From contig DUNT01000078.1 in NCBI GenBank assembly GCA_012839205.1, forward strand, positions 1 to 64,000: DNA of 64,000 nt, in the 5' to 3' direction. This document shows positions 1 through 64,000 of this stretch, piece by piece (position 1 is the first letter of the stretch; every line of letters starts with the position of its first letter). The translations under genes were made by a program, and so were the position numbers. The notes under the pieces were generated by a model. It ran no database searches. It was given only the letters and a program-made list of their open reading frames with translations, and was not told the origin of the DNA. Origin of the DNA: Clostridiaceae bacterium (lineage in GTDB: Bacteria > Bacillota > Clostridia > DSM-8532).

Positions 1-5
1 CCAGA

Positions 6-2123
6 ATGTTTGAAATCACAACTCAAATGATCCAGGCTTTTGCAATCCTTGTTTCAGTCACCGCTTTTGGTGTAGCAGCATGGATGTATACTTGGGTCAA
101 AGCTCAGCCTTCTTCTAACAAACGTATTGCCGAAATTGGCCAATACATCAAAGAGGGCTCCAACACATTCTTAAAACGCGAATATACAATATTAGCGCGT
201 TTTACAGCAGTAGTTGCCGTAATATTATTCATTATACTTCCACATCCTATTTGGACGGGTAACATCGCTGATAATATCTGGATGGCTATTTCGTATATCT
301 TAGGTACTATTTTGTCAGCACTGGCTGGTAAAATTGGTATGCAAGTAGCAACTATAGCTAATGTTAAAGCTGCTGAAGCCGCTCAAAAAGGTATTAAGCC
401 TTCATTTATGACTGGATTCCGTGGCGGAGCCGTTATGGGTATGGCAGTAGTGGGCACGAGCCTTTTAGGTGTAACCGTTATTTTAATGTTAGTTGGCGAT
501 GCAACTTCGCTTCTTGGATTCAGCTTTGGTGCCAGCTCACTTGCTCTCTTCGCTAAAGCAGGCGGTGGAATATTCACAAAGACCGCAGACATCAGTGCTG
601 ACTTAGTTGGTAAAGTTGAAATGGGTATAGATGAAGATGACCCAAGAAACCCTGCCGTTATTGCTGACAACGTCGGCGATAATGTAGGCGATGTTGCTGG
701 TATGGGCGCTGACCTTTTTGACTCTAATGTTGCGTCTATGTCAGCGGCATTGGTTATGGCTACTGCATTGGGCGGAATTGCAGGTAGAAATGTTGTTATG
801 GTTTTTGCGTATGCCGCAATAGGGCTTTTGGCTTCAATTATAGGCGTAGCATCAGCACGTATAGGTAAAAATGGTGATCCAACAAAGGCTCTGAATACAT
901 CAGCCTATTTGACAACCGCTGTTTTTGCCGGTCTAACAGCTCTTGCTACTTTTCTTTTTGGTTTTGAATGGCGTATATGGGGTGCTACAATCGTAGGTCT
1001 GTTGGTAGGTACCGTTATTGGTGTTGCTACTGATTACTTTACGAACGACAATAAACCTCCCGTCAGAGCCGTTGCTGAAGCATCAAAATCAGGGCCTGCA
1101 TTTACCATCCTCTCAGGTTTCTCTTATGGCTTATTAAGCTGCCTGCCAGCTTTGATAGGCATTGCTGTTTCTGCATTATTGGCATTTAATATTGCAGCAC
1201 CTATGGGAGCAGCAACAGGGCAGGTAACAGAGTATGGAATGTTCGGTATTTCAATGGCTGCGTTAGGTATGCTTTCAATTGTTGGAATGATTATATCCAA
1301 CGATGCATATGGACCTATCGTTGACAATGCCCGCGGCCTTGCTGAAATGGGTGGATATGGTGAAAAAGTTATTGCCATCGCTGACGAACTCGATTCAGCC
1401 GGAAACACTGTTAAAGCTGTTACCAAGGGCTTCTCAATTAGTGCAGCCGGACTTACTGTAATAGCACTTTTAGGTGCTTTTATGAGTGAAGTAAATACAG
1501 CTGCTGTTGATCTTGGTATTGTTGCAGCCGGCGAAACATTGATCAGGAACTTTGACGTAATGAATCCGACAGTTTTCTTCGGACTCATTATTGGCGTTGC
1601 AATTCCTGCAATATTCTCAGCTATGCTGATGCTGGGTGTTGATAGGAATGCTCAGAAAATGGTTGCAGAAATTCACCGTCAGTTCGATACCATCCCCGGC
1701 CTTAAAGAGGGACGTGAGGATGCTAAACCTGATTATGAAAAATGTATTGACATTGCAACAACTGGTGCTTTAAAAGAGCTTGTTCCTGCCGGTCTTGTAG
1801 CAATCGTTTCAACTATTGCTGTCGGCCTTATTGGTGGTGTTCAGGCAATAGGTGGTTTCTTGACAGGTAATATAGCATCAGGTCTGCTTCTTGCACTTCT
1901 AATGTCCAATGCAGGTGGAACCTGGGATAATGCCAAGAAATATGTTGAAGCTGGAAACTGCGGCGGAAAAGGATCAGTTGCTCATAAATCAGCCGTTGTT
2001 GGTGACACAGTAGGAGATCCTTTCAAAGATACAGCCGGACCATCCATCAACACTCAGATAACTGTTGTATCTCTGGTATCATCACTCTTATCTGTTATAT
2101 TCCTACAGTTCTCAATATTCTAA
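6..2123 (+). CDS. hppA: Membrane-bound proton-translocating pyrophosphatase
   Basis: Hydrolyses cytoplasmic pyrophosphate and uses the energy to pump cations across the membrane. The 705-residue protein is almost entirely transmembrane helices, the normal size for the family. It carries the substrate-binding segments DNVGDNVGDVAGMGADLF (about residues 222-240) and GDTVGDPFKDTAGPS near the C terminus. In the segment AGNTVKAVTKG, lysine occupies the position that is alanine in K+-dependent enzymes and threonine follows three residues later. By family knowledge this is the K+-independent, H+-pumping class rather than the Na+-pumping class. Only five bases precede the ATG, so the ribosome binding site is outside the window. 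Pyrophosphate pumps are common in energy-limited anaerobes. Confidence 0.97.
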   Translation: MFEITTQMIQAFAILVSVTAFGVAAWMYTWVKAQPSSNKRIAEIGQYIKEGSNTFLKREYTILARFTAVVAVILFIILPHPIWTGNIADNIWMAISYILGTILSALAGKIGMQVATIANVKAAEAAQKGIKPSFMTGFRGGAVMGMAVVGTSLLGVTVILMLVGDATSLLGFSFGASSLALFAKAGGGIFTKTADISADLVGKVEMGIDEDDPRNPAVIADNVGDNVGDVAGMGADLFDSNVASMSAALVMATALGGIAGRNVVMVFAYAAIGLLASIIGVASARIGKNGDPTKALNTSAYLTTAVFAGLTALATFLFGFEWRIWGATIVGLLVGTVIGVATDYFTNDNKPPVRAVAEASKSGPAFTILSGFSYGLLSCLPALIGIAVSALLAFNIAAPMGAATGQVTEYGMFGISMAALGMLSIVGMIISNDAYGPIVDNARGLAEMGGYGEKVIAIADELDSAGNTVKAVTKGFSISAAGLTVIALLGAFMSEVNTAAVDLGIVAAGETLIRNFDVMNPTVFFGLIIGVAIPAIFSAMLMLGVDRNAQKMVAEIHRQFDTIPGLKEGREDAKPDYEKCIDIATTGALKELVPAGLVAIVSTIAVGLIGGVQAIGGFLTGNIASGLLLALLMSNAGGTWDNAKKYVEAGNCGGKGSVAHKSAVVGDTVGDPFKDTAGPSINTQITVVSLVSSLLSVIFLQFSIF

Positions 2124-2159
2124 GAGATGGCTGAATAATTGGTTTGAACAAATAATATT

Positions 2160-2187
2160 AAGACCCGGATAATAATCCGGGTCTTTT
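2160..2187 (+). terminator. Rho-independent terminator of hppA
   Basis: The hairpin GACCCGGAT-aat-AATCCGGGTC is followed by TTTT, 37 bases after the hppA stop codon. Flanking A and T runs could let it work in both directions. Confidence 0.9.
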
Positions 2188-2271
2188 ATGCTTTTGGGGT
2201 GCCAGTCCAGGCCTTCACGAAGATCATCAAGAAACGCTATCGCTTGCTTTTCTATATTGAAGCTCTCTACG

Positions 2272-3069
2272 TTATACTTCTTCTATCACATGTTTTTTAT
2301 ATATCACTCTATCATATACCGTCAGCAGAAAAGCTGTAATATAGCTGATAACCACTGTCATAAAAATCTCTTCCAGAAGTCTTGGTATAAGGAATAAAGT
2401 AAACCCTATATTGCTTAATCCGGGAACAAAGAGTACCAGAATATAAGTGTTTAGAATAGTCACCGGTATACCTACCAGTGCATAGGTTAAGAGCACCTTC
2501 AGGTAATACTTATGAATCTCTGAGTCCGGGAATCTTTTTCTGACCACATAATTTAACAACAATAACAATAAACCAATTACGGAAACTGCAATTAAGCCCA
2601 GTATCATGTAATCTTTGCGCTTTCCCATTGAATCAAGAGCCAATGCTATGAATGATTGTGCAAAAAATTTTGAAATTACTAAGTTAAATAGACCAACTAC
2701 TCCAATCGTTATAAAAACAAACCACAAAGTTGTTTGAATCTTCTTTGTTACAGCTTTTTTAACTTCTTTGAAAACAAAGCCTATAAGTACTCCGTCTAAT
2801 ATTTGCGTAAGTGTTAAAAGCGGTATATAAGGTCCCTCAGGTCGGATTAAATACCCCAGAACATCTACAATTCCTGTGGCCAGGCCACCGAAAAACGGAC
2901 CAAAAAGAAGGGCTGGCATCCTGGAAAATACTTGCGCAAAGCTTATTCTCATCCCGGGAGCCCCCATAAAATTAATCATTACGCTTAAACTTCTTACTGC
3001 CAAAGCCAGGGCAATTAATAATGCTGTTTGAATGATTCTTCTAAAGAATTGTGCGGATGATTTTTTCAA
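2272..3069 (-). CDS. folT: Folate-family ECF transporter S component
   Basis: Likely membrane substrate-binding subunit of an energy-coupling-factor folate importer, working with a shared EcfAA'T module encoded elsewhere. The 265-residue protein has six or more hydrophobic segments. It also has the S-component signature near the N terminus (RISFAQVFSRMPALLFGPFFGG, about residues 41-62). It is longer than the roughly 170-200 residues of many S components, with extra helices in the C-terminal half. The start is TTG at 3069, seven bases after AGGAG. A THF riboswitch directly upstream supports folate as substrate. Other ECF substrates are possible but less likely given the riboswitch. Confidence 0.85.
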   Translation of the reverse strand: MKKSSAQFFRRIIQTALLIALALAVRSLSVMINFMGAPGMRISFAQVFSRMPALLFGPFFGGLATGIVDVLGYLIRPEGPYIPLLTLTQILDGVLIGFVFKEVKKAVTKKIQTTLWFVFITIGVVGLFNLVISKFFAQSFIALALDSMGKRKDYMILGLIAVSVIGLLLLLLNYVVRKRFPDSEIHKYYLKVLLTYALVGIPVTILNTYILVLFVPGLSNIGFTLFLIPRLLEEIFMTVVISYITAFLLTVYDRVIYKKHVIEEV

Positions 3070-3080
3070 TTAGATTCTCC

Positions 3081-3222
3081 TTTCTTATCCATTCTGTTAC
3101 CATAAGAAAGAAGAGTAAAAGTAACAGTGGATGCAGTATTTGCACCGCGAACCTTTTGGGCTCTTCGTTTAGAGACTCTACTCCCATTCTCTAACACTTA
3201 ACGCACAAATACCTGTTCTGTT
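3081..3222 (-). promoter_or_regulatory. THF riboswitch with translational expression platform
   Basis: Read on the minus strand, this leader matches the tetrahydrofolate aptamer: GCGTTAAGTG, then GAATGGGAG, ACGAAG, and GCGGTGCAAATACTGCATCC. A stem closes between GTATTTG and CAAATAC (plus-strand 3206-3212 with 3136-3142). Downstream, an 8-bp hairpin (3081-3088 with 3102-3109) ends right beside the AGGAG of folT. The loop of that hairpin holds GTAACAG, which is complementary to the CTGTTAC at the aptamer's 3' edge (3121-3127). Ligand binding could therefore free the loop, let the sequestering hairpin form and lower folT translation. The aptamer match is seen in the sequence. The switching model is inference. 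Confidence 0.85.
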
Positions 3223-3279
3223 TTTTGAATTATTCTATATTATTATTAATTTATTCAAAGTATTAATCTTGAGTACCAT

Positions 3280-3392
3280 TTGTCATCCTGAGCGTCAGCG
3301 AAGGATCTTTAGTCAGCGTGTAAGATTCTTCACTCCACTGCGTTCCGTTCAGAATGACAGTGGAAAGGCTGCGTTTCTGTTCAGAATGACAG
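3280..3392. repeat. Dispersed palindromic repeat cluster, copy 1
   Basis: Contains TGTCATCCTGAGCGTCAGCG followed by AAGGATCTTTAG, then two TTCAGAATGACAG segments in inverted orientation. Related units lie near 23371, 30873 and 37697, all between genes. No transposase is nearby. It behaves like a small non-autonomous intergenic repeat. The short open frame across it looks incidental. Confidence 0.7.
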
Positions 3393-3462
3393 ACAACAGT
3401 AATTATATACTAAATAAATACATTTATCTATGTTATAAATGCACATATTAAACCCTTAATAA

Positions 3463-4269
3463 TCATTTGACATTTCGCTTTTTGCCTGTATATTCATGGT
3501 TATTCTTATCCAGGTTTCTAACGTAGATATGCTTTATTTTACTGTTTCCTGAATCTCTTTCGTCTATCTCAAAACATTTTATTGTCTTTATTAGCGGTGT
3601 AAGTTTTGCAAAACCATAGTTTCTTGAGTCAAAATCAGGACGTTTTTTTTGTATCAGGTTGCCTACATCTGCAAGAAATGCCCATCCGTTTTCGTCAGCA
3701 ACGTCAGATATGGAGTTGGAGATGAGATTTATAACATCTTCACTCACCTTACTTATGGGGCTTAGATGAGTTTTTCTTTCATCCCCTGTTTTAGGCAGCT
3801 CCTCTGATTCCAGACTCTGCTGCGAATTTGCATTAATTATTTCAAGGTATGTAAACTTGTCACATGCAGCAATAAAAGGATTAGGGGTTTTCCTCTCACC
3901 TATACCAAGAACCTTCATTCCGGATTCCCTTAGACGAATAACCAGCCTGGTAAAGTCACTGTCACTTGATACAATACAGAAACCTTCTACCTTTTCGTTA
4001 TATAAAATATCCATAGCGTCTATTATCATCGCTGAATCCGATGAGTTTTTGCCTGTAGTATAGCTGTATTGTTGTATAGGAGTTATTGCGTTTTCCAAAA
4101 GTACATTTTTCCAACCTGTCAGATTTGGTTTGGTCCAATCCCCATAAATACGCTTAATTGTAGGCGTACCATATTTTGCAATCTCCTCTAAAATACCTTT
4201 AACATTACTGTAAGGAACATTCTCCGCATCTATTAGTACGGCAAATCTGAGTTCAGAATTATCTTTCAT
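3463..4269 (-). CDS. NYN-domain (LabA/DUF88-like) protein with C-terminal OST-HTH/LOTUS domain
   Basis: A 268-residue protein predicted to be a PIN-like ribonuclease. The N-terminal NYN domain (about residues 8-145) shows the acidic pattern: LIDAENVP, SSDSAMIIDAMD and VSSDSDF. These are typical metal-coordinating positions of PIN/NYN nucleases. The C-terminal part (about 175-255) resembles an OST-HTH/LOTUS RNA-binding domain, with the pattern NGWAFLADVGNLIQKKRPDFD. This architecture is known in bacteria but its substrate is generally not. It stands alone here, with an AT-rich gap on each side, so context suggests no pathway. Confidence 0.85.
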   Translation of the reverse strand: MKDNSELRFAVLIDAENVPYSNVKGILEEIAKYGTPTIKRIYGDWTKPNLTGWKNVLLENAITPIQQYSYTTGKNSSDSAMIIDAMDILYNEKVEGFCIVSSDSDFTRLVIRLRESGMKVLGIGERKTPNPFIAACDKFTYLEIINANSQQSLESEELPKTGDERKTHLSPISKVSEDVINLISNSISDVADENGWAFLADVGNLIQKKRPDFDSRNYGFAKLTPLIKTIKCFEIDERDSGNSKIKHIYVRNLDKNNHEYTGKKRNVK

Positions 4270-4358
4270 AATAAGCCTTTCATATAATTAGTAAATCTAT
4301 ATTTATTAATTATACACTATTACAACAAACTTTATAACGCTAAACTTTGCTTTTATGT

Positions 4359-5438
4359 TCATTCTTCTTTAGGCCACTGGTACTCCGGGATATTAATATA
4401 AATATCCTCCATACGATGAAAACTATCTTTGATTATAGTATCCTGCATATTATCTATAGTAACGGCTATTGGTTGAATCATTAAATATGGGACATCATAC
4501 TTTCCATCATTTATTGTATCAGAGACATTAAGCTCTTCTCCTTTTGCCATTTTTATAGCGGTTTCAGCAGCAGCTTTTGCTATTTTATCTATTGGTTTAT
4601 ATACAGTCATTAGTTGCGTACCCTCAACAACACGCTGACATGCCGAAAGATCTGCATCATGCCCGACAACAGCAACTTTTCCAGCCAGCCTTTTTTCTGA
4701 AAGTGCTTCTATTGCCGCAGCTGCAAGAGCATCATTCCCGGCAATAATTCCATTAATCTCTATCCCCTTTTCAAGCGTTTCTTCTACACATTGAAAGCCA
4801 TATTCCCGGGCCCAATCCTGTGCCCATGTCTCGGCCACAACCCTTATATTCCCTCTCCTTATATAGCTGTTCAAAATATTCATATGACCTTTATATAACA
4901 TGGTACTATTATAATCAGTAGGTGACCCTTTCAGAATTACGTAATTACCGGTTGGAACCTCTCTTGCAAGTTCAAGAGCCATTAACTCTCCGACTCTTAC
5001 ATTATCAAATGAAATATAGAGGTCAACGTTGGCATTTCGTATAAGCCTGTCATAGCAAATTACCTTTATTCCAGCTCTTTTTGCCATATTGACCATTTCT
5101 ATACCCTTCTCGGCATCATTGGGTATAATAATAAGTATATCAATCCCCTGCTCAATAAGATAACCCGTCTGTCTAATCTGTTCTTCGCTGTCATTGTATG
5201 CATTGAGGATAATCACCTCTGCTCCAAGCTCCCGTGCTCTGGCAACAAGTATATCTCTGTCCCGCTGCCACCGCTCTTCCTGAAGAGTTCCCATTGAGAA
5301 CCCTATTTTTATGTCATCATCTTTTTTCTGGCCTTCTGGTGTATTTAGCTGAACATCTGCATCCTGGCAGCCAGTAGTAAACATGATAACCATGCCCACA
5401 ACTAATAAGAAGACTGTTGAAGCTCTTATAAGACGCAT
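4359..5438 (-). CDS. XylF-like sugar-binding lipoprotein
   Basis: A 359-residue type I periplasmic-binding protein, closest in pattern to D-xylose-binding XylF (GSPTDYNSTMLYKGHM and IIAGNDALAAAAIEAL segments). It has a lipoprotein signal peptide with lipobox TTGC (Cys at residue 24), so it should be tethered outside the membrane. A strong AGGAGGG lies just upstream of the ATG. It is the last gene of a run with a sensor kinase, a response regulator and a second binding protein. No transporter permease or ATPase is near. This suggests sugar sensing rather than import, similar to the described XylFII-LytS-YesN xylose sensor of Clostridium beijerinckii. The true ligand is not shown. Confidence 0.85.
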   Translation of the reverse strand: MRLIRASTVFLLVVGMVIMFTTGCQDADVQLNTPEGQKKDDDIKIGFSMGTLQEERWQRDRDILVARARELGAEVIILNAYNDSEEQIRQTGYLIEQGIDILIIIPNDAEKGIEMVNMAKRAGIKVICYDRLIRNANVDLYISFDNVRVGELMALELAREVPTGNYVILKGSPTDYNSTMLYKGHMNILNSYIRRGNIRVVAETWAQDWAREYGFQCVEETLEKGIEINGIIAGNDALAAAAIEALSEKRLAGKVAVVGHDADLSACQRVVEGTQLMTVYKPIDKIAKAAAETAIKMAKGEELNVSDTINDGKYDVPYLMIQPIAVTIDNMQDTIIKDSFHRMEDIYINIPEYQWPKEE

Positions 5439-5471
5439 TTTATCCCTCCTTTCATGATTACATACAACTAA

Positions 5472-7055
5472 TCAACTTCTCTGTTCAGACGGACTATAAC
5501 CTGTTACTTTCTTAAAAATCCTGCTGAAATAGTTGGGATCATTGTATCCAATCATGAAACAAACCTCTTTAATACTGTGGTTTTTATCTTTTAGCAGCTC
5601 AATGGCTTTATTTATCCGTACCTGCGTCAAGTAGTCAATAAAATTCTCTCCTGTTTCCTGCTTAAAAAATCGGCTAAAATATTGGGGACTAAGATTTACT
5701 GCCTTAGATACATCTTCAAGACTAATCTCTTCATTGTAATGTTTGTCAATATATTCCTTTGCAGCTGTTGCAAGGTAATGACACCGGCTAGTCTTTGCAT
5801 TTTTTATACCTCCGGTAATTTCTTCAATTCTTCTGATACACCACCTCTTTATAATCTGCTTGTCATTAATACTAAGGTATTCTCGAAGATAATCATTATT
5901 TTGAAGTATTTCATTACCTTCAATCTGATAATCGTTTGCCAGCCTATGTAGCATCACTATCAATTCCAGCAGTCTTCCTTTGATGATTTCAGTAGAATTT
6001 TTGCTGTTCTCACAGAGCTCATCGTAGATTTGAATAAATATTGCAATAGATTCTTTGGTATCACCAGATGAAGCACTCTCCAACAACATTTTTATACGCT
6101 TTTCAACGAAGTCGGTATCGGGTATTTGTTCCTCTGGTATATCATCAATATGTATTATTTCTCTGTCATTGGCATATTTGAGAGCCCTGAGGGATTCTGA
6201 AAATGATATAAGCAAATTTTCATTATCGCTCTTGGTACTTCCTATTCCAACACGTATACCAGTTTTGAGTTTCTGGGAAAGTTTGCCCAATATGGACTCC
6301 GTTGTTTGAACAGTTTCAAGCCTCACCTGGTAATCATCTCCTGAAACAGAAACCGGCACATATACAATAATCCGATTTAACATTGCCGGCCCCACCACAC
6401 TATTTAATTCATTTTTAATTACATCCCTCATCTTATGGTAAAAATTTTGACTTAATACGCTTGAGCCTATTACATTCCCGTTTTCTCCTCCTTCTCCTAT
6501 TTCAAAGGTAATGATAAAACCCTTTTCTTCGTTTATTTCCAGTATTCTCTTATAATTTTTAATTTGCTCATTATAATCTTCATTTAGCAAAATTGCATAG
6601 ATTAATCCATGTTCAAGTATAGGTAAAACCTGTTCATATTTTTCTTTTAGATCCAGTTCCCGTTTCCTTTTAGCCTTGGCCTCCTCATGGTTTATTGCTG
6701 CCTGACGTATTATTTCCACCATTCTGCTGCGATTCACCGGCTTTAACAGATATTCTGTAACCCCGAGATTAACAGCCTCCTTAGCATATTCAAACTGTTC
6801 ACAGGCCGATACTATAATAATCTGAGCATTTGGAAGTATTGCTTTAATTTCTTTAATAGCATCAATTCCATTTATACCAGGCATTTTAATATCCATTAGA
6901 ATAATATCGGGTTTGGTAGCTTCAGCCTTCTCTATTGCTTCTCTTCCCGAATGGGCTATGCATTCCACCTTTATATCTTTAAAGTTTTTTTCGATTATAT
7001 ACTTAATAGATTCTATGACAATGCTTTCATCATCCACAACCATTATCTTCAGCAT
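5472..7055 (-). CDS. YesN-type response regulator with AraC HTH
   Basis: A 527-residue two-component response regulator. The receiver domain (residues 1-120) has the acidic pair VVDDE and the phosphoacceptor aspartate at residue 55 (ILMDIKMPG). A lysine lies at the VTEYLLKPV segment. The middle section is the variable region common in YesN proteins. The C-terminal roughly 100 residues form an AraC-type double helix-turn-helix (ISLEDVSKAVNLSPQYFSRF and the closing IGYNDPNYFSRIFKKVTGYSP). Its start overlaps the kinase gene by 26 bases, so the two should be co-translated. It probably activates sugar-utilisation genes in response to the adjacent binding proteins. Confidence 0.93.
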   Translation of the reverse strand: MLKIMVVDDESIVIESIKYIIEKNFKDIKVECIAHSGREAIEKAEATKPDIILMDIKMPGINGIDAIKEIKAILPNAQIIIVSACEQFEYAKEAVNLGVTEYLLKPVNRSRMVEIIRQAAINHEEAKAKRKRELDLKEKYEQVLPILEHGLIYAILLNEDYNEQIKNYKRILEINEEKGFIITFEIGEGGENGNVIGSSVLSQNFYHKMRDVIKNELNSVVGPAMLNRIIVYVPVSVSGDDYQVRLETVQTTESILGKLSQKLKTGIRVGIGSTKSDNENLLISFSESLRALKYANDREIIHIDDIPEEQIPDTDFVEKRIKMLLESASSGDTKESIAIFIQIYDELCENSKNSTEIIKGRLLELIVMLHRLANDYQIEGNEILQNNDYLREYLSINDKQIIKRWCIRRIEEITGGIKNAKTSRCHYLATAAKEYIDKHYNEEISLEDVSKAVNLSPQYFSRFFKQETGENFIDYLTQVRINKAIELLKDKNHSIKEVCFMIGYNDPNYFSRIFKKVTGYSPSEQRS

Positions 7056-8580
7056 GGTAACACTCCTTTTCTATCACCGTTTTATTCTCCGGGATTTTAA
7101 TCGACACTGTGGTACCTCCCGGCTGCCTGCTTGTTATGGCAACCATATCCTGTGTATTAAAAAAATTATTAAGACGCTTGATTACATTTTTTGTACCAAT
7201 TCCTGTTGTGTGTCCGGTTGATACATCCCTGTCGGATATATCTTCTTCGGCATCAGACAATATTTGTCTGATTTTTTCGGGTTGCATACCCACACCGTTG
7301 TCCTCAATTTCAATCACTATATCACCATTCTCTCTTTTCGCCCGTAATATAATGGTTCCTCCCGATTCCAAGCTACTAATGCCATGAATAAAAGCATTTT
7401 CAATAAGTGGCTGCAATATCATACATGGCATTTGAACCTCCGTCACACTTTCATCCACTTCCTGGTGGTATATAATCCTGTCGGTATAACGTACCTTAAG
7501 AAGGGTAATATAGTTGTTTATATTCTCTATTTCATTTCTGAGTGTAACCGGAGTGTCCAGACTTCTCAGATTATACCGGAACAAATCAGAAAAGCACTGT
7601 ATAAAATGATAGGTTCTGTCGGCATCCTCAAACATTGCCAGCTGCGCACCCGCATTTAAAGTGTTAAATATAAAGTGCGGATTTATCTGTGATTGAAGGG
7701 CCTGAAGCTCTGCCTCTCTAAGGTGATTTTTCATAAGAAGGTACTGCATTTCCTGTTCCTTATACTTTGCTTCTAATTCCGCAGCCTCCTTTATAGCCTT
7801 CATTTGCTGTTTTATACTCTCGGCCATTCGATTAAATGCTTTTGCCATAATACCAATTTCATCATCGCTATGAACTGTGACCTGCTGAATCTCCAGATTT
7901 CCTTTTGATATTTGATTTGCGGCATTTGACAGACTAATAATGGGCTCTGTTATTTTGAAGGTCATTCTTATTATAAAAATGAAATTGAACACAATTATAC
8001 CAATAATAATAAACAAGTTTAGGGCCTGAATAAGATTAACCCGACCTGATATCATGGTATAATCTTTTGTATTTTCATCAAATTGATCCAATGTCAACTT
8101 ATTAATATTGATATTAATGTATTCAAAAATCTCGCTGGCATCGGTATAGTGGCTTATATAACCCTCTATATCCCTCCCTCTCTTAGAATTGACAGCAGCA
8201 TCAGTAGAATCAAGGTATGTTATAATCATATTACCAATATCCTTAAGCAACAGTCCACTGTCTGCCTCAACATGCCTTTTGCTAATGGTTTCAGCTGTCA
8301 TGCGAAGCTCGCTGGAATACTTGTAATAGTCTCTGAGGCTGTCTGAATGGTTCGTAGACAGAAAACTCTCAAGGACACCGTGTATATTTGTTACGTTGTT
8401 ACTTATATCACTTAAATATTTATTATTTAAAAAAATAGCATCCATTCCTGTTGCCAGCATCTTGGCGTTATTATATGTAAATAATAAACCTACACCCATG
8501 ATCAGGGTAGTAATTATTGAATAAGATATAAGCTTTTTGCGTATCCGGTTATTGGAAAAAAAATCAAGTATCTTTTTCAA
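7030..8580 (-). CDS. YesM/LytS-type sensor histidine kinase
   Basis: A 516-residue membrane kinase. A first helix (about 18-38) and a second (about 186-208) enclose an extracellular sensing region of about 145 residues. A HAMP segment follows, with EPIISLSNAANQISKGNLE. The His_kinase domain carries the phosphoacceptor in the segment LQSQINPHFIFNTLNAG, and the ATPase domain has DNGVGM and GIGTKNV. The start overlaps the upstream binding-protein gene by four bases (ATGA) and the end overlaps the regulator. The extracellular domain probably contacts one or both sugar-binding proteins. This is inference from the operon and the C. beijerinckii precedent. Confidence 0.93.
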   Translation of the reverse strand: MKKILDFFSNNRIRKKLISYSIITTLIMGVGLLFTYNNAKMLATGMDAIFLNNKYLSDISNNVTNIHGVLESFLSTNHSDSLRDYYKYSSELRMTAETISKRHVEADSGLLLKDIGNMIITYLDSTDAAVNSKRGRDIEGYISHYTDASEIFEYINININKLTLDQFDENTKDYTMISGRVNLIQALNLFIIIGIIVFNFIFIIRMTFKITEPIISLSNAANQISKGNLEIQQVTVHSDDEIGIMAKAFNRMAESIKQQMKAIKEAAELEAKYKEQEMQYLLMKNHLREAELQALQSQINPHFIFNTLNAGAQLAMFEDADRTYHFIQCFSDLFRYNLRSLDTPVTLRNEIENINNYITLLKVRYTDRIIYHQEVDESVTEVQMPCMILQPLIENAFIHGISSLESGGTIILRAKRENGDIVIEIEDNGVGMQPEKIRQILSDAEEDISDRDVSTGHTTGIGTKNVIKRLNNFFNTQDMVAITSRQPGGTTVSIKIPENKTVIEKECYHAEDNGCG

Positions 8581-9611
8581 TCTCTATCACTCTCCTTTGG
8601 TTTTTCCTTGAGAGTGGTCTTGTATTTTTCAAGATTACTTGATGTTATCACTTTTGCCCCTGTGTCAACATATGAAGAAGTCATTTGCCTTTTCTTATAC
8701 TCCAGAAGTGAACGGATGCTTTCATATCCCATCTCATAGGGATTTGCCGCAACAGTTCCGTATATTACTCCTTTTTCTATATATCGGAGTATTTCAGGTG
8801 CATCGCCATATCCAATTATGGTTACTTCCCCCACCTTATTAAGGTCTACAATGATTTGAGCTGCACTTATGGTGTCCTTGACAGTGGTGCAAATTATGGT
8901 ATCCACATCGGGATGATTGTAAAGTATCTGTCGGGTAACCTCTTCAGCGCTAAAGAGACCGGTACCGGATGACTGTATGGTTTTTATGCTTGCCAGCGGC
9001 GCATCTTTAAGGGCATCCTTGAAACCTGCTACTCTAAGACTTTGAGGTACATTTTCACTTGTTCCATTAAAACTTTTAATGATAATACCGATGTTCGCTT
9101 CTTCCCCTGTTGATTCAAGAACAAGTTTGCCAGCCTCACTGCCCAAATTGTATGTATTGGTGCCCACAAAGCCCTTCCTTTTGCTGTCCTTTGCATCAGC
9201 TTCGATGGTAATTACCGGTATGCCGGCATCTGTTGCTTCATCTATAAGGGGAGTAAAAACCTCCTCATCCAAAACGTGCGTTACAATGCCGTCCACTCTG
9301 GATGCTACCGCCATCTTAAAATATTTAACCTGCTCATCAATATTTGTGAATCTGGGCCCATTAAACTCAACCGCAACATTGGAATCTTTAGCTGCATCAA
9401 AGCATCCTTCTTTAACAGTTTGCCAATACGAATCATCTGTATTCTGAGCAATTACTATAAAGTGATAGTCAATTTTACTGGTGCTTTCCTTAAGAAGACT
9501 GTTTGCTTCAAGAAGGTTAAGCTGAAAATAGTCTATGGAATACCCTATTAGAAAAATAAAAATGATAAACAACAGGACTACTCCAAGTACCATGACTTTT
9601 TTCATACGCAA
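8577..9611 (-). CDS. Membrane-anchored RbsB/XylF-family sugar-binding protein
   Basis: A 344-residue type I periplasmic-binding protein and first gene of the sensing operon. The N-terminal hydrophobic stretch (about residues 5-26) has no lipobox cysteine, so it looks like an uncleaved membrane anchor. The rest follows the ribose/galactose-binding pattern: FIVIAQNTDDSYWQTVKEG, VDGIVTHVLDE, GFVGTNTYNLG and VTIIGYGDAPEILRYIEKG. It overlaps the kinase start by four bases, as expected for an accessory sensor protein that acts with the kinase. The ligand cannot be read from the sequence. With the terminal XylF-like lipoprotein, the operon encodes two different binding proteins for one kinase. Confidence 0.87.
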   Translation of the reverse strand: MRMKKVMVLGVVLLFIIFIFLIGYSIDYFQLNLLEANSLLKESTSKIDYHFIVIAQNTDDSYWQTVKEGCFDAAKDSNVAVEFNGPRFTNIDEQVKYFKMAVASRVDGIVTHVLDEEVFTPLIDEATDAGIPVITIEADAKDSKRKGFVGTNTYNLGSEAGKLVLESTGEEANIGIIIKSFNGTSENVPQSLRVAGFKDALKDAPLASIKTIQSSGTGLFSAEEVTRQILYNHPDVDTIICTTVKDTISAAQIIVDLNKVGEVTIIGYGDAPEILRYIEKGVIYGTVAANPYEMGYESIRSLLEYKKRQMTSSYVDTGAKVITSSNLEKYKTTLKEKPKESDRD

Positions 9612-9679
9612 CCTCGCACGATTATTGCCACCTTGGTGATTGCCTATTTGTGCCTGTGCTATAAGTGGTGTTTGTATTA

Positions 9680-9710
9680 ATTATAGCATATGAAATTAAA
9701 GATGAGTAAA
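9680..9710 (-). promoter_or_regulatory. Candidate promoter of the sugar-sensing operon
   Basis: On the minus strand a perfect TATAAT (9680-9685) lies 68 bases upstream of the binding-protein start. A TTTACT lies 19 bases further out, a little longer than ideal spacing. It starts just after the end of the isomerase gene, so the sensor operon may have its own promoter. Confidence 0.45.
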
Positions 9711-9716
9711 AAATGC

Positions 9717-10400
9717 TTATTTTTGTATCGACTGGTAGTCATTAACCAGATAATACCTGGGTGATTCATCCTCTTCAATATCCGGAAATCTTCCGACTTT
9801 CTCATAGAACCGATTATCTGTATAATCATCATTACACTCTGAAACCTCTCCTACCAGAACGGAGCCTTTGCCGGGTTCCCCCCAGAAAGAATGATATTGT
9901 CCGGGATATAATGTGATACTTTCACCCGGTTCCAGTCTTACCGTGGAGCCGGCCGGTACCTGATACTCCCTTCCATCGCTGTATACTGTAACAGGTATAT
10001 CAGCCAGATTTTCATCACTAGTAGATTCGTATAGTTTTACTATCAGATTCCCGCCGCCGCGGTTAATAATATCCTCTGTCTTTTTCCAGTGAAAATGAAG
10101 AGGCGTAATTTGTTTCTCTTTTACTATCATTATTTTTTCGGCATAGGTCTTTTTATATTTTTCCATATTCAAATTGCCATTTCTTATGGTGAAAAGAAAA
10201 AGACCCTTTTCCAGGAAGTCACCGCTCCCAAAGTCTGTAATATCCCACCCCAGATGATTATCACGTATTTCATCGTATTCTTTCCCTTTGGAAGCCCATA
10301 TATCAGGAGTCCAATAAGCGAAAGGCGGAAGTATAAACTGATGCTGTCTGAAAAAAGCTATACCTTCTTCAATAATTCTGTTAATTTCAGAACGTTTCAT
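9717..10400 (-). CDS. D-lyxose isomerase family protein (cupin)
   Basis: A 227-residue protein of the D-lyxose isomerase family, which interconverts D-lyxose and D-xylulose and in some members D-mannose and D-fructose. The metal-binding cupin ligands are visible as TPLHFHWKKTEDI (about residues 122-134, two His and a Glu) and PGQYHSFWGEPGKG (His near 187). GAGGTAATG precedes the ATG. It sits between two PfkB kinases and the sugar-sensing operon, so it likely feeds a ketose to a neighbouring kinase. Substrate preference within the family is not resolved. Confidence 0.87.
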   Translation of the reverse strand: MKRSEINRIIEEGIAFFRQHQFILPPFAYWTPDIWASKGKEYDEIRDNHLGWDITDFGSGDFLEKGLFLFTIRNGNLNMEKYKKTYAEKIMIVKEKQITPLHFHWKKTEDIINRGGGNLIVKLYESTSDENLADIPVTVYSDGREYQVPAGSTVRLEPGESITLYPGQYHSFWGEPGKGSVLVGEVSECNDDYTDNRFYEKVGRFPDIEEDESPRYYLVNDYQSIQK

Positions 10401-10486
10401 TTTTCATTACCTCACTAATTTATTCATCGTTACATACCTGCATCTCCGGTCATTTTTTTATCAGGTATCTGTGTTTTTACTGTTGT

Positions 10487-11494
10487 TTAGCCAGCTTTAT
10501 ACTTCTCAAACAATTCGATTATTCCTTTGACACTTTTTATACCCGAAACCGAATCTATTTCAGACAGACTGCTGGCTGCTGCGGCACATGCAATCTTCAG
10601 TGATTCCTCAACGGCTAATTCTTTATATATGGAATAAAGCATACCTGCACAGAAGGCATCTCCTGCTCCAACACTACTTTTTATATATCCTTCAGGTAAT
10701 TTCAATGACGGAACATAAGTAAAATTCATATCAGAGTCCATTGCCCAGCCACCTTGTGGTGCGTGGATTACAACAAGCTCCTTTACACCTAATACCAATA
10801 TCTTTTCACATATTTTTTTGATGAGATTTGCATCAAGTTTTCCATCTGGACTGTAAGGGCTGATATTGGTTGTTTTTCCAGCCTCGATTTCGTTAATGAT
10901 AACATAATTGCAGTGTTTCAGACTTGCCTGGACTATTTCTGAATACCTGTCATTTTCTGTACTAACCATGTCAAGAGAAGTCTTTATGCCTTTTGTCTGG
11001 ATCTTTGCCAAAGCCCTGGCCATTACTGTTCCATATTCTTTATCTTCCCTGTCAAAGGGTTCCATTAGCAAAGCATATCCCATATGAAAAATATCAGTGT
11101 TGATGGAATCGAAGTCAAGGTTCTCATATGAAAAGCAGCGGTTTGCACCTCTTGCATGGAAAAAAGTGCGTTCCCCTGTGGATTCTTCAGTCATGCAATC
11201 AGTAAAAGCAGTTAACTCGCCATCAAAGATTTTTATTCCACGGGTATTAATACCGTTTTCTTTTAGCAGCTTTAATACAAATTGACCATTTTCATCGTTG
11301 CCTATCCCTCCATAAGCGTATAGAGGAATTGTGCCACATATCTTTGCCAGACCTATAAGGGTATTCGTCACACATCCGCCTGCTCCTCTGGAACTGGCCA
11401 GGATGTTGCTAAGCATTCCTTTTTTTACATATTGGTCTATGATTTTATAGTAATCTACCGTTATAGTCCCGGCAATTCCAATACCTCGTCTCAG
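10487..11494 (-). CDS. PfkB-family carbohydrate kinase, probable CTG start
   Basis: Ribokinase-like sugar kinase. Starting at the first ATG would remove the conserved first strand. The same frame runs 26 codons further upstream, encoding GIGIAGTITVDYYKIID, a normal PfkB N terminus. The only plausible initiator there is CTG at 11494, nine bases after AAAGGAG. An ATG at 11499 is out of frame and stops after two codons. The full product is about 335 residues, with the anion-hole and catalytic motif SSVGAGDAFCAG near the C terminus. It lies upstream of the lyxose isomerase gene and downstream of a tiny membrane peptide in the same frame. The substrate is unknown; a keto-pentose or fructose would fit the context. 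Confidence 0.85.
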   Translation of the reverse strand: MRRGIGIAGTITVDYYKIIDQYVKKGMLSNILASSRGAGGCVTNTLIGLAKICGTIPLYAYGGIGNDENGQFVLKLLKENGINTRGIKIFDGELTAFTDCMTEESTGERTFFHARGANRCFSYENLDFDSINTDIFHMGYALLMEPFDREDKEYGTVMARALAKIQTKGIKTSLDMVSTENDRYSEIVQASLKHCNYVIINEIEAGKTTNISPYSPDGKLDANLIKKICEKILVLGVKELVVIHAPQGGWAMDSDMNFTYVPSLKLPEGYIKSSVGAGDAFCAGMLYSIYKELAVEESLKIACAAAASSLSEIDSVSGIKSVKGIIELFEKYKAG

Positions 11495-11500
11495 GACATT

Positions 11501-11617
11501 TCACTCCTTTGATGTATTATCTGGATGTTTTGATTTTGTTTTTACCAAGAGAGCTAACGCTGTAATTGTCGAAATAGCAATAATTGTTGTTATTATTATG
11601 ATTTTTTTCTTACTCAT
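11501..11617 (-). CDS. Small 38-residue membrane peptide, coupled to the PfkB gene
   Basis: The frame starts at ATG 11617, preceded by GGAGAG, and reads MSKKKIIIITTIIAISTI followed by TALALLV and a polar tail KTKSKHPDNTSKE. It is a single transmembrane helix with a short basic start. Its last codons contain AAAGGAG, which serves as the ribosome binding site of the PfkB kinase. The TGA stop is in the kinase's own frame, separated from the CTG start by two codons. I do not recognise the family. It could be a real small protein, a translational-coupling leader, or the remnant of a longer fused protein. Confidence 0.5.
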   Translation of the reverse strand: MSKKKIIIITTIIAISTITALALLVKTKSKHPDNTSKE

Positions 11618-11861
11618 AGCTACTCTCCAGTTAATTACTAATGATAGATGTGTGCCGTAATTGACAGTGATGTTCTTTCCCTTAGCCTCAGTTTACCTAA
11701 AATAATACTCAAAAGCAATATTTATTAGGATTACTTTGTTATTACTGCTTATATTTTCTTTAACTTTATACTGCAACGCAGGGTTCAGCAAAGAATAATC
11801 CAACCTGAAAAGATAATATTATTAACTACACTCCTTATGCTATAGAGATATAATAGGAGTA

Positions 11862-12839
11862 TTAAAGTTCATTTTTTAGTTTAGCTGTTGCTATACAGTT
11901 CTCAACATCCGAAACCGATGGCATTGCCGGAATTGCTCCTTTTTTCATGGTAGCCAAAGAGCCGGCGGCATTAGAAAACTTTATCATGGATTCCAGCTCA
12001 TCTTTATCCAGTAATTCAATTGACTTTTCTGAGTTAAGAATTTTATACAACATGGCTCCCAAAAAAGCATCACCAGCACCGGTGGTATCTATTGTGTTTA
12101 CATCATAGGTAGCCAGTTTTCCAGTTGTATTTCCGTATCTGTAGAAACAGCCTTCTGGACCAAGTGTTACTAAAATAAGTTTGGTCCCATATTTATCCTG
12201 AATATATCCTGAGCCTTTTCCCAGACTTTTCTCTCCTGTTATAAACTCCAGCTCTTCACCCGATACTTTTAGAATATCAGTATAGGCCAACCCTGTTTCC
12301 ATTAACGTTTTTGCTTCCTTCAGGTTATCCCATAGAGGAGGCCTTAAGTTAGGATCAAAAGAAATGAGCTTTTTATATTTCTTTGCTGTCTTTATAGCAT
12401 ATAAAGTAGCATCTCTGGAAGGTCCCTTTGTCATGGAAACAGTTCCAAAGTGGAATATCCTGCAGTTCTTTATTAATTCCCGATCTATTTCATCCTCACA
12501 AAGCAGCATATCTGCACCGGGTTTTCTATAAAAACTGAAACTCCTGTCTCCGCTGCTGTCCAGATGTACAAACGCAAGGGTGGTATTGGCCTGGTCAGTA
12601 ATGACAATTCCCTGCGTATCTACCCCTATATCCTTCATGGTTGACAGAAGGAAACTGCCAAATTGATCATTGCCTACTTTACTGATTAAAGCTGTCTTTT
12701 TACCCATCTTAGAAAGAATAGCCAGTACATTTCCGGGGGCCCCGCCGGGATTTCTTTCAAATAATGCGGTGCCTTCAGGCGTTACTCCCCCTGGAGCAAA
12801 ATCAATCAGTAATTCACCTATCGCAACAACATCAAACAT
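11862..12839 (-). CDS. Fructokinase-like PfkB sugar kinase
   Basis: A 325-residue kinase matching the fructokinase/ScrK subgroup of PfkB proteins. It starts with VVAIGELLIDFAP and has the first family signature GGAPGNVLAILSKMG (about residues 31-45). The catalytic motif DTTGAGDAFLGAML (about 247-260) holds the base aspartate. It likely phosphorylates fructose to fructose 6-phosphate in the cytoplasm. It lies 38 bases downstream of the TetM-like fusion gene on the same strand, with a weak ribosome binding site. Co-transcription is possible but function does not link the two. 2-keto-3-deoxygluconate kinase is a less likely alternative. Confidence 0.85.
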   Translation of the reverse strand: MFDVVAIGELLIDFAPGGVTPEGTALFERNPGGAPGNVLAILSKMGKKTALISKVGNDQFGSFLLSTMKDIGVDTQGIVITDQANTTLAFVHLDSSGDRSFSFYRKPGADMLLCEDEIDRELIKNCRIFHFGTVSMTKGPSRDATLYAIKTAKKYKKLISFDPNLRPPLWDNLKEAKTLMETGLAYTDILKVSGEELEFITGEKSLGKGSGYIQDKYGTKLILVTLGPEGCFYRYGNTTGKLATYDVNTIDTTGAGDAFLGAMLYKILNSEKSIELLDKDELESMIKFSNAAGSLATMKKGAIPAMPSVSDVENCIATAKLKNEL

Positions 12840-12877
12840 ATTAGCATCACCATTCCATACTCTATAGTATTAAAATT

Positions 12878-15532
12878 TTACTTTTCCTTTTTGAAAAGTT
12901 CCTCCATCTGAGATTTGGTCTCTACCGACAAGGCCTCTCCCAGATAATTTCGGTCTACTGTCTGTTTTTGTTGGTATGCTTGCATCACTTTTATAAGAGA
13001 GTTTTCTATTTCAGCCTTGAGTTCGCTGGCCGACATAACTGCACACCCTGCTCCCCGGATTATAATCTGCTGCAAATTATCCGATGTAGCAACAGTTATA
13101 TTATATTTTTTCTGATTATCATGTGCAAATCTTTCAATATACTGGTCTGCTGTTTGCGCCTCCCTGGTATATACCAAATGAATATTCTCATAATCAAGAA
13201 ATTCTTCCTGATGTCTCTCAACCCGGTAGGCATCAAATACCGCAATAATACGATTTTTCCGGATACCCTGATACTTGCACAGGATATCAAGTAGTTTTGA
13301 CCTGGCAGTATCCATATTGTCCCGAGCCAATTCTTTTAGTTCAGGCCATGCAAAAATAATATTATAGGCATCAACAAGCAGATATTCTTCTTTTTTCTCC
13401 ATTGGCTGTGCGCTTTTATAGGTTGATGATTTGTGAAAACTTTCTGCTGTCGTTCTTCGTTTTTGCCAAGTATTCTTTTTCCCCTGATTTGCATAATAGG
13501 TCTGATTAAGAATGCGGTCAACCTCCTCGGCATCAAGCCATGGTTCCATCGGCTTACTTTGCTGGTTTGCGAATGCCTCCTCCAGATTTTCGTCTTTATT
13601 TTTTAAATAACTTTCAACGTGCATATAGTCTTTTACTTCATCCCAGTTTACAGAAAAACCTGAACCATTAGCACAAAATATTGAAGACGTAGGGTTGTCC
13701 ACATCTCTTTCTGAATCATAGCCAATCTCTTTAATAACTTCATCTGCATTATGGCATGGTTCATACCCTTTAAGGCTGCAAAAAAGCCTGCCTTGACCTT
13801 TGGTGTAGGCTGTAAGTTCTTTTTGATAATTTCTCATGGTAACAACCGGAGCACTTCCTGTCAGCACCGCTGTGCCGTTTTCTATATGCAAAATCTGGCA
13901 GTTTCCGTGCATTTTCTCTATGTCGGTCATGGCACGTCCTACTATAGTCTCAGGCAATTCTATCTGGAATGAATAAAACGGCTCCAATAATATAGATTCT
14001 GCCTCTTTTAACCCTTGTCGAACTGCACGGTAAGTTGCTTCCCGAAAGTCTCCGCCTTCTGTATGTTTATTATGAGCCCTGCCCGATACCAGAGTTATTT
14101 TAATATCAGTAATTGCTGAACCGGTTAGAACTCCCTTATGAACCTTTTCTTTCAGATGGGATAAAACAAGGTTTTTCCAGCTTTTTGCCAATACATCGTC
14201 ACTGCAGTCTACCGCAAACTCAAGCCCGCTTCCCCGTTCCTTTGGTTCCAATAGCAGATGAACTTCAGCATAATGTCCCAGAGGTTCGAAGTGCCCGACA
14301 CCTTCTACGATACTTCCAATAGTCTCTTTATAAACAATGCTGCCTGAATCAAATGTCACTTCAACGCCAAACCGGCTAAGTATAAGACTTTGTAAAATTT
14401 CAATCTGCACTTCACCCATAATCTGTGCCCGGATTTCCTGTAGCTGTTCATCCCACACAATACGAAGCTCAGGATCTTCCTCCTCCAGCATTCTCAGCTT
14501 AGGCATCATCATTCGTGGGTCAACGCCTTCCGGAAGTTTAATCTGATATGTCAGCACAGGCTCTAAAATCAGCTCCCCAGAAGTTTTCTCCTCTCCTAAC
14601 CCTTCTCCCGGTTTTGTTAGACTCAGCCCTGTTACAGCACAAACAGTGCCTGCTTCAGCCTCACTCAGCGCCACAAATTTCTTACCGGAATAAATACGTA
14701 TCTGATTAACTTTTTCTTCATATTCCCTGTAATTTACAGCATCTCTTACTTTAAGCCTTCCTCCGGTGATTTTCATATGAGTAAGACGGTTTCCTTGTTC
14801 ATCTCTGCTTATCTTAAATATTTTTGCTGCAAATTTTTTCGGATAGGTAGGAGAAGAGGTGTATTTAACTAAACCTTGCATAAAATCATCTATGCCTTTT
14901 ATCTTTAAAGCTGATCCGAAAAAACAGGGAAATACTTTTCGTGCTTTTATTGCCTCTTTTATTTTCTTAACACTAATACGATTAGATTCTAAATAAGCTT
15001 CCATCAATCCTTCGTCGCACATTGCAAGCTGATCGTAAAACTTATCTGTATCTGCTTGTCCAAAATCAATACACCCGTCACCCAGATGTTTCTTCAATTC
15101 CTCCATTAATTGAATTTGATCTGTACTCTCTTGATCCATTTTATTAATAAAAATGAATACCGGAATATTGTATGATGAAAGCAAATGCCATAAGGTTCTG
15201 GTATGGCCCTGAATACCATCCGACCCACTTATCACTAATATGGCATAATCCAGTACCTGGAGCGTCCTTTCCATCTCACTTGAAAAATCTGCATGGCCGG
15301 GAGTATCCAATAGAGTAATTTGTTTATCTCCAATTTCAAACACTGCCTGCTTGGAGAAAATAGTAATCCCTCTTGCTCTTTCAAGTTCAAAGGTGTCAAG
15401 GTATGCATCCTTGTTGTCCACACGGCCTAATTGGCGTAACTTGCCGCTCAAGTATAGTAAACTCTCTGAAAGTGTTGTCTTGCCAGCATCTACATGTGCC
15501 AGTATTCCAATAACCAGTTTATTCATAATCAA
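12878..15532 (-). CDS. TetM-like translational GTPase fused to a Rae1/YacP-like NYN nuclease domain
   Basis: An 884-residue protein. Residues 1 to about 650 follow the EF-G/ribosomal-protection layout: G1 AHVDAGKTT (12-20), G3 DTPGH (76-80) and G4 NKMD (130-133). Translation-factor domains II to V follow. From about residue 716 a second domain begins, with LLVDAYNII (Asp 721), VFDAYRVE, TADQYIER and VATSD. These are the conserved acidic positions of YacP/Rae1, the ribosome-associated A-site mRNA endonuclease of Bacillus. The start is TTG at 15532, seven bases after AAGGA; ATG at 15526 is an alternative. Tetracycline protection proteins are about 640 residues and lack this domain. A ribosome-rescue or mRNA-cleavage role is inference. 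Confidence 0.88.
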   Translation of the reverse strand: MIMNKLVIGILAHVDAGKTTLSESLLYLSGKLRQLGRVDNKDAYLDTFELERARGITIFSKQAVFEIGDKQITLLDTPGHADFSSEMERTLQVLDYAILVISGSDGIQGHTRTLWHLLSSYNIPVFIFINKMDQESTDQIQLMEELKKHLGDGCIDFGQADTDKFYDQLAMCDEGLMEAYLESNRISVKKIKEAIKARKVFPCFFGSALKIKGIDDFMQGLVKYTSSPTYPKKFAAKIFKISRDEQGNRLTHMKITGGRLKVRDAVNYREYEEKVNQIRIYSGKKFVALSEAEAGTVCAVTGLSLTKPGEGLGEEKTSGELILEPVLTYQIKLPEGVDPRMMMPKLRMLEEEDPELRIVWDEQLQEIRAQIMGEVQIEILQSLILSRFGVEVTFDSGSIVYKETIGSIVEGVGHFEPLGHYAEVHLLLEPKERGSGLEFAVDCSDDVLAKSWKNLVLSHLKEKVHKGVLTGSAITDIKITLVSGRAHNKHTEGGDFREATYRAVRQGLKEAESILLEPFYSFQIELPETIVGRAMTDIEKMHGNCQILHIENGTAVLTGSAPVVTMRNYQKELTAYTKGQGRLFCSLKGYEPCHNADEVIKEIGYDSERDVDNPTSSIFCANGSGFSVNWDEVKDYMHVESYLKNKDENLEEAFANQQSKPMEPWLDAEEVDRILNQTYYANQGKKNTWQKRRTTAESFHKSSTYKSAQPMEKKEEYLLVDAYNIIFAWPELKELARDNMDTARSKLLDILCKYQGIRKNRIIAVFDAYRVERHQEEFLDYENIHLVYTREAQTADQYIERFAHDNQKKYNITVATSDNLQQIIIRGAGCAVMSASELKAEIENSLIKVMQAYQQKQTVDRNYLGEALSVETKSQMEELFKKEK

Positions 15533-15664
15533 TTATTAATCCTTCATTGTCTATAATACCATAATACCTAAGTAAAGAATAAATAAGGCATTGATAATGT
15601 CACCATTACTGTAAATGCTTTCTGGAATAAAATCAAATAGGTCACCTCAAGTTTTCGAGAAATA

Positions 15665-17107
15665 CTAGCACTCGCTTATCAGCTTAATATAGAATTCTAC
15701 TACCTTCAAAAGGGTATTTACTGGAATTCTTTCGTTATGCCCGTGAATCATATCCCTTTCCTCTTTTGACAGCTTCATAGCCGAAAAACGGTATACCCTG
15801 TCTGTAATTCTTAAGTAATGTCTTGAATCGCTGCAGCCCATCATAAGATATGGGGAAACTATTACTTCAGGCCAAACGCTTTTTATAACATTCTTTAATC
15901 TGTACCACTCATCACAGCTGGTATCAGAATAACCGGACGGGTTCATACCATTTACAATGCTGATATCAATCTTGTCATTGGCGATAATTTTCTCCAGTCT
16001 TGCTATGGCAGATTCGATGGTGTCGGTTCCAAGGAGGCGAAGATTTGCTCCCACCGTGGCACTTGACGGAATTACATTAAAAACCTTGCTGCCTTCCATT
16101 CTGGTTACAGCACAGGTAGTCCTCATTATGGCATTGAGTTCACCCCCCGATGTTTTACTGATAAAACTTAACAGTGGTTTAAAGCACCAGAGATTTGCAA
16201 ATAAGATTCTGTACATAAAATTTGAATGCCTGCCAAGTGTGTCAAACATCTCCTTAACAGGTTTTGTAAGTTGAGACTTAAAAGGATTTTTTTCTATTTT
16301 CACAACTGCCTTAGCCAGTAAACCAACAATGGTATGGGCGGGCGGAGTAGATGAATGTCCTCCTTTGCTATTCATTGAAAGCTCGATATTAAGGCTGCCT
16401 TTTTCCCCTGTGCCAATTAAAGCTGCCGGAGTTAAAACACCCGGGAAAGCATTTTCAACTATGGCTCCTCCCTCATCAACAACAAAAGAAGGCTTAACTC
16501 CCATTCTTTCCAGTTCATCTACAATTTCAAGGCAGGATGGGCCCATAATCTCTTCGTCACCGGAAAAGGAAAAATAAATATCCTGCTCTGGTGTGAATCC
16601 TGATTTAATCAAATGCTCTGCAGCTTCCAATATGCCGCACAGGGTAGATTTGGTATCCAAAGCTCCTCTTCCCCATATTTCATTATTTTCAACAATCCTC
16701 TCAAAAGCAGGTTTAACCCAGTTTTTTTCATCTGCCGGTACCACATCATAATGAGCCATAAGTACGACCGGCTTATCACTGGCGTTTCCTTTCCAGTGAT
16801 ACAGTATTCCTGACTTTCCTATTAGTTTGCGGGAACATGCTTGATGAAATTCCGGGAACCTTTCAACAAGGAGATTTTGGAACCTTTCAAATTCTTTCTT
16901 ATCAGCTAATTCGTCATTGATATATGAAATTGTTTTGCAGCGAATCATATCGGCCAGATCACGAATAACTTTATCTTTATCGATTTTAGGTATTTCACTT
17001 TTTTCAGTGATTTCTTCCATAGGCTTAAAAACAGCTGCTCTTATTAATATAACAGCCAGAAAAACTATTATAGCAAATAGTATTGTAATTCCGATATACA
17101 TGGCCAT
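15665..17107 (-). CDS. M20-family metallopeptidase with N-terminal membrane anchor
   Basis: A 480-residue zinc peptidase of the M20/PM20D1-like group. A hydrophobic helix (about residues 3-28) precedes the catalytic part. Metal-site segments are visible: [13 protein letters not shown] (His and following Asp), [19 protein letters not shown] (the Glu pair) and MGCSDSRHY near the end, with a C-terminal HGHNERI. It probably removes or adds acyl groups on amino acids or cleaves dipeptides. The two genes downstream of 17.1 kb in coordinate order are DUF5058-type membrane proteins, transcribed before it with a 35-base gap. A linked uptake and hydrolysis unit is therefore plausible. Confidence 0.88.
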
Positions 17108-17142
17108 AAAATATTCCTCTTTTCCTTACCCGGATAAGGGTT

Positions 17143-17802
17143 TTACAGTAATCCTTTTTTGTACAGAATTCTTGCAACACCAATGGATATGGCGGCACCT
17201 ACCGGTACCAGTATACCCACTGAGCTCGCTAAAGAAGGCACTAATAAGAACAATACAATCATAAACAACAGAGGCGCGATTGATATCTTCCAGTTCTTGC
17301 TGATATAAACTACGCCCAGACCTCCGAAAAGGGCCGGCAGAATATTGTCAAAAGCAGGCTTTAGTTCAGGCGAATTCAGGATGGGAGTCAATTGACCTAT
17401 CAGAAGAACTCCTATGGAAATAATTATAGTTGTGACAATGGAAGAAGTGGCGATTGCAATAGTTGAAACAACTTCCCCTTCCTCTGTTCCCGATTTTACA
17501 TTGTTAATCTCCATAGCATTCAAAGCGCATGGAACTTTTAAGTTTGTAAGGTTTCCAGTTACAAATCCAAGATAAGATCCGGCCGTTCCCAGCATGGGGC
17601 AAAAAGTAATAACCTCAATAACTCCAACTGTCCAAAATATAGGAGCTACTCCCAAAAGTCCTTTTACCACTGATTGCACAGGTGGCCAGGCATTGTAGTA
17701 AAGACATATTGCCACAGGCACCAAAAGAATTATTACAATCGCAGTCCATATCCAGATCTTTCCGTACAGGTGCGTCATATCATCATAGGTTTTTGTATTC
17801 AT
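17143..17802 (-). CDS. Integral membrane protein, partner of DUF5058
   Basis: A 219-residue protein with five to six hydrophobic helices, for example WIWTAIVIILLVPVAICLYY near the start. The ATG at 17802 has GGAGG at 17810-17814 with a seven-base gap, so the longer in-frame extension upstream is rejected. It includes an asparagine- and glycine-rich stretch, GTAGSYLGFVTGNLTNLK. It is tightly linked to the DUF5058 gene, whose stop codon lies in the ribosome binding site region. I know no assigned function. A two-subunit transporter is the simplest reading, possibly supplying substrate to the adjacent M20 peptidase. Confidence 0.75.
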   Translation of the reverse strand: MNTKTYDDMTHLYGKIWIWTAIVIILLVPVAICLYYNAWPPVQSVVKGLLGVAPIFWTVGVIEVITFCPMLGTAGSYLGFVTGNLTNLKVPCALNAMEINNVKSGTEEGEVVSTIAIATSSIVTTIIISIGVLLIGQLTPILNSPELKPAFDNILPALFGGLGVVYISKNWKISIAPLLFMIVLFLLVPSLASSVGILVPVGAAISIGVARILYKKGLL

Positions 17803-17813
17803 ATCAAATCCTC

Positions 17814-18536
17814 CTATACAATCAAGGGTGTTATTAAGACAGCAAAAGCCATAGCTCCCAACATGCTTATGGGAAGCGCATAATCCTGTATCCAATTAAT
17901 CTTAAAAACCTTAAGAAGAATACCGCAGATTCCCATAAGGAGTGCAGAAAACAAAAGCACAAATATAGGTATCCAACCAGCCAGTCCACTTCTGATATTG
18001 GAAAATACCATACCCATAAAAGCTGATATCATACCTAAAAACATGGCTGTAATAAACAAATCTCCCCATTTGCTGTCCTTGGTTTTTATGGTGGTAAGGC
18101 CCTTCTGTATTCGTCTCAAAAGAATTGGAACCAGTACGATACTGGGCATGATGCCAAGAGTCATTACCCATGTGATGGCAGAAAATGCTTTTGGATCTTT
18201 TAATGTCTCGGACAGTGATACACTCAAAGCCGACGCTGTTGATGTGGCAGCAGGCAGCTCATAAGTTATTGCACCTATAACGCTTAATCGTATCCATGGC
18301 AGAGGCAGCCCCAGGAACTTCGAGAGCGTTAATACGCCTAATAGTATTGAAACAGCCGGCGCAACAGTAAAAATGGCAGACGAAGATATGGTTTTCCTTA
18401 ATTTTTTCATATCCATTCCCAATTCTTTTCCACGCCTGTAAGCTCTGATAAGAAAGAATAAGGATTGGGCAATGATGAACAAAATCACCATAACCGCAAG
18501 TATGTACATGAAGCTGTCATTCGGATTGAAATTCAT
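17814..18536 (-). CDS. DUF5058-family membrane protein
   Basis: A 240-residue protein with about seven hydrophobic helices and a short basic loop, RAYRRGKELGMDMKKLRK (about residues 32-49). A conserved-looking segment IGAITYELPAATSTASAL lies near residues 87-104. GGGGGG precedes the ATG. It is the first gene of a three-gene set with a second membrane protein and an M20 peptidase. The domain has no established function that I know of. Membership of a permease pair is inference. Confidence 0.75.
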   Translation of the reverse strand: MNFNPNDSFMYILAVMVILFIIAQSLFFLIRAYRRGKELGMDMKKLRKTISSSAIFTVAPAVSILLGVLTLSKFLGLPLPWIRLSVIGAITYELPAATSTASALSVSLSETLKDPKAFSAITWVMTLGIMPSIVLVPILLRRIQKGLTTIKTKDSKWGDLFITAMFLGMISAFMGMVFSNIRSGLAGWIPIFVLLFSALLMGICGILLKVFKINWIQDYALPISMLGAMAFAVLITPLIV

Positions 18537-18555
18537 GTTGTTTTCCCCCCTGTTA

Positions 18556-19437
18556 TTAGTTTGTGTTATTTCTCGATTTTTTTCTTGAATAGTTAAAAGT
18601 CAGAAGGCCAAATAATATTATAGATCCACCAATACATGTTGCAATATCCGGGACTTCAAGTATAACGATATAACCTAATATCATTGATAATAACGGTGTT
18701 ATAAACATATAGTTTGAAACATCACTGGTTTTCTCAGCAATGGACAGAGCTTTTGACCAGCATATATATGCAATGGCGCTTGGGAAAATACCTAAATATA
18801 TCACTACAAGAATCTGATTTAACGGTGCATGAATAATTTGTGAAACCGCTTCCGGTGAAAATATACATAAAAAAACAGAACCTGCAACTATACTGTATGT
18901 GGTTGACTGAAAAGCTGTATACTTCTTAGTATATTGCCTTTGAGTTATGTTATAACCACTTAAAAGGATTGCAGCTCCTAACATCCATAAGACTCCGGTG
19001 TTAATAGACAATATACCGTTCCAAAGCGTTAGAACCAGAATGCCTGAAAACTGAATCAGTATTGCAATCCAGGACAAAGCTATTAATCTTTCTTTTAGAA
19101 AAACAGATGCAATTAAAGCTGTAAGGATTGGAACTGATGAAATAATTATGCTTGATGTTGTTGAAGACAATGTTTTTGATCCAATGTTAAAAGTTATCAT
19201 GTAAAGCGTAAAACCCAAAAGACCTGATAAAATGAATTTGGGAATGTCTTTGAAATCCGGAAGACCAATTTTCTTTATCCTTGCAGCTATTATAAGGACT
19301 ATTGCCGCAACAAAATATCTTAAAAATCCGAGACTGAAAACGGTAAAATAGTTAAGCGCTACCTTTGTAAAAACATATGCAGAAGCCCATAAAAAGACTG
19401 TACAAATTGCGAAAAAATGACTTATTCTATGACGCAT
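18556..19437 (-). CDS. EamA/DMT-family transporter
   Basis: A 293-residue membrane protein with about ten helices arranged as two EamA repeats. The first begins HFFAICTVFLWASAYVFTKVA and the second begins around GVLWMLGAAILLSGYNITQR. Family members export amino acids or other small metabolites. The C-terminal helix is followed by a basic tail, FNYSRKKSRNNTN. It lies 19 bases ahead of the DUF5058 gene on the same strand and may be co-transcribed. The substrate cannot be read from the sequence. Confidence 0.88.
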   Translation of the reverse strand: MRHRISHFFAICTVFLWASAYVFTKVALNYFTVFSLGFLRYFVAAIVLIIAARIKKIGLPDFKDIPKFILSGLLGFTLYMITFNIGSKTLSSTTSSIIISSVPILTALIASVFLKERLIALSWIAILIQFSGILVLTLWNGILSINTGVLWMLGAAILLSGYNITQRQYTKKYTAFQSTTYSIVAGSVFLCIFSPEAVSQIIHAPLNQILVVIYLGIFPSAIAYICWSKALSIAEKTSDVSNYMFITPLLSMILGYIVILEVPDIATCIGGSIILFGLLTFNYSRKKSRNNTN

Positions 19438-19560
19438 ATCTTCTTTACCTTCTAACTTTCAAACTGACTCTGTGCAGCGTTTTGACCGGATGCAACATTA
19501 AAACCATATATTAGGTTTCATTTAACTAATTGTATCACAAAACTGACCCAAATCCTTAAC

Positions 19561-20529
19561 TTATTCATTTATATGTTCCGGCGGTCTGGATACACTTCTT
19601 TTTATCTGGTCCGATTTTTTGTTATAGATGTTGGAAGCAATCTGATTAACATTTTCCATAAGCCACATGTAGGTTGTAGTGCCTTCGGAATAATCAGCCT
19701 CCGCAAACATATCAATTCTTCCATCCCGAATCAATTGATTTACTTGTTTAAAGGCTTTTGAATCACCTTTTGGATATATGGCAAAGGTTCTGCCCCCATT
19801 GCTTTTTAGTACAGAAAAAGCAGGTACATCACTCGGACCATCGGCTATATAAATCATGTTTTCAAATGGAACACGCCTGTTTTCATATGAAATTCTGGAA
19901 TTTACATCGATATTGGGATATTCATTTGAACCTTTATTAATTTCAAATATTGCCCTTGTTTTTGATGTGTTGTCCAGGGCATAAGCAATTTGTTTTATTT
20001 CACGGTTATTTTCATTATCCGAATTATTATTTTTATCCTCTTTCTTATTAAGGGAAGAAAGGGAAGATTTTATTGGTTCTTCAATAAATTCGCAACCCCA
20101 AATATGCTTTATGTATTGAGCCACCACAGACCCCTTTATCATTTCCGACAAACCTGTACTAACTATATAGTGTTCAACCTTAATATTAAACTTCTGAAAC
20201 TCAGGATTAATTTCTACAGCATCCTGTAATTTCTTAAATATCTCCGGGACTCCGGTATAGAACTTTAATTCTTTACCTAATTCTCTTAGTTTTGAATTAT
20301 TCAGGCCCTTGAATATTCCCTGATTAACACATGTAAGAAAATGATTGAGATATATAGTATCCCGATTGACTCTAATCTCTTTTTCTTTATATTGAGCCTC
20401 AAGGCCATTAACTTCTTTCCAGAACTCAGACTCACTTACGCCATATTTTTTGAAAATTGGGGTTTGCATATAACCATCAACCAAAGTCTTGTCAAAATCC
20501 CATATTATCGCTACAATGTTTTGCTCCAT
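19561..20529 (-). CDS. HAD-superfamily phosphatase-like protein
   Basis: A 322-residue protein with HAD motif I as IIWDFDKTLVDG (about residues 9-20) and motif IV as IADGPSDVPAF (about 230-240). The Thr/Ser of motif II is probably in HYIVSTGLSEM. An asparagine- and lysine-rich low-complexity insert lies near residues 165-185 and is probably a disordered linker. It is predicted to be a soluble phosphatase. The substrate is unknown. A gap with promoters and a probable small-toxin locus lies upstream. Confidence 0.82.
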   Translation of the reverse strand: MEQNIVAIIWDFDKTLVDGYMQTPIFKKYGVSESEFWKEVNGLEAQYKEKEIRVNRDTIYLNHFLTCVNQGIFKGLNNSKLRELGKELKFYTGVPEIFKKLQDAVEINPEFQKFNIKVEHYIVSTGLSEMIKGSVVAQYIKHIWGCEFIEEPIKSSLSSLNKKEDKNNNSDNENNREIKQIAYALDNTSKTRAIFEINKGSNEYPNIDVNSRISYENRRVPFENMIYIADGPSDVPAFSVLKSNGGRTFAIYPKGDSKAFKQVNQLIRDGRIDMFAEADYSEGTTTYMWLMENVNQIASNIYNKKSDQIKRSVSRPPEHINE

Positions 20530-20622
20530 AAATTCCTTCCTCTTTATCTCATTTTTACATTTGCGGTAAACCCTGCATATTATAATTTTTTAGAGTTTTG
20601 TATGCCCTAAGCCAATTCAGTA

Positions 20623-20650
20623 TTTACATTAATCCAAATTCTGTTATAAT
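20623..20650 (+). promoter_or_regulatory. Strong promoter for a short sense-strand RNA
   Basis: TTTACA (20623-20628), a 16-base spacer and a perfect TATAAT (20645-20650). No open reading frame follows, but a strong terminator lies about 75 bases downstream. This fits a small-RNA gene. Confidence 0.7.
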
Positions 20651-20656
20651 GGAGAT

Positions 20657-20733
20657 AAGAGATGGCGACGTTTTGTTGCTGTCAGGTTAAAATGGGTGTT
20701 TTTATAAACGGTCTTATGGCCGTTTTTTTCTTT
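20657..20733 (+). ncRNA. Candidate antitoxin small RNA (about 75 nt)
   Basis: Predicted transcript from the promoter at 20623 to the terminator ending near 20733. It opens with a possible 9-bp hairpin, GATGGCGAC with GTTGCTGTC. Its 3' end overlaps the 3' end of the opposite-strand 50-residue hydrophobic peptide gene. This convergent, end-overlapping layout with a shared terminator is the layout of Fst-type and C. difficile-type type I toxin-antitoxin loci. The RNA is predicted only from promoter, terminator and context. Confidence 0.5.
20706..20733 (+). terminator. Terminator shared by convergent transcripts
   Basis: An 8-bp stem (20706-20713 with 20718-20725) with loop TTAT, followed by a run of seven T. 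The stop codon of the minus-strand peptide lies inside this hairpin. On the minus strand the trailing U-run is weaker. Confidence 0.85.
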
Positions 20734-20866
20734 GTTTTTGAGGTTGTGATTGAAACAGCTTTCCTGTAATTAATTTTACAGTTATGCCCACCACTATTGG
20801 TACGAATATGTATTTGACGCACCATACAACAGCATAGCCAATAATGGTGTAGAAATCATTATCCAT
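20714..20866 (-). CDS. Candidate Fst-like type I toxin, 50-residue hydrophobic peptide
   Basis: Starts at ATG 20866 after AGGGGGTG with an eight-base gap and ends inside the bidirectional terminator. The peptide begins MDNDFYTIIGYAVVWCVKY, continues with a helix IFVPIVVGITVKLITGKLF and ends in a basic tail rich in Gln, Lys and Arg. The VPIVVGI segment resembles the APIFVGL core of the enterococcal Fst toxin, including its conserved proline. A single hydrophobic helix with a charged end is typical of membrane-acting type I toxins. Toxicity and family membership are inference from sequence pattern and locus layout. Confidence 0.6.
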   Translation of the reverse strand: MDNDFYTIIGYAVVWCVKYIFVPIVVGITVKLITGKLFQSQPQKQRKKRP

Positions 20867-20994
20867 ATCAACCACCCCCTTCCTCTGTATATCCCTGCAG
20901 CAACTATATCGTCGCCATCCCCATAAGTGGGATTACAAAGGAGGGAGCCTCTAAAACAAACACCTGTTTCAAACCTGAATAATCTTGCACATCC

Positions 20995-21023
20995 ATTATA
21001 TTACAGCACAATTCAATGTACAA
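20995..21023 (-). promoter_or_regulatory. Promoter of the hydrophobic peptide gene
   Basis: On the minus strand TTGTAC (21018-21023), a 17-base spacer and a perfect TATAAT (20995-21000). The predicted start gives a 5' leader of about 120 bases, long enough for a structured, translation-limiting leader as in type I toxin mRNAs. Confidence 0.65.
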
Positions 21024-21184
21024 GTTCTAAAAAAACATTTGTTCGATATTATTTCTCCAAAAAATTTTATGTCCTGATATTACTCCATGATAAACTTTAT
21101 CGGGTTCAGAAGATTATAGCTCCTGACTTATGTGAATTGCTAAATAAAAAGCCTATACAGATTAATATTGCTTAAGCTAAGTTG

Positions 21185-21451
21185 TCAAATTGATAATTTG
21201 TTGATAATATGTTTAGCCTTATCATAATCTGTTTTTTTCACATAAAATATATATTCATAATTGACGTCCATATTTTGCCCAAATGAACCCATTCTTCCCC
21301 TTGAACCGATAGAAAAAGGTGAAGGTGACATTCTGTTGACGGTTCTAATTCGGTAGTCTATGTTATTGTTATACAAAGCATCTCTTATTTCGCTTTGTTT
21401 TTTGATAGAGTAAGTAATAAACAACTCTTTCCTGTTCAAGACAGTAATCAT
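21185..21451 (-). CDS. Small DUF2007-like protein
   Basis: An 88-residue protein beginning MITVLNRKELFITYSIKKQ. The pattern of a nucleotide- or ligand-like alpha-beta fold (SEIRDALYNNNIDYRI, then YVKKTDYDKAKHII) resembles the short DUF2007/putative signal-transducing domain. The ATG at 21451 follows a GGGG stretch. A longer in-frame version would overlap the upstream flavoprotein gene and has a worse start. The role is unknown. Confidence 0.55.
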   Translation of the reverse strand: MITVLNRKELFITYSIKKQSEIRDALYNNNIDYRIRTVNRMSPSPFSIGSRGRMGSFGQNMDVNYEYIFYVKKTDYDKAKHIINKLSI

Positions 21452-21504
21452 TTTTCTTATCCCCTTATAGAGTAAAGCTCCCTGACTCTTTATGCAGATA
21501 CATG

Positions 21505-22194
21505 CTATATCCATCCATTATTTATCCAATGTTGATTATCAGCAGAAGGAATTTCTTCTTTTTTCAGTAATCCTTTATGAATCATTTTACACATAAGAAA
21601 CAGAATTCTTACTTTAAAGCCCATGCGTCCTGGTTTAAACCGCCGGTATTTTCTTGCCAGGTTAATAACTTTAAGTTCAATTTTGTTTTTCCGCTTTTCG
21701 GATAATTCTTCCCAAACAACCCCCTCAATCAGCCCAAATCCAAGACAGCTTACATCAGATATTCCAAGCCAGGTAAGAGTGGTAGCGACATCCTTTTGCG
21801 CCTTTCTGTTTGAAGCACCTATACTGTTTGTGAGGATGACAGCACGTTTTGTAAACATCGCTTTATCCGGGCGATGAACCATCCAGTGACAACAAAAGTG
21901 ATCAAGCAATGCTTTCATTTGAGCCGGCGTGCGCAATGCATATACCGGCGCAGCAAAAACCAGCAGGTCTGCTTTAAGCATTTTATCCCATATTGGCATT
22001 GTGTGACTGGCATGCGGACACAGTTTTTCGTCTTTGACAAAACATGTCTTACATCCGGTGCAAAAATGCGGCATATCTTTTGGAAGATAAAACTCTGCTA
22101 TCTCATTTTCATCTCTCAATACCGATAAAAAAAACTCCTTAATCTGATAAGTGCAGCCTTTATATTCAGTGCCATTAATCACGACAATCTTCAT
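21505..22194 (-). CDS. Flavodoxin-fold NAD(P)H-dependent oxidoreductase
   Basis: A 229-residue flavoprotein of the iron-sulfur flavoprotein/FMN-reductase group. It opens with MKIVVINGTEYKGCTYQIKE, the FMN phosphate-binding strand and loop. A cysteine cluster, FCTGCKTCFVKDEKLCP (about residues 48-64), may hold an iron-sulfur centre. The segment VFAAPVYALRTPAQMKALLD is the second flavin-contact region. It probably transfers electrons from NAD(P)H or ferredoxin to an unknown acceptor in the cytoplasm. Confidence 0.82.
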   Translation of the reverse strand: MKIVVINGTEYKGCTYQIKEFFLSVLRDENEIAEFYLPKDMPHFCTGCKTCFVKDEKLCPHASHTMPIWDKMLKADLLVFAAPVYALRTPAQMKALLDHFCCHWMVHRPDKAMFTKRAVILTNSIGASNRKAQKDVATTLTWLGISDVSCLGFGLIEGVVWEELSEKRKNKIELKVINLARKYRRFKPGRMGFKVRILFLMCKMIHKGLLKKEEIPSADNQHWINNGWI

Positions 22195-22253
22195 TAATAT
22201 TCTCCTTAATATGTATTGCAGTTTTGAACAGATTTAATTTATGGTATTTCAAT

Positions 22254-22733
22254 TTAAACTGTACGCTCTAAGAAACAAACGCAGAATGGCAAATGGGGAA
22301 ATTGCTTTATTCCGGTTTCAGAAAAACCATTTTTTATATACCAATCCTTCAACACTCTATTTTCATTTATAATTCCGATTGAGATCTTCTTTCCTCCTGC
22401 TTCTTTAACTCTTTCTATAACAAAATTAATCAATCGCAGCCCATAGCCATTATGCCGGTATTCAGGCAATACAGCTAACTTTTCCATGAAATACAGATTT
22501 TCATCTGACTTTTCGATAGCCACAAAACCTATAAGAGTGTTATTGATATAAGCACCATACATATCAACACCTTTCTTCTTCATGGCTTGCAAGGCTTCTA
22601 TTTCTATAAATGCAGGGTTGGTTGGTGCACTTTGCCTGGTTAAATTAAAATCATTTGCTACTGTAATAAACGAATCCCTTATCACGTTCACGCAATCGTG
22701 ATCTATAATTTCTATCTTCTTTATCTCAATCAT
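22254..22733 (-). CDS. GNAT-family N-acetyltransferase
   Basis: A 159-residue protein with the acetyl-CoA-binding motif in the segment LAVLPEYRHNGYGLRLI (about residues 86-102, the Q/RxxGxG/A pattern). It ends in a typical C-terminal strand, NGFSETGIKQFPHLPF. It transfers an acetyl group from acetyl-CoA to an unknown amine. No neighbour indicates the substrate. Confidence 0.88.
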   Translation of the reverse strand: MIEIKKIEIIDHDCVNVIRDSFITVANDFNLTRQSAPTNPAFIEIEALQAMKKKGVDMYGAYINNTLIGFVAIEKSDENLYFMEKLAVLPEYRHNGYGLRLINFVIERVKEAGGKKISIGIINENRVLKDWYIKNGFSETGIKQFPHLPFCVCFLERTV

Positions 22734-22843
22734 AATATCACCTTATTTTGTCTTAATTTATGGTATGCTGAAAAATCAGAAATTTTTATTTTTCGTGTTG
22801 CTCTTATGTTCATCTATAGATCGAAATAGTCTTTCAAATCATG

Positions 22844-22879
22844 AAAAAGGGACTATCTAAAATTTTTGAGATAGTCCCT
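22844..22879 (-). terminator. Terminator downstream of the superoxide reductase gene
   Basis: Perfect 10-bp stem (22849-22858 with 22869-22878, GGGACTATCT arm). On the minus strand a run of U follows, so it ends the superoxide reductase transcript. Confidence 0.88.
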
Positions 22880-22895
22880 GGAAGGTGCATCGATG

Positions 22896-23285
22896 CTATT
22901 TGTTTACTGTTGTCTTCCAAAGTCCGTGCAGATTGCAGTATTCGTATACCTCAACTTCTCCGGATTCAGGAACTATAAAAGTGGCCGCTGGTTCTTCACC
23001 GGGGAAAAGGCTGACTCTTTGTACGCGGTTACCGCTCATTATACAAATCCACTGAATATAATGTTCGGCAATCATAGGATGGTCAACCGAGCCAACTCTG
23101 ACGGTAATTGTATCACCGTTAACTTCAGCCACCGGAACATGTTTCTCCTTTGACGCATCCACTGTATTGGCAACAAGTTTATCCATTGGTTGTCCGCAGC
23201 ATATTATGTCTACACCACTGTCTTCAATCTTGCCCACTAAGTTTCCGCAAATGCTGCATCTGTAGAAATCTGGATGTTTTTTCAT
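22896..23285 (-). CDS. dfx: Desulfoferrodoxin (superoxide reductase)
   Basis: A 129-residue protein that reduces superoxide to hydrogen peroxide without making oxygen, an oxygen defence of anaerobes. The N-terminal desulforedoxin domain has cysteines in YRCSICGN and ICCGQPM for centre I. The catalytic iron site is formed by EKHVP (Glu and His), DHPMIAEHYIQW (two His) and CNLHGLW (Cys and His). Having both centres makes it the 2Fe class. The ATG at 23285 has GGAGGT five bases ahead, so the longer in-frame version is rejected. Confidence 0.95.
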   Translation of the reverse strand: MKKHPDFYRCSICGNLVGKIEDSGVDIICCGQPMDKLVANTVDASKEKHVPVAEVNGDTITVRVGSVDHPMIAEHYIQWICIMSGNRVQRVSLFPGEEPAATFIVPESGEVEVYEYCNLHGLWKTTVNK

Positions 23286-23370
23286 ATCGTACCTCCATAA
23301 ATATATAATATTAAATAATGGCAACTAACGCTTAAATAATATGGTATAAGAAAAACCCGCCCGTTATCGA

Positions 23371-23432
23371 ATTATGTCATCCTTAGGTTCTCATAGCGGA
23401 GTCGAAGGATCTTATAAGTGACATGAAGGGTT
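23371..23432. repeat. Dispersed repeat, copy 2
   Basis: TGTCATCCTTAGGTTCTCAT, then GCGGAGTCGAAGGATCTTAT and GTGACATGAAGGG. It is a diverged relative of the units at 3280 and 37697. The last part resembles the 3' half of the 37697 copy. The rest of the 23286-23632 gap holds AT-rich sequence and the upstream region of the next gene. Confidence 0.55.
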
Positions 23433-23632
23433 CAGACTATAGTTACCACTTTAATACTGCTTCCAACCAAAAAACATGATAGAACACAGGATATTATCAA
23501 ATTAAGAATAAACAATACTAAATGATGTATACTTAAAGTAGCTTACATTCTGCCTTTTTGTTATTATGGAGTTGCTCATCGGGCTTTTTCCAAATATACT
23601 TAACTTAACAATATGTTTTGGAGGTATTTCCA

Positions 23633-25021
23633 ATGGGAGAAATTTTAAAGGCTTATTTTGTACCTCATCCACCGATTATTATTCCTGATATCGGAAAGGG
23701 CGAAGAATCTAAGATTTCATCTACTATTGATGCTTACCATGAAGTAGGTAAGCAGGTCAAGGATTTATCTCCTGATGTAATTATTCTCACTACTCCTCAT
23801 GGACCTGCATACAGTGATTATATTCATATCTCACCCGGTCCTGTGTTAAGAGGCTCTTTTAAGAATTTTGGAGTTTCTAAAATTAAATTTGAATTTAATT
23901 CTGAAATCGGTCTTATGAAAAAAATTACTGAGACCGCCCATTCCTACGGTATTGAAGCAGGTGGAGAAGGTGCTGACAGGGAAGCCCTGGATCATGGCGC
24001 TCTGGTGCCTCTCTATTTCATTTCGCAGTATTATACTAATTTTACTTTAATCCGTATTTCAATAGCTGGTTTACCTTTGGAACAACTGTACACTTTTGGC
24101 TATTGTATTCAAAAAGCTGTATCGACTTACGGCAAGAAGGTTGTCCTGATAGGCAGCGGTGATTTATCCCACAAGCTTACCAGGGATGGGCCTTACGGAT
24201 TTGCGACCGAAGGGCCGGTTTTTGATAATTACCTGGTTGAAACAATAAAATCTGCCGATTTTAATAAATTAATCAATACAGACAGTCATCTTAGCTATAA
24301 GGCAGGAGAATGCGGGCTCAGATCATTTGTCATTATAGCAGGAATATTAAACGGCTTATGTGTCAAATCAAATGTTTTATCCTATGAAGGTCCTTTCGGA
24401 GTAGGATATATGGTAGCAGAGCTTACTCCCGGAAGCCGGGATCTTTCTCGTGATTTGTTTTCATTCATTGAAAATAAGCATAAATCCGATATTGAAGTTA
24501 TACGTAAGGCCGAGGACCCTTATGTAGCACTTGCCCGAAAATCCCTCGAATACTATATAAAAAAAGGGAGAATTCTTGATGTCCCTGATTATCTTCCTGC
24601 TGAAATGACAAATCAGAAAAAGGGTGTGTTTGTTACTATAAAAAAGCATGGTCAACTCAGAGGCTGTATCGGCACAATATCACCCGTAACAAACAGCATT
24701 GCTGAAGAGATAATACAAAACGCTGTCAGTTCGGGAACTCGTGACCCAAGATTCAATCCTGTTAAAGAATTTGAACTGAAAGATCTTGTTTATAGCGTGG
24801 ACGTTCTCGAAGAACCCGAACCCATTACTAGCATAGATGAGCTTGATGTCAAGCGTTATGGAGTTATTGTATCTTCAGGCTATAAAAGAGGTTTATTGCT
24901 CCCAAACCTTGAATCGGTGGATACCCCTGCCCAGCAGGTTGAAATTGCATTGTCCAAGGCCGGAATTACTGAAGGGGAAAAATACTATATGGAGCGTTTC
25001 GAAGTTATCCGCCACAGGTAG
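23633..25021 (+). CDS. AmmeMemoRadiSam protein: Memo-like domain fused to AMMECR1 domain
   Basis: A 462-residue two-domain protein. Residues 1 to about 270 resemble the class III extradiol dioxygenase/Memo fold: HPPIIIPDIGKGEE, TTPHGPAY and GSGDLSHKL. The C-terminal roughly 170 residues (from DPYVALARKSLEYYI) form an AMMECR1 domain, with GVFVTIKKHGQLRGCIGT. It is normally the B plus A parts of the AmmeMemoRadiSam set, here in one chain. The radical SAM member follows eight bases later. The start is ATG 23633 after GGAGG. An upstream in-frame TTG overlaps that ribosome binding site and is rejected. The biochemical role of the system is not established to my knowledge. Confidence 0.9.
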   Translation: MGEILKAYFVPHPPIIIPDIGKGEESKISSTIDAYHEVGKQVKDLSPDVIILTTPHGPAYSDYIHISPGPVLRGSFKNFGVSKIKFEFNSEIGLMKKITETAHSYGIEAGGEGADREALDHGALVPLYFISQYYTNFTLIRISIAGLPLEQLYTFGYCIQKAVSTYGKKVVLIGSGDLSHKLTRDGPYGFATEGPVFDNYLVETIKSADFNKLINTDSHLSYKAGECGLRSFVIIAGILNGLCVKSNVLSYEGPFGVGYMVAELTPGSRDLSRDLFSFIENKHKSDIEVIRKAEDPYVALARKSLEYYIKKGRILDVPDYLPAEMTNQKKGVFVTIKKHGQLRGCIGTISPVTNSIAEEIIQNAVSSGTRDPRFNPVKEFELKDLVYSVDVLEEPEPITSIDELDVKRYGVIVSSGYKRGLLLPNLESVDTPAQQVEIALSKAGITEGEKYYMERFEVIRHR

Positions 25022-25028
25022 GTGAAAA

Positions 25029-25892
25029 ATGACAGAAATAAGAGCACAGTATTATGTTAAGAAAGAAGACGGACTTGTCCATTGTTTGCTTTGTCCGCAT
25101 AATTGCCATATTAAAAATAATAAGAGGGGAATCTGCAGAGTACGTATCAATATAGACGGAGACCTCTATGCCGAAACCTATGGACAAATATCCTCATTGG
25201 CCTTAGATCCAATTGAGAAAAAACCGCTGTATAACTTTTATCCGGGCTCATACATCCTTTCTGTCGGCAGTTACGGGTGCAATTTTTCATGTTCCTTTTG
25301 CCAGAATAACGGTATTTCATTCGGTAATCCCCAAACAACTTATATATCACCCGAAATTCTTGTAGACAAAGCCTTTAGCCTTAAGGATTCAGGTAATATT
25401 GGTCTGGCATATACTTACAATGAACCCTTTATAAGCTATGAATATGTCCTGGACTGCTGCAGGCTCATTAAAGAGAAGAAAATGAAAAACGTACTCATAA
25501 CTAACGGATACGTTCAGAATGATCCTTTATTGGAACTTCTCCCTTATGTAGACGCAATGAATGTTGATCTTAAAAGCTTTTCACCTGACTTCTACCAGAA
25601 AATATGCAACGGTAGGGTAGAGCATGTTAAAGACACAATCAGGCTGGCTGCAAACAAATGTCATGTTGAAGTAACCTGCCTGGTTATACCCGGCCTGAAT
25701 GATTCCCCGGAAGAAATAGAGGCTATGTCAGTATGGCTTTCCCAACTCTCTCCGGAAATACCACTTCATCTCACCCGGTTTTTCCCTAGATATAAAATGC
25801 TGGATAAGGAATCTACTTCTAAGACGGTTTTGATAAAACTAAAAGAAATAGCTAAATCTCATCTTAAAAATGTGTACTTGGGTAATGTATAG
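25029..25892 (+). CDS. amrS: AmmeMemoRadiSam system radical SAM enzyme
   Basis: A 287-residue radical SAM protein. The SAM-cluster motif is CNFSCSFCQNNG (about residues 79-90, CX3CX2C). A second cysteine group, CLLCPHNCHIKNNKRGICRV, lies at the N terminus as in PflA-like members of this family. It likely acts with the fused Memo/AMMECR1 protein encoded eight bases upstream. The reaction is not known. It is convergent with the uracil-DNA-glycosylase-family gene, with stop codons seven bases apart. Confidence 0.92.
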   Translation: MTEIRAQYYVKKEDGLVHCLLCPHNCHIKNNKRGICRVRINIDGDLYAETYGQISSLALDPIEKKPLYNFYPGSYILSVGSYGCNFSCSFCQNNGISFGNPQTTYISPEILVDKAFSLKDSGNIGLAYTYNEPFISYEYVLDCCRLIKEKKMKNVLITNGYVQNDPLLELLPYVDAMNVDLKSFSPDFYQKICNGRVEHVKDTIRLAANKCHVEVTCLVIPGLNDSPEEIEAMSVWLSQLSPEIPLHLTRFFPRYKMLDKESTSKTVLIKLKEIAKSHLKNVYLGNV

Positions 25893-25898
25893 GTTTTT

Positions 25899-26396
25899 TC
25901 ATCTTAAATACTTTAGTATTGCGCTCCACTCCCACATTAGCTTTTCAAGGTTATACCGGCCGTTTGCAGGACTTGTGGAAGGCAGAGTATGACATTTCAT
26001 ATTAGTATTAGGATAGCAGTATTTTCTGTATAACTCTCCTGCCTTTTTACCGTTGGTAAAAACAGCCTCAATATGGCAATTATCAAATATTATAGAAAGA
26101 TCATTGGCTACGGGGTTCATTATTGTGCTGTCCTTGGATTTTTCAATATCGCAGCTCTTTAATACATCCCAAAGAGCAATTCCTTCACAGGCCAACAGCT
26201 CCTTCTTTTCTTCAATAGTCTCCGGCAAAGGGTGTCCTGTCAGGCATGATAAAACCTCCCAGAAACGATTTTTAGGGTGTCCGTAATAAAAGTTTTCCTC
26301 CCTGGATTTAACTGAAGGAAATGTCCCCAGTATTAAAATTCGTGAATGATTATGATATACAGGTTCAAAGGGATGGACAACCAACCAGCTCACCAC
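25899..26396 (-). CDS. DNA-deoxyinosine glycosylase (UDG superfamily, family 6)
   Basis: A 165-residue base-excision repair enzyme. The family signature ILGTFPSVKSRE (about residues 22-33) and the NRFWEVLSCLTG helix are visible. The end carries HTLPSTSPAN, the second active-site loop of the superfamily. The hypoxanthine-DNA glycosylase subgroup releases hypoxanthine from deaminated adenine. It stands alone on its strand. Confidence 0.88.
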   Translation of the reverse strand: MVSWLVVHPFEPVYHNHSRILILGTFPSVKSREENFYYGHPKNRFWEVLSCLTGHPLPETIEEKKELLACEGIALWDVLKSCDIEKSKDSTIMNPVANDLSIIFDNCHIEAVFTNGKKAGELYRKYCYPNTNMKCHTLPSTSPANGRYNLEKLMWEWSAILKYLR

Positions 26397-26494
26397 CGTT
26401 CATTCAAACTTTTATTGAATATATGTAGCATTGTCAATACATTCTATTGATATCTATTACATCATATTTCTTTTCAAAACTTTTTGTGCAAAAC

Positions 26495-26932
26495 TTAAGT
26501 TTGTTCAATCAATTGTCTGAGGGCTCTCTCAAACTTTTCATCATCCTGGTATGTGCGCTTGCGGGTGCCTTTTGTGCGTCCGCCAGCTCTTCTGACTTTT
26601 TGACCTAAATGGCGTTCAAACAATAGTTTATCCATGTTATCCGAAGAAAAAATCATTCCGTTCTGATTTAAGGCTCTTGCTCCTTTGCCAAGCGCCAGAG
26701 CGGCCACGCCATAATCCTGAGTAACTACTATATCATTTTTACCTGTCATATTTATCAGCGCTATATCAACACCATCCCTGGCTTTATCCACTGTTATCAT
26801 CTCCACATTATCTTCATTTTTCCAGGCATGGCTGGTATCCATAAACATAACGACAGCAATATCTTTTTCTCTGCCTACTCTTATTATTAAATCCTTTACC
26901 GGGCATGCATCGGCATCTACTAATATCCGCAA
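26495..26932 (-). CDS. YaiI/YqxD family (DUF188) protein
   Basis: A 145-residue protein with the family start MRILVDADACPVKDLI and a PIN-like acidic pattern (VTQDYGVAALAL). A basic tail, RRAGGRTKGTRKRTYQDDEKF, suggests nucleic-acid contact. The family is widely conserved but without a settled function. The call rests on overall pattern. Confidence 0.9.
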   Translation of the reverse strand: MRILVDADACPVKDLIIRVGREKDIAVVMFMDTSHAWKNEDNVEMITVDKARDGVDIALINMTGKNDIVVTQDYGVAALALGKGARALNQNGMIFSSDNMDKLLFERHLGQKVRRAGGRTKGTRKRTYQDDEKFERALRQLIEQT

Positions 26933-27130
26933 AGTCTATTCCCCACCATTTCATGATTTTTATAAATTTAATTCTATCATGCTTTATAATGTTCCATTAC
27001 TTTCCGGGTAAAAAACATTGTTTTAGTTATAATATAGCAGTATAATTGAAAGGTGCAACTTTTTGAATCAGTTGCTGCAGTATAGAAACCTGTCAAAAAG
27101 TGCATCAGGGTTAACATCGCAGGAGGACTT

Positions 27131-27733
27131 ATGAACATAATTGTGCATCTTATGTTTGCAGTTACTTTAAGAAGACAGATTAAAAAGAAAATGGGTATAT
27201 CTTTAAATCTCCGCGGCTTTTTGTTCGGAAATATTCTGCCCGATATTAGCAAAAAATATGGCGAGTATCCTCATTATATGAAGGATGCACTTTCACATGT
27301 GGTAAAATCCAAGGACAACCTCCTGTTTAAAACTTCCGAACCTTTCTATTCGTACCGCTTTGCCAAGAATCTTGGAACTATAAACCACTATTTATCAGAC
27401 TTCTTTTGCCTTCCCCACACAGAGGGCTATAAAGGCTCCAAAGCTCATCACGGTTATTATGAATTTATGATGATCGCCCGCTACAGAAAGGGTTTAAAGG
27501 CTTTTCGCATGTTATTAAAGGAACAGGATTCCGATTTAAAGCAGAGAGATTTGATGTCCTTTATAGTGGATAAAAATAATACATACTCAAATAAAAAAGC
27601 ATCTGATGTTAATGATATTCGTTATGCACTTTATGCCGGGGCTAAATTTAATGAGTGCATATTGGCTCATTCAATGGCGGCAGTGGGTAAAGATCCGAGT
27701 TTTGAGAGTCTGCCAAGGGTTCAGACTATTTAG
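27131..27733 (+). CDS. Zinc-dependent phospholipase C family-like protein
   Basis: A 200-residue protein with spaced histidines and aspartates (NIIVHLMF, GNILPDISKKYG, LSHVV, INHYLSDFFCLPH and KAHHGYYEF). This is the pattern of the small zinc-dependent phospholipase C-like family found in Clostridia. AGGAGG precedes the ATG. No secretion signal is evident. It overlaps the convergent amidase gene by eight bases. Activity on lipids is not shown. Confidence 0.7.
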   Translation: MNIIVHLMFAVTLRRQIKKKMGISLNLRGFLFGNILPDISKKYGEYPHYMKDALSHVVKSKDNLLFKTSEPFYSYRFAKNLGTINHYLSDFFCLPHTEGYKGSKAHHGYYEFMMIARYRKGLKAFRMLLKEQDSDLKQRDLMSFIVDKNNTYSNKKASDVNDIRYALYAGAKFNECILAHSMAAVGKDPSFESLPRVQTI

Positions 27734-28334
27734 GGAATCCGGCACTTTTGTATCTCATAATCCGAAGCCTTGTATAAGTATCAGGAAAGTCTGAGAATTC
27801 GCTTAATGGTGCATCTAATCTGTCATAACTATGGCAGCATATTTTTATATCCTTATTAGATTCACCATTTTGGGTGACATACAGGCAATGTCCATACCGG
27901 TATGGAGAATATGTTTTTACTATAAGCTGTATTATATCACCTTCTCTTACACTTGATGGACTAAAACTTTGCCAGTCTCCCTCGTAAACCTTAAATGCCG
28001 AAGGCCCTGAATTCTTTGCGGCTAATGAGTAATCATGGAATTCAACTACCCGGCACCATTTATTGGACCCGCTGAAAAACAATGAACCATACCAAACCGA
28101 TGATATCATCCGAATTTGTTTCTTAATGCGTTCTTTGTTTTCATTTACTGTGTCATTATCAATCCCCGGAATCCACCCACCATATGCGGCCCAAACACAT
28201 TGACTGCAAAAATTTGTACAATCATTTCCGTTCCTGTCATAAAAAAACAACCTTTTATCCTCACTCAGGCTAAAATAATAGGCATATAAGCGGGCATAAG
28301 CTATACCTTTTTTCTCATCATAAACATAATTCAT
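27726..28334 (-). CDS. Amidase-domain (Amidase_6) protein
   Basis: A protein of about 200 residues with the putative amidase domain: GIAYARLYAYYF at the start and DCTNFCSQCVWAAYGG (about residues 37-52, catalytic cysteine expected). GDIIQL and GHCLYVTQ come later. The fold is NlpC/P60-related and such proteins often act on cell-wall or secreted peptides. The start at ATG 28334 follows a GGGG stretch. A longer TTG version lacks a ribosome binding site. No signal peptide is evident, so it may act in the spore or mother cell. Confidence 0.8.
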   Translation of the reverse strand: MNYVYDEKKGIAYARLYAYYFSLSEDKRLFFYDRNGNDCTNFCSQCVWAAYGGWIPGIDNDTVNENKERIKKQIRMISSVWYGSLFFSGSNKWCRVVEFHDYSLAAKNSGPSAFKVYEGDWQSFSPSSVREGDIIQLIVKTYSPYRYGHCLYVTQNGESNKDIKICCHSYDRLDAPLSEFSDFPDTYTRLRIMRYKSAGFPK

Positions 28335-28551
28335 TAGATTTACCCCGTCTGACTGTACCAAACTGAATGGCAGCAGCAACTCAGCTTAACCACATTTCTT
28401 AAAGCAGAATAGTCATGCAGTCTGTTGTTATTTATTGCCGTCACCAGTCTCCTGATTATAATTTATGCAGAATAGTTTCCATCTGAAATCTACGCATAAT
28501 TAAATATTTTTGCCATATTCTTTTAGTGGCGCTCATACATGAGGTGATAAC

Positions 28552-29643
28552 TTGTTTGTTATTATCAGAAAGAAAACCATTTTAGCTGCAGGCATGATAT
28601 TAATATGTCTTTCAGTAGCAACCGGTATTATTGGTTTCATTATCAATGATACTTCATCTTTGCGCACCATAAAGATTGATGAAGAAAAAAACTTTATTAA
28701 ATGGGTGGATTTTAATGTGCCTTATTCGGTGATGGAAAAAACCCTGGCTCTTGATATAAAATCTTACGGAAAAGAGACAAAGCTAAACTGGATTGAGCTT
28801 ATAGCCTATCTTGCCGCAAAATACGGCGGAAATTTCAAGAACTATAAAAGCTCTGACCTGGATAAGCTGGTAAAGCAGCTTAATGAAGGCTGTACAATGA
28901 CAGAACTTACCGCCGGCATGAAGCATTACTCCTATTATTATGAGGCATATTCGGCTGTATTAGGCGGTTTTGTGGGAGAATTTGAAATTCAGGCTGATGA
29001 TAAGGACAATCCAGGACAAAAAGTGTATGTGAAAAAATATGGGCTGAAGGCATTTTCACCAATTGCCAAGGGATATGGCTTTTCACACTATGATGACTTC
29101 GGCAACAGCAGGTCTTATGGGTTTCGCCGAAGACATCTGGGAAATGATCTTATTGGTAGCATAGGTACACCCATAATAGCAGTAGAATCAGGTATAGTGG
29201 AAGCAATGGGCTGGAATCAGTATGGTGGCTGGCGTATAGGAATACGGAGCTTTGATGGAAAGAGGTATTACTACTACGCCCATTTACGTAAAAATCACCC
29301 TTACAACAATATTATAGCTGAAGGGCAGATAGTTAAAGCAGGAGATGTCATAGGTTATCTTGGAATGACAGGTTACAGTACAAAAATGAATGTGAATAAT
29401 ATAAAAACACCACATCTTCATTTCGGCATGCAGCTTATATTTGATGAAAGCCAAAAAGAAAGCAATAATGAGATTTGGATTAATGTATATGAGATTGTCA
29501 AACTTCTTCAAAAGAATCGTTCACAAGTCATGAAAAATACCGAACTCAATGATTACTTCAGGGTCTATGATATTAAAGATCCTTCTGTTCCTGAAACCTT
29601 AGATGTTAATCCCGATTCTGTAACATCCAGTCCATCTCAATAA
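28552..29643 (+). CDS. M23-family (LytM) metallopeptidase
   Basis: A 363-residue protein. The start is TTG after GAGGTGAT, followed by a membrane anchor (about residues 8-32). The M23 domain is in the second half: RRRHLGNDLIGSIGTPIIAVESG (the His and Asp zinc ligands), YYYYAHLRK and PHLHFGMQ (catalytic and zinc His). It probably cleaves peptide cross-links of peptidoglycan. Two germination genes follow, cwlJ and gerQ. That context suggests a role in spore cortex or mother-cell wall, which is inference. Confidence 0.9.
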   Translation: MFVIIRKKTILAAGMILICLSVATGIIGFIINDTSSLRTIKIDEEKNFIKWVDFNVPYSVMEKTLALDIKSYGKETKLNWIELIAYLAAKYGGNFKNYKSSDLDKLVKQLNEGCTMTELTAGMKHYSYYYEAYSAVLGGFVGEFEIQADDKDNPGQKVYVKKYGLKAFSPIAKGYGFSHYDDFGNSRSYGFRRRHLGNDLIGSIGTPIIAVESGIVEAMGWNQYGGWRIGIRSFDGKRYYYYAHLRKNHPYNNIIAEGQIVKAGDVIGYLGMTGYSTKMNVNNIKTPHLHFGMQLIFDESQKESNNEIWINVYEIVKLLQKNRSQVMKNTELNDYFRVYDIKDPSVPETLDVNPDSVTSSPSQ

Positions 29644-29702
29644 TATAATGCTAATGGAGAATTCAAACAAGCTCCAGGTTAAATGGAAAAAGGAGATAAA
29701 TT

Positions 29703-30146
29703 ATGCCTTTATCAGCAAGAGAGATATTTGCCAGAATTATCAGATGTGAAGCTGAGGGCGAAGGTGACAATGGAATGAAGGCTGTTGCCACTGTCGTAAT
29801 GAATAGAGTTCATATTCCTTACGGCGAGTATCAAAGAGTATGCCAGGGAGATTTACGCCGTGTCATTATGCAGCCTGACCAATTTACATGTGTTAAAGAA
29901 ATCGTAGCTGGCCAGTACAATCCTCAAAATATTTACAATATGACGCCTTTACAGGTTCACTATGATATTGCGGATTGGGCACTCTCAGGTAATAAATCAT
30001 TGGCTGTAAATGATTGTCTTTGGTACTACAATCCTTTTAGCCCAGATTGTGCCGTATATTTCCCCGTAAATCGATCCGGAGTGTACCACAACCGAGTAGC
30101 CCAGCATTGTTTTTACACACCAACCCAGTATTATGCTCAGACCTGA
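29703..30146 (+). CDS. cwlJ: Cortex-lytic cell wall hydrolase, CwlJ/SleB family
   Basis: A 147-residue protein consisting of one Hydrolase_2 domain, like CwlJ and unlike SleB, which is longer and has a signal peptide. Visible features are the catalytic-region segments IIRCEAEGEGDNGMKAVATV and YQRVCQGDLRRVIMQPDQF. CwlJ degrades spore cortex peptidoglycan during germination. gerQ starts 33 bases downstream; GerQ is needed for CwlJ localisation in Bacillus. The pairing supports the assignment. Confidence 0.93.
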   Translation: MPLSAREIFARIIRCEAEGEGDNGMKAVATVVMNRVHIPYGEYQRVCQGDLRRVIMQPDQFTCVKEIVAGQYNPQNIYNMTPLQVHYDIADWALSGNKSLAVNDCLWYYNPFSPDCAVYFPVNRSGVYHNRVAQHCFYTPTQYYAQT

Positions 30147-30178
30147 TATAATTTTTGCAAGAAAAGAGGTTCACAGAT

Positions 30179-30703
30179 ATGAATAGTTTTACAAACCAAC
30201 CATCAGGTGTTACGCCCTACAATGTTCCATCTTGTCCCGGATGCACTGCTGGTACCATACCGGGTCAAGGGGGAATGCCAATGAACGTACCCTCGGGAGC
30301 TCCTCCTGTTGTCCCACCGTATATGGATCTGTTAAATCAAATGCCGACAGGCATTCCTGGGGGGCCCGGTTTGGGAACCGCACCTCAGTTCCAACAGCAA
30401 ATAACACAACAACTGCCTGGAATGGTCCCCAGTCAACAACCACCGGATACAACGCAGATTTTTCCCTGGAACCAGCCTATGCCTGTCACCGTTGAGAGTC
30501 TTCAATACATGAATGGCTTTATGCGTACACAGATTGGACGTAGGGTTACAGTTGAATTCTTAATAGGAACAAATACTCTTACAGATAAAACAGGTACTTT
30601 ATTGGCTGTTGGAGCAAATTACATATTGATAAACCCAATTGAAACTGATGATATACTCCTGTGTGACTTCTATTCAATTAAGTTTATGAAGTTCTATTAT
30701 TAA
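30179..30703 (+). CDS. gerQ: Spore coat protein GerQ
   Basis: A 174-residue protein with a proline- and glycine-rich N-terminal half and a compact C-terminal domain. The domain runs from MPVTVESLQYMNGFMRTQIG to IKFMKFYY, the conserved GerQ part. GerQ anchors the cortex-lytic enzyme CwlJ in the coat, matching the gene directly upstream. The ATG at 30179 follows GAGG. An upstream in-frame start at 30155 lacks a good ribosome binding site. Confidence 0.92.
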   Translation: MNSFTNQPSGVTPYNVPSCPGCTAGTIPGQGGMPMNVPSGAPPVVPPYMDLLNQMPTGIPGGPGLGTAPQFQQQITQQLPGMVPSQQPPDTTQIFPWNQPMPVTVESLQYMNGFMRTQIGRRVTVEFLIGTNTLTDKTGTLLAVGANYILINPIETDDILLCDFYSIKFMKFYY

Positions 30704-30732
30704 TTTGGCTTTGTTGAAATCAGTTAAACTGC

Positions 30733-30854
30733 AAAAGGTGCCTGTAGAGTGAGTCAACTGCGCCGCTTAAGTGAATCCATCCAGGATTCAAGTCGCGTAG
30801 CTACGCAATCCATGCTCCGCTTACGTCAGTTGACATCACTCACGGCACCTTTTT
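30733..30854. repeat. 122-bp imperfect inverted repeat downstream of gerQ
   Basis: Left arm AAAAGGTGCC-tgta-GAGTGA-gt-CAACTG and right arm CAGTTG-aca-TCACTC-ac-GGCACCTTTT match as an inverted pair of about 27 bases. The interior holds the palindrome GCGTAGCTACGC and GAATCC/GGATTC. The right end adds TTTTT, so it can act as a terminator for gerQ. A 24-base interior segment (CGCAATCCATGCTCCGCTTACGT) recurs at 37589. The size suggests a MITE-like non-autonomous element. No transposase is present. Confidence 0.7.
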
Positions 30855-30872
30855 ATTGACATAGGATCTAAT

Positions 30873-30900
30873 AAGATTCTTCGCTAACGCTCAGAATGAT
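30873..30900. repeat. Dispersed repeat, copy 3 (inverted)
   Basis: AGATTCTTCGCTAACGCTCAGAATGA is the reverse complement of the TCATTCTGAGCG unit of copies 1 and 4. It lies just after the 122-bp inverted repeat. Confidence 0.7.
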
Positions 30901-30931
30901 TTGAGAGGCTGTTTATAAGCAGCCTCTAAGT

Positions 30932-31231
30932 TTAAACATAGTTTTGTCTCTTGGATTTGGTTACTATATCAATTACAATACCCGTAACAAGAGATATTAT
31001 CAAAACTCCAAATGCCAGTAATGCTGTTATAAAGTATGCCAGATCCTCCATACCCGTTGAAAACCATACAGCCTTAATAACACATACTATGGTCACAATC
31101 AGAAGAACAATTGTAGGGATATACTTAAAGAACACCTTTTCTTTTGATAGTCTCCATATGATAACCTGAAGCCCTGATACTAATATTCCTATTACAGCAA
31201 TAAGCGTAATCATCCGTATTCCAACAGCCAT
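30932..31231 (-). CDS. Small integral membrane protein, unknown
   Basis: A 99-residue protein with three to four hydrophobic helices and a short basic tail, TKSKRQNYV. ATG 31231 has GAGGT six bases ahead, so a 10-residue longer version is rejected. I do not recognise the family. It lies 75 bases downstream of the CDF transporter gene, same strand, and may be co-transcribed. Confidence 0.65.
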   Translation of the reverse strand: MAVGIRMITLIAVIGILVSGLQVIIWRLSKEKVFFKYIPTIVLLIVTIVCVIKAVWFSTGMEDLAYFITALLAFGVLIISLVTGIVIDIVTKSKRQNYV

Positions 31232-31305
31232 TTTTACCTCAATTAATAAGGGCTTTGCCAATAATTCTCGAAATAGTTTTCCTGTTATCTGTCAGTTATA
31301 TTCAA

Positions 31306-32487
31306 TTAGTTATTGGTTGTAGAGGTGTACTCCCTATCAATCGTTATTACACTATGGAATGTGACATTAATTTTTTTGATTTCATCATCAATGTTTTTTC
31401 TCAGCTCAGTTTCACAGCAATTATAGGAGGAAGGCAATAATACATCAAATATCAGGTTACTGTGAGTCTTCCCTAATACAACCCGAAAGTCATGTATAGA
31501 TAATCTTTCATCTATTCCTCGTACTATTTCATCAACTTTCCGACGTAAATCATTTACCCTTTCATCGTCAATTACAATAGGGTCCATATGGATGACTGTA
31601 TTAACATTAAACCTGTTAGTTATTTCTTTTTCAATATTATCGATAAGATCATGGCTCTCCAGCAAATCCTCGTTTGCATCTACCTCCACATGAACAGAAG
31701 CAAAGGTTTTATTCGGGCCATAGCTATGGACCACAAGATCATGAAGTCCTAAAACTCCCTCATAGCTTAATATCTCCTTCTCAATAGCAGAAACCAGCTC
31801 CTGGTCAGGTGCAGTGCCCATAAGAAGATTAAGTGTTTCTTTAACCAGTTTAATCCCTGAATAAATAATAAACAGAGCAACTGCTATACCCATATAACCG
31901 TCAATCTGGATATTTGTTAATTTGGCAAAGACAGTGGCAGCCAGAACCGATGAAGTTGAAATAACATCATTCATACTATCCTGGCCTGTGGCAATCAAAG
32001 CCGTTGAATCTATGCGCCTTCCCAGGCTTTTATTTACAATCCCCTGCCAGAGTTTAATCAGTATGGATATTACAAGAACAATTACAGTCATGTAACTGAA
32101 CTCTATTGGATCAGGATTTAAAACCTTATCAAAGGATGCCTTTATTAGTTCAATGCCTAAAAGTAAAATAACTACCGACACTAAAAACCCGGTTATATAC
32201 TCTGCCCGGGCATGGCCATAGGGATGCTGCTCATCCGCCGGTTTTCTGGATAGTTTAAAGCCCACAAGGACAATGATAGATGACCCTGCGTCTGTCAGAT
32301 TGTTTACTGCGTCAGCAGTAACGGCAATACTGTTAAAAAGCAATCCTACAATAAATTTAATAGCAAACAGAAAAATATTCGTAACAATACCAAATACTCC
32401 AGCGAATGTTGCATATCTTCCTCTCACAACATTATCTGCAGTATTTTCATGGTCCTTTATAAACAGTTGCAACATCCGCTCAATCAT
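31306..32487 (-). CDS. Cation diffusion facilitator (CDF) transporter
   Basis: A 393-residue transporter with about six helices followed by a cytoplasmic domain. Metal-site segments are TADAVNNLTDAGSS (about residues 57-70) and ATGQDSMNDVISTS (about 165-178), the DxxxD-type positions. The C-terminal region (LGLHDLVVHSYGPNKTFASVHVEVD) is the regulatory fold. CDF proteins export Zn2+, Mn2+, Fe2+ or Co2+ by proton exchange. Metal specificity is not clear. The zinc regulon nearby is suggestive only. Confidence 0.92.
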   Translation of the reverse strand: MIERMLQLFIKDHENTADNVVRGRYATFAGVFGIVTNIFLFAIKFIVGLLFNSIAVTADAVNNLTDAGSSIIVLVGFKLSRKPADEQHPYGHARAEYITGFLVSVVILLLGIELIKASFDKVLNPDPIEFSYMTVIVLVISILIKLWQGIVNKSLGRRIDSTALIATGQDSMNDVISTSSVLAATVFAKLTNIQIDGYMGIAVALFIIYSGIKLVKETLNLLMGTAPDQELVSAIEKEILSYEGVLGLHDLVVHSYGPNKTFASVHVEVDANEDLLESHDLIDNIEKEITNRFNVNTVIHMDPIVIDDERVNDLRRKVDEIVRGIDERLSIHDFRVVLGKTHSNLIFDVLLPSSYNCCETELRKNIDDEIKKINVTFHSVITIDREYTSTTNN

Positions 32488-32580
32488 TCTATTCCCTCAT
32501 ACCAGCTTTTCCTTATACTATTTTACTACCTGCATAGATTAATAGACTAAAAAGTTCTCTGCAAAAAGCCAGCAGTAAAT

Positions 32581-33807
32581 CTATAATGAAATAAAATTCT
32601 GAACCAAAGATTCCAATGTGTCTCTTTTGCGGATTAGTCTGGCTTCTCCGTTAAGATCTATAAGTACCTCGGCAGGTCGAAGCCTGCAATTGTAATTTGA
32701 CGACATGACATAACCGTAAGCACCGGCATTAAATACAGTTATTATATCACCAACTTCAGCAACTGGAATCTCCCTCTGGTGGGCAAGTATATCACCACTC
32801 TCACAAATATTTCCTACAATTGTTGCTATTACCCGGGTATGGTTCTTATTCATTTTGTTATTCCTCTTTACTATTTTCACCTCATGATATGAATCATACA
32901 TAACAGGCCGGGCAAGAACATTAAAACCTATATCTGTTCCGATGTAGGTTGTATCATAGCTTTTTTTCACTGAGTTAATACTGCCCAGCAAAACTCCGCA
33001 TTCTGCCACAATATACCGGCCGGGTTCTATTTTGAATTCTATTTCCTTATTGGGGTACCCCTCCAAAAACCTCGTTAACACTATATCCAGCTCTTTACCG
33101 AGTTTCTCCAAATCCAGTCTGCTTTCCCCGGGTTTGTAAGGAACGCCGAAACCTCCCCCGATATCCAAAAAGGATATATTCGGAAATTCTTTAGCTATCT
33201 CCAAAAACGAGCAAACACCCTCAATGTAATCCTGCCAATCAAGGAAAAGCGAGCCTATATGTTGATTTATACCTTCTAAAGTCAAATTATACTTTTCAAC
33301 GATAGCCTTAACCTGGGGTATCAATTCCTTTTGCACTCCAAATTTAGTTTTTTCCCCGGCGGTTATTACCTTCTCGTGGTGTCCCGCACCTTTCCCGGGA
33401 TTGAAACGCACAGCTACTTTACCACCGGGATTAATCTGCCCGTACATTTCCAGTTGAGAGAGTGAATCTACACTTATTAAAATATTTCTGTCAATTGCAT
33501 AACGCATTTCCTCGGCTGATACATTATTGCTTATGAAAAAAATCTGCTTGCTGTCAAAGCCGGCCAATTGTTCGATGTATATTTCTCCGGGGGACATGGC
33601 ATCAACATCCAGACCTTCGTCTCTTATTATTTTCAAAAGTTCTAAATTAGTGTTGGCTTTGGCAGAGTAGTTTACTCTCAAATTCTTGCTCGGAAGAAGG
33701 TTTTTCATCTCTCTGCATCTTTCCCTTAAAATTGCTTCGGAATATACATAAAGAGGTGTCCCATATTCTTTCTCTAATTCAAAAATTGTATCATTCGATA
33801 GAAACAT
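32581..33807 (-). CDS. lysA: Diaminopimelate decarboxylase
   Basis: A 408-residue fold III PLP enzyme making L-lysine from meso-diaminopimelate. The PLP lysine is Lys 50 in VNYSAKANTN. The PLP phosphate loop is SFLDIGGGFGVPY and the PLP-contact segment is KIEPGRYIVAE. The active-site cysteine segment is NICESGD. Length and motifs match LysA of Firmicutes. It is transcribed from its own promoter. No lysine riboswitch or L-box elements were seen in the leader. Confidence 0.95.
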   Translation of the reverse strand: MFLSNDTIFELEKEYGTPLYVYSEAILRERCREMKNLLPSKNLRVNYSAKANTNLELLKIIRDEGLDVDAMSPGEIYIEQLAGFDSKQIFFISNNVSAEEMRYAIDRNILISVDSLSQLEMYGQINPGGKVAVRFNPGKGAGHHEKVITAGEKTKFGVQKELIPQVKAIVEKYNLTLEGINQHIGSLFLDWQDYIEGVCSFLEIAKEFPNISFLDIGGGFGVPYKPGESRLDLEKLGKELDIVLTRFLEGYPNKEIEFKIEPGRYIVAECGVLLGSINSVKKSYDTTYIGTDIGFNVLARPVMYDSYHEVKIVKRNNKMNKNHTRVIATIVGNICESGDILAHQREIPVAEVGDIITVFNAGAYGYVMSSNYNCRLRPAEVLIDLNGEARLIRKRDTLESLVQNFISL

Positions 33808-33929
33808 ATATCAAACTCCTTACCATATGCTATGCCCTTCTTTTACATATTTCGTTCTATCAGTTCTCCTATTCAAGATATGCTCCAGGTACCAATCAGT
33901 CACCTTAAGTGTTTTTTGATTTAAGAAAA

Positions 33930-33958
33930 ACTATATATTAAGGTAAAATGTTTGTCAA
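33930..33958 (-). promoter_or_regulatory. Promoter of lysA
   Basis: Perfect TTGACA (33953-33958), 17-base spacer and TATAGT (33930-33935) on the minus strand. The transcript would have a leader of about 115 bases. The rest of the 33808-34066 gap shows nothing else recognisable. Confidence 0.8.
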
Positions 33959-34066
33959 TAAAATGTGCGCAATCTGTATGCTATTTCAAAACATCTTTCT
34001 TTAATAACAAACCCATCATAACCTTCCTTGATCATTCATATAAAGAATTAAAGTGAGAATTAAGCC

Positions 34067-34504
34067 TTAGTCCTCAGTTTTTGATTCACAACCATCGCAA
34101 TATCCGTATACCTCAAGATTATGGCCTTTTACAGTAAAATTAAATTTGCTTTCAATGAGTTTTTCATATTCTTCAAGAGGACATCCGGTAACCGGCTGCA
34201 TTTTATGACATTTGATGCATATCATATGATGCCGATGCTCATTATGATTATATTCAAACACAGCTTTGTTGTAATCTGGCAATATGCTTTTAATAACAAT
34301 ACCTTTTTTATACAATGCCTCCAGACTCCTGTATACAGTAGAAAGACTAATTGAGATACCTTTTTTCTTAAGCTCAATATACAAACTCTCAGCAGAAACC
34401 GGCAGTTTGCTTTTTTCCAGGGATTCCAGTATTGCATATCTATGTTTTGTTACCTTAAGATTCCGGTTTTTTAATATATCATTATAATTTTTTTTGGCTC
34501 CCAT
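34067..34504 (-). CDS. zur: Fur-family regulator, probable Zur
   Basis: A 145-residue winged-helix regulator. The DNA-binding part (about 15-85) is followed by the metal domain, with EHRHHMICIKCHKMQPV and CDGC, the CxxC pair of the structural zinc site. It is the last gene of a zinc-uptake operon, 12 bases after the permease. That position and the Zur-like box upstream of znuA argue for Zur over Fur or PerR. The metal cannot be proved from sequence alone. Confidence 0.85.
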   Translation of the reverse strand: MGAKKNYNDILKNRNLKVTKHRYAILESLEKSKLPVSAESLYIELKKKGISISLSTVYRSLEALYKKGIVIKSILPDYNKAVFEYNHNEHRHHMICIKCHKMQPVTGCPLEEYEKLIESKFNFTVKGHNLEVYGYCDGCESKTED

Positions 34505-34516
34505 TATAAATCCTCC

Positions 34517-35365
34517 TCAGGCAAACTTCTTTCTCAAAAAATATGTGGCGAAAAAGATAATTGCCAAAATAATTACAATGGTTGAGCCGGTGGCAGTCTC
34601 AATATAATATGACAGAATAAGACCGGCAACTCCTGAAAAAACAGAAAAAACAAGGGCTAAAATATGGTACTGTCTCTGATTTTGAGCAATATTTCGGGCT
34701 GATGCTGCCGGGAGAACCAAAAACGAATTAATCACCAATAAACCTATCCATGACATTGAAACAGTAACAATAACGGCGACAGCACAACTGAATATAACCT
34801 CATACCAGAAGGTATGTATTCCCCTGCTTCCTGCCAATGACGGGTTCACGCTGACAATCAGCAGCTTATTAAATACCAGAAACCAAAATACTGCCACAAG
34901 AAAAAGAACAACGGCCAGTAATAATATCTCCTTTGGTGTAATACTCAATATATCACCAATCAAATAAGTATTTAGCTTAGCAAAGCTCTTGCCCCCAAGA
35001 GTGGCAAGAAATATTCCCAAAGCAATAGCGGTAGAAGAAAAGACTCCGATAACTGTATCGCTGGCCATTTTACTCTTATGTTTAATAAGAGCTATGAGAA
35101 AAGCAAATACTATTGAGAATACTACTGCTGAACTTATAGGTTGAACAAAGCCTAAAAGCCCACCAATAGCTACGCCTGTAAAGGCTCCATGACCCAGTGC
35201 ATCGGAAAAAAATGACATCCTGTTATTAACCACCATTGTCCCCAATAAAGCAAATATAGGTGTTAAAAGTATAATTGAAAGCAGCGCATTCTTCATAAAA
35301 ATCATTTGCCCTGCTTTTGCCCATTCAAAGGGCAGTATTTCTAAAAGTTTATACCAAAACTCCAT
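34517..35365 (-). CDS. znuB: Zinc ABC transporter permease
   Basis: A 282-residue membrane protein with about eight helices, ABC-3 family. It contains the segment DALGHGAFTGVAIGGLLGF (about residues 56-74), the metal-transporter permease signature. It works with the ATPase and the binding protein encoded upstream. Manganese is an alternative substrate, but the Zur-like gene and site favour zinc. Confidence 0.93.
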   Translation of the reverse strand: MEFWYKLLEILPFEWAKAGQMIFMKNALLSIILLTPIFALLGTMVVNNRMSFFSDALGHGAFTGVAIGGLLGFVQPISSAVVFSIVFAFLIALIKHKSKMASDTVIGVFSSTAIALGIFLATLGGKSFAKLNTYLIGDILSITPKEILLLAVVLFLVAVFWFLVFNKLLIVSVNPSLAGSRGIHTFWYEVIFSCAVAVIVTVSMSWIGLLVINSFLVLPAASARNIAQNQRQYHILALVFSVFSGVAGLILSYYIETATGSTIVIILAIIFFATYFLRKKFA

Positions 35366-35381
35366 TAATTTTTGTCTCCCC

Positions 35382-36158
35382 CTATTTTTCTTGCTTATGC
35401 CATGTCAATGAAAATGTGTCATAAAAACTCTGACTTTGAAGCACCACATCCGGTGGCCCCACTTCAAGGACAGTATGATTCAGCAAGACAACCCTGTCTG
35501 CATATCGCTGAACCATATCAAGGTCATGGGATACTAAAATAATTGTAAGGTCGTAATCTTTTCTAAGAGCTGACACTGTTTCATAAAACAATTCCATTCC
35601 ATTTTGATCAATACCCGATACCGGCTCATCCAAAAGAAGCAAATCCGGGACAGGGTCCAATGCTAAAGCCAGAAGAACTCTTTGTAATTCTCCTCCCGAC
35701 AGAGCGCCAAGACGTCTGTCTATAAGATGTTGGGCTTTTACTACCGCCAGTCTTTCCTTTACCTTTTCCACTTCCTTTTTTCTTCGGATAAGCCATGCAG
35801 GAAAGTTAGACCTGCAGGAAAGAAATAAATCCAGAACACTTGTAGGGGATGTAGAATCCAGATTAAGGTTTTGCGGTACATACCCCATAACAGGTACTTG
35901 AAATGAACCCTTTTGAGCCTGAACATATTCCAGTGAACCGGTATGGGGTATATCACCCAGAAGCGCTTTTATAAGTGTGCTCTTCCCCGCTCCATTGGGA
36001 CCTATAATTGCAGTCAGCTCTCCACAATGAATATGAAGATTGATATCTTTAAGGATAACAGTGTTTCCCAAAGTCACACCAAACTTTTTTATTTTTGTAC
36101 AACACAACCCACAGCTTCGTTTTTGACAACTGTTTTCAGAAATATAAACATTCTTCAT
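35382..36158 (-). CDS. znuC: Zinc ABC transporter ATP-binding protein with cysteine-rich N terminus
   Basis: A 258-residue ATPase. Walker A is GPNGAGKST (about residues 54-62), the signature is LSGGELQRV and Walker B is LLLLDEPVSG. The H-loop is VSHD. An unusual leader, SENSCQKRSCGLCCTKIKKF, precedes the core with four cysteines in 11 residues. Typical ZnuC proteins begin near the KKFGVTLGN segment. The start overlaps the znuA stop by four bases (ATGA). The extra cysteines may bind metal, which is inference. Confidence 0.93.
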   Translation of the reverse strand: MKNVYISENSCQKRSCGLCCTKIKKFGVTLGNTVILKDINLHIHCGELTAIIGPNGAGKSTLIKALLGDIPHTGSLEYVQAQKGSFQVPVMGYVPQNLNLDSTSPTSVLDLFLSCRSNFPAWLIRRKKEVEKVKERLAVVKAQHLIDRRLGALSGGELQRVLLALALDPVPDLLLLDEPVSGIDQNGMELFYETVSALRKDYDLTIILVSHDLDMVQRYADRVVLLNHTVLEVGPPDVVLQSQSFYDTFSLTWHKQEK

Positions 36159-37054
36159 TTTAACGCCTCAATTAATACTTCTAAATTCTCTTTCATTATT
36201 CTTTCATAGCTATCTGACTCTGCGTCCTTAGGACCTGTAACCACCGGATCAAGAATATAAATCTTTGCTCCCGTCTGGGCAGCAATTGATTCTGCTGCCT
36301 TAGGCGAGTACTGGGGTTCTGTAAAAAGCACCTTGACCTGAGCTTCATTTATAGCTTTTATAGTTTCGGCCAATTCACCAGCACTTGGTTCTGAACCAGG
36401 CTCTCTCTCGATCACTGAAACAATATTCAGATCAAATTCATGGGCAAAGTATGGAAAAGCCTCGTGGAATGTAACTATATCTCTGGTTTCGATATCTTTT
36501 AAAGCATCATGCATACTTTGTTTAAGAGCCTCGAGTTTTTTTATATAATTCTCACTGTTTTTTCTATAAAAGGTCTCATTTGCCGGATCAGCTGCTATAA
36601 GGCCATCTGTAATATTTCTTACCTCTTGAATTGCTCCGCTGATACTAACCCATACATGCGGGTTCTTCTCTCCGTTCTCATCATCCAGAAGTTCCATACC
36701 CTTTGCTGCTTCGATTATGGTAAGCTCAGGGAGCTGACTAATTACTTTTTCCAGAAATGACTCCATTCCGGCTCCGTTAATAATAAAAATATCTGCTTTC
36801 TCCAGAATTTTCATATCTGCAGGAACCAACTGATAATCATGAAGACATCCTGTTTGAGGTTCAGTCATGTTGACTACTCTGACACCTTCAATACCATCTG
36901 CTATGTTACTTGTAAATATATACATCGGATAAAATGAGGTTACAATTAAAGTATCCTTATCCTGCTCAAAACCTATATTGCCGTCAGGCCCGCTACATGC
37001 TGAAAATACCAGAAATAGCATAAAAGTTAATATTAACAAACCAGTTTTTTTCAT
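36155..37054 (-). CDS. znuA: Zinc-binding lipoprotein of the ABC transporter
   Basis: A 299-residue metal-binding protein. Its signal peptide begins MKKTGLLILTFMLFLVF and ends in the lipobox SAC. Metal-ligand histidines appear in GCLHDYQLVPADM, NPHVWVS and TFHEAFPYFAHEF. There is no long histidine-rich loop. ATG 37054 follows AAAGGAG with a five-base gap. A longer version beginning at 37093 runs through a candidate Zur box and is rejected. It heads the operon znuA-znuC-znuB-zur. Confidence 0.9.
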   Translation of the reverse strand: MKKTGLLILTFMLFLVFSACSGPDGNIGFEQDKDTLIVTSFYPMYIFTSNIADGIEGVRVVNMTEPQTGCLHDYQLVPADMKILEKADIFIINGAGMESFLEKVISQLPELTIIEAAKGMELLDDENGEKNPHVWVSISGAIQEVRNITDGLIAADPANETFYRKNSENYIKKLEALKQSMHDALKDIETRDIVTFHEAFPYFAHEFDLNIVSVIEREPGSEPSAGELAETIKAINEAQVKVLFTEPQYSPKAAESIAAQTGAKIYILDPVVTGPKDAESDSYERIMKENLEVLIEALK

Positions 37055-37068
37055 AATAACTCCTTTGT

Positions 37069-37089
37069 AATTGGGAATGATTCGCATTT
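37069..37089 (-). promoter_or_regulatory. Candidate Zur operator upstream of znuA
   Basis: The 21-base minus-strand sequence AAATGCGAATCATTCCCAATT matches the B. subtilis-type Zur box (AAATCGT-AATNATT-ACGATTT) at 15 of the 20 defined positions, including the core AATCATT. It lies between the likely promoter and the znuA start. Binding by the adjacent Zur is inference. Confidence 0.6.
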
Positions 37090-37132
37090 GCACTATATAT
37101 TATTATGCACTTATTTTCACAAAAATAAAACC

Positions 37133-37161
37133 TTTTTGTTGAAAAATATCTCAATTATAAT
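37133..37161 (+). promoter_or_regulatory. Candidate promoter of the poly-cysteine peptide gene
   Basis: A perfect TATAAT (37156-37161) with a weak -35, TTTTTG (37133-37138), at 17-base spacing. The predicted leader is about 68 bases. Confidence 0.5.
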
Positions 37162-37235
37162 TCTAATGATGGGTAGTGGCATTATTGCCCGAATACGAAT
37201 ACTATGTAATAGGAGCTTGTACAAAGGAGAATTCT

Positions 37236-37343
37236 ATGTTTTTCGGTATCTGGAACCGAAGGCGAAACAGGTGCTGTTGTAGATGTTGTTGCAGATGTTG
37301 TTGCTGTTGCAGATGTTGTTGCTGCTGCAGGTGTTGCTGCTAA
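37236..37343 (+). CDS. Poly-cysteine/arginine peptide (35 residues, 19 Cys)
   Basis: ATG 37236 lies six bases after AAAGGAG. The product begins MFFGIWNRRRNR and continues as blocks of three or five cysteines separated by single arginines (C3-R-C3-R-C5-R-C5-R-C3). It ends at TAA 37341. Nineteen of 35 residues are cysteine and eight are arginine. A promoter precedes it and a strong terminator follows at 37445. The gene diverges from the znuA zinc-uptake operon, so metal binding or metal-responsive expression is an attractive idea. I recognise no described family. The codon pattern TGT/TGC/AGA is repetitive, so repeat slippage may have shaped it. Confidence 0.65.
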   Translation: MFFGIWNRRRNRCCCRCCCRCCCCCRCCCCCRCCC

Positions 37344-37444
37344 TCAACATACTGTAAACAGCGAAATAAAATCTCCTTACCAAACATAGCTTCATCTTTA
37401 AACGCCTAAACCTGATTGGTCTTCTTGATTTAATCTGCCGACAC

Positions 37445-37471
37445 AGGGCCTGGTATAAGGCCCTCTTTTTT
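37445..37471 (+). terminator. Terminator downstream of the poly-cysteine gene
   Basis: Stem AGGGCC (37445-37450) with GGCCCT (37459-37464), loop TGGTATAA, followed by six T. It lies about 100 bases beyond the stop codon. No second gene is evident between the two. Confidence 0.88.
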
Positions 37472-37588
37472 ATACAGAATTGCAGTTGGGAAATCAACCA
37501 GCCATTCTATGAAAACACCATGTGAAACCTTTAGCCAATGTCATGCGTGCCGCTCAGGAATTTCATCCGGAAATTATTCGCGACGCTC

Positions 37589-37612
37589 CGCAATCCATGC
37601 TCCGCTTTACGT
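37589..37612. repeat. Second copy of the 122-bp element core
   Basis: CGCAATCCATGCTCCGCTTTACGT matches 30804-30826 with one inserted T. It lies in a 366-base gap, 37472-37838. The gap also holds an in-frame stretch readable as protein (about 37528-37683) that resembles a gene fragment but has no start or family match. No full arms are seen here. Confidence 0.65.
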
Positions 37613-37696
37613 ATGATATCGGCAGCGGTTCCTCCCTACTTAAATTCATTTATCGTGGTGCGGGTAACGCGTGGGAACTCTGAGCCCCCCCATGTC

Positions 37697-37740
37697 ATTC
37701 TGAGCGTCAGCGAAGAATCTTATGCGGTGACATAAAGGGG
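37697..37740. repeat. Dispersed repeat, copy 4
   Basis: TGTCATTCTGAGCGTCAGCG, then AAGAATCTTATGCGGTGACA. It is the cleanest copy, and its start matches copy 1 with one change. Confidence 0.8.
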
Positions 37741-37805
37741 TCTGATGCGACCTCTGGAAGACACCCCAAGGCGGAACAAGGTATCTGTCCCCGTTCCCAT
37801 AAGCA

Positions 37806-37834
37806 ATAAAAAAGAAGAGCATGTGCTCTTCTTT
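37806..37834 (-). terminator. Terminator of the zinc-ribbon gene
   Basis: On the minus strand AAGAAGAGCACATGCTCTTC forms a hairpin followed by TTTTTTATT, just after the stop codon. Confidence 0.9.
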
Positions 37835-37838
37835 CTGA

Positions 37839-38024
37839 TTACCAACGATTTCCGCCGCCGAAACTTCTATTACGATTGTTTCTTTCCATTTTTCTTGCCC
37901 TTCTGCAATCTGGGCATCTCTGGGGCTCGTTCTCAAATCCTTTTTCCTGATAGAAAGCCTGCTCTCCCTCAGTAAAAATAAATTCCGAGTTGCAATCTTT
38001 GCATGATAAAGTTTTGTCTGCCAT
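37839..38024 (-). CDS. Small zinc-ribbon protein
   Basis: A 61-residue protein with two CxxC pairs, SCKDCNSEF and RCPDCRRARK. This matches the probable-zinc-binding family of about 50-60 residues. A basic, glycine- and asparagine-rich tail (RNNRNRSFGGGNRW) suggests nucleic-acid contact. GGGAGG lies ahead of the ATG. It has its own promoter and terminator. The function of the family is not known to me. Confidence 0.85.
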   Translation of the reverse strand: MADKTLSCKDCNSEFIFTEGEQAFYQEKGFENEPQRCPDCRRARKMERNNRNRSFGGGNRW

Positions 38025-38145
38025 TAGCCTATACCTCCCTTAATATATTTGGATTAAGTCTTCTTTACTACTAACTCCAAATAATCTAAGAGAGCTTGAA
38101 CTAATAAAGAATAAATCCATGCGTATAAGACTGACTTACTAAATT

Positions 38146-38174
38146 AGTATACCACCGCAATGATAATTATACAA
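38146..38174 (-). promoter_or_regulatory. Promoter of the zinc-ribbon gene
   Basis: Minus strand TTGTAT (38169-38174), 17-base spacer and TATACT (38146-38151). The leader is about 115 bases. Confidence 0.65.
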
Positions 38175-38224
38175 GTAGAAAAATAAATTTTTTACCACTA
38201 CTGACACACTATTACTTATTAACT

Positions 38225-39031
38225 TCAGTTTGCTACTTTTTCACTGAGCCTTAATGTATCAGCAACTAATGCTATGAATTCAGAATTAGTGGGCTTTCCT
38301 TTGCGGGTATTAATGGTGTAACCAAATAAATCATTGATAGTGTCTACCTTCCCCCGGTTCCATGCAACTTCGATTGCGTGTCGTATAGCACGCTCAACTC
38401 TGCTGGGGGTTGTCTTGTGGTTCTTTGCAAGTTCAGGATATAGCCTTTTTGTTACCGCACTTATTATCTCACGATCTTTAACGGCCATTATAATGGCATC
38501 CCGCATATACTGATATCCCTTAATATGAGCAGGAACTCCAACATCTCTCATTATTTGAGTTATTCTTGTCTGAACATTGTCTCCCCCATAATTTGATTTT
38601 GACAGGCTGACAGGTTGAGCCGCCGGTTCCATCCTGATTACAGTCGGAACATGGGTTCTCACTAATTCTCTGATTCTTTCAACCAGTACACTTAAATCGA
38701 AAGGTTTTACTATATAATAAATTGCACCTAAGGAGAGAGCTTGCTGTGTGATTGCGTCCTGCCCTACTGCAGATAGGATAATAAATAAGGGCTTATCGGA
38801 TGCAGGGACATTCTTGTACTTCATTAAAACACCTAACCCGTCAAGCCTCGGCATAATAATATCAAGTACAACAATATCCGGCTTTGTTTTTTCAATCATT
38901 TCAATTGCATCCTCACCATTCTCAACCCTGGCTGTTACCTCAATGTCATTCTGACTCTCTAAATACTCTGTGATAATCATACCAAACGCATCATTATCAT
39001 CAGCTACAAGAACTCTTATTTTTTCATTCAC
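38225..39031 (-). CDS. spo0A: Stage 0 sporulation protein A
   Basis: A 268-residue master regulator of sporulation. The receiver has VADDND and the phosphoacceptor Asp 57 ([12 protein letters not shown]). The C-terminal effector domain has [16 protein letters not shown] and [21 protein letters not shown], plus the closing [19 protein letters not shown]. These are hallmarks of Spo0A. The start is GTG at 39031, seven bases after GGGAGG. The gene upstream is a class B PBP instead of spoIVB, which is the usual neighbour in Bacillus and many Clostridia. Confidence 0.97.
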
Positions 39032-39060
39032 ACTAAAACCTCCCTTATTCTATATAATTA

Positions 39061-39089
39061 ATTATAGTGCTATCTTCCACATTTTACAA
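39061..39089 (-). promoter_or_regulatory. Candidate sigma-A promoter of spo0A
   Basis: Minus strand TTGTAA (39084-39089), 17-base spacer and TATAAT (39061-39066), about 30 bases upstream of the GTG start. I found no confident sigma-H site or 0A box in the 212-base gap. Confidence 0.65.
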
Positions 39090-39243
39090 GAAAAGTTTTT
39101 GTATTACCTGTATATAAAGGCTAATATGTACATTATAAGCAGGTTTTTCTATTTATATAATTATTAAACAAGGGAAATATGACGAAGTTTATCGATTGTC
39201 GCTTTCCTTTATACACCATGATATTAGAACTGTATTACTGTGA

Positions 39244-40899
39244 TTAGTAGCCTGCATCCATAATTTGCGCAGATATTTCTGCAAAAATCGGAGCCGCACT
39301 GCTCGATCCGCTTTGCCCATCCTCTATAAAGACACAAAGTGCATAGCGCGGGCAATCTACTGGAAAATATCCTGAAAACCATGCATGCAAAATATTTCTG
39401 TTGTCTTTTATCCATCCTGTTTCAGCGCTCCCGGTTTTCCCGGCACTTCCGCCATGGCCACCTATATCTGCCCATTTACCGGTTCCTGATTGAACTGTTA
39501 AGAGCATCATTCCTTGAAGAGCAGCTGCAGTCTCTTTTGAGATTACTCTGCTCCAGGCTGGCGTGCTGATATTTCTGATTTTTTGACCTTGATTATTTAC
39601 AATAGCCTTTATCAGGGACACATCATTTAAAAGTCCTCCGTTTGCAATAACTGAAGCTATGTTGGCGGCCTGAACCGGAGATATTAGTATTTCACCCTGG
39701 CCGATGGATATGTTGCCTATTTCAGCTGGCGATGCATCCCCTATATAGCTGGGTAGAGTACCTGTAGACTCTTCAATACCTTCATTTTCTAAACCAGTAT
39801 TTCTGGCAAGCCCGAAATTATCTGCCATTTCTAATATTTTATCCCGGCCGATTTCAATTCCTAAATTGATAAAATATGAGTTGCATGATCTGGCAAAGGC
39901 TTGAACCATATTAATATTTCCATGTCCTCCATCCTCGTAGCTGGTACATTTCATTCTCAAACCACCTAAATCCACATATCCGGGACAATTATACATAGTA
40001 TCCGGTGAGAAACCATCTTCCAGAGCTGCTGCTGCAGTTATCATTTTAAATATTGACCCCGGAGTGTAGGCTCCAAGAGCCCTGTTAAATAACGGCTGTT
40101 CTTCATCCAGTAAATAAGGATTAATATTTGAAGGATTAAAATCCGGCCTTGAGGCGATTGCCAAAATATCACCCGTCAATATATCCAATAGCACAACTGC
40201 ACCTTTGTCTACCATATGGTCCATTGTACTTTCAACAATGTTTTGAAGATGGTAATCCAGAGTTAATTGTATATTAAGTCGCTCCTTACCCATACTGTTC
40301 CATATACGATAACCCAGCTCATTCATAAAACTATTCCCCGCATCGGCCAATATACCTACATATACACCGCCTCCACGGTTAAGAGTATTTTGGTATGCTT
40401 TTTCAATTCCTGCCAGACCTTCCGCTCCGTTTTTATCTACATAACCCAGTATATGTGGAGCCAATGTAGATTCGTTATAACGCCTTTTTAGGTCTATAAC
40501 ACTTATACCTGTCAATGAAGAATCCGATATAGCCCTTGCCTGGGCAGCTGTAATATTAGTTACATAAGGTAAATTATCCTTAGATAGCTGCTCTTTTAAA
40601 AACACTGTATCAAAACCCAGCACGTCTGCAACTATCATTAGTGAATTTGGATTATTTAAAAGAGTAACCGGCTGTAAAATAGCTTTCCAGTAGGTGTCCC
40701 GTCCAGTAAAGCTGATACCGTTTCTGTCCAGAATATCACCACGTTCTTTGTAAATAATCCGGTTTCGGCTTTGTTGGATAGCAGCTTCTGTTGAATACTG
40801 TTTTCCTGTAGTGGCCTGGATATTATATAGTTTTATTGCAACCATGATTAGTAAGAATATAAATACAGAGCGAAATGCTTTTAAACGTTTTATATGCAA
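39244..40899 (-). CDS. Class B penicillin-binding protein (transpeptidase)
   Basis: A 551-residue membrane transpeptidase. An N-terminal anchor (about 10-25) is followed by a dimerisation region (NRIIYKERGDILDRNG). The transpeptidase domain has SIFK (active serine, segment YTPGSIFKMITAA), SCN (FARSCNSYF) and KTG (AGKTGSAETG). It cross-links peptidoglycan; SpoVD/FtsI or PBP2 group is the likely placement. It has no C-terminal PASTA domain. Its position upstream of spo0A suggests a role in sporulation or elongation, which is inference. Confidence 0.92.
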   Translation of the reverse strand: MHIKRLKAFRSVFIFLLIMVAIKLYNIQATTGKQYSTEAAIQQSRNRIIYKERGDILDRNGISFTGRDTYWKAILQPVTLLNNPNSLMIVADVLGFDTVFLKEQLSKDNLPYVTNITAAQARAISDSSLTGISVIDLKRRYNESTLAPHILGYVDKNGAEGLAGIEKAYQNTLNRGGGVYVGILADAGNSFMNELGYRIWNSMGKERLNIQLTLDYHLQNIVESTMDHMVDKGAVVLLDILTGDILAIASRPDFNPSNINPYLLDEEQPLFNRALGAYTPGSIFKMITAAAALEDGFSPDTMYNCPGYVDLGGLRMKCTSYEDGGHGNINMVQAFARSCNSYFINLGIEIGRDKILEMADNFGLARNTGLENEGIEESTGTLPSYIGDASPAEIGNISIGQGEILISPVQAANIASVIANGGLLNDVSLIKAIVNNQGQKIRNISTPAWSRVISKETAAALQGMMLLTVQSGTGKWADIGGHGGSAGKTGSAETGWIKDNRNILHAWFSGYFPVDCPRYALCVFIEDGQSGSSSAAPIFAEISAQIMDAGY

Positions 40900-41041
40900 T
40901 CATACACACCCCTTAGAACAAGAGTGTTTCCAGTATTTTGCATTCTTATACATTCTTTAATAAGTTTATGAAAAAATTGATATGTCTGATATTAACTATG
41001 CATTATTAAACATAGTACCATATATCCACTTCTATACAGGG

Positions 41042-41992
41042 TTATTTAAGCACTTCCCAATAGCACCTGACCCTTTTTATATCTTCAGCAACTTGTTTCT
41101 TTAAGGCTTCAATATTATCGTATTTTTTTTCATCTCTTAACTTCTGAATAAAACAAACCTCAATATCTTTTCCATAAATATCCTCATCATAATCCAACAG
41201 ATGAGTTTCTATAGAAAAAGTGCTGTCTTCCCTGAGAGTAGGGGCAATACCAACATTGGTAATACTATTCATCCATTTGCTTCCATATTTTGTTTTTGTA
41301 ATATAGACACCGTTGGCTGGTACCACCATCTTGGGGTGCGCGATAATATTAGCAGTCGGAAAGCCCAGAGTTCTTCCCATACGCCTTCCAGCAACTACTG
41401 TCCCATATAATGAAAAATGCCTGCCTAACAGCTGGAAAACCCGTTCCATTTTACCCTTTTTTATATAATCACGAATAAGCGTGCTGCTCACTATTTCAGA
41501 CTTTACTTTTACCGGAGGTATTACTATAACTCTAAAACCATACTTTTCTCCGCTTTTTTTAAGATATTCTATATCTCCTTTTCCTTTATATCCAAATCTG
41601 TAGTTAAATCCTACAACTGTCAGGCGGACGTTTAGAGTATCAATGAGAATATTTTTTATAAACTCTTCTGGTGACAATCGGGAAAAGTCTTCATCAAATT
41701 CCTTATAGTATAAGGTGTCCAATGCAGTTGACTCCAAAATCTTTGTCTTTTGCTCATTTGTTGTAATAAGCTGATTCATCAAAGTTTTTCGGAGCATAGT
41801 CTCCGGATGCTTAGTGAAAGTATATACTACAGAATGTAAATCATTTAACTTACACTCACTGATCAGAGTATTGATAAGTGCCATATGACCAATGTGGAGA
41901 CCATCAAAATTGCCAAGTCCCACCCCGGTGTGTTTCCGAAAAGTATTGTCATGGATTTGTGTAATAACTCGCAAACTTTTCCTTCCTTTCAT
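41042..41992 (-). CDS. ribF: Bifunctional riboflavin kinase/FAD synthetase
   Basis: A 316-residue enzyme making FMN and FAD. The N-terminal FAD synthetase half has VGLGNFDGLHIGHMALI and the RDYIKKG segment, with SSTLIRD. The C-terminal riboflavin kinase half has GRRMGRTLGFPTAN and NVGIAPT. It overlaps truB by four bases, the end of the translation operon. Confidence 0.97.
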   Translation of the reverse strand: MKGRKSLRVITQIHDNTFRKHTGVGLGNFDGLHIGHMALINTLISECKLNDLHSVVYTFTKHPETMLRKTLMNQLITTNEQKTKILESTALDTLYYKEFDEDFSRLSPEEFIKNILIDTLNVRLTVVGFNYRFGYKGKGDIEYLKKSGEKYGFRVIVIPPVKVKSEIVSSTLIRDYIKKGKMERVFQLLGRHFSLYGTVVAGRRMGRTLGFPTANIIAHPKMVVPANGVYITKTKYGSKWMNSITNVGIAPTLREDSTFSIETHLLDYDEDIYGKDIEVCFIQKLRDEKKYDNIEALKKQVAEDIKRVRCYWEVLK

Positions 41993-42897
41993 AGTCCAAT
42001 GCTGTCATTGCCAATCCATTTATGAGTTCGCAGCCTTAAATGCGCATCTTCCTGTATGGTTTTTCCTATGGCAAGAAAGACACCGCTCTCATGGTACACT
42101 CTAATAAAGTCTGCTGTCAATCCCCCTAATGGCACCGAAAGACCATTTTTCAACCTGAGAGCATTATTATGGGATATATATACTGAGGGCATTTTCAAAA
42201 GCGCCTTATCCATAGAAATTAACGCAGTTTCTAATTTCATCTTTGATTTTATTTCTTCCAGATCATCCAATGTATATGAATCATCCAGCATAAATGGTCC
42301 TGAACGGGTTCTTATCAGTGAATTCATATGCCCGCCACAGCCCAGGAGCTGGCCTATATCATGGCAAAGGGTTCTTACGTATGTACCTTTTGAACACTCA
42401 ACCTCAAAAGTTACATGAACCTTATCTGATTTCCGCTCAATATTTAAAATATCTATCTTATAGATGGTTATTGGCCTGGGACTTCGCTCCACCTCAATTC
42501 CTCTTCTGGCGAGTTCATAAAGTCTTTTTCCCTTTATTCTCACTGCTGAATACATAGGAGGAATCTGTTCTTGATCCCCCATAAAGCTATTTATTGCAGT
42601 TTCAATTTCTTCATCAGAAACTAAAACCGGTTTTTCAAGAATAATACTGCCGGTTGCATCCTGGGTGTCGGTAGCAGCACCCAAAAGCAGCCCCACCCGA
42701 TAGGCCTTATCTTCATCCATCAAATACTCTATGACTTTGGTTGCTTTTCCTATACAAAGAGGCAGCACACCGCTGGCATCAGGATCCAGTGTACCTGTAT
42801 GTCCGACTTTTTTTATCTGATACAATCTGCGTATTCTGGAAACAACATCAAACGAAGTGATACCTGTTGGTTTATTTACAATTATAATTCCGTTCAT
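41989..42897 (-). CDS. truB: tRNA pseudouridine55 synthase
   Basis: A 302-residue enzyme that makes pseudouridine 55 in tRNA. The family start MNGIIIVNKPTGITSFDVV and the catalytic segment GHTGTLDPDASGVLPLC (active Asp) are present. The PUA-like end is intact. It overlaps nrnA and ribF by four bases each. Confidence 0.97.
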   Translation of the reverse strand: MNGIIIVNKPTGITSFDVVSRIRRLYQIKKVGHTGTLDPDASGVLPLCIGKATKVIEYLMDEDKAYRVGLLLGAATDTQDATGSIILEKPVLVSDEEIETAINSFMGDQEQIPPMYSAVRIKGKRLYELARRGIEVERSPRPITIYKIDILNIERKSDKVHVTFEVECSKGTYVRTLCHDIGQLLGCGGHMNSLIRTRSGPFMLDDSYTLDDLEEIKSKMKLETALISMDKALLKMPSVYISHNNALRLKNGLSVPLGGLTADFIRVYHESGVFLAIGKTIQEDAHLRLRTHKWIGNDSIGL

Positions 42898-43871
42898 CTG
42901 GTTTCCCTTCGAATTTTGGGCACAATTACCTCAATAAGTTTTTCTATAAGTTTCTCACGGGGGCCGGTGCTATTAAAACCGGCAGCCCGTTTATGACCGC
43001 CTCCGTCAAATTTCTCTGCGATTTCGGATACATCAACATAGTTATTGGATCTTAGATTACCTCTGAAGTTTCCTTCTTCGTCTTCCCGCAGAAATACCGA
43101 AACCTCTACGCCTTCAAGATTACGTCCAATATTGACCAATCCTTCGAAATCATCATTCTTAACATTATAGTTTTGGATATCTTCATAAGTTAAATAGGAT
43201 ACTGCCAGCTTTCCATTTTCTAATAGTCTTAATGAGTTTATTGTCTTTTTCATAAGATACAACTTTGTATAGGAAATCATATCGAATACTTTTTTTATAA
43301 CATAAGGAAAATCAATCTCATACCTCATTAAATCTGCACAAATCATCAGTGTTTCGGGAGTTGTGTTGGTATACCTGAATCCGCCTGTATCAGTTACAAT
43401 AGCTGTGTAAAGACATATGGATATATCCTTGTTAAGGTTTCTTTTAAAATAGTTTAAAATCAAATCGTAGACTATCTCACCTGTAGCAGAAGATTTTATA
43501 TTTACATATGAGTAATGGGCTTCAACTCGGTTGGTAGCATGATGATCTATGCTAAGCCTTATTTTTGCGTCCCAAAAATAAGGCTCCCGTTTGCCAAGCC
43601 GTGAAATATCCCCGTTATCAATATTAACTGCAGTAGTATATCGATCCTTAGGGGTTGTCTTTATTAACTCCTGTCCTGGAAGAAAATCCAGATTGGATGG
43701 AACCTCCTCCTCCAGAAGTATATCTACGTTCTTGCCCATGTCAGATAAAGCTAAGCCCAAAGCAAGTGCGGCTCCCAAAGCATCGCCGTCTGCATTTATA
43801 TGAGGCAGAAGAACTACATCTTCTGAATCCATAAGATGTTCTGAGATTTTTTGGAGTGTTTCGTCAAACAT
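42894..43871 (-). CDS. nrnA: DHH-family oligoribonuclease/pAp phosphatase
   Basis: A 325-residue DHH/DHHA1 protein that removes nucleotides from short oligoribonucleotides and dephosphorylates pAp. The DHH motifs HINADGDALGAALALG, SIDHHATN and DTGGFRYTNT, plus the C-terminal GGGHKRAAG, are visible. The ATG at 43871 follows GGGGAG. An extension to 43946 would overlap rbfA and is rejected. Confidence 0.95.
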   Translation of the reverse strand: MFDETLQKISEHLMDSEDVVLLPHINADGDALGAALALGLALSDMGKNVDILLEEEVPSNLDFLPGQELIKTTPKDRYTTAVNIDNGDISRLGKREPYFWDAKIRLSIDHHATNRVEAHYSYVNIKSSATGEIVYDLILNYFKRNLNKDISICLYTAIVTDTGGFRYTNTTPETLMICADLMRYEIDFPYVIKKVFDMISYTKLYLMKKTINSLRLLENGKLAVSYLTYEDIQNYNVKNDDFEGLVNIGRNLEGVEVSVFLREDEEGNFRGNLRSNNYVDVSEIAEKFDGGGHKRAAGFNSTGPREKLIEKLIEVIVPKIRRETR

Positions 43872-43884
43872 ATTAAGCTCCCCA

Positions 43885-44265
43885 TTAATCTTTATCCCGA
43901 TCTGAACCGGATTTTGATGACTTGTCCCCGCTAATGGTTTCATCAATCAGCTTGCTGATATACATCCCTTTTTCTATTGAATCATCCAGTATAAATGTAA
44001 ACTCAGGAATATATCTTATATTGATTCTCTGACCTATCTCATGGCGAATAAAGCCAGAGGCGCTCTTTAGAGCGGCCAAGGCACCATTTTTTTTATCATC
44101 GTCCCCAAATACGCTGACATAAACCTTGGCGTATCGAAGATCCTTAGTTATGCGAACTGCCGTTATTGAAACTAATTCAGGAAGTCTGGGATCTTTAAGC
44201 TGATTTCTTATCAAATCACTCAGTTCCTTTTTTACTTCTTCAGATAATCTGTCTGTTCTATCCAT
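43885..44265 (-). CDS. rbfA: Ribosome-binding factor A
   Basis: A 126-residue KH-fold protein for 30S maturation. It carries the RLSEEVKKELSDLIRNQLKDPRL start and DLRYAKVYVSVFGDD, and the P-E-F-T-F segment YIPEFTFILDDSIEKG. Its position between infB and nrnA is the standard Firmicutes order. Confidence 0.96.
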   Translation of the reverse strand: MDRTDRLSEEVKKELSDLIRNQLKDPRLPELVSITAVRITKDLRYAKVYVSVFGDDDKKNGALAALKSASGFIRHEIGQRINIRYIPEFTFILDDSIEKGMYISKLIDETISGDKSSKSGSDRDKD

Positions 44266-44337
44266 AATCCCACCGTACCTTTTAATTATTCCATTATATA
44301 TATATTCCCCAAAATGAGCTTAGGTTGCATATTTTCA

Positions 44338-44372
44338 AATTCACCGCCTTAAACAATCTAAGGCGGTGAATT
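44338..44372 (-). promoter_or_regulatory. Strong intercistronic hairpin between infB and rbfA
   Basis: A perfect 14-bp stem (44338-44351 with 44359-44372) with a seven-base loop, AATTCACCGCCTTA arm. No U-run follows on the minus strand (TGAAAATATG), so it is more likely an RNA-stability or processing element than an efficient terminator. Confidence 0.75.
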
Positions 44373-44390
44373 AAGACTAACATTATTTTA

Positions 44391-47300
44391 TTATCTTTCT
44401 ATTTCTTCCATGTGGAAGGATTCGACAATGTCGCCTTCCTTTATGTCATTATAACGTTCAATCATTACACCACATTCATAACCAGCAGCAACTTCTCTTA
44501 CATCATCCTTGAATCGCTTGAGTGATGCCAGTTTTCCTTCATGTATAACGATACCGTCACGGATAATTCTGACCTCTGAATTCCTAAGAATTTTCCCGTC
44601 TGTAACATAAGCACCACCGATGGTTCCAACACCAGATACTTTGAATAACTGGCGAATCTCGACATGCCCGTTAACAACTTCTTTGTAAACAGGATCCAGC
44701 ATTCCCTTCATAGCTTTTTCGATATCCTCTATGGCATCATATATTACTCTGTAGAGTCTCATATCAACGCCGGCTTCCTTAGCCATTTCAGTTACCTGAG
44801 CAGAAGGTCTTACATTGAATCCTATGATTATTGCGTTGGATACCTCTGCAAGGGTTACATCGGCTTCAATGACAGCTCCAACAGCTCCGTGGATTACTTT
44901 AACCTTTACCTCGTCATTTGATAATTTCTCCATACTGGTCCGAATGGCTTCTACAGAGCCTTGAACATCGGCCTTAATTATAAGATTCAACTCCTTGACA
45001 TTCCCCTGTTGAATCTGGCTAAAGAGATCTTCCAGCGATATTTTTGACCGCCCGATTTGTTTCTGGTGTTGTTCTTCTCTACGTTTTTCTGCCAGCTGCT
45101 TAGCAACTTTTTCGTCAGTTACTACATAGAAAACGTCACCTGCCTCGGGAACCTCTGAAAGTCCAAAAATCTCCACAGCCATGGAAGGACCGGCTTCTTT
45201 TATCTTTCGTCCTCTGTCATTTATCATAGAACGTACATGTCCAAAAGTTGCCCCTGTTAGTATAGCATCTCCGATTTTTAGAGTTCCCCTTTGAACAAGA
45301 AGAGTTGCCACCGGGCCTCTTTTTTTGTCAAGCTGGGCTTCGATAACAGTACCTTTTGCCTGTTTATTCGGGTTAGCCTTCAATTCAAGGATATCAGCTG
45401 TTAACAGCACCATCTCAAGGAGCATATCTATATTCTCATTTTTCTTAGCTGACACAGGTACGGCAATAATATCACCGCCCCATTCTTCTATAAGAAGTCC
45501 ATGCTCCGCCAGTTCCTGTTTGACTCTGTCAGGATTGGCGTCAGGCTTATCAATCTTATTTATTGCAACTATAATTGATACTCCGGCTGCTTTAGCGTGA
45601 TTAATGGCTTCAACTGTCTGGGGCATAACACCATCGTCAGCCGCAACCACAAGGATTGCAATATCAGTAACCTGTGCACCTCTGGCCCGCATTGCTGTAA
45701 AGGCTTCGTGTCCGGGTGTATCAAGGAATGTTATATCTCTGCCATGAAGGTTCACAGTATAAGCACCAATTGTCTGGGTAATTCCACCCGCTTCCTGTTC
45801 AGCAGTATTTGCGCTTCTAATGGCATCCAAAAGCGATGTCTTACCATGGTCGACATGACCCATCACAACAACAACAGGAGCTCTCGGTTCTAGTTCGTCA
45901 TCACCGTCTTCGGAGTCATCAAACAAGATGTCTTCATGACTTAACACTACCGCTTTATGAACCTTAACCCCGAATTCATCACCTATAATTGCGGCAGTTT
46001 CATAGTCGATTACTTCGTTTTGCGTAGCTGTTATTCCCATAAGGAACAGACGTTTAATCACTTCAGCCACCGATTTTTTCAACGCCTCGGCAAGCTCTTT
46101 AATAGTTAAGGTCTCGTTAACTGTGATATCAGTTAATACTGCCTTTGGAGGTATATATTTCTCTTTTGTTTTATTCTTCTTAATCCTTCTCCCGGCTTTC
46201 TTAATATTTATAGCTTCCTCGGTATCATCATAAAAAACATCAATGACAAAATCATCGGACATCATATCTTTAACCCTGGCTTTATGTCCAATAACTGTAT
46301 CCAGCTTCTTTTTTAATTGTTTGCTCTTGCTGACGCTAGCGACATTAGAACGGGCAAGATCTCTCTTGAGTTCTTTCTTCTCTTCCTTTTGCTTTTCAAC
46401 TCCCTGGAAGGATCTTCTCTCTCCTCTGGTTAAGACTTTTTCTTCCACTAATCCGGGAGGTGTAACAGCTTTGGGGATAGTTAAAGGCTTGTTTCTGCTA
46501 CCTGAAGCTCCTCTGCCTCCGTCACTTCTTAGGTCGCCTGATTTTGCGTCTTTATCAAATGAAGGACGCATTCCTGCAGAACCGCTGCCTCGACGCTGAC
46601 CTTGGTATCCACTATCACGTGGTGCTCTATTACGGGGTTTAGACACAGTCCCTTGCTGGCCCTGCACCGGAGCTTTAGACGTATCCCTCTCACCAGGCTT
46701 TTCTTCCTGTTTTATCTCTTTAGATTCGACCTTATTTAAAGTGTCGGCTTCCTGACGAGACGGTTTCTTTATATCTTTCGCCTCAGCAGCAACGGACTTT
46801 TCTTCAGCTGTGTCCTTTTGCTTAGCTGCCTGAGTATCAATAGTCTCGGTCTTAGCTGCTTTTTCGCTGCTCTTTTCACTCTCTGCCTGTTCTTTTCCAG
46901 CACTTTCAACAGGTCTTTTCGAAACTTTTTCAACCTTTTTTATAACCTGTATTTCTGTCTCATCAATAATAGCGTCTTTTTGCATATTCTCCTGCTCTTT
47001 AGCACTAGTGCTTTTCACTTCTTCATTTTTTATATCCTTAGGTCTTTTTGTAACTTTCTTAATGCTTAATATATCACCAACCGGCTCTTGAGGTGCATTG
47101 GTAAGTTTCCCGGTATCCACCTTTGCCACAGGTTTGGTTTCCTCTGCAGGTTTTGTTCGCTCCGGTTTTGTCCGCTTTCTGACATTGACAACAGCACTGT
47201 CTTTTTTACGGGTAAACCCGGCCATTAAACCATCATTACTGTCTGACGTGCGGACAATAGTCTTCCGGTCTCTTTTCTCCTTTGGCTCTTGTACCAAAGG

Positions 47301-47588
47301 TTCATCATGGAAGATAACCTCTGTTTTTCTAATGATACGTGGGGCACTTTTTCTTGTATTGGCCTCTGATAAGTCAGGCTTAGCATCACCATTGCTCGGC
47401 GAACTATCCGCATCATCTTTGTCGCGCTGAACTACTCCTATATGTTTATATAGTCTTTGAAGTTCATCCTCCTCCAGGGTAGTCATATGACTCCTGGGAA
47501 AAATATTTATTTCATTAAGTTTTTCCATGAGCCTTTTGCTTGTTACATTCAGTTCCTTTGCCAGCTCATGAATTTTTGGTTTGTTCAA
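44391..47588 (-). CDS. infB: Translation initiation factor IF-2
   Basis: A 1065-residue GTPase that delivers initiator tRNA to the ribosome. The start is TTG at 47588, after GGGGGTGG, giving [19 protein letters not shown]. An extension further upstream is rejected. A long, charged, low-complexity linker (about residues 60-430) precedes the core. G1 is [12 protein letters not shown]3 DTPGHEAF and G4 NKID. The start lies inside the 3' end of the ylxQ gene (23-base overlap), which implies coupling. Confidence 0.97.
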
Positions 47589-47931
47589 AAAAGCCACCCC
47601 CGTGTGCCGTATTATCATTATTCTTGTTTTGTTCAATCAGTTCTTTTATTCTCTCAGCAAAACCGTGATCTGTGACAGAAATAACTGAAAGATAGGATTT
47701 GCCCAGCATTTGACCCAGTTTATTCTTTTGTCCGAATTCAACGAGAGGAATCTTGCTGTTATGCAAAGCTGTATCCATCTTTTTTCTTGTGTTGTAAGAA
47801 GCATCTTCCGCAATAATTATCAAGTATGCTTTCCCTTTCTTCAGCGATATCTGCGTTGACCCTTCACCCGCCATAACGGCTCCGGCCTTCTTTGCTAATC
47901 CAATAAAAGAGTAAATTTTATCTTCCCACAT
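47566..47931 (-). CDS. ylxQ: L7Ae-like ribosomal protein YlxQ
   Basis: A 121-residue L7Ae/L30e-family RNA-binding protein. Family features are [17 protein letters not shown] and [17 protein letters not shown]. Such proteins bind kink-turn RNA. It overlaps rnpM (14 bases) and infB (23 bases). Confidence 0.93.
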
Positions 47932-48193
47932 AGCCCTCCAGTTGTTTATTTATTTCATCATAAACCGATTCCGGGATCTCACAGGAAAACTCACTGCTGA
48001 GACTCTTTGCTTTTCGTGCTTTATTAAAGCATTCTATGCTTTTACATATATAAGCGCCGCGTCCGTTTTTTTTTCCGGTGGGATCCACAAATATTTCTCC
48101 TTCATTGTTTTTAACAATTCTGAGAAGCTCTCGTTTATCCTTTTTTTCCCGGCATCCCACACATCGTCTCATAGGAATTTTTCTTGTTTTCAT
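47918..48193 (-). CDS. rnpM: YlxR/RnpM RNA-binding protein
   Basis: A 91-residue protein with the YlxR signature MRRCVGCREKKDKRELLRIV and DPTGKKNGRGAYIC. In B. subtilis the protein was renamed RnpM because it binds RNase P RNA. The RNA itself (rnpB) is 8.6 kb away in this window. It sits in the expected place between nusA and ylxQ. Confidence 0.95.
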   Translation of the reverse strand: MKTRKIPMRRCVGCREKKDKRELLRIVKNNEGEIFVDPTGKKNGRGAYICKSIECFNKARKAKSLSSEFSCEIPESVYDEINKQLEGYVGR

Positions 48194-48225
48194 AATCTAA
48201 CCCCTTAAATGGTTCTAAATTATCG

Positions 48226-49518
48226 TTAAACTTTTTCCTCCGGCTCAATTTCTGCTTCAGTCTCTTGTTCTGAAATTTCCTCATCCGGTACATCGGTATC
48301 TTCTACAGCATCAGCTTCCTGGTCATAATTTTTCTCTTCAGCTGCATCTAAATCTTCTTCCGCATTATATTCCTGTTCCGGTTCTGTGTCACCTGACACT
48401 TCTGTTACTTCGTCCAAATCAGCTTCGTATTCATCATCTTCATAAGATATGGAGTCCAGATTAAAGAGCTGAGATTCAATTTGATTCCTTAATTGCGACT
48501 CGCTCTTAATATCAATTTTCCAGCCTGTTAGTTTGGCTGCAAGTCTCGCATTTTGTCCTTCTTTACCTATGGCAAGCGACAACTGAAAATCCGGTACAAC
48601 TACTCTTGCAACTTTATTCTCTTCATCTAAATCCACCTGCAGTACCTTAGCAGGACTTAGACTGGCGGCTATATATTCTTCATCACTCTGACTCCATTTA
48701 ATAACATCAATCATTTCACCCCGCAACTCATCAACAATTGCCCTTATGCGGCCTCCTCTTTGCCCTACACAGGCTCCGACAGGATCCACATTTTCGTTAC
48801 GGGAGAAAATGGAAATCTTTGTTCTTGAACCAGCTTCTCTTGCAATGGTCTTAATCTCAACAGTTCCATCTGCAATTTCAGGAACTTCCAGCTCCAACAG
48901 CCTTTTTACGAGGCCGGGATGAGTTCTGGATACATATATTTGGGGATTCTTATTTGTTTTTTTGACATTGATTACATATACTTTTATCCGATCATGGATA
49001 TTGTATTTTTCCCCCGGTGTTTGTTCTGAAGGCGGCAAAACAGCCTCAGCCTTTCCTAAGTCGATAACCACATTTTTTCTGTCAAATCGGCTTACTACAC
49101 CGTTTACAATATCTTCCTCCCGGTTTGCAAATTCGTCAAAGATAAGTCCTCGCTCAGCTTCGCGAATTCGTTGCATTACAACCTGCTTAGCTGTTTGAGC
49201 CGCAATGCGCCCGAATTTTTTCGGTGTAACTTCCACCTCAACTATGTCGCCTACTTCAAAATCAGGTCCGAATATTCGGGCCTGCTCAATAGACATTTCG
49301 GTAGCTGCATCAGTTACTTCATCAACTATTGTTTTTAAAGCGTAAACTCTAATTTGGCCTGTGTTTCTATCTATGGACACCTCTACGCTTTGGGCAGATC
49401 CAAAATTCTTTTTATACGCTGAAATTAACGCTTGTTCCAGTGCGTCGATTATAGTCTCCTTGTCAATGCCCTTCTCTTTTTCCAATTGGTCCAGGGCGTA
49501 AAGCAACTCAGCGCTCAT
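48226..49518 (-). CDS. nusA: Transcription termination/antitermination protein NusA
   Basis: A 430-residue factor with an N-terminal RNA-polymerase-binding domain, an S1 domain (NGVVSRFDRKNVVIDLGKAEAVLP) and two KH domains (CVGQRGGRIRAIVDELRGE and LAIGKEGQNARLAAKLTGW). The acidic tail after residue 350 lacks the enterobacterial AR repeats. ATG 49518 lies ten bases after GGAGG; an in-frame TTG six bases upstream is the alternative. Confidence 0.96.
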   Translation of the reverse strand: MSAELLYALDQLEKEKGIDKETIIDALEQALISAYKKNFGSAQSVEVSIDRNTGQIRVYALKTIVDEVTDAATEMSIEQARIFGPDFEVGDIVEVEVTPKKFGRIAAQTAKQVVMQRIREAERGLIFDEFANREEDIVNGVVSRFDRKNVVIDLGKAEAVLPPSEQTPGEKYNIHDRIKVYVINVKKTNKNPQIYVSRTHPGLVKRLLELEVPEIADGTVEIKTIAREAGSRTKISIFSRNENVDPVGACVGQRGGRIRAIVDELRGEMIDVIKWSQSDEEYIAASLSPAKVLQVDLDEENKVARVVVPDFQLSLAIGKEGQNARLAAKLTGWKIDIKSESQLRNQIESQLFNLDSISYEDDEYEADLDEVTEVSGDTEPEQEYNAEEDLDAAEEKNYDQEADAVEDTDVPDEEISEQETEAEIEPEEKV

Positions 49519-49536
49519 CTTCAACTTACCTCCAGA

Positions 49537-50001
49537 TTAAAATTTAAATACTTTCTTAGCTTTTGCGATATCCTTCAATTCAAATACATAGTTTATATCA
49601 TTCTCGGTTTTGATGGTGAGATGTCCATCATTACAGGATACCAGCTCACCTTCAAATCGTTTGGTATTGTCAACAGCTTTATACAACCTTATTTCTATAA
49701 TACTTCCGATGGCTCTTACAAAATCCTCCGGTTTCTTCAGAGGACGTTCAATCCCCGGTGAGGATACCTCTAAATAAAACTCATGGGTAATAGGATCCAA
49801 TTCGTCAAGTTTCTTGTTTAAAGGCCTGCTTACATTTTCGCAATCATCCAGAGATACACCTTCCGGTTTATCAATATATACTCTTAGAAACCAGTTGCTG
49901 CCCTCCTTGACGAACTCCACATCAACCAGCTCACAGCCTGCATCTGAAACCAGGGGAAGCGCAATTTCCTTAACCAACTCTGATATGCTTTTTTTAGCCA
50001 T
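49537..50001 (-). CDS. rimP: Ribosome maturation factor RimP
   Basis: A 154-residue factor for 30S assembly. The start MAKKSISELVKEIALPLV at ATG 50001 follows GGAGG. VDVEFVKEGSNWFLRVYIDKP and the SPGIERPL motif are family marks. A longer in-frame extension to 50106 would run through the promoter and leader hairpin and is rejected. It is the first gene of the nine-gene operon. Confidence 0.95.
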   Translation of the reverse strand: MAKKSISELVKEIALPLVSDAGCELVDVEFVKEGSNWFLRVYIDKPEGVSLDDCENVSRPLNKKLDELDPITHEFYLEVSSPGIERPLKKPEDFVRAIGSIIEIRLYKAVDNTKRFEGELVSCNDGHLTIKTENDINYVFELKDIAKAKKVFKF

Positions 50002-50025
50002 CCATACCTCCCTATACAAACGCAA

Positions 50026-50046
50026 AGAGTGGGAAACACCCACTCT
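50026..50046 (-). promoter_or_regulatory. Leader hairpin of the rimP-nusA operon
   Basis: A perfect 8-bp stem (50026-50033 with 50039-50046) around loop AAACA in the leader, followed on the RNA by TTTGCGTTTG. It could be an attenuator; NusA autoregulation of its own operon is known in other bacteria. The role here is not shown. Confidence 0.55.
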
Positions 50047-50074
50047 CTCATCAAAAATGCACTTAACCAAAGTT

Positions 50075-50103
50075 ATTGTATCACATAAAACCATCACTGG
50101 CAA
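50075..50103 (-). promoter_or_regulatory. Promoter of the rimP-nusA-infB operon
   Basis: Minus strand TTGCCA (50098-50103), 17-base spacer and TACAAT (50075-50080), with a TG one base ahead of the -10 as in extended sites. It points away from tmcAL. Confidence 0.75.
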
Positions 50104-50207
50104 CATGTTTTTTCAGTTATGATGGCTTTAAAACCTCCTCAAAGGTAAAAATATGGGGTATACTATTTTTATATTACACTATAGTTTATCCAACGGAGAT
50201 TCGGTTT

Positions 50208-51536
50208 ATGTCAGTTGTCGGGGTTATTGCAGAATATAATCCTCTGCATTTGGGGCATGTACATCACCTTAATTATGCCCGGAGTGCAACAAAAGCTCAA
50301 GGCCTGGTATGTGTTTTGAGCAGTAATTTTGTGCAGCGGGGAGAACCGGCAATTGTGTCAAAATGGGTTCGCACTCGTATGGCTTTAGTTTCTGGTGCTG
50401 ATCTTGTCGTAGAGTTGCCTTCTGCTTTTTCCTGTGCTTCAGCTGAATATTTTGCTGCAGGGGCAGTAAGTATTCTCAATAACCTTGGCATAATTGACCA
50501 TCTGTGCTTTGGAAGTGAGGAAGGCTGTATCGGGATTCTTGAAGCTGCAGCTGACCAATTTGTATGTGAAAACCAATCATTTAAAGAAAATCTTAAAACC
50601 CAACTAAGCAATGGGCATCCGTATGCACTGGCACGACAAAAAGCGTTAAAAGCAGTGCTCTTAAACAATGAGACAGATAGCCTACAAAAGCATTATGATA
50701 AAGCAAAGATTAATAATATTATAAGTGCTGTTAATAAGCCAAATAATATTTTGGGAATAGAATACATAAAAGCCCTTAAGCGTCTGAAAAGTACTATAAA
50801 ACCCATGACCGCCAAAAGAATCGGGCAGGATTATAACAGCTTAGAACGTGCTGCCTCTTTCTCAAGCGCTACTTCAATCCGGCAATATATTCAGGAAAAA
50901 ACTGCTATTGGTTTATCACATCAAGATGATGCATTTTTATTCAATAATATGGCCGAGCAATGTTTAGAGCTAATGTTTGCCGAATTTTCCTCAGGCAGAG
51001 GACCAGTATTTCCCGAGGCCTTTGAAAATATACTGCTTTATGCTTTCAGGACAAAGAGTATAAGTGAAATCCGTTCTCTTCCATATATTGAGGAAGGTCT
51101 GGAAAACCGCCTGAAACAGGCTGCTATGGAATCCACCTCTTATAATGAGTTTATAGCGAAGGTTGTGACTAAACGCTACCCTGCTTCACGTATTAAAAGA
51201 ATCCTCATTTCAATGCTGACAGGTATGACCGAAGAATTTTTAGAAGAACTTAAATGTAATGGATATGCCCAATACATAAGAGTATTAGGCTTTAATGAAA
51301 CCGGCAGGATACTTTTATCGGAAATAAAAAATAAAGCTCAGCTCCCCATAATAACAAAGCCGGCAAGCTATAACAACCTTGACAACAAACTTGCCGTAAA
51401 ACTGTTTGAGCATGAGGTTAGATCCACCAACACATATGTATTAGGGTATCACGACACTAAATACAAAACCGGTAATCAGGAATATACCTGTTCACCAATA
51501 TACCATAACGAGAATAAAAATCTCCCCACCACTTAG
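50208..51536 (+). CDS. tmcAL: tRNA(Met) cytidine acetate ligase
   Basis: A 442-residue nucleotidyltransferase-fold enzyme that makes N4-acetylcytidine at the tRNA(Met) wobble base from acetate and ATP. The start is VVGVIAEYNPLHLGHVHHL, with the HxGH-type motif HLGH near residues 15-18. GGAG precedes the ATG at 50208. An in-frame extension to 50076 lacks a ribosome binding site. It is divergent from the rimP operon. Confidence 0.92.
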   Translation: MSVVGVIAEYNPLHLGHVHHLNYARSATKAQGLVCVLSSNFVQRGEPAIVSKWVRTRMALVSGADLVVELPSAFSCASAEYFAAGAVSILNNLGIIDHLCFGSEEGCIGILEAAADQFVCENQSFKENLKTQLSNGHPYALARQKALKAVLLNNETDSLQKHYDKAKINNIISAVNKPNNILGIEYIKALKRLKSTIKPMTAKRIGQDYNSLERAASFSSATSIRQYIQEKTAIGLSHQDDAFLFNNMAEQCLELMFAEFSSGRGPVFPEAFENILLYAFRTKSISEIRSLPYIEEGLENRLKQAAMESTSYNEFIAKVVTKRYPASRIKRILISMLTGMTEEFLEELKCNGYAQYIRVLGFNETGRILLSEIKNKAQLPIITKPASYNNLDNKLAVKLFEHEVRSTNTYVLGYHDTKYKTGNQEYTCSPIYHNENKNLPTT

Positions 51537-51552
51537 GTATTGGGTGGGGATT
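51524..51552 (+). terminator. Hairpin at the end of tmcAL
   Basis: TCCCCACC with GGTGGGGA form a hairpin that includes the stop codon. The following sequence is TTAATAT, a weak U-run. Confidence 0.55.
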
Positions 51553-51591
51553 AATATCTCAGGTGGGGCATGACCGCCCTCAAATTTAGCC

Positions 51592-51858
51592 TTAAGCTGC
51601 GTTCTCGACGCCGTTTTCGGTGCTGAGCCCGGCTATCTCTGCCTGAATAAGTAATAAGATAGATGTCAACTGCAGTATTACTTGCGTAACAACAAATGAA
51701 TCCTGTACCAAATTATCAATTTCCTCTTGATTATTACCTTCTGCAGTAAGTCTTACTATTTCTGCCTGAATTAATGATAGAATAAAGCTTAACTGTAATA
51801 TTGCCTGTTCAACCTGAAAAAAAGCCGCAATTAATTCATCTAATTCTTGATTATTCAT
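51592..51858 (-). CDS. Small protein with two tandem hydrophobic helix repeats
   Basis: An 88-residue protein beginning MNNQELDELIAAFFQVEQ. It contains a repeated unit of about 40 residues: QAILQLSFILSLIQAEIVRL and then QVILQLTSILLLIQAEIAGL. GGGGGTG precedes ATG 51858. The helices are amphipathic and leucine- and isoleucine-rich, suited to coiled coil or membrane surface. I do not recognise the family. It is flanked by the pheT terminator and the tmcAL end. It is a lone gene with no evident pathway. Confidence 0.7.
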   Translation of the reverse strand: MNNQELDELIAAFFQVEQAILQLSFILSLIQAEIVRLTAEGNNQEEIDNLVQDSFVVTQVILQLTSILLLIQAEIAGLSTENGVENAA

Positions 51859-51933
51859 TTTTTCACCCCCCAGGTTGTCTGTCTTGTACATAATATGATA
51901 TATACTCTTAATTAGCTCACTAGTAAATTAAAA

Positions 51934-51965
51934 AAAGACAATGGATTTGTTCTTCCATTGTCTTT
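51934..51965 (-). terminator. Terminator of pheST
   Basis: A perfect 12-bp stem (51934-51945 with 51954-51965, AAAGACAATGGA arm) followed on the minus strand by a U-run. Confidence 0.92.
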
Positions 51966-51979
51966 TATACGTTTATCCT

Positions 51980-54376
51980 CTATCTCCTTTGTGCACCAAA
52001 TTCCTTCTCCAGTCTTTTTAGGATTTTCTCCATGGCAATGTTTACATCCTCATCTTTTAAAGTTTTGTCCAAAGCTCTGAATGATAGTGAAAAGGCTACG
52101 CTTTTCATTCCGTCAGGTACCTGGGCACCTTTGTAAACATCAAAAATATTTACCTCTTCAAGGTATTCCCCGCCCTTTTGCTTAATGGTATCCAGCATCT
52201 GGGAAACATACAGTTCAGCATCTACTACAACAGCCAGGTCCCGGGTAATTGCCGGAAACTTCGGCAGCTGCCTGTATTGCTTTTCTGTTGTTGAAGCATC
52301 AATTAATACACCGACATCAGCCACAGCAACATAGGTTCTGTCGGGGCATTCATAGTTTTCAGCCACTTCTGGATGAACCTCACCCAGTATACCCCCGTAG
52401 ACCATTTCCTTATTCTTGCTTCTGACAAAAAACTTGGCAGTACGGCCCGGATGGAAGCATGTTTCTTCCTTTTCCGGTCTGAATTCGTATTCTTTTATTC
52501 CCATAGCCTCCAGAAGCTCTTCCATTATTCCCTTCAGCTCATAAAAATCGCTTGTTCCACCATACAAGCCGATTGTCAAGGTTTCCCTCTCATCTGCCAA
52601 CTCTTCTCCCTCAATCGGAATATAAACATAAGATAGTTCAAAAAGTGCTGCTTCAGGATTATTCCTGTTGTAATTTGTTGAAAGGGATTTTAGCATATCC
52701 GGGAGTGTTGTGGTTCGCATAAGGCTAAAGTCTTCACCCAGCGGATTAGAAATCACAACCGCATTACGAAGATAATGATCTTTTGCAAGATTTAGGGTGT
52801 CAAAAACCTTAGGGCTTGCAAAAGAAAGGGTGTATGCCTCATTCAGCCCACAGCCAATCATGGCGTTTCTGATTACATCCTCCATACTTTGTTTATATGT
52901 TTTTCTGCCCTGCATGGATTCCTTTCCCGATAACAGGCTGGGCTTGATTTTGTTATAACCATAAAATCTGGCAATTTCCTCGCATAAATCAGCCAATTCA
53001 ACAATATCGTTGCGGAAGGAAGGAGGAATCAGGGTCATTTTCTTTTCATCCACTTCAAATTCCAGAGATTTAAAAATTCTTACCATTTCCGCTGTTTCAA
53101 TCTCTGTTCCCAAAAAACTGTTGATTCTTTCTGGTTCAAATATGAATATTCGCTTTTCATATGGTTTGCAATTGCAATCTGCTATTCCCTTTACAATCTT
53201 GCCGGCTCCTAAAAGCTCAATTAACTCGGCGCAGCGGTTTAATGCAGGAATTGCGTTTTCAATATCCAGCCCTTTTTCAAAACGGATGGACGCCTCACTT
53301 CTAAGGCCCATTTTTTTACCAGTTTTACGAATGGAAGAACCATTAAAAGTGGCTGATTCCAGTAAAATAGTTTTGGTTTTATCGGTGATTTCTGAGTTTT
53401 CTCCGCCCATAACTCCGGCAACACCAATAGGGCGATTCGCATCGCATATTAAAAGCATATCTGAATCAAGGTTTCTGTCCTGGCCATCCAGAGTTCTGAT
53501 GGTTTCTCCTTCGTAAGGTGTCCGTACAATAATTTTTTTCCCCTGAACCTGATCAAGGTCAAATGCGTGCATTGGCTGGCCATATTCAAGCATTACATAG
53601 TTTGTTATATCGACAATATTATTTATAGGTCTCATACCGGCAGCAGCAAGTCTTCTCTGCATCCATGCAGGAGATGGTTCGATTTTTACATCTTCAACTA
53701 CTCTTGCAGCATATCTGTAACACAGCTCCGGATTCTTTATTTCTATAGTAATCAGGTCGTTGATATCACCGCCTGCTTCTTCTTTAACCTTTACTTCCGG
53801 AATTTTAAAAGTTTCGCCAAGGGTAGCAACAGTTTCTCTGGCTAAACCTATGATTGAAAGACAATCAGGTCTGTTGGAAGTGATCTCAAACTCCACCACT
53901 TTATCCAAATCCAGAGCTTCCTTCACATCCATTCCCAATTCCGGAGTTCCATTAAATACATATACACCGTAATCAGGTGCATCAGGAAGGTAATCCTTAG
54001 TCAGGCTGAGTTCATCAATAGAACACATCATTCCGTAGCTTTCCACCCCACGAAGTTTAGTCGGTTTGATTTCGCCGCCGGGCAGCTTCGCACCGACAAG
54101 AGCAAGCGGGATATAATCGCCTTCCTTTACATTTGGTGCTCCTGTTACTATCTGCAAAACTTCACTGCCGGTATCCACCTTGCAAATACGCAGCTTATCA
54201 GCATCAGGGTGTTTTTCCATAGAAACAATTTTCCCAACCACAACCTTCTCAATGTCCTTGCCCATGTCCTCCACGCCTTCAACTTTAGAACCGGAAAGGG
54301 TCATTGCTTCGGTATATTCTCTTATAGGAACATTTATTTTAACATAATCACTTAACCATTTTACAGGTACCTTCAT
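51980..54376 (-). CDS. pheT: Phenylalanyl-tRNA synthetase beta subunit
   Basis: A 798-residue subunit with the N-terminal EMAP/OB-like tRNA-binding region (VVGKIVSMEKHPDADKLRIC), the B3/B4 editing region and the B5 domain. The C-terminal ferredoxin-fold domain binds the anticodon stem (RQLPKFPAITRDLAVVVD). It is 16 bases after pheS and shares its T-box control. Confidence 0.97.
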   Translation of the reverse strand: MKVPVKWLSDYVKINVPIREYTEAMTLSGSKVEGVEDMGKDIEKVVVGKIVSMEKHPDADKLRICKVDTGSEVLQIVTGAPNVKEGDYIPLALVGAKLPGGEIKPTKLRGVESYGMMCSIDELSLTKDYLPDAPDYGVYVFNGTPELGMDVKEALDLDKVVEFEITSNRPDCLSIIGLARETVATLGETFKIPEVKVKEEAGGDINDLITIEIKNPELCYRYAARVVEDVKIEPSPAWMQRRLAAAGMRPINNIVDITNYVMLEYGQPMHAFDLDQVQGKKIIVRTPYEGETIRTLDGQDRNLDSDMLLICDANRPIGVAGVMGGENSEITDKTKTILLESATFNGSSIRKTGKKMGLRSEASIRFEKGLDIENAIPALNRCAELIELLGAGKIVKGIADCNCKPYEKRIFIFEPERINSFLGTEIETAEMVRIFKSLEFEVDEKKMTLIPPSFRNDIVELADLCEEIARFYGYNKIKPSLLSGKESMQGRKTYKQSMEDVIRNAMIGCGLNEAYTLSFASPKVFDTLNLAKDHYLRNAVVISNPLGEDFSLMRTTTLPDMLKSLSTNYNRNNPEAALFELSYVYIPIEGEELADERETLTIGLYGGTSDFYELKGIMEELLEAMGIKEYEFRPEKEETCFHPGRTAKFFVRSKNKEMVYGGILGEVHPEVAENYECPDRTYVAVADVGVLIDASTTEKQYRQLPKFPAITRDLAVVVDAELYVSQMLDTIKQKGGEYLEEVNIFDVYKGAQVPDGMKSVAFSLSFRALDKTLKDEDVNIAMEKILKRLEKEFGAQRR

Positions 54377-54391
54377 CTTTTATCTCCTCCT

Positions 54392-55411
54392 TTAAAACTG
54401 CCTCAGAAAACGAATATCGTTTTCAAACAGCAATCTCATATCGTCAATACCGAATTTACCCATTGTAATACGTTCCACTCCCATACCAAAGGCAAAGCCT
54501 GAGTATATATCAGGATCTATATTACACTCTCTCAGCACATTGGGATGAACCATCCCGGCCCCGAGAATCTCAACCCAGCCTTCACCTTTGCAAATTCTGC
54601 ATCCTGTGCCGCCGCAGCCCCAGCAGGAAACATCTACTTCGGCAGATGGCTCAGTAAACGGAAAATGGTGAGGCCTTAACCGGACTCTCGTATCCTTTCC
54701 GAATACAGATTTTGCAAATGCCTGAAGAGTTCCTACCAAATCTCCCATTGTTACACCCTTATCCACAACAAGGCCTTCTACTTGATGAAAGACAGGTGAA
54801 TGGGTGGCATCTACCGCATCGGATCTGTAAACGCGACCGGGACATATTATTCTTATTGGAGGCTTATTATTCTGCATATGTCTTATTTGTACAGGCGATG
54901 TATGGGTTCTTAATACCACATTCTCGCTTATATAAAATGTATCCTGTGTATCCCTGGCAGGATGATTCTTAGGAATATTAAGAGCCTCAAAGTTATTGTA
55001 ATCCAATTCAATTTCAGGACCCTCTGCTATCTCATATCCCATGCCCAGAAAAATTTCCTTAATTTCATCCAGAACTAATGTAAGCGGGTGTTTCTTGCCG
55101 ATTGGTCTGATTTTCCCGGGCAAAGTTACGTCAATAACTTCATTTTTAAGCCTTTTATTCCGCTCCTCCCGGACAAGCCGTGTCCTGGTATTTGCGATAC
55201 TTTCCTCAAGAGTATTCCTGACTTCATTTGCCATTTGTCCGATTACAGGACGTTCCTCGGCACTTAATGCACCCATGCCCTTTAGAATCTGTGTCAGCTT
55301 ACCTTTCTTGCCTAAATAAGCTACTTTTAAATCTTCAAGCTCCCTAATTTCAGAGATTTGGGCTAGTTTATCCAGAGCTTGTTTCTGAATTGCTTCTAAT
55401 TGTTGTTTCAT
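54392..55411 (-). CDS. pheS: Phenylalanyl-tRNA synthetase alpha subunit
   Basis: A 339-residue class II synthetase subunit. Motif segments are visible: [11 protein letters not shown] (motif 1 region), [20 protein letters not shown] (motif 2) and [14 protein letters not shown] (motif 3). It charges tRNA(Phe) together with PheT. Confidence 0.97.
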
Positions 55412-55463
55412 TGTGCTTATAACACCTCGTTTTCATTTAATAAATGTCCAATTGACATGAAAA

Positions 55464-55715
55464 AACGCCCTGTCATAGGACAAAGCGTCAGCCTGCGGTA
55501 CCACCTATGTTCATGTAAGCACTTAATTATGCCTTACATGCACTTGTGCGCTGTAACGGGCTTACCCGGCCATCCCTACTTTATTTTCAGGCGGCTGCTC
55601 CAGAGGGAAATTCAGCAAATTGCTTTCAAATTGGTGTTTCCAACCCATGACACCAACTCTCTGTTTGAAGAGGCAAAAGCTTACTTAATCTCTTTCATCA
55701 CATACTATGAATTAT
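55464..55715 (-). promoter_or_regulatory. T-box leader specific for tRNA(Phe)
   Basis: The minus-strand leader has the T-box sequence TGGTACCGC (plus-strand 55495-55503) and a terminator, ACGCTTTGTC with GACAGGGCGT and a run of T (55461-55488). An upstream stem I closes with CAGAGAG and CTCTG arms. The specifier codon reads TTC (plus-strand GAA 55607-55609), coding for phenylalanine. Uncharged tRNA(Phe) would stabilise the antiterminator and turn pheST on. Confidence 0.93.
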
Positions 55716-55721
55716 TAGTAT

Positions 55722-55750
55722 ATTATAACCAACATGACGATTATGTTCAA
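55722..55750 (-). promoter_or_regulatory. Promoter of the pheST operon
   Basis: Minus strand TTGAAC (55745-55750), 17-base spacer and perfect TATAAT (55722-55727), just ahead of the T-box leader. Confidence 0.85.
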
Positions 55751-55854
55751 GTAATTAAGGAAACTTTACAGTTTAAAGATCCATTTTATACCCGCTGTAT
55801 TAGTGTTCCAGTATCCTTATAAAAATATCGTGGGAACACCTCCGATAAACAACT

Positions 55855-56775
55855 CTATTTATTCATTGTATCCAAATCATACGGTGTTTCCTGGTAGACA
55901 TAGTAATTAAGCCAGTTTGCGTACAGCAAGTTAGCATGGCTTCTCCAATTGACCATGGGAGGCTTACTGGGATCATCATCAGTAAAATAGTTTTTTGGTA
56001 TGTCTATATCAAGACCTTTTTTAATATCTCTGAAATATTCATCCTTTAAAGTGTCGGCATCATATTCTGAATGACCTGTTACAAAAATTTGTTTTCCGTC
56101 TTTTGAACATACAATATATACCCCTGACTCGGGAGATTCGGACAAAATTTTAAGACTGTCTATTTTCTCGATATCCTCTTTTCTAACCTCCGTATGACGG
56201 GATTGAGGCACATAAAAAACATCATCAAATCCTCTGAACAGCTTCACATATTTTTCATTTACAGTGTGCGGAAAAACACCGAACATCTTTTTCTCCAAAG
56301 GATACTTTTTTATTCCGTAGTGATGGTAAAGACCTGCCTGAGCTCCCCAGCAAATATGAAAGGTAGAAAACACATTGGTAACACTCCAATCCATAAGATC
56401 TTTCAGTTCTTCCCAATAATCCACCTCTTCGAACTCCATTGTCTCTACCGGAGCACCTGTAATTATCAGTCCGTCAAACTTTTGTTCCTTAACATTATCG
56501 AAGCTTTTATAAAAAAGACTCAAATGTTCGGCCGGAGTATTCTTTGATATATAAGTTTTAGGGTGCAAAAGCTGAACATCCACCTGTAACGGCGAATTTC
56601 CTATAAGCCTTAAGATTTGTGTTTCGGTTACTATCTTTGTAGGCATAAGGTTCATAATAGCAATTTTTAAAGGCCTGATATCCTGCGATCTTGCTCTTTC
56701 TTCGCTCATAACAAAAATGTTTTCGTTTTGAAGCGTCTCAAAGGCAGGCAAATTATTTGGTATATTAATCGGCAT
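55855..56775 (-). CDS. metA: Homoserine O-acyltransferase, probably acetyl-CoA-specific
   Basis: A 306-residue MetA-family enzyme that acylates homoserine for methionine synthesis. The catalytic cysteine is Cys 142 ([11 protein letters not shown]) and the catalytic His/Glu region is in VTGHSEYD. Residue 111 is glutamate ([15 protein letters not shown]). By published family knowledge, Glu 111 marks acetyl-CoA use and Gly succinyl-CoA use. It begins only 41 bases after the RNase P RNA and no promoter or SAM riboswitch is seen between. Confidence 0.93.
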
Positions 56776-56816
56776 ATTCTTTGCTCCTTAAAACTCATAC
56801 ACTCTACAACAGAAAA

Positions 56817-57221
56817 AAATGAGCAGACCTGTAAGCCGGGTTCTGTCTTGAATGATCATCTATCTACGCCTTGTATTGCTACAAGGCTTTAGCCACCTCT
56901 AAGAAACAGGCGGGCAGCCTTATGGTTTCTTTTCACGGTGTTGCTCCAGGTGGGGTTTACATAGCGCCCTTCGTTGCCGTCGGGCCGGTGAGCTCTTACC
57001 TCACCTTTCCATCCTTACCATGCCAGGGGTTAGAGGCGGGAAACAAGATGCAAATATCACTGCTTCCAACATCTAACCTCTGGCATGGCGGTTTATTTCT
57101 GTTGCACTTTCCTTAAAGTCGCCTTCACCGGGTGTTATCCGGCACCTTTGCCCTGTGGAGCCCGGACTTTCCTCGTACGAGGCTTTTCAGCACATCGTCC
57201 GCGACCATCCGGCCTACTCAT
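56817..57221 (-). ncRNA. rnpB: RNase P RNA
   Basis: Catalytic RNA that trims tRNA 5' leaders. The minus strand shows the conserved 5' region ending in GAGGAAAGTCCGGGCTCC, then CAGGGCAAAGGTGCCGG. The core GGTAAGGATGGAAAGGTGAGGTAAGAGC and AACCCCACC are also present. The closing GACAGAACCCGGCTTACAGG completes it. A long P12-type stem (CATGCCAGAGGTTAGA arm) is present. Length is about 405 bases. The open frame that reads through it is an artefact. Confidence 0.97.
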
Positions 57222-57238
57222 TTTATCCGTATCATGAT

Positions 57239-57267
57239 ATTTTACAATAATAAATATACATAGTCAA
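57239..57267 (-). promoter_or_regulatory. Promoter of rnpB
   Basis: Minus strand TTGACT (57262-57267), 17-base spacer and TAAAAT (57239-57244), a few bases upstream of the mature RNA 5' end. Confidence 0.8.
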
Positions 57268-57292
57268 TTGTAAAAAACGGTTATACTATTAA

Positions 57293-57322
57293 TGGGAAAA
57301 AGCAGCTATTGCTGCTTTTTGT
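57293..57322 (-). terminator. Terminator of the acyl-CoA ligase gene
   Basis: A perfect 10-bp stem (57297-57306 with 57311-57320, AAAAAGCAGC arm) with loop TATT. A and T ends let it work in both directions. Confidence 0.88.
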
Positions 57323-57331
57323 ATCTTATTA

Positions 57332-58972
57332 TTATCTTGTTGTCTGCTTTGCTACCAGACAGGTTGCCCCATACTTTTCTCTTAACTTAGGTTTCTCAAT
57401 TTTTCCGGTTGGATTTCGTGGTACTTTGTCAAATATTACTTCTCTCGGGCGTTTATACCGTGGGAGCGTAAGGCAAAACTCTTCAATATCTTCTTTACTG
57501 CAGCTATGTCCTGGCTTTAATTCTATTATAGCAGCAGCTATCTCTCCAAGCCGGGCATCCGGCAATCCTATCACCGCAGCGTCTTTTATTGAATCATGGG
57601 TGCGCAGGAAATCCTCAATCTGAACCGGATATATGTTTTCGCCACCACTGATTATTACATCCTTTTTCCTGTCTACCAAATAGATAAAACCATCCTCATC
57701 CATTTTAGCCATATCTCCTGTCAAAAGCCAATCTCCCTTTAAGACAGCCTCGGTAGCCTTTGGATCATTGTAATAACATTTCATTACTCCGGGTCCTTTT
57801 ACACAAAGCTCTCCTACCTCGCCCTGCGGAACAAGTTCACCTTTATCATCTATAATTTTAACTTCCCAATCATATCCCGGAATTCCTATTGCACCTACTT
57901 TGTGGATATTCTCCACTCCTAAATGAACACAGCCCGGGCCTGTTGATTCACTTAGACCGTAATTCGTATCGTATTCATGGTGAGGGAAGTATTTCTTCCA
58001 GCGGTGAATAAGGCTTGGAGGTACAGGCTGAGCTCCTATATGCATAAGTCTCCATTGGGAAAGCTCATAGTCCTCTAATTTAACCTCTCCGCTTTCTATG
58101 GCATCCAATATATCCTGTGCCCACGGTACTAAAAGCCATACTATGGTTATTTTCTCTTCAGACACAGTTCTTAAAATCCAGTCGGGCTTTATTCCTCTTA
58201 AAATAACAGCCTTGCTGCCTGCTAAAAGGCTTCCAAACCAGTGCATTTTTGCACCTGTATGATAAAGTGGCGGTATACAAAGGAAATTATCCTCCCTTGT
58301 TTGCCCGTGATGTTTAGCCTCTGTAACGCATGCCGACATCAGGCTTCTGTGGTTATGTAAAATGGCTTTGGGAAACCCTGTAGTACCTGATGAAAAATAG
58401 ATGGCGGCATCGTCCTCATCAGTTATTTGAATATCTGGGGCTTCTGAAGAACAATTTGCAGTAAGGCGGTCATAGCTCTCTGCAAATGAGGGACGGCCTT
58501 CTCCTGCATATAGTAAAGTCTTTATCTTTGGAATCTCGTCATAAATACTTTCTAATCGTCCAATAAATTCGGGACCGAAAATAAGTGCAATTGAATCTGA
58601 TAAATCCAGGCAATACTTGATTTCTTCAGCAGAATAGCGGAAATTGAGCGGAACTGCTATAGCTCCGGTTTTTAAAATCCCGAAATAAATAGGGAGCCAT
58701 TCCAGACAATTCATTAGTAAAATTGCAACCTTATCGCCTTTTTTTATCCCTCTCTTAATCAGAAGGTTGGCAAGTCGGTTAGCTTTTTCGTCAAAAACAC
58801 GCCATGTCATGTCTCTCCGGTATTCGCCGGCCGGATTGTTTTCGATAAGCTCATATTCGCGCCAGATAACATTGTGGCTGTTTTGTAAATCCAGGTTGAT
58901 TTCGCTAAGACATTTTTCCTGTCCGTATAATACAGAATTTCTGGACAGCAATTCAGTAATTGGCATTTTCAT
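57332..58972 (-). CDS. AMP-forming acyl-CoA synthetase/ligase
   Basis: A 546-residue adenylate-forming enzyme. The P-loop-like motif is AIYFSSGTTGFPKAIL (about residues 190-205). The adenine-binding segment is NYGLSESTGPGCVHLG, followed by WLLTGDMAKMDEDG. The catalytic lysine is near the end in RNPTGKIEKPKLRE. It activates a carboxylic acid, likely a fatty or aromatic acid, as CoA thioester. No neighbours of a pathway indicate the acid. Confidence 0.92.
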   Translation of the reverse strand: MKMPITELLSRNSVLYGQEKCLSEINLDLQNSHNVIWREYELIENNPAGEYRRDMTWRVFDEKANRLANLLIKRGIKKGDKVAILLMNCLEWLPIYFGILKTGAIAVPLNFRYSAEEIKYCLDLSDSIALIFGPEFIGRLESIYDEIPKIKTLLYAGEGRPSFAESYDRLTANCSSEAPDIQITDEDDAAIYFSSGTTGFPKAILHNHRSLMSACVTEAKHHGQTREDNFLCIPPLYHTGAKMHWFGSLLAGSKAVILRGIKPDWILRTVSEEKITIVWLLVPWAQDILDAIESGEVKLEDYELSQWRLMHIGAQPVPPSLIHRWKKYFPHHEYDTNYGLSESTGPGCVHLGVENIHKVGAIGIPGYDWEVKIIDDKGELVPQGEVGELCVKGPGVMKCYYNDPKATEAVLKGDWLLTGDMAKMDEDGFIYLVDRKKDVIISGGENIYPVQIEDFLRTHDSIKDAAVIGLPDARLGEIAAAIIELKPGHSCSKEDIEEFCLTLPRYKRPREVIFDKVPRNPTGKIEKPKLREKYGATCLVAKQTTR

Positions 58973-59126
58973 ATCCTCCCGTTCTACAAGACATAAATAT
59001 TTTAATTTAATAAAACCGTGCTACGGTGCTACGGAATGAATAAAATCTACCCCTTATTATAGAATTATACATTATATAAATCAACCTTTATTTCTAACTC
59101 TTTATAAAAAAAGCTTTTTATTTGCA

Positions 59127-59168
59127 CAAAAAACTGCCCGCTAAAACAAAAACATTTCCCGGGCAGTT
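59127..59168 (-). terminator. Terminator of the FMN reductase gene
   Basis: A 9-bp stem, AACTGCCCG (59132-59140) with CGGGCAGTT (59160-59168), followed on the minus strand by TTTTTTG. Confidence 0.88.
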
Positions 59169-59199
59169 GATATTGATATTTTAAATAAATCGCTTATTT

Positions 59200-59772
59200 T
59201 TACGCTTTCTTATTAATTTTAACCCATTCTGCAAATGATTCCATAATACTTTTTAGATATTCTAAAGTAGACTCATTTTTTATATTGCCGGACTCATCCA
59301 TATAATCTGCAATATCCCCTATATATGCTTCAGGTTGCTGCATGGCAGGAACATTCAAAAACACAAGGGCTTGACGAATCTGATGATTGGCCCCAAATCC
59401 CCCCAGCGCCCCGGGTGACACACTGATTACTGCACCGGGTTTCCCATCCCATATGCTTTCTCCGTAAGGTCTTGAGCCCACATCCAGTGCATTTTTTATA
59501 ACCGCAGGCATAGTTCTGTTATACTCGGGTGTAATAAATAAAAAACCTTCGTACTTTTTCATATTCTTCCGGAATTCAGTATACTCTGAAGGAGGATTAC
59601 CCTCATCATCATAATCCTGATTATACAGCGGAAGGTTCCCAATCTCTACGTTCTCTAAATCTATACTGCCAGGAGCAACCTCCTTAAGCGTCTTCAAAAG
59701 TTTTTTGGAAAAGGACTCCTTGCGAAGGCTTCCTATTAATACTCCTATTTTTATAGACATAATTAGCACCAT
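59200..59772 (-). CDS. NAD(P)H-dependent FMN reductase
   Basis: A 190-residue flavodoxin-fold reductase of the ChrR/YieF-like group. The FMN loop is GVLIGSLRKESFSKKL (about residues 10-25) and the second flavin loop is FITPEYNRTMPAVIKNALD (about 77-95). It reduces quinones, azo dyes or flavin in the cytoplasm. The start could be ATG 59772 or ATG 59760, and neither has ideal spacing. Confidence 0.9.
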   Translation of the reverse strand: MVLIMSIKIGVLIGSLRKESFSKKLLKTLKEVAPGSIDLENVEIGNLPLYNQDYDDEGNPPSEYTEFRKNMKKYEGFLFITPEYNRTMPAVIKNALDVGSRPYGESIWDGKPGAVISVSPGALGGFGANHQIRQALVFLNVPAMQQPEAYIGDIADYMDESGNIKNESTLEYLKSIMESFAEWVKINKKA

Positions 59773-60044
59773 CCTTCCTCTTAATTTCTTGCTAATTTCT
59801 CTTATTATTTCAGTATTATTTTAATTTACCCATATTGTGAATATTCATAACATAAAATTATTTTGCTGCGCCTGTTAAATTCAATTATCATACTGGAAGT
59901 TATAATTTAAAGGAATACTGCTGATGTATCCTGGAAACCTTTCCATGCCTTAATTGTTTGATTCCCGACAATCGTGGTAGAATAGTATATAAATTTATAA
60001 ATATACAGATTTAATTAATACTATAAAATCGGGGGCACATCAGG

Positions 60045-61694
60045 ATGGGATACCAAAGATTTAACACAAGCAAAACCAAGCCTTTAGATATTATAATTTT
60101 TATAGCAAATATTCTTGCTGTCATTACAGGAATTATTTATCTCCTATATGGCTCAGACAGCATATATTGGAATATCTATGGTGTTTATATGTTAATGGTT
60201 CTGTTCTGTAATGCGGTCTATGCTTTCTTTGATTGCAAATATGATTTAAAAGGCTATTTATATCTGGGCATATCTATACTTTTTATGCTGCTGATTCCGG
60301 TTTTCAACCTCCTGGTTTCCTTATGGCCTGTCCATCAAAGTTCACGCAGCATGATTTCCTGTATAGCCATGTTGTTACTATATGCGTTTGGCGGTTTTTT
60401 GGCTGCTCATAATATTTTCAGGAAGAAAACCGATGTCGAATTACTGCTTGCCCAAATAGCAGCCAAATATGAGCCAGAGCCAAAAATACGTAAAGTAATG
60501 CGTATTTCATTAATATTAGTTTTGACACTATTTATGCTTATTGGACTTTTTATTGCATATAGTATATTATTTTCTAACAATCTTTGGGAAACTCAAATTT
60601 TTATTTCTGCTTTTGCACTTTTTTATGTGTTTTTGTTTTTAAGTGCCGGATTACTTGTAACTAAGTTGCTTAACAAAAGCAAAAGAACTTATGTTAGAAT
60701 AGCATATTTATTATTAACTGCCGTTATTTCAATAAGCTGCCTTGCTCCCATAATCTCACTTCCCGTTCTTATCAAAGAGGCTGACATCAGTTATCGCCAT
60801 GCTTTTGGAAATGAATATAAAACTCTTCCGGATTATAAAAATCCATACTTTAGAAAAATTACTTTTTCAATCCCCGAGTACTTTTTCGGAACAGTTACCA
60901 GGGACTATACCGTAAGGCAAGACATCCTTTTTTATTCCGGAAAAAAGGGTATCGATAAAGATTTAAAACTTTATTTTGATGTGTATTCATCCAGCCAGGA
61001 TGGAGACATGCTTCCGGGAGGTAATTCAGTTTTAATAAGGATTCATGGCGGCGGATGGAAAAGCGGTGACAAAGGACTGATGAATAATGCTCAGATGAAT
61101 AAATACTTTGCCAGCCAGGGCTATGTAGTTTTTGATATCCAGTACGGGTTAAATGGCAGTGACACGGCACCTTCCGATAACATTTCGGAGCAACGTTACC
61201 GTAATTTTACCCTGGATGATATAGTACGACATATAAACATATTTCTAAAATACCTCGCTGATAACCATGAGGAGTTTAATGCCAATATTGATTCTGTATT
61301 TATATCAGGAGTATCTGCAGGCGGAAATTTGGCTTTGTCTTCAGGATTGACTTATACAAACAATAAATTGAAAATCAATGGGATTATACCTTTTTATCCT
61401 GCCAACGCTCTGGCAGAAAGTATGGGAGTTGCAGGATCAGAAGTTTTGTCAGACCCTGCACTGAATGTTGATGAACTCTCGCCACCCTGCCTTATATTTC
61501 AAGGCACTCATGACGGATTGGTGAATTCTGCAATCACTGAACAACTGCTTGAAGAATACCAAAATAGCGGCAACACGGAATGTGCCATAATCTATATGCT
61601 TTATGGAGGGCATTCCAGTGATATCTATTTCTCAGGCTATTACAACCAGATATTTCTTTATTACATGGAACGTTTTATGTTTCAATACAGATGA
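60045..61694 (+). CDS. Membrane-anchored alpha/beta-hydrolase (esterase)
   Basis: A 549-residue protein. Residues 1 to about 245 contain about seven hydrophobic helices. The C-terminal part (about 280-549) is an alpha/beta-hydrolase of the carboxylesterase/BD-FAE type. The oxyanion motif is RIHGGGWKSGD, the nucleophile elbow FISGVSAGGNL (Ser), the acid GTHDGLV (Asp) and the His in YGGHSSD. The hydrolase part probably faces outside. Fusion to a polytopic membrane region is unusual for this esterase group. The substrate is unknown. Confidence 0.87.
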   Translation: MGYQRFNTSKTKPLDIIIFIANILAVITGIIYLLYGSDSIYWNIYGVYMLMVLFCNAVYAFFDCKYDLKGYLYLGISILFMLLIPVFNLLVSLWPVHQSSRSMISCIAMLLLYAFGGFLAAHNIFRKKTDVELLLAQIAAKYEPEPKIRKVMRISLILVLTLFMLIGLFIAYSILFSNNLWETQIFISAFALFYVFLFLSAGLLVTKLLNKSKRTYVRIAYLLLTAVISISCLAPIISLPVLIKEADISYRHAFGNEYKTLPDYKNPYFRKITFSIPEYFFGTVTRDYTVRQDILFYSGKKGIDKDLKLYFDVYSSSQDGDMLPGGNSVLIRIHGGGWKSGDKGLMNNAQMNKYFASQGYVVFDIQYGLNGSDTAPSDNISEQRYRNFTLDDIVRHINIFLKYLADNHEEFNANIDSVFISGVSAGGNLALSSGLTYTNNKLKINGIIPFYPANALAESMGVAGSEVLSDPALNVDELSPPCLIFQGTHDGLVNSAITEQLLEEYQNSGNTECAIIYMLYGGHSSDIYFSGYYNQIFLYYMERFMFQYR

Positions 61695-61760
61695 AAAAAA
61701 GAATTACTTATCATAATATGATAAAATATAAATAAACATGCGTTTAGAAGGTGCAAATAA

Positions 61761-63413
61761 ATGAAAATACGTTTTTTAGGAGCAAGTACATCAGTTACAG
61801 GATCATGTCATTTGATAACAACCAACAATCATAAGTTCTTATTGGATTGCGGGCTGTTTCAGGGCAGCGACGAAATGGACGAATTAAATGCCAAAGAATT
61901 TGATTTTAATCCTGCCGAGATCGAGTTTTTAATTCTTAGCCATGCACATATTGACCATAGCGGAAGAATTCCGTTACTTGTAAAGAGAGGCTTTAAAGGC
62001 AAAATATACTGCACCGATGCCACTGCCGATTTATTGGATGTTATGCTAAAGGACAGTGCATCAATACAAGAAAGAGAAACCGAATGGAAAAACCGTAAGA
62101 ATCAGAGGGCAGGCAAACCCCTTGTTGAGCCTCTATATACTATGGCAGACGCTGAGGCTACTCTGGATAATGTAGTTCCTATTCTTTACAATCAGCTTAT
62201 TGAATTGAACGAATCGGTTAAGGTTGTTTTTAATGATGCCGGACATATTCTTGGTTCATCAATAGTTGAGCTGTTTATTACAGAAAATGACGAGGTCTCA
62301 AAAATTGTTTATTCCGGTGACTTAGGCGTAAGGGGACGTCCCATTTTACGTGATCCCACAATTATAAAGAAAGCGGATTACGTTATTATGGAGACCACCT
62401 ACGGAAACCGTATCCATGAAAAAAACTCAGACAGTATAGAAAGACTCATTGATATAGTCTTAAAGACAACCCGAAGAGGCGGAAATGTTATAATTCCATC
62501 CTTCGCCGTAGGCAGAACCCAGGAATTGATTTATGAGTTTAACCGTTTTTACGAGGAACACTCCGAGTATAAGGATGAACTAAAAAATATAATGGTTTAT
62601 GTAGACAGTCCCATGGCCATTTCTGCAACAGAAGTATTCAGAAGAAACGCTCAGGTTTTCGATGATGAAACGCGCGATTACATTCTGCGGGGTGATCACC
62701 CTCTGGATTTTCCGAACCTGGTGTTCACAAGAACTGCTGAAGAGTCAGTAGCTCTTAATACAAATCCCAATCCCAAGGTGATTATTTCTTCCAGTGGCAT
62801 GTGTGAAGCTGGCAGGATTAAACACCATTTAAAACATAACCTTTGGAATCCTAAATCCAGTATTGTATTTGTCGGCTACCAGGCAAAGGGAACCTTGGGA
62901 TACTCAATATTGAACGGGGATAAAAGGGTTACCATCTTTGGAGAAAAGATTCATGTAGAAGCCGAAATTCATAATTTGGAAGGCTTTTCAGGTCATGCAG
63001 ATAAAAACGGTTTATTGGAATGGCTGGCCGGATTCAAGCAACGGCCTAAACAAATTTTCCTGGTCCACGGCGAGGAAGACTCAAAAAAAGAATTTGCCAA
63101 TGAAGTTAAATCAATATTGGGGTATGACTGCACCATTGTCGAAGGTGACACAGAATTCACCCTGACCAAACACGATGTTGTCAGTGTTGATGAGATGAAG
63201 AAGGAGCTTGTTTCTCCTGAGGCCTTATTCGAAATTAAAAAGAATATTTCATCAGTACATAATGCTTTGGAATATATTTTGTATAACACTCATCTGGCAA
63301 TGGGGGCAGATCTCACACCGGAACAAATAACCGAGATCAATAATCTTATAATCAGCCTTGAGAAGAACACCTATAATTTAGGATCGGTAATGTCCCTAAA
63401 GCCGGAGGGTTAA
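61761..63413 (+). CDS. MBL-fold beta-CASP ribonuclease
   Basis: A 550-residue metallo-beta-lactamase-fold nuclease with the CPSF73/RNA-specificity layout. The metal motif is LSHAHIDHSGRIP (HxHxDH), followed by DAGHILGS and SGDLG. The beta-CASP segment is IIPSFAVGRTQELIYEF, with the later NLEGFSGHADKN and LVHGEED. It likely processes RNA in the cytoplasm. It is not RNase J, which has a different C-terminal region. Convergent with the sirtuin gene; the two stop codons overlap. Confidence 0.93.
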   Translation: MKIRFLGASTSVTGSCHLITTNNHKFLLDCGLFQGSDEMDELNAKEFDFNPAEIEFLILSHAHIDHSGRIPLLVKRGFKGKIYCTDATADLLDVMLKDSASIQERETEWKNRKNQRAGKPLVEPLYTMADAEATLDNVVPILYNQLIELNESVKVVFNDAGHILGSSIVELFITENDEVSKIVYSGDLGVRGRPILRDPTIIKKADYVIMETTYGNRIHEKNSDSIERLIDIVLKTTRRGGNVIIPSFAVGRTQELIYEFNRFYEEHSEYKDELKNIMVYVDSPMAISATEVFRRNAQVFDDETRDYILRGDHPLDFPNLVFTRTAEESVALNTNPNPKVIISSSGMCEAGRIKHHLKHNLWNPKSSIVFVGYQAKGTLGYSILNGDKRVTIFGEKIHVEAEIHNLEGFSGHADKNGLLEWLAGFKQRPKQIFLVHGEEDSKKEFANEVKSILGYDCTIVEGDTEFTLTKHDVVSVDEMKKELVSPEALFEIKKNISSVHNALEYILYNTHLAMGADLTPEQITEINNLIISLEKNTYNLGSVMSLKPEG

Positions 63414-64000
63414 CTGATTATTTTGCTGAACAACCCTCCTATATTGCCGTAATAAACATAATTTGCTCTATTATCAAATGGCGTTTTGGTCTTATTTATC
63501 AATATCAGCTTATTGCCTCTGTAGTAATTTACCAGCCCGGCTGACGGATAAACCGTTAATGAGGTACCGCCTATAATAAATATGTCTGAATTCATTATGT
63601 AATTTACGGCATCTTCAAGGATCTGATTGTTTAAAGATTCCTGATACAGAACCACATCAGGCTTTACAATGCCATTACACTTTTTACATAAGGGAATTTT
63701 CTCTGACTCTGTTATATAATCCAAATCATAAAAACTGCCGCATTTCATGCAATAGTTTCTGTGTACCGAACCATGAAGTTCCAGGACATTCTTGCTTCCC
63801 GCCATTTGGTGTAATCCGTCGATATTCTGAGTTATAACTGCTTTCAGCTTGCCGGCCTCTTCAAGTTTTGCCAGCGCAATATGTGCAGCATTAGGCTTCG
63901 CATCTTTATAAATCATTTTACTTTTGTAAAACTTATAGAATTCTTCGGTATGTTCATTGAAAAAGCTGTGAGATAAGATTTCCTCGGGAGCGTAGATGCT
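63410..64000 (-). CDS. cobB: NAD-dependent protein deacylase (sirtuin), cut by the window edge
   Basis: The frame runs off the right end, giving at least 197 residues. Motifs seen: VITQNIDGLHQMAGS (about 45 residues after the first ATG in the window), the catalytic His in LELHGSVHR, and the zinc cysteines YCMKCGS and LCKKCNG. The NAD-binding FIIGGTSLTVYPSAGLVNYY is also present. The upstream in-window part (about 28 codons) reads IYAPEEILSHSFFNEHTEEFY, typical of the family. The N-terminal GAGxS region is missing because of the edge. It removes acyl groups from lysines using NAD. Confidence 0.93.
   Translation of the reverse strand, partial: SIYAPEEILSHSFFNEHTEEFYKFYKSKMIYKDAKPNAAHIALAKLEEAGKLKAVITQNIDGLHQMAGSKNVLELHGSVHRNYCMKCGSFYDLDYITESEKIPLCKKCNGIVKPDVVLYQESLNNQILEDAVNYIMNSDIFIIGGTSLTVYPSAGLVNYYRGNKLILINKTKTPFDNRANYVYYGNIGGLFSKIIS

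What the first reader, a model, noticed from the sequence alone, without database searches (positions are those of the whole stretch)
37236..37343. A 35-residue peptide of which 19 residues are cysteine, divergent from the zinc-uptake operon
The sequence shows a clean small gene: AAAGGAG, ATG, a non-repetitive start (MFFGIWNRRRNR), then cysteine blocks 3-3-5-5-3 split by single arginines, TAA, and a terminator about 100 bases on. More than half the residues are cysteine, far beyond metallothioneins. The znuA-znuC-znuB-zur operon diverges from the same region and a Zur-like box lies before znuA. I know of no described family. A metal-buffering, redox or structural (spore coat) role is inference. 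The repeat may have grown by TGT/TGC slippage.
Basis: partly seen in the sequence, partly recalled or inferred. Interest (0 to 1): 0.88.

Follow-up and report, generated by a model that had tools for sequence, protein, structure and literature searches.

The report
Half-cysteine mini-protein of spore-forming bacteria
A real, tiny bacterial gene makes a 35-residue peptide that is over half cysteine; eleven related spore-forming genomes keep a version of it in the same chromosomal spot, it fits no known family, and its most likely (unproven) job is to be cross-linked or to bind metal, probably when the cell makes a spore.

Summary
Window 37236-37343 (+) encodes MFFGIWNRRRNRCCCRCCCRCCCCCRCCCCCRCCC (19 Cys, 8 Arg), with a ribosome-binding site six bases upstream and a terminator 100 bases downstream. 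It is a gene, not a chance repeat. Eleven of the 14 same-genus genomes carry an intact Cys/Arg-rich ORF of 27-38 codons beside spo0A, a zinc-ribbon gene and/or znuA. In close pairs changes are mostly synonymous in the Cys/Arg frame and almost all nonsynonymous in the overlapping +1 frame. A 33-base leader (GAATAnTATGTA..GGAGCTTGTACAAAGGAG) is conserved. Pfam and NCBIfam have no match.

The zinc link is weak. The gene is inverted relative to its neighbours in six genomes and co-directional in five, with its own terminator, so it is not a cis leader for znu. The Zur-like box belongs to znuA only. The genus is spore-forming. Two distant look-alikes, in Anaerotignum and Hungatella, have perfect matches to the sigma-K promoter consensus; the window genus's own promoter cannot be assigned.

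Best explanation (about 0.4): a late-sporulation, disulfide-cross-linked cationic spore-layer peptide. Main rival: a metallothionein-like metal or thiol buffer. Expression and function were not testable here.

The parts
37178..37183 (+). -35-like element GGCATT of the presumed peptide promoter
   Evidence: Aligned with GCACC/GTCAC/GACAT in orthologs, 16-17 nt before the conserved -10-like element; weak consensus match
37197..37229 (+). Conserved leader GAATACTATGTAATAGGAGCTTGTACAAAGGAG: -10-like element, GCTTGTAC core and ribosome-binding site
   Evidence: Conserved in all 10 orthologs aligned, more so than the coding part; also present in the 11th, G004; one copy of the GCTTGTAC..GGAG..ATG pattern in the genome
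37236..37343 (+). Cys/Arg-rich small protein gene, 35 aa
   Evidence: Translation; 11 intact orthologs; synonymous bias in this frame, the only one with start and ribosome-binding site
37445..37474 (+). Intrinsic terminator of the peptide transcript
   Evidence: Hairpin with 7 pairs and T-tail; a terminator-like hairpin follows at a similar distance in most orthologs
37839..38024 (-). Neighbour: 61-aa zinc-ribbon (zf_Tbcl) protein, syntenic marker
   Evidence: Pfam PF13451 E 5.7e-25; beside the peptide in several genus members
38225..39031 (-). Neighbour: spo0A, syntenic marker
   Evidence: TIGR02875 E 9e-108
36155..37054 (-). Neighbour: znuA, divergent here but co-directional with the peptide in other species
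   Evidence: PF01297 E 2e-73; orientations
37076..37088 (.). Zur-like box of znuA
   Evidence: AATGATTCGCATT; like sequences precede znuA in co-directional genomes, beyond the peptide's terminator

Best explanation
Shown: 37236-37343 is a stand-alone, single-copy, fast-evolving but selected gene for a 27-38-residue cationic peptide made mostly of Cys and Arg, with its own promoter-like leader and terminator, kept at one locus in a genus of spore formers. Inferred: it is made in the mother cell during sporulation, and its Cys runs oxidise into a dense disulfide network (or thiol-metal clusters) that locks it into the spore's outer protein layers, the arginines giving solubility and docking to acidic surfaces. 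Composition and length, not an exact sequence, would be what selection keeps, which would explain the tract-length changes.
For: Eleven intact orthologs among 14 genus genomes: 27-38 aa, rich in C and R, same locus. Synonymous/nonsynonymous codons in the Cys/Arg frame are 7/3, 7/4, 8/7 and 4/1, against 0/10, 0/9, 0/13 and 1/3 in the +1 frame; placing the same changes at random does as well with P from <5e-5 to 0.015 in those pairs. Codon-position differences for G000/G001 and G000/G011 are 0, 3, 9. The genus sporulates: SASP in 14/14, SpoIVA in 12/14, and spo0A is adjacent. Look-alikes outside the order have exact AC-N17-CATANNNTA promoters: Anaerotignum sp. MB30-C6 and Hungatella hathewayi, shuffle P 0.0125 and 0.0025, plus close relatives of the Hungatella gene in two IMG/VR contigs with the same promoter region. 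The sigma-K consensus is KCACM / GCATANNNTA (PMC3416734). Diverse Cys-rich proteins self-assemble by disulfides in spore layers of Clostridia and Bacilli (PMC7333573).
Against: In the window's own genus the -10-like element (GAATAnTATGTA) matches sigma-K no better than shuffled sequence, except marginally in one genome, and does not clearly match the SpoIVA or SASP promoters of the genus either. No expression data. Known spore Cys-rich proteins are, from own knowledge, much larger and lower in cysteine. Homology of the Anaerotignum and Hungatella genes to this family is not shown; they may be convergent. spo0A adjacency alone is weak evidence.
Confidence: 0.4

Rival explanations
1. Metallothionein-like buffer: the cytosolic peptide binds Zn(II), Cu(I) or another soft metal in thiolate clusters, storing or detoxifying it, perhaps tuned with the neighbouring Zur regulon.
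For: Cysteine content suits soft-metal clusters; it lies beside znuABC-zur and a zinc-ribbon gene; bacterial metallothioneins SmtA and MymT are small Cys-rich proteins (PMC7558416).
Against: No Zur-like box at the peptide promoter; orientation to znuA is not conserved and a terminator separates them where co-directional; the Anaerotignum look-alike is not near znu; no His and no fixed CxC/CxxC spacing; contiguous CCCCC runs are unlike known metallothioneins (own knowledge).
Confidence: 0.27
2. Arg-driven function: a protamine-like nucleic-acid condensing peptide, or a cationic membrane-active (antimicrobial or type I toxin-like) peptide, with Cys as cross-links.
For: Some orthologs are more Arg than Cys (G010 12 R/7 C, G012 11 R/8 C) and most carry eight or more Arg with hardly any acidic residue.
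Against: The window's own version is Cys-dominated; no signal peptide is apparent (by eye), and no export, immunity or antitoxin gene was found beside it; no PDB match for the most Arg-rich one tried.
Confidence: 0.15
3. Cysteine-responsive leader peptide (attenuator): ribosomes stall on Cys codons and thereby control a downstream gene, as the polycysteine leaders of mycobacteria do.
For: Short ORF with Cys-codon runs followed by a hairpin; the device exists in mycobacteria (Canestrari et al. 2020, doi 10.1111/mmi.14498, known here only through citing papers).
Against: Next genes downstream (zf_Tbcl, spo0A) are on the opposite strand here; the unit is inverted in six of eleven genomes; Arg codons are kept as well as Cys codons; individual folds share no common structure by inspection; no Rfam leader match at this place.
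Confidence: 0.04
4. Not a protein gene: a TGY microsatellite with an accidental ORF, or an ORF in another frame or strand.
For: Low complexity; the +1 frame is automatically open in TGY/AGR tracts; one antisense frame (poly-Gln) shares the same third positions and also shows synonymous excess.
Against: Start and ribosome-binding site fit the Cys/Arg frame in all 11; the +1 frame takes nearly all nonsynonymous changes; by inspection the antisense Gln frame has no start codon before the tract in G000 and G001.
Confidence: 0.05

Closest known systems
Cysteine-rich spore-layer proteins of Clostridia and Bacilli (CsxA, CdeC, ExsY/CotY)
   Same: Cys-rich products of spore formers; proposed disulfide cross-linking, as argued in PMC7333573
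   Different: Those are much larger proteins with ordinary complexity and modest Cys content (own knowledge for sizes); no sequence family shared; spore localisation not shown here
Bacterial metallothioneins (SmtA, MymT)
   Same: Very small, Cys-rich, presumably cytosolic; MymT is a 4.9-kDa small ORF product (PMC7558416)
   Different: 54% Cys in contiguous runs, 23% Arg, no His, no spaced CxC/CxxC pattern; no Pfam match
Polycysteine leader peptides of mycobacteria (Canestrari et al. 2020)
   Same: Short ORF with consecutive Cys codons and a hairpin after it
   Different: Own Shine-Dalgarno (those are leaderless), no downstream co-directional gene here, inverted in six of eleven genomes, many Arg
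Hungatella hathewayi MCCCRCCC... protein (L132) and Anaerotignum MMCRQRSNCRRCCCC... peptide (L052)
   Same: Same CCCR-type tract, strong ribosome-binding site; exact sigma-K-like promoters
   Different: Different genomic places; Hungatella's has a C-terminal region after the tract; common descent with the window gene not shown
Protamines
   Same: Short Arg- and Cys-rich peptides with drifting sequence (resemblance from memory)
   Different: Eukaryotic sperm proteins, Arg-dominated; the window peptide is Cys-dominated

Membership tests
Metallothionein (Pfam/NCBIfam families) | Match to a curated family model | tested here: not met
   No Pfam or NCBIfam hit for the peptide or its orthologs at E up to 1 to 10; low-complexity bias weakens the test
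Metallothionein (Pfam/NCBIfam families) | Thiolate metal binding | not testable with these tools
   Needs purified peptide under anaerobic conditions
Metallothionein (Pfam/NCBIfam families) | Regulation by a metal sensor | tested here: inconclusive
   No Zur-like box at the peptide promoter; the box is beside znuA; other metal sensors not tested
Cys-codon attenuator / leader peptide | Regulated gene downstream on the same strand | tested here: not met
   Downstream genes are on the opposite strand here; inverted in six of eleven genomes, terminator in between in the rest
Spore-layer cysteine-rich protein | Organism forms spores | tested here: met
   Gene content only: SASP in 14/14 and SpoIVA in 12/14 genus genomes, spo0A adjacent
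Spore-layer cysteine-rich protein | Mother-cell (sigma-E/K) promoter | tested here: inconclusive
   Perfect sigma-K match in two distant look-alikes, degenerate in the window genus
Spore-layer cysteine-rich protein | Presence in spore coat or exosporium | not testable with these tools
   No proteomic data
Mycobacterial polycysteine attenuators | Leaderless translation start | tested here: not met
   Conserved GGAG site 6-8 bases before ATG in the aligned orthologs

The most novel reading that the evidence does not exclude
A previously undescribed class of bacterial micro-proteins in which selection keeps mainly amino-acid composition (Cys and Arg, up to about three quarters of all residues), recurring in spore-forming Clostridia under late-sporulation promoters: protamine-like, disulfide-polymerising peptides used to harden or pack the spore.
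Probability: 0.25. Interest if true: 0.82.

Novelty: new variant of a known kind. Interest (0 to 1): 0.6.

Why it matters
If translated, it would be among the most cysteine-rich natural proteins (not surveyed here), and genes this short and repetitive may be missed by annotation and by profile searches: the family profile built here returned no match even in the window's own genome. It would test whether an anaerobe spends that much cysteine on spore armour, on metal storage or on something else, and how a protein can be selected for composition while its order and length drift. The conserved leader gives a practical handle for finding relatives that the protein sequence cannot give.

Tried and rejected
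Cis attenuator: rejected on orientation, terminator and lack of a downstream gene. Shadow-frame artefact (Ala/Val/Asp-rich +1 frame, or antisense poly-Gln/poly-Thr frames): rejected by substitution pattern and start sites. Upstream extension of the ORF (conserved ...GACTKE...): rejected because the leader is out of frame or stopped in several orthologs. RNA element: individual folds show no shared structure by eye, no Rfam hit at the locus. Profile search of 300 genomes of the phylum with the 12-peptide alignment found nothing, not even the source genome, so it is uninformative. CCCRCCC-type pattern search of 391 genomes of the class: mostly other frames and TGY repeats, one further C/R ORF (L218, other family); that pattern was typed with YGN instead of MGN, so Arg AGR codons were not sampled. 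Leader-pattern search with ATGTGY over the class gave only genus members as true hits. Promoter comparison with SpoIVA and SASP of the genus gave no clear match. No structure prediction was run: a 35-residue poly-Cys peptide would not give a usable model.

Full report
Observation. The site AAAGGAG is six bases before the ATG. A hairpin with a T-tail lies at 37445-37464. Flanks: znuA, an ABC ATPase, an ABC-3 permease and a Fur-family gene on the minus strand to the left; a 61-aa zinc-ribbon gene and spo0A, also minus strand, to the right.

Is it a gene? The CCCRCCC pattern occurs nowhere else in the 2.3-Mb genome. Searching genus members by pattern, by ZnuA and by Spo0A and reading the interval gave ten more ORFs: MFFGIFNRRRNRCCFRCFCRCCCCCRCCCCCRCCC, MFFGSWSRRRRRCCCRCCCRCCCCCRCCCVCCCRCCW, MCFRNRRRLNIFCGRRCRRCCCCCCCCCCCCCRCCCRF, MCIRNRRRLFCGRRCRRCCCCRCRCCRF, MCIRNRWRLNCRRCRRCCCCCFICCCCRRCCCCCRCIC, MSCNYWSRSGPADRNRRCCCCRRRSRSFCRRRRCFGFF, MCCLNFCRCRCIFCRRCCCKRRFRRRFGCC, MFFFGRRRCCCRRCCCCCCCCCCCCCFRRSRWQ, MCCFRFCRRRRRCCCRKRRVNRCCRAY and MCFFKFCCCRCCCCCIRCPRRRRRDCGRF. 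All frames are intact. Of the three genomes without one, G008 ends its contigs at the locus and G005 gave no spo0A or znuA hit, so they cannot be judged; G002 seems to lack it (its spo0A contig runs 4.8 kb on without it, its znuA contig ends close upstream).

Which frame? TGY/AGR tracts leave the +1 frame open automatically, and that shadow frame reads as a plausible Ala/Val/Asp protein, so it had to be tested. Among the close trios the Cys/Arg frame has 7/3, 7/4, 8/7 and 4/1 synonymous/nonsynonymous codons, the +1 frame 0/10, 0/9, 0/13 and 1/3. Randomly placed changes rarely do as well: P below 5e-5, 0.015, 0.004 and 0.005 for those pairs, 0.03 and 0.32 for the two pairs with G004. The pairs are not independent. 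One antisense (poly-Gln) frame shares the same third positions and so also looks synonymous; by inspection of G000 and G001 it has no start codon.

Leader and autonomy. The stretch GAATAnTATGTA-n-AGGAGCTTGTAC-AAGGAG is the best conserved part. Terminator-like hairpins follow the gene. The peptide is inverted relative to its neighbours in six genomes (G000, G001, G004, G006, G007, G011) and co-directional with them in five (G003, G009, G010, G012, G013); for G004 and G013, whose contigs lack znuA beside it, this rests on the zinc-ribbon or spo0A side. So the unit was turned as a whole and is kept in either direction, which argues for a trans-acting product and against a leader peptide for znu. 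Where co-directional, the Zur-like box follows the peptide's terminator and precedes znuA. In the window the box is at 37076-37088 beside znuA, with no like sequence near the peptide promoter.

Relatives. Pfam and NCBIfam give nothing. A scan of GTDB contigs for ribosome-binding site, ATG and CCCRCCC gave, besides chance hits, Anaerotignum sp. MB30-C6 MMCRQRSNCRRCCCCRCCCCCRCCCRWYR and Hungatella hathewayi MCCCRCCCRCCCRCCCRCCGNSNS... of 100 aa. IMG/VR holds two contigs with a close relative of the Hungatella protein with a shorter tract. The Anaerotignum and Hungatella upstream regions carry AC-N17-CATANNNTA exactly (the two IMG/VR copies have a like region by inspection); the consensus for sigma-K is KCACM / GCATANNNTA (PMC3416734). 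The same pattern, with 16-18 spacing, occurs about 0.0024 times per 50 bases in other Clostridia loci. In the window genus the best alignments mostly fall at one place with nearly the same spacing but are no better than shuffles in most genomes. Descent from a common ancestor with the window gene is not shown. Another family of the class has MSIFRRRCCCCCCCCRRRCRRRRR... with a ribosome-binding site and a hairpin after it.

Mechanism. All genus members have SASP genes and 12 of 14 show SpoIVA. With the sigma-K-type promoters of the look-alikes and the established use of diverse Cys-rich proteins as disulfide-linked spore layers (PMC7333573), I favour a spore-layer cross-linking peptide at 0.4. 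Metal or thiol buffering (0.27) is next; the zinc neighbourhood is its main support and that support is weak. Arg-based functions (0.15), non-gene (0.05) and attenuation (0.04) follow. Steps shown: gene, frame, conservation, autonomy. Steps inferred: expression time, location, chemistry.

Limits. Profile methods fail on this composition: the 12-peptide profile did not find even the source genome. No expression or protein data exist here.

Noticed in passing
L132 (Hungatella hathewayi DSM 13479, - strand, ORF from about 3737 of the reverse complement); L314, L315 (IMG/VR contigs): Protein with an N-terminal CCCR repeat tract of variable length and a conserved C-terminal part (NERRWAYREGFNDGY.VGFEDGRWNRRPCPRSN), preceded by a sigma-K-like promoter; no confident Pfam match, looks like an undescribed spore-protein type.
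   Followed up: partly
L218 (G379:C236): Another Cys/Arg-rich small ORF, MSIFRRRCCCCCCCCRRRCRRRRR followed by three TT(G/S)RFSD repeats, with ribosome-binding site and hairpin, in a different family of the class.
   Followed up: partly
window 37839-38024 and genus loci: A zinc-ribbon (zf_Tbcl, PF13451) gene sits beside spo0A and the Cys-rich gene in several genus members.
   Followed up: no
window 37685-37790: Sequence CATGTCATTCTGAGCGTCAGCGAAGAATCTTATG between peptide and zinc-ribbon gene resembles a dispersed intergenic repeat; not checked for copies.
   Followed up: no
upstream of spoIVA in 12 genus genomes (L241-L252): Strikingly conserved block CCAATATACTTATATTGACCGAATGGGTCATGCA..TGCATGTACCGA..ATACTGAAGGGGGATTGGC, longer than a promoter; possible leader element.
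   Followed up: no
window 3123-3222, 55473-55707, 56816-57220: THF riboswitch, T-box leader and RNase P RNA, all above Rfam gathering scores.
   Followed up: no
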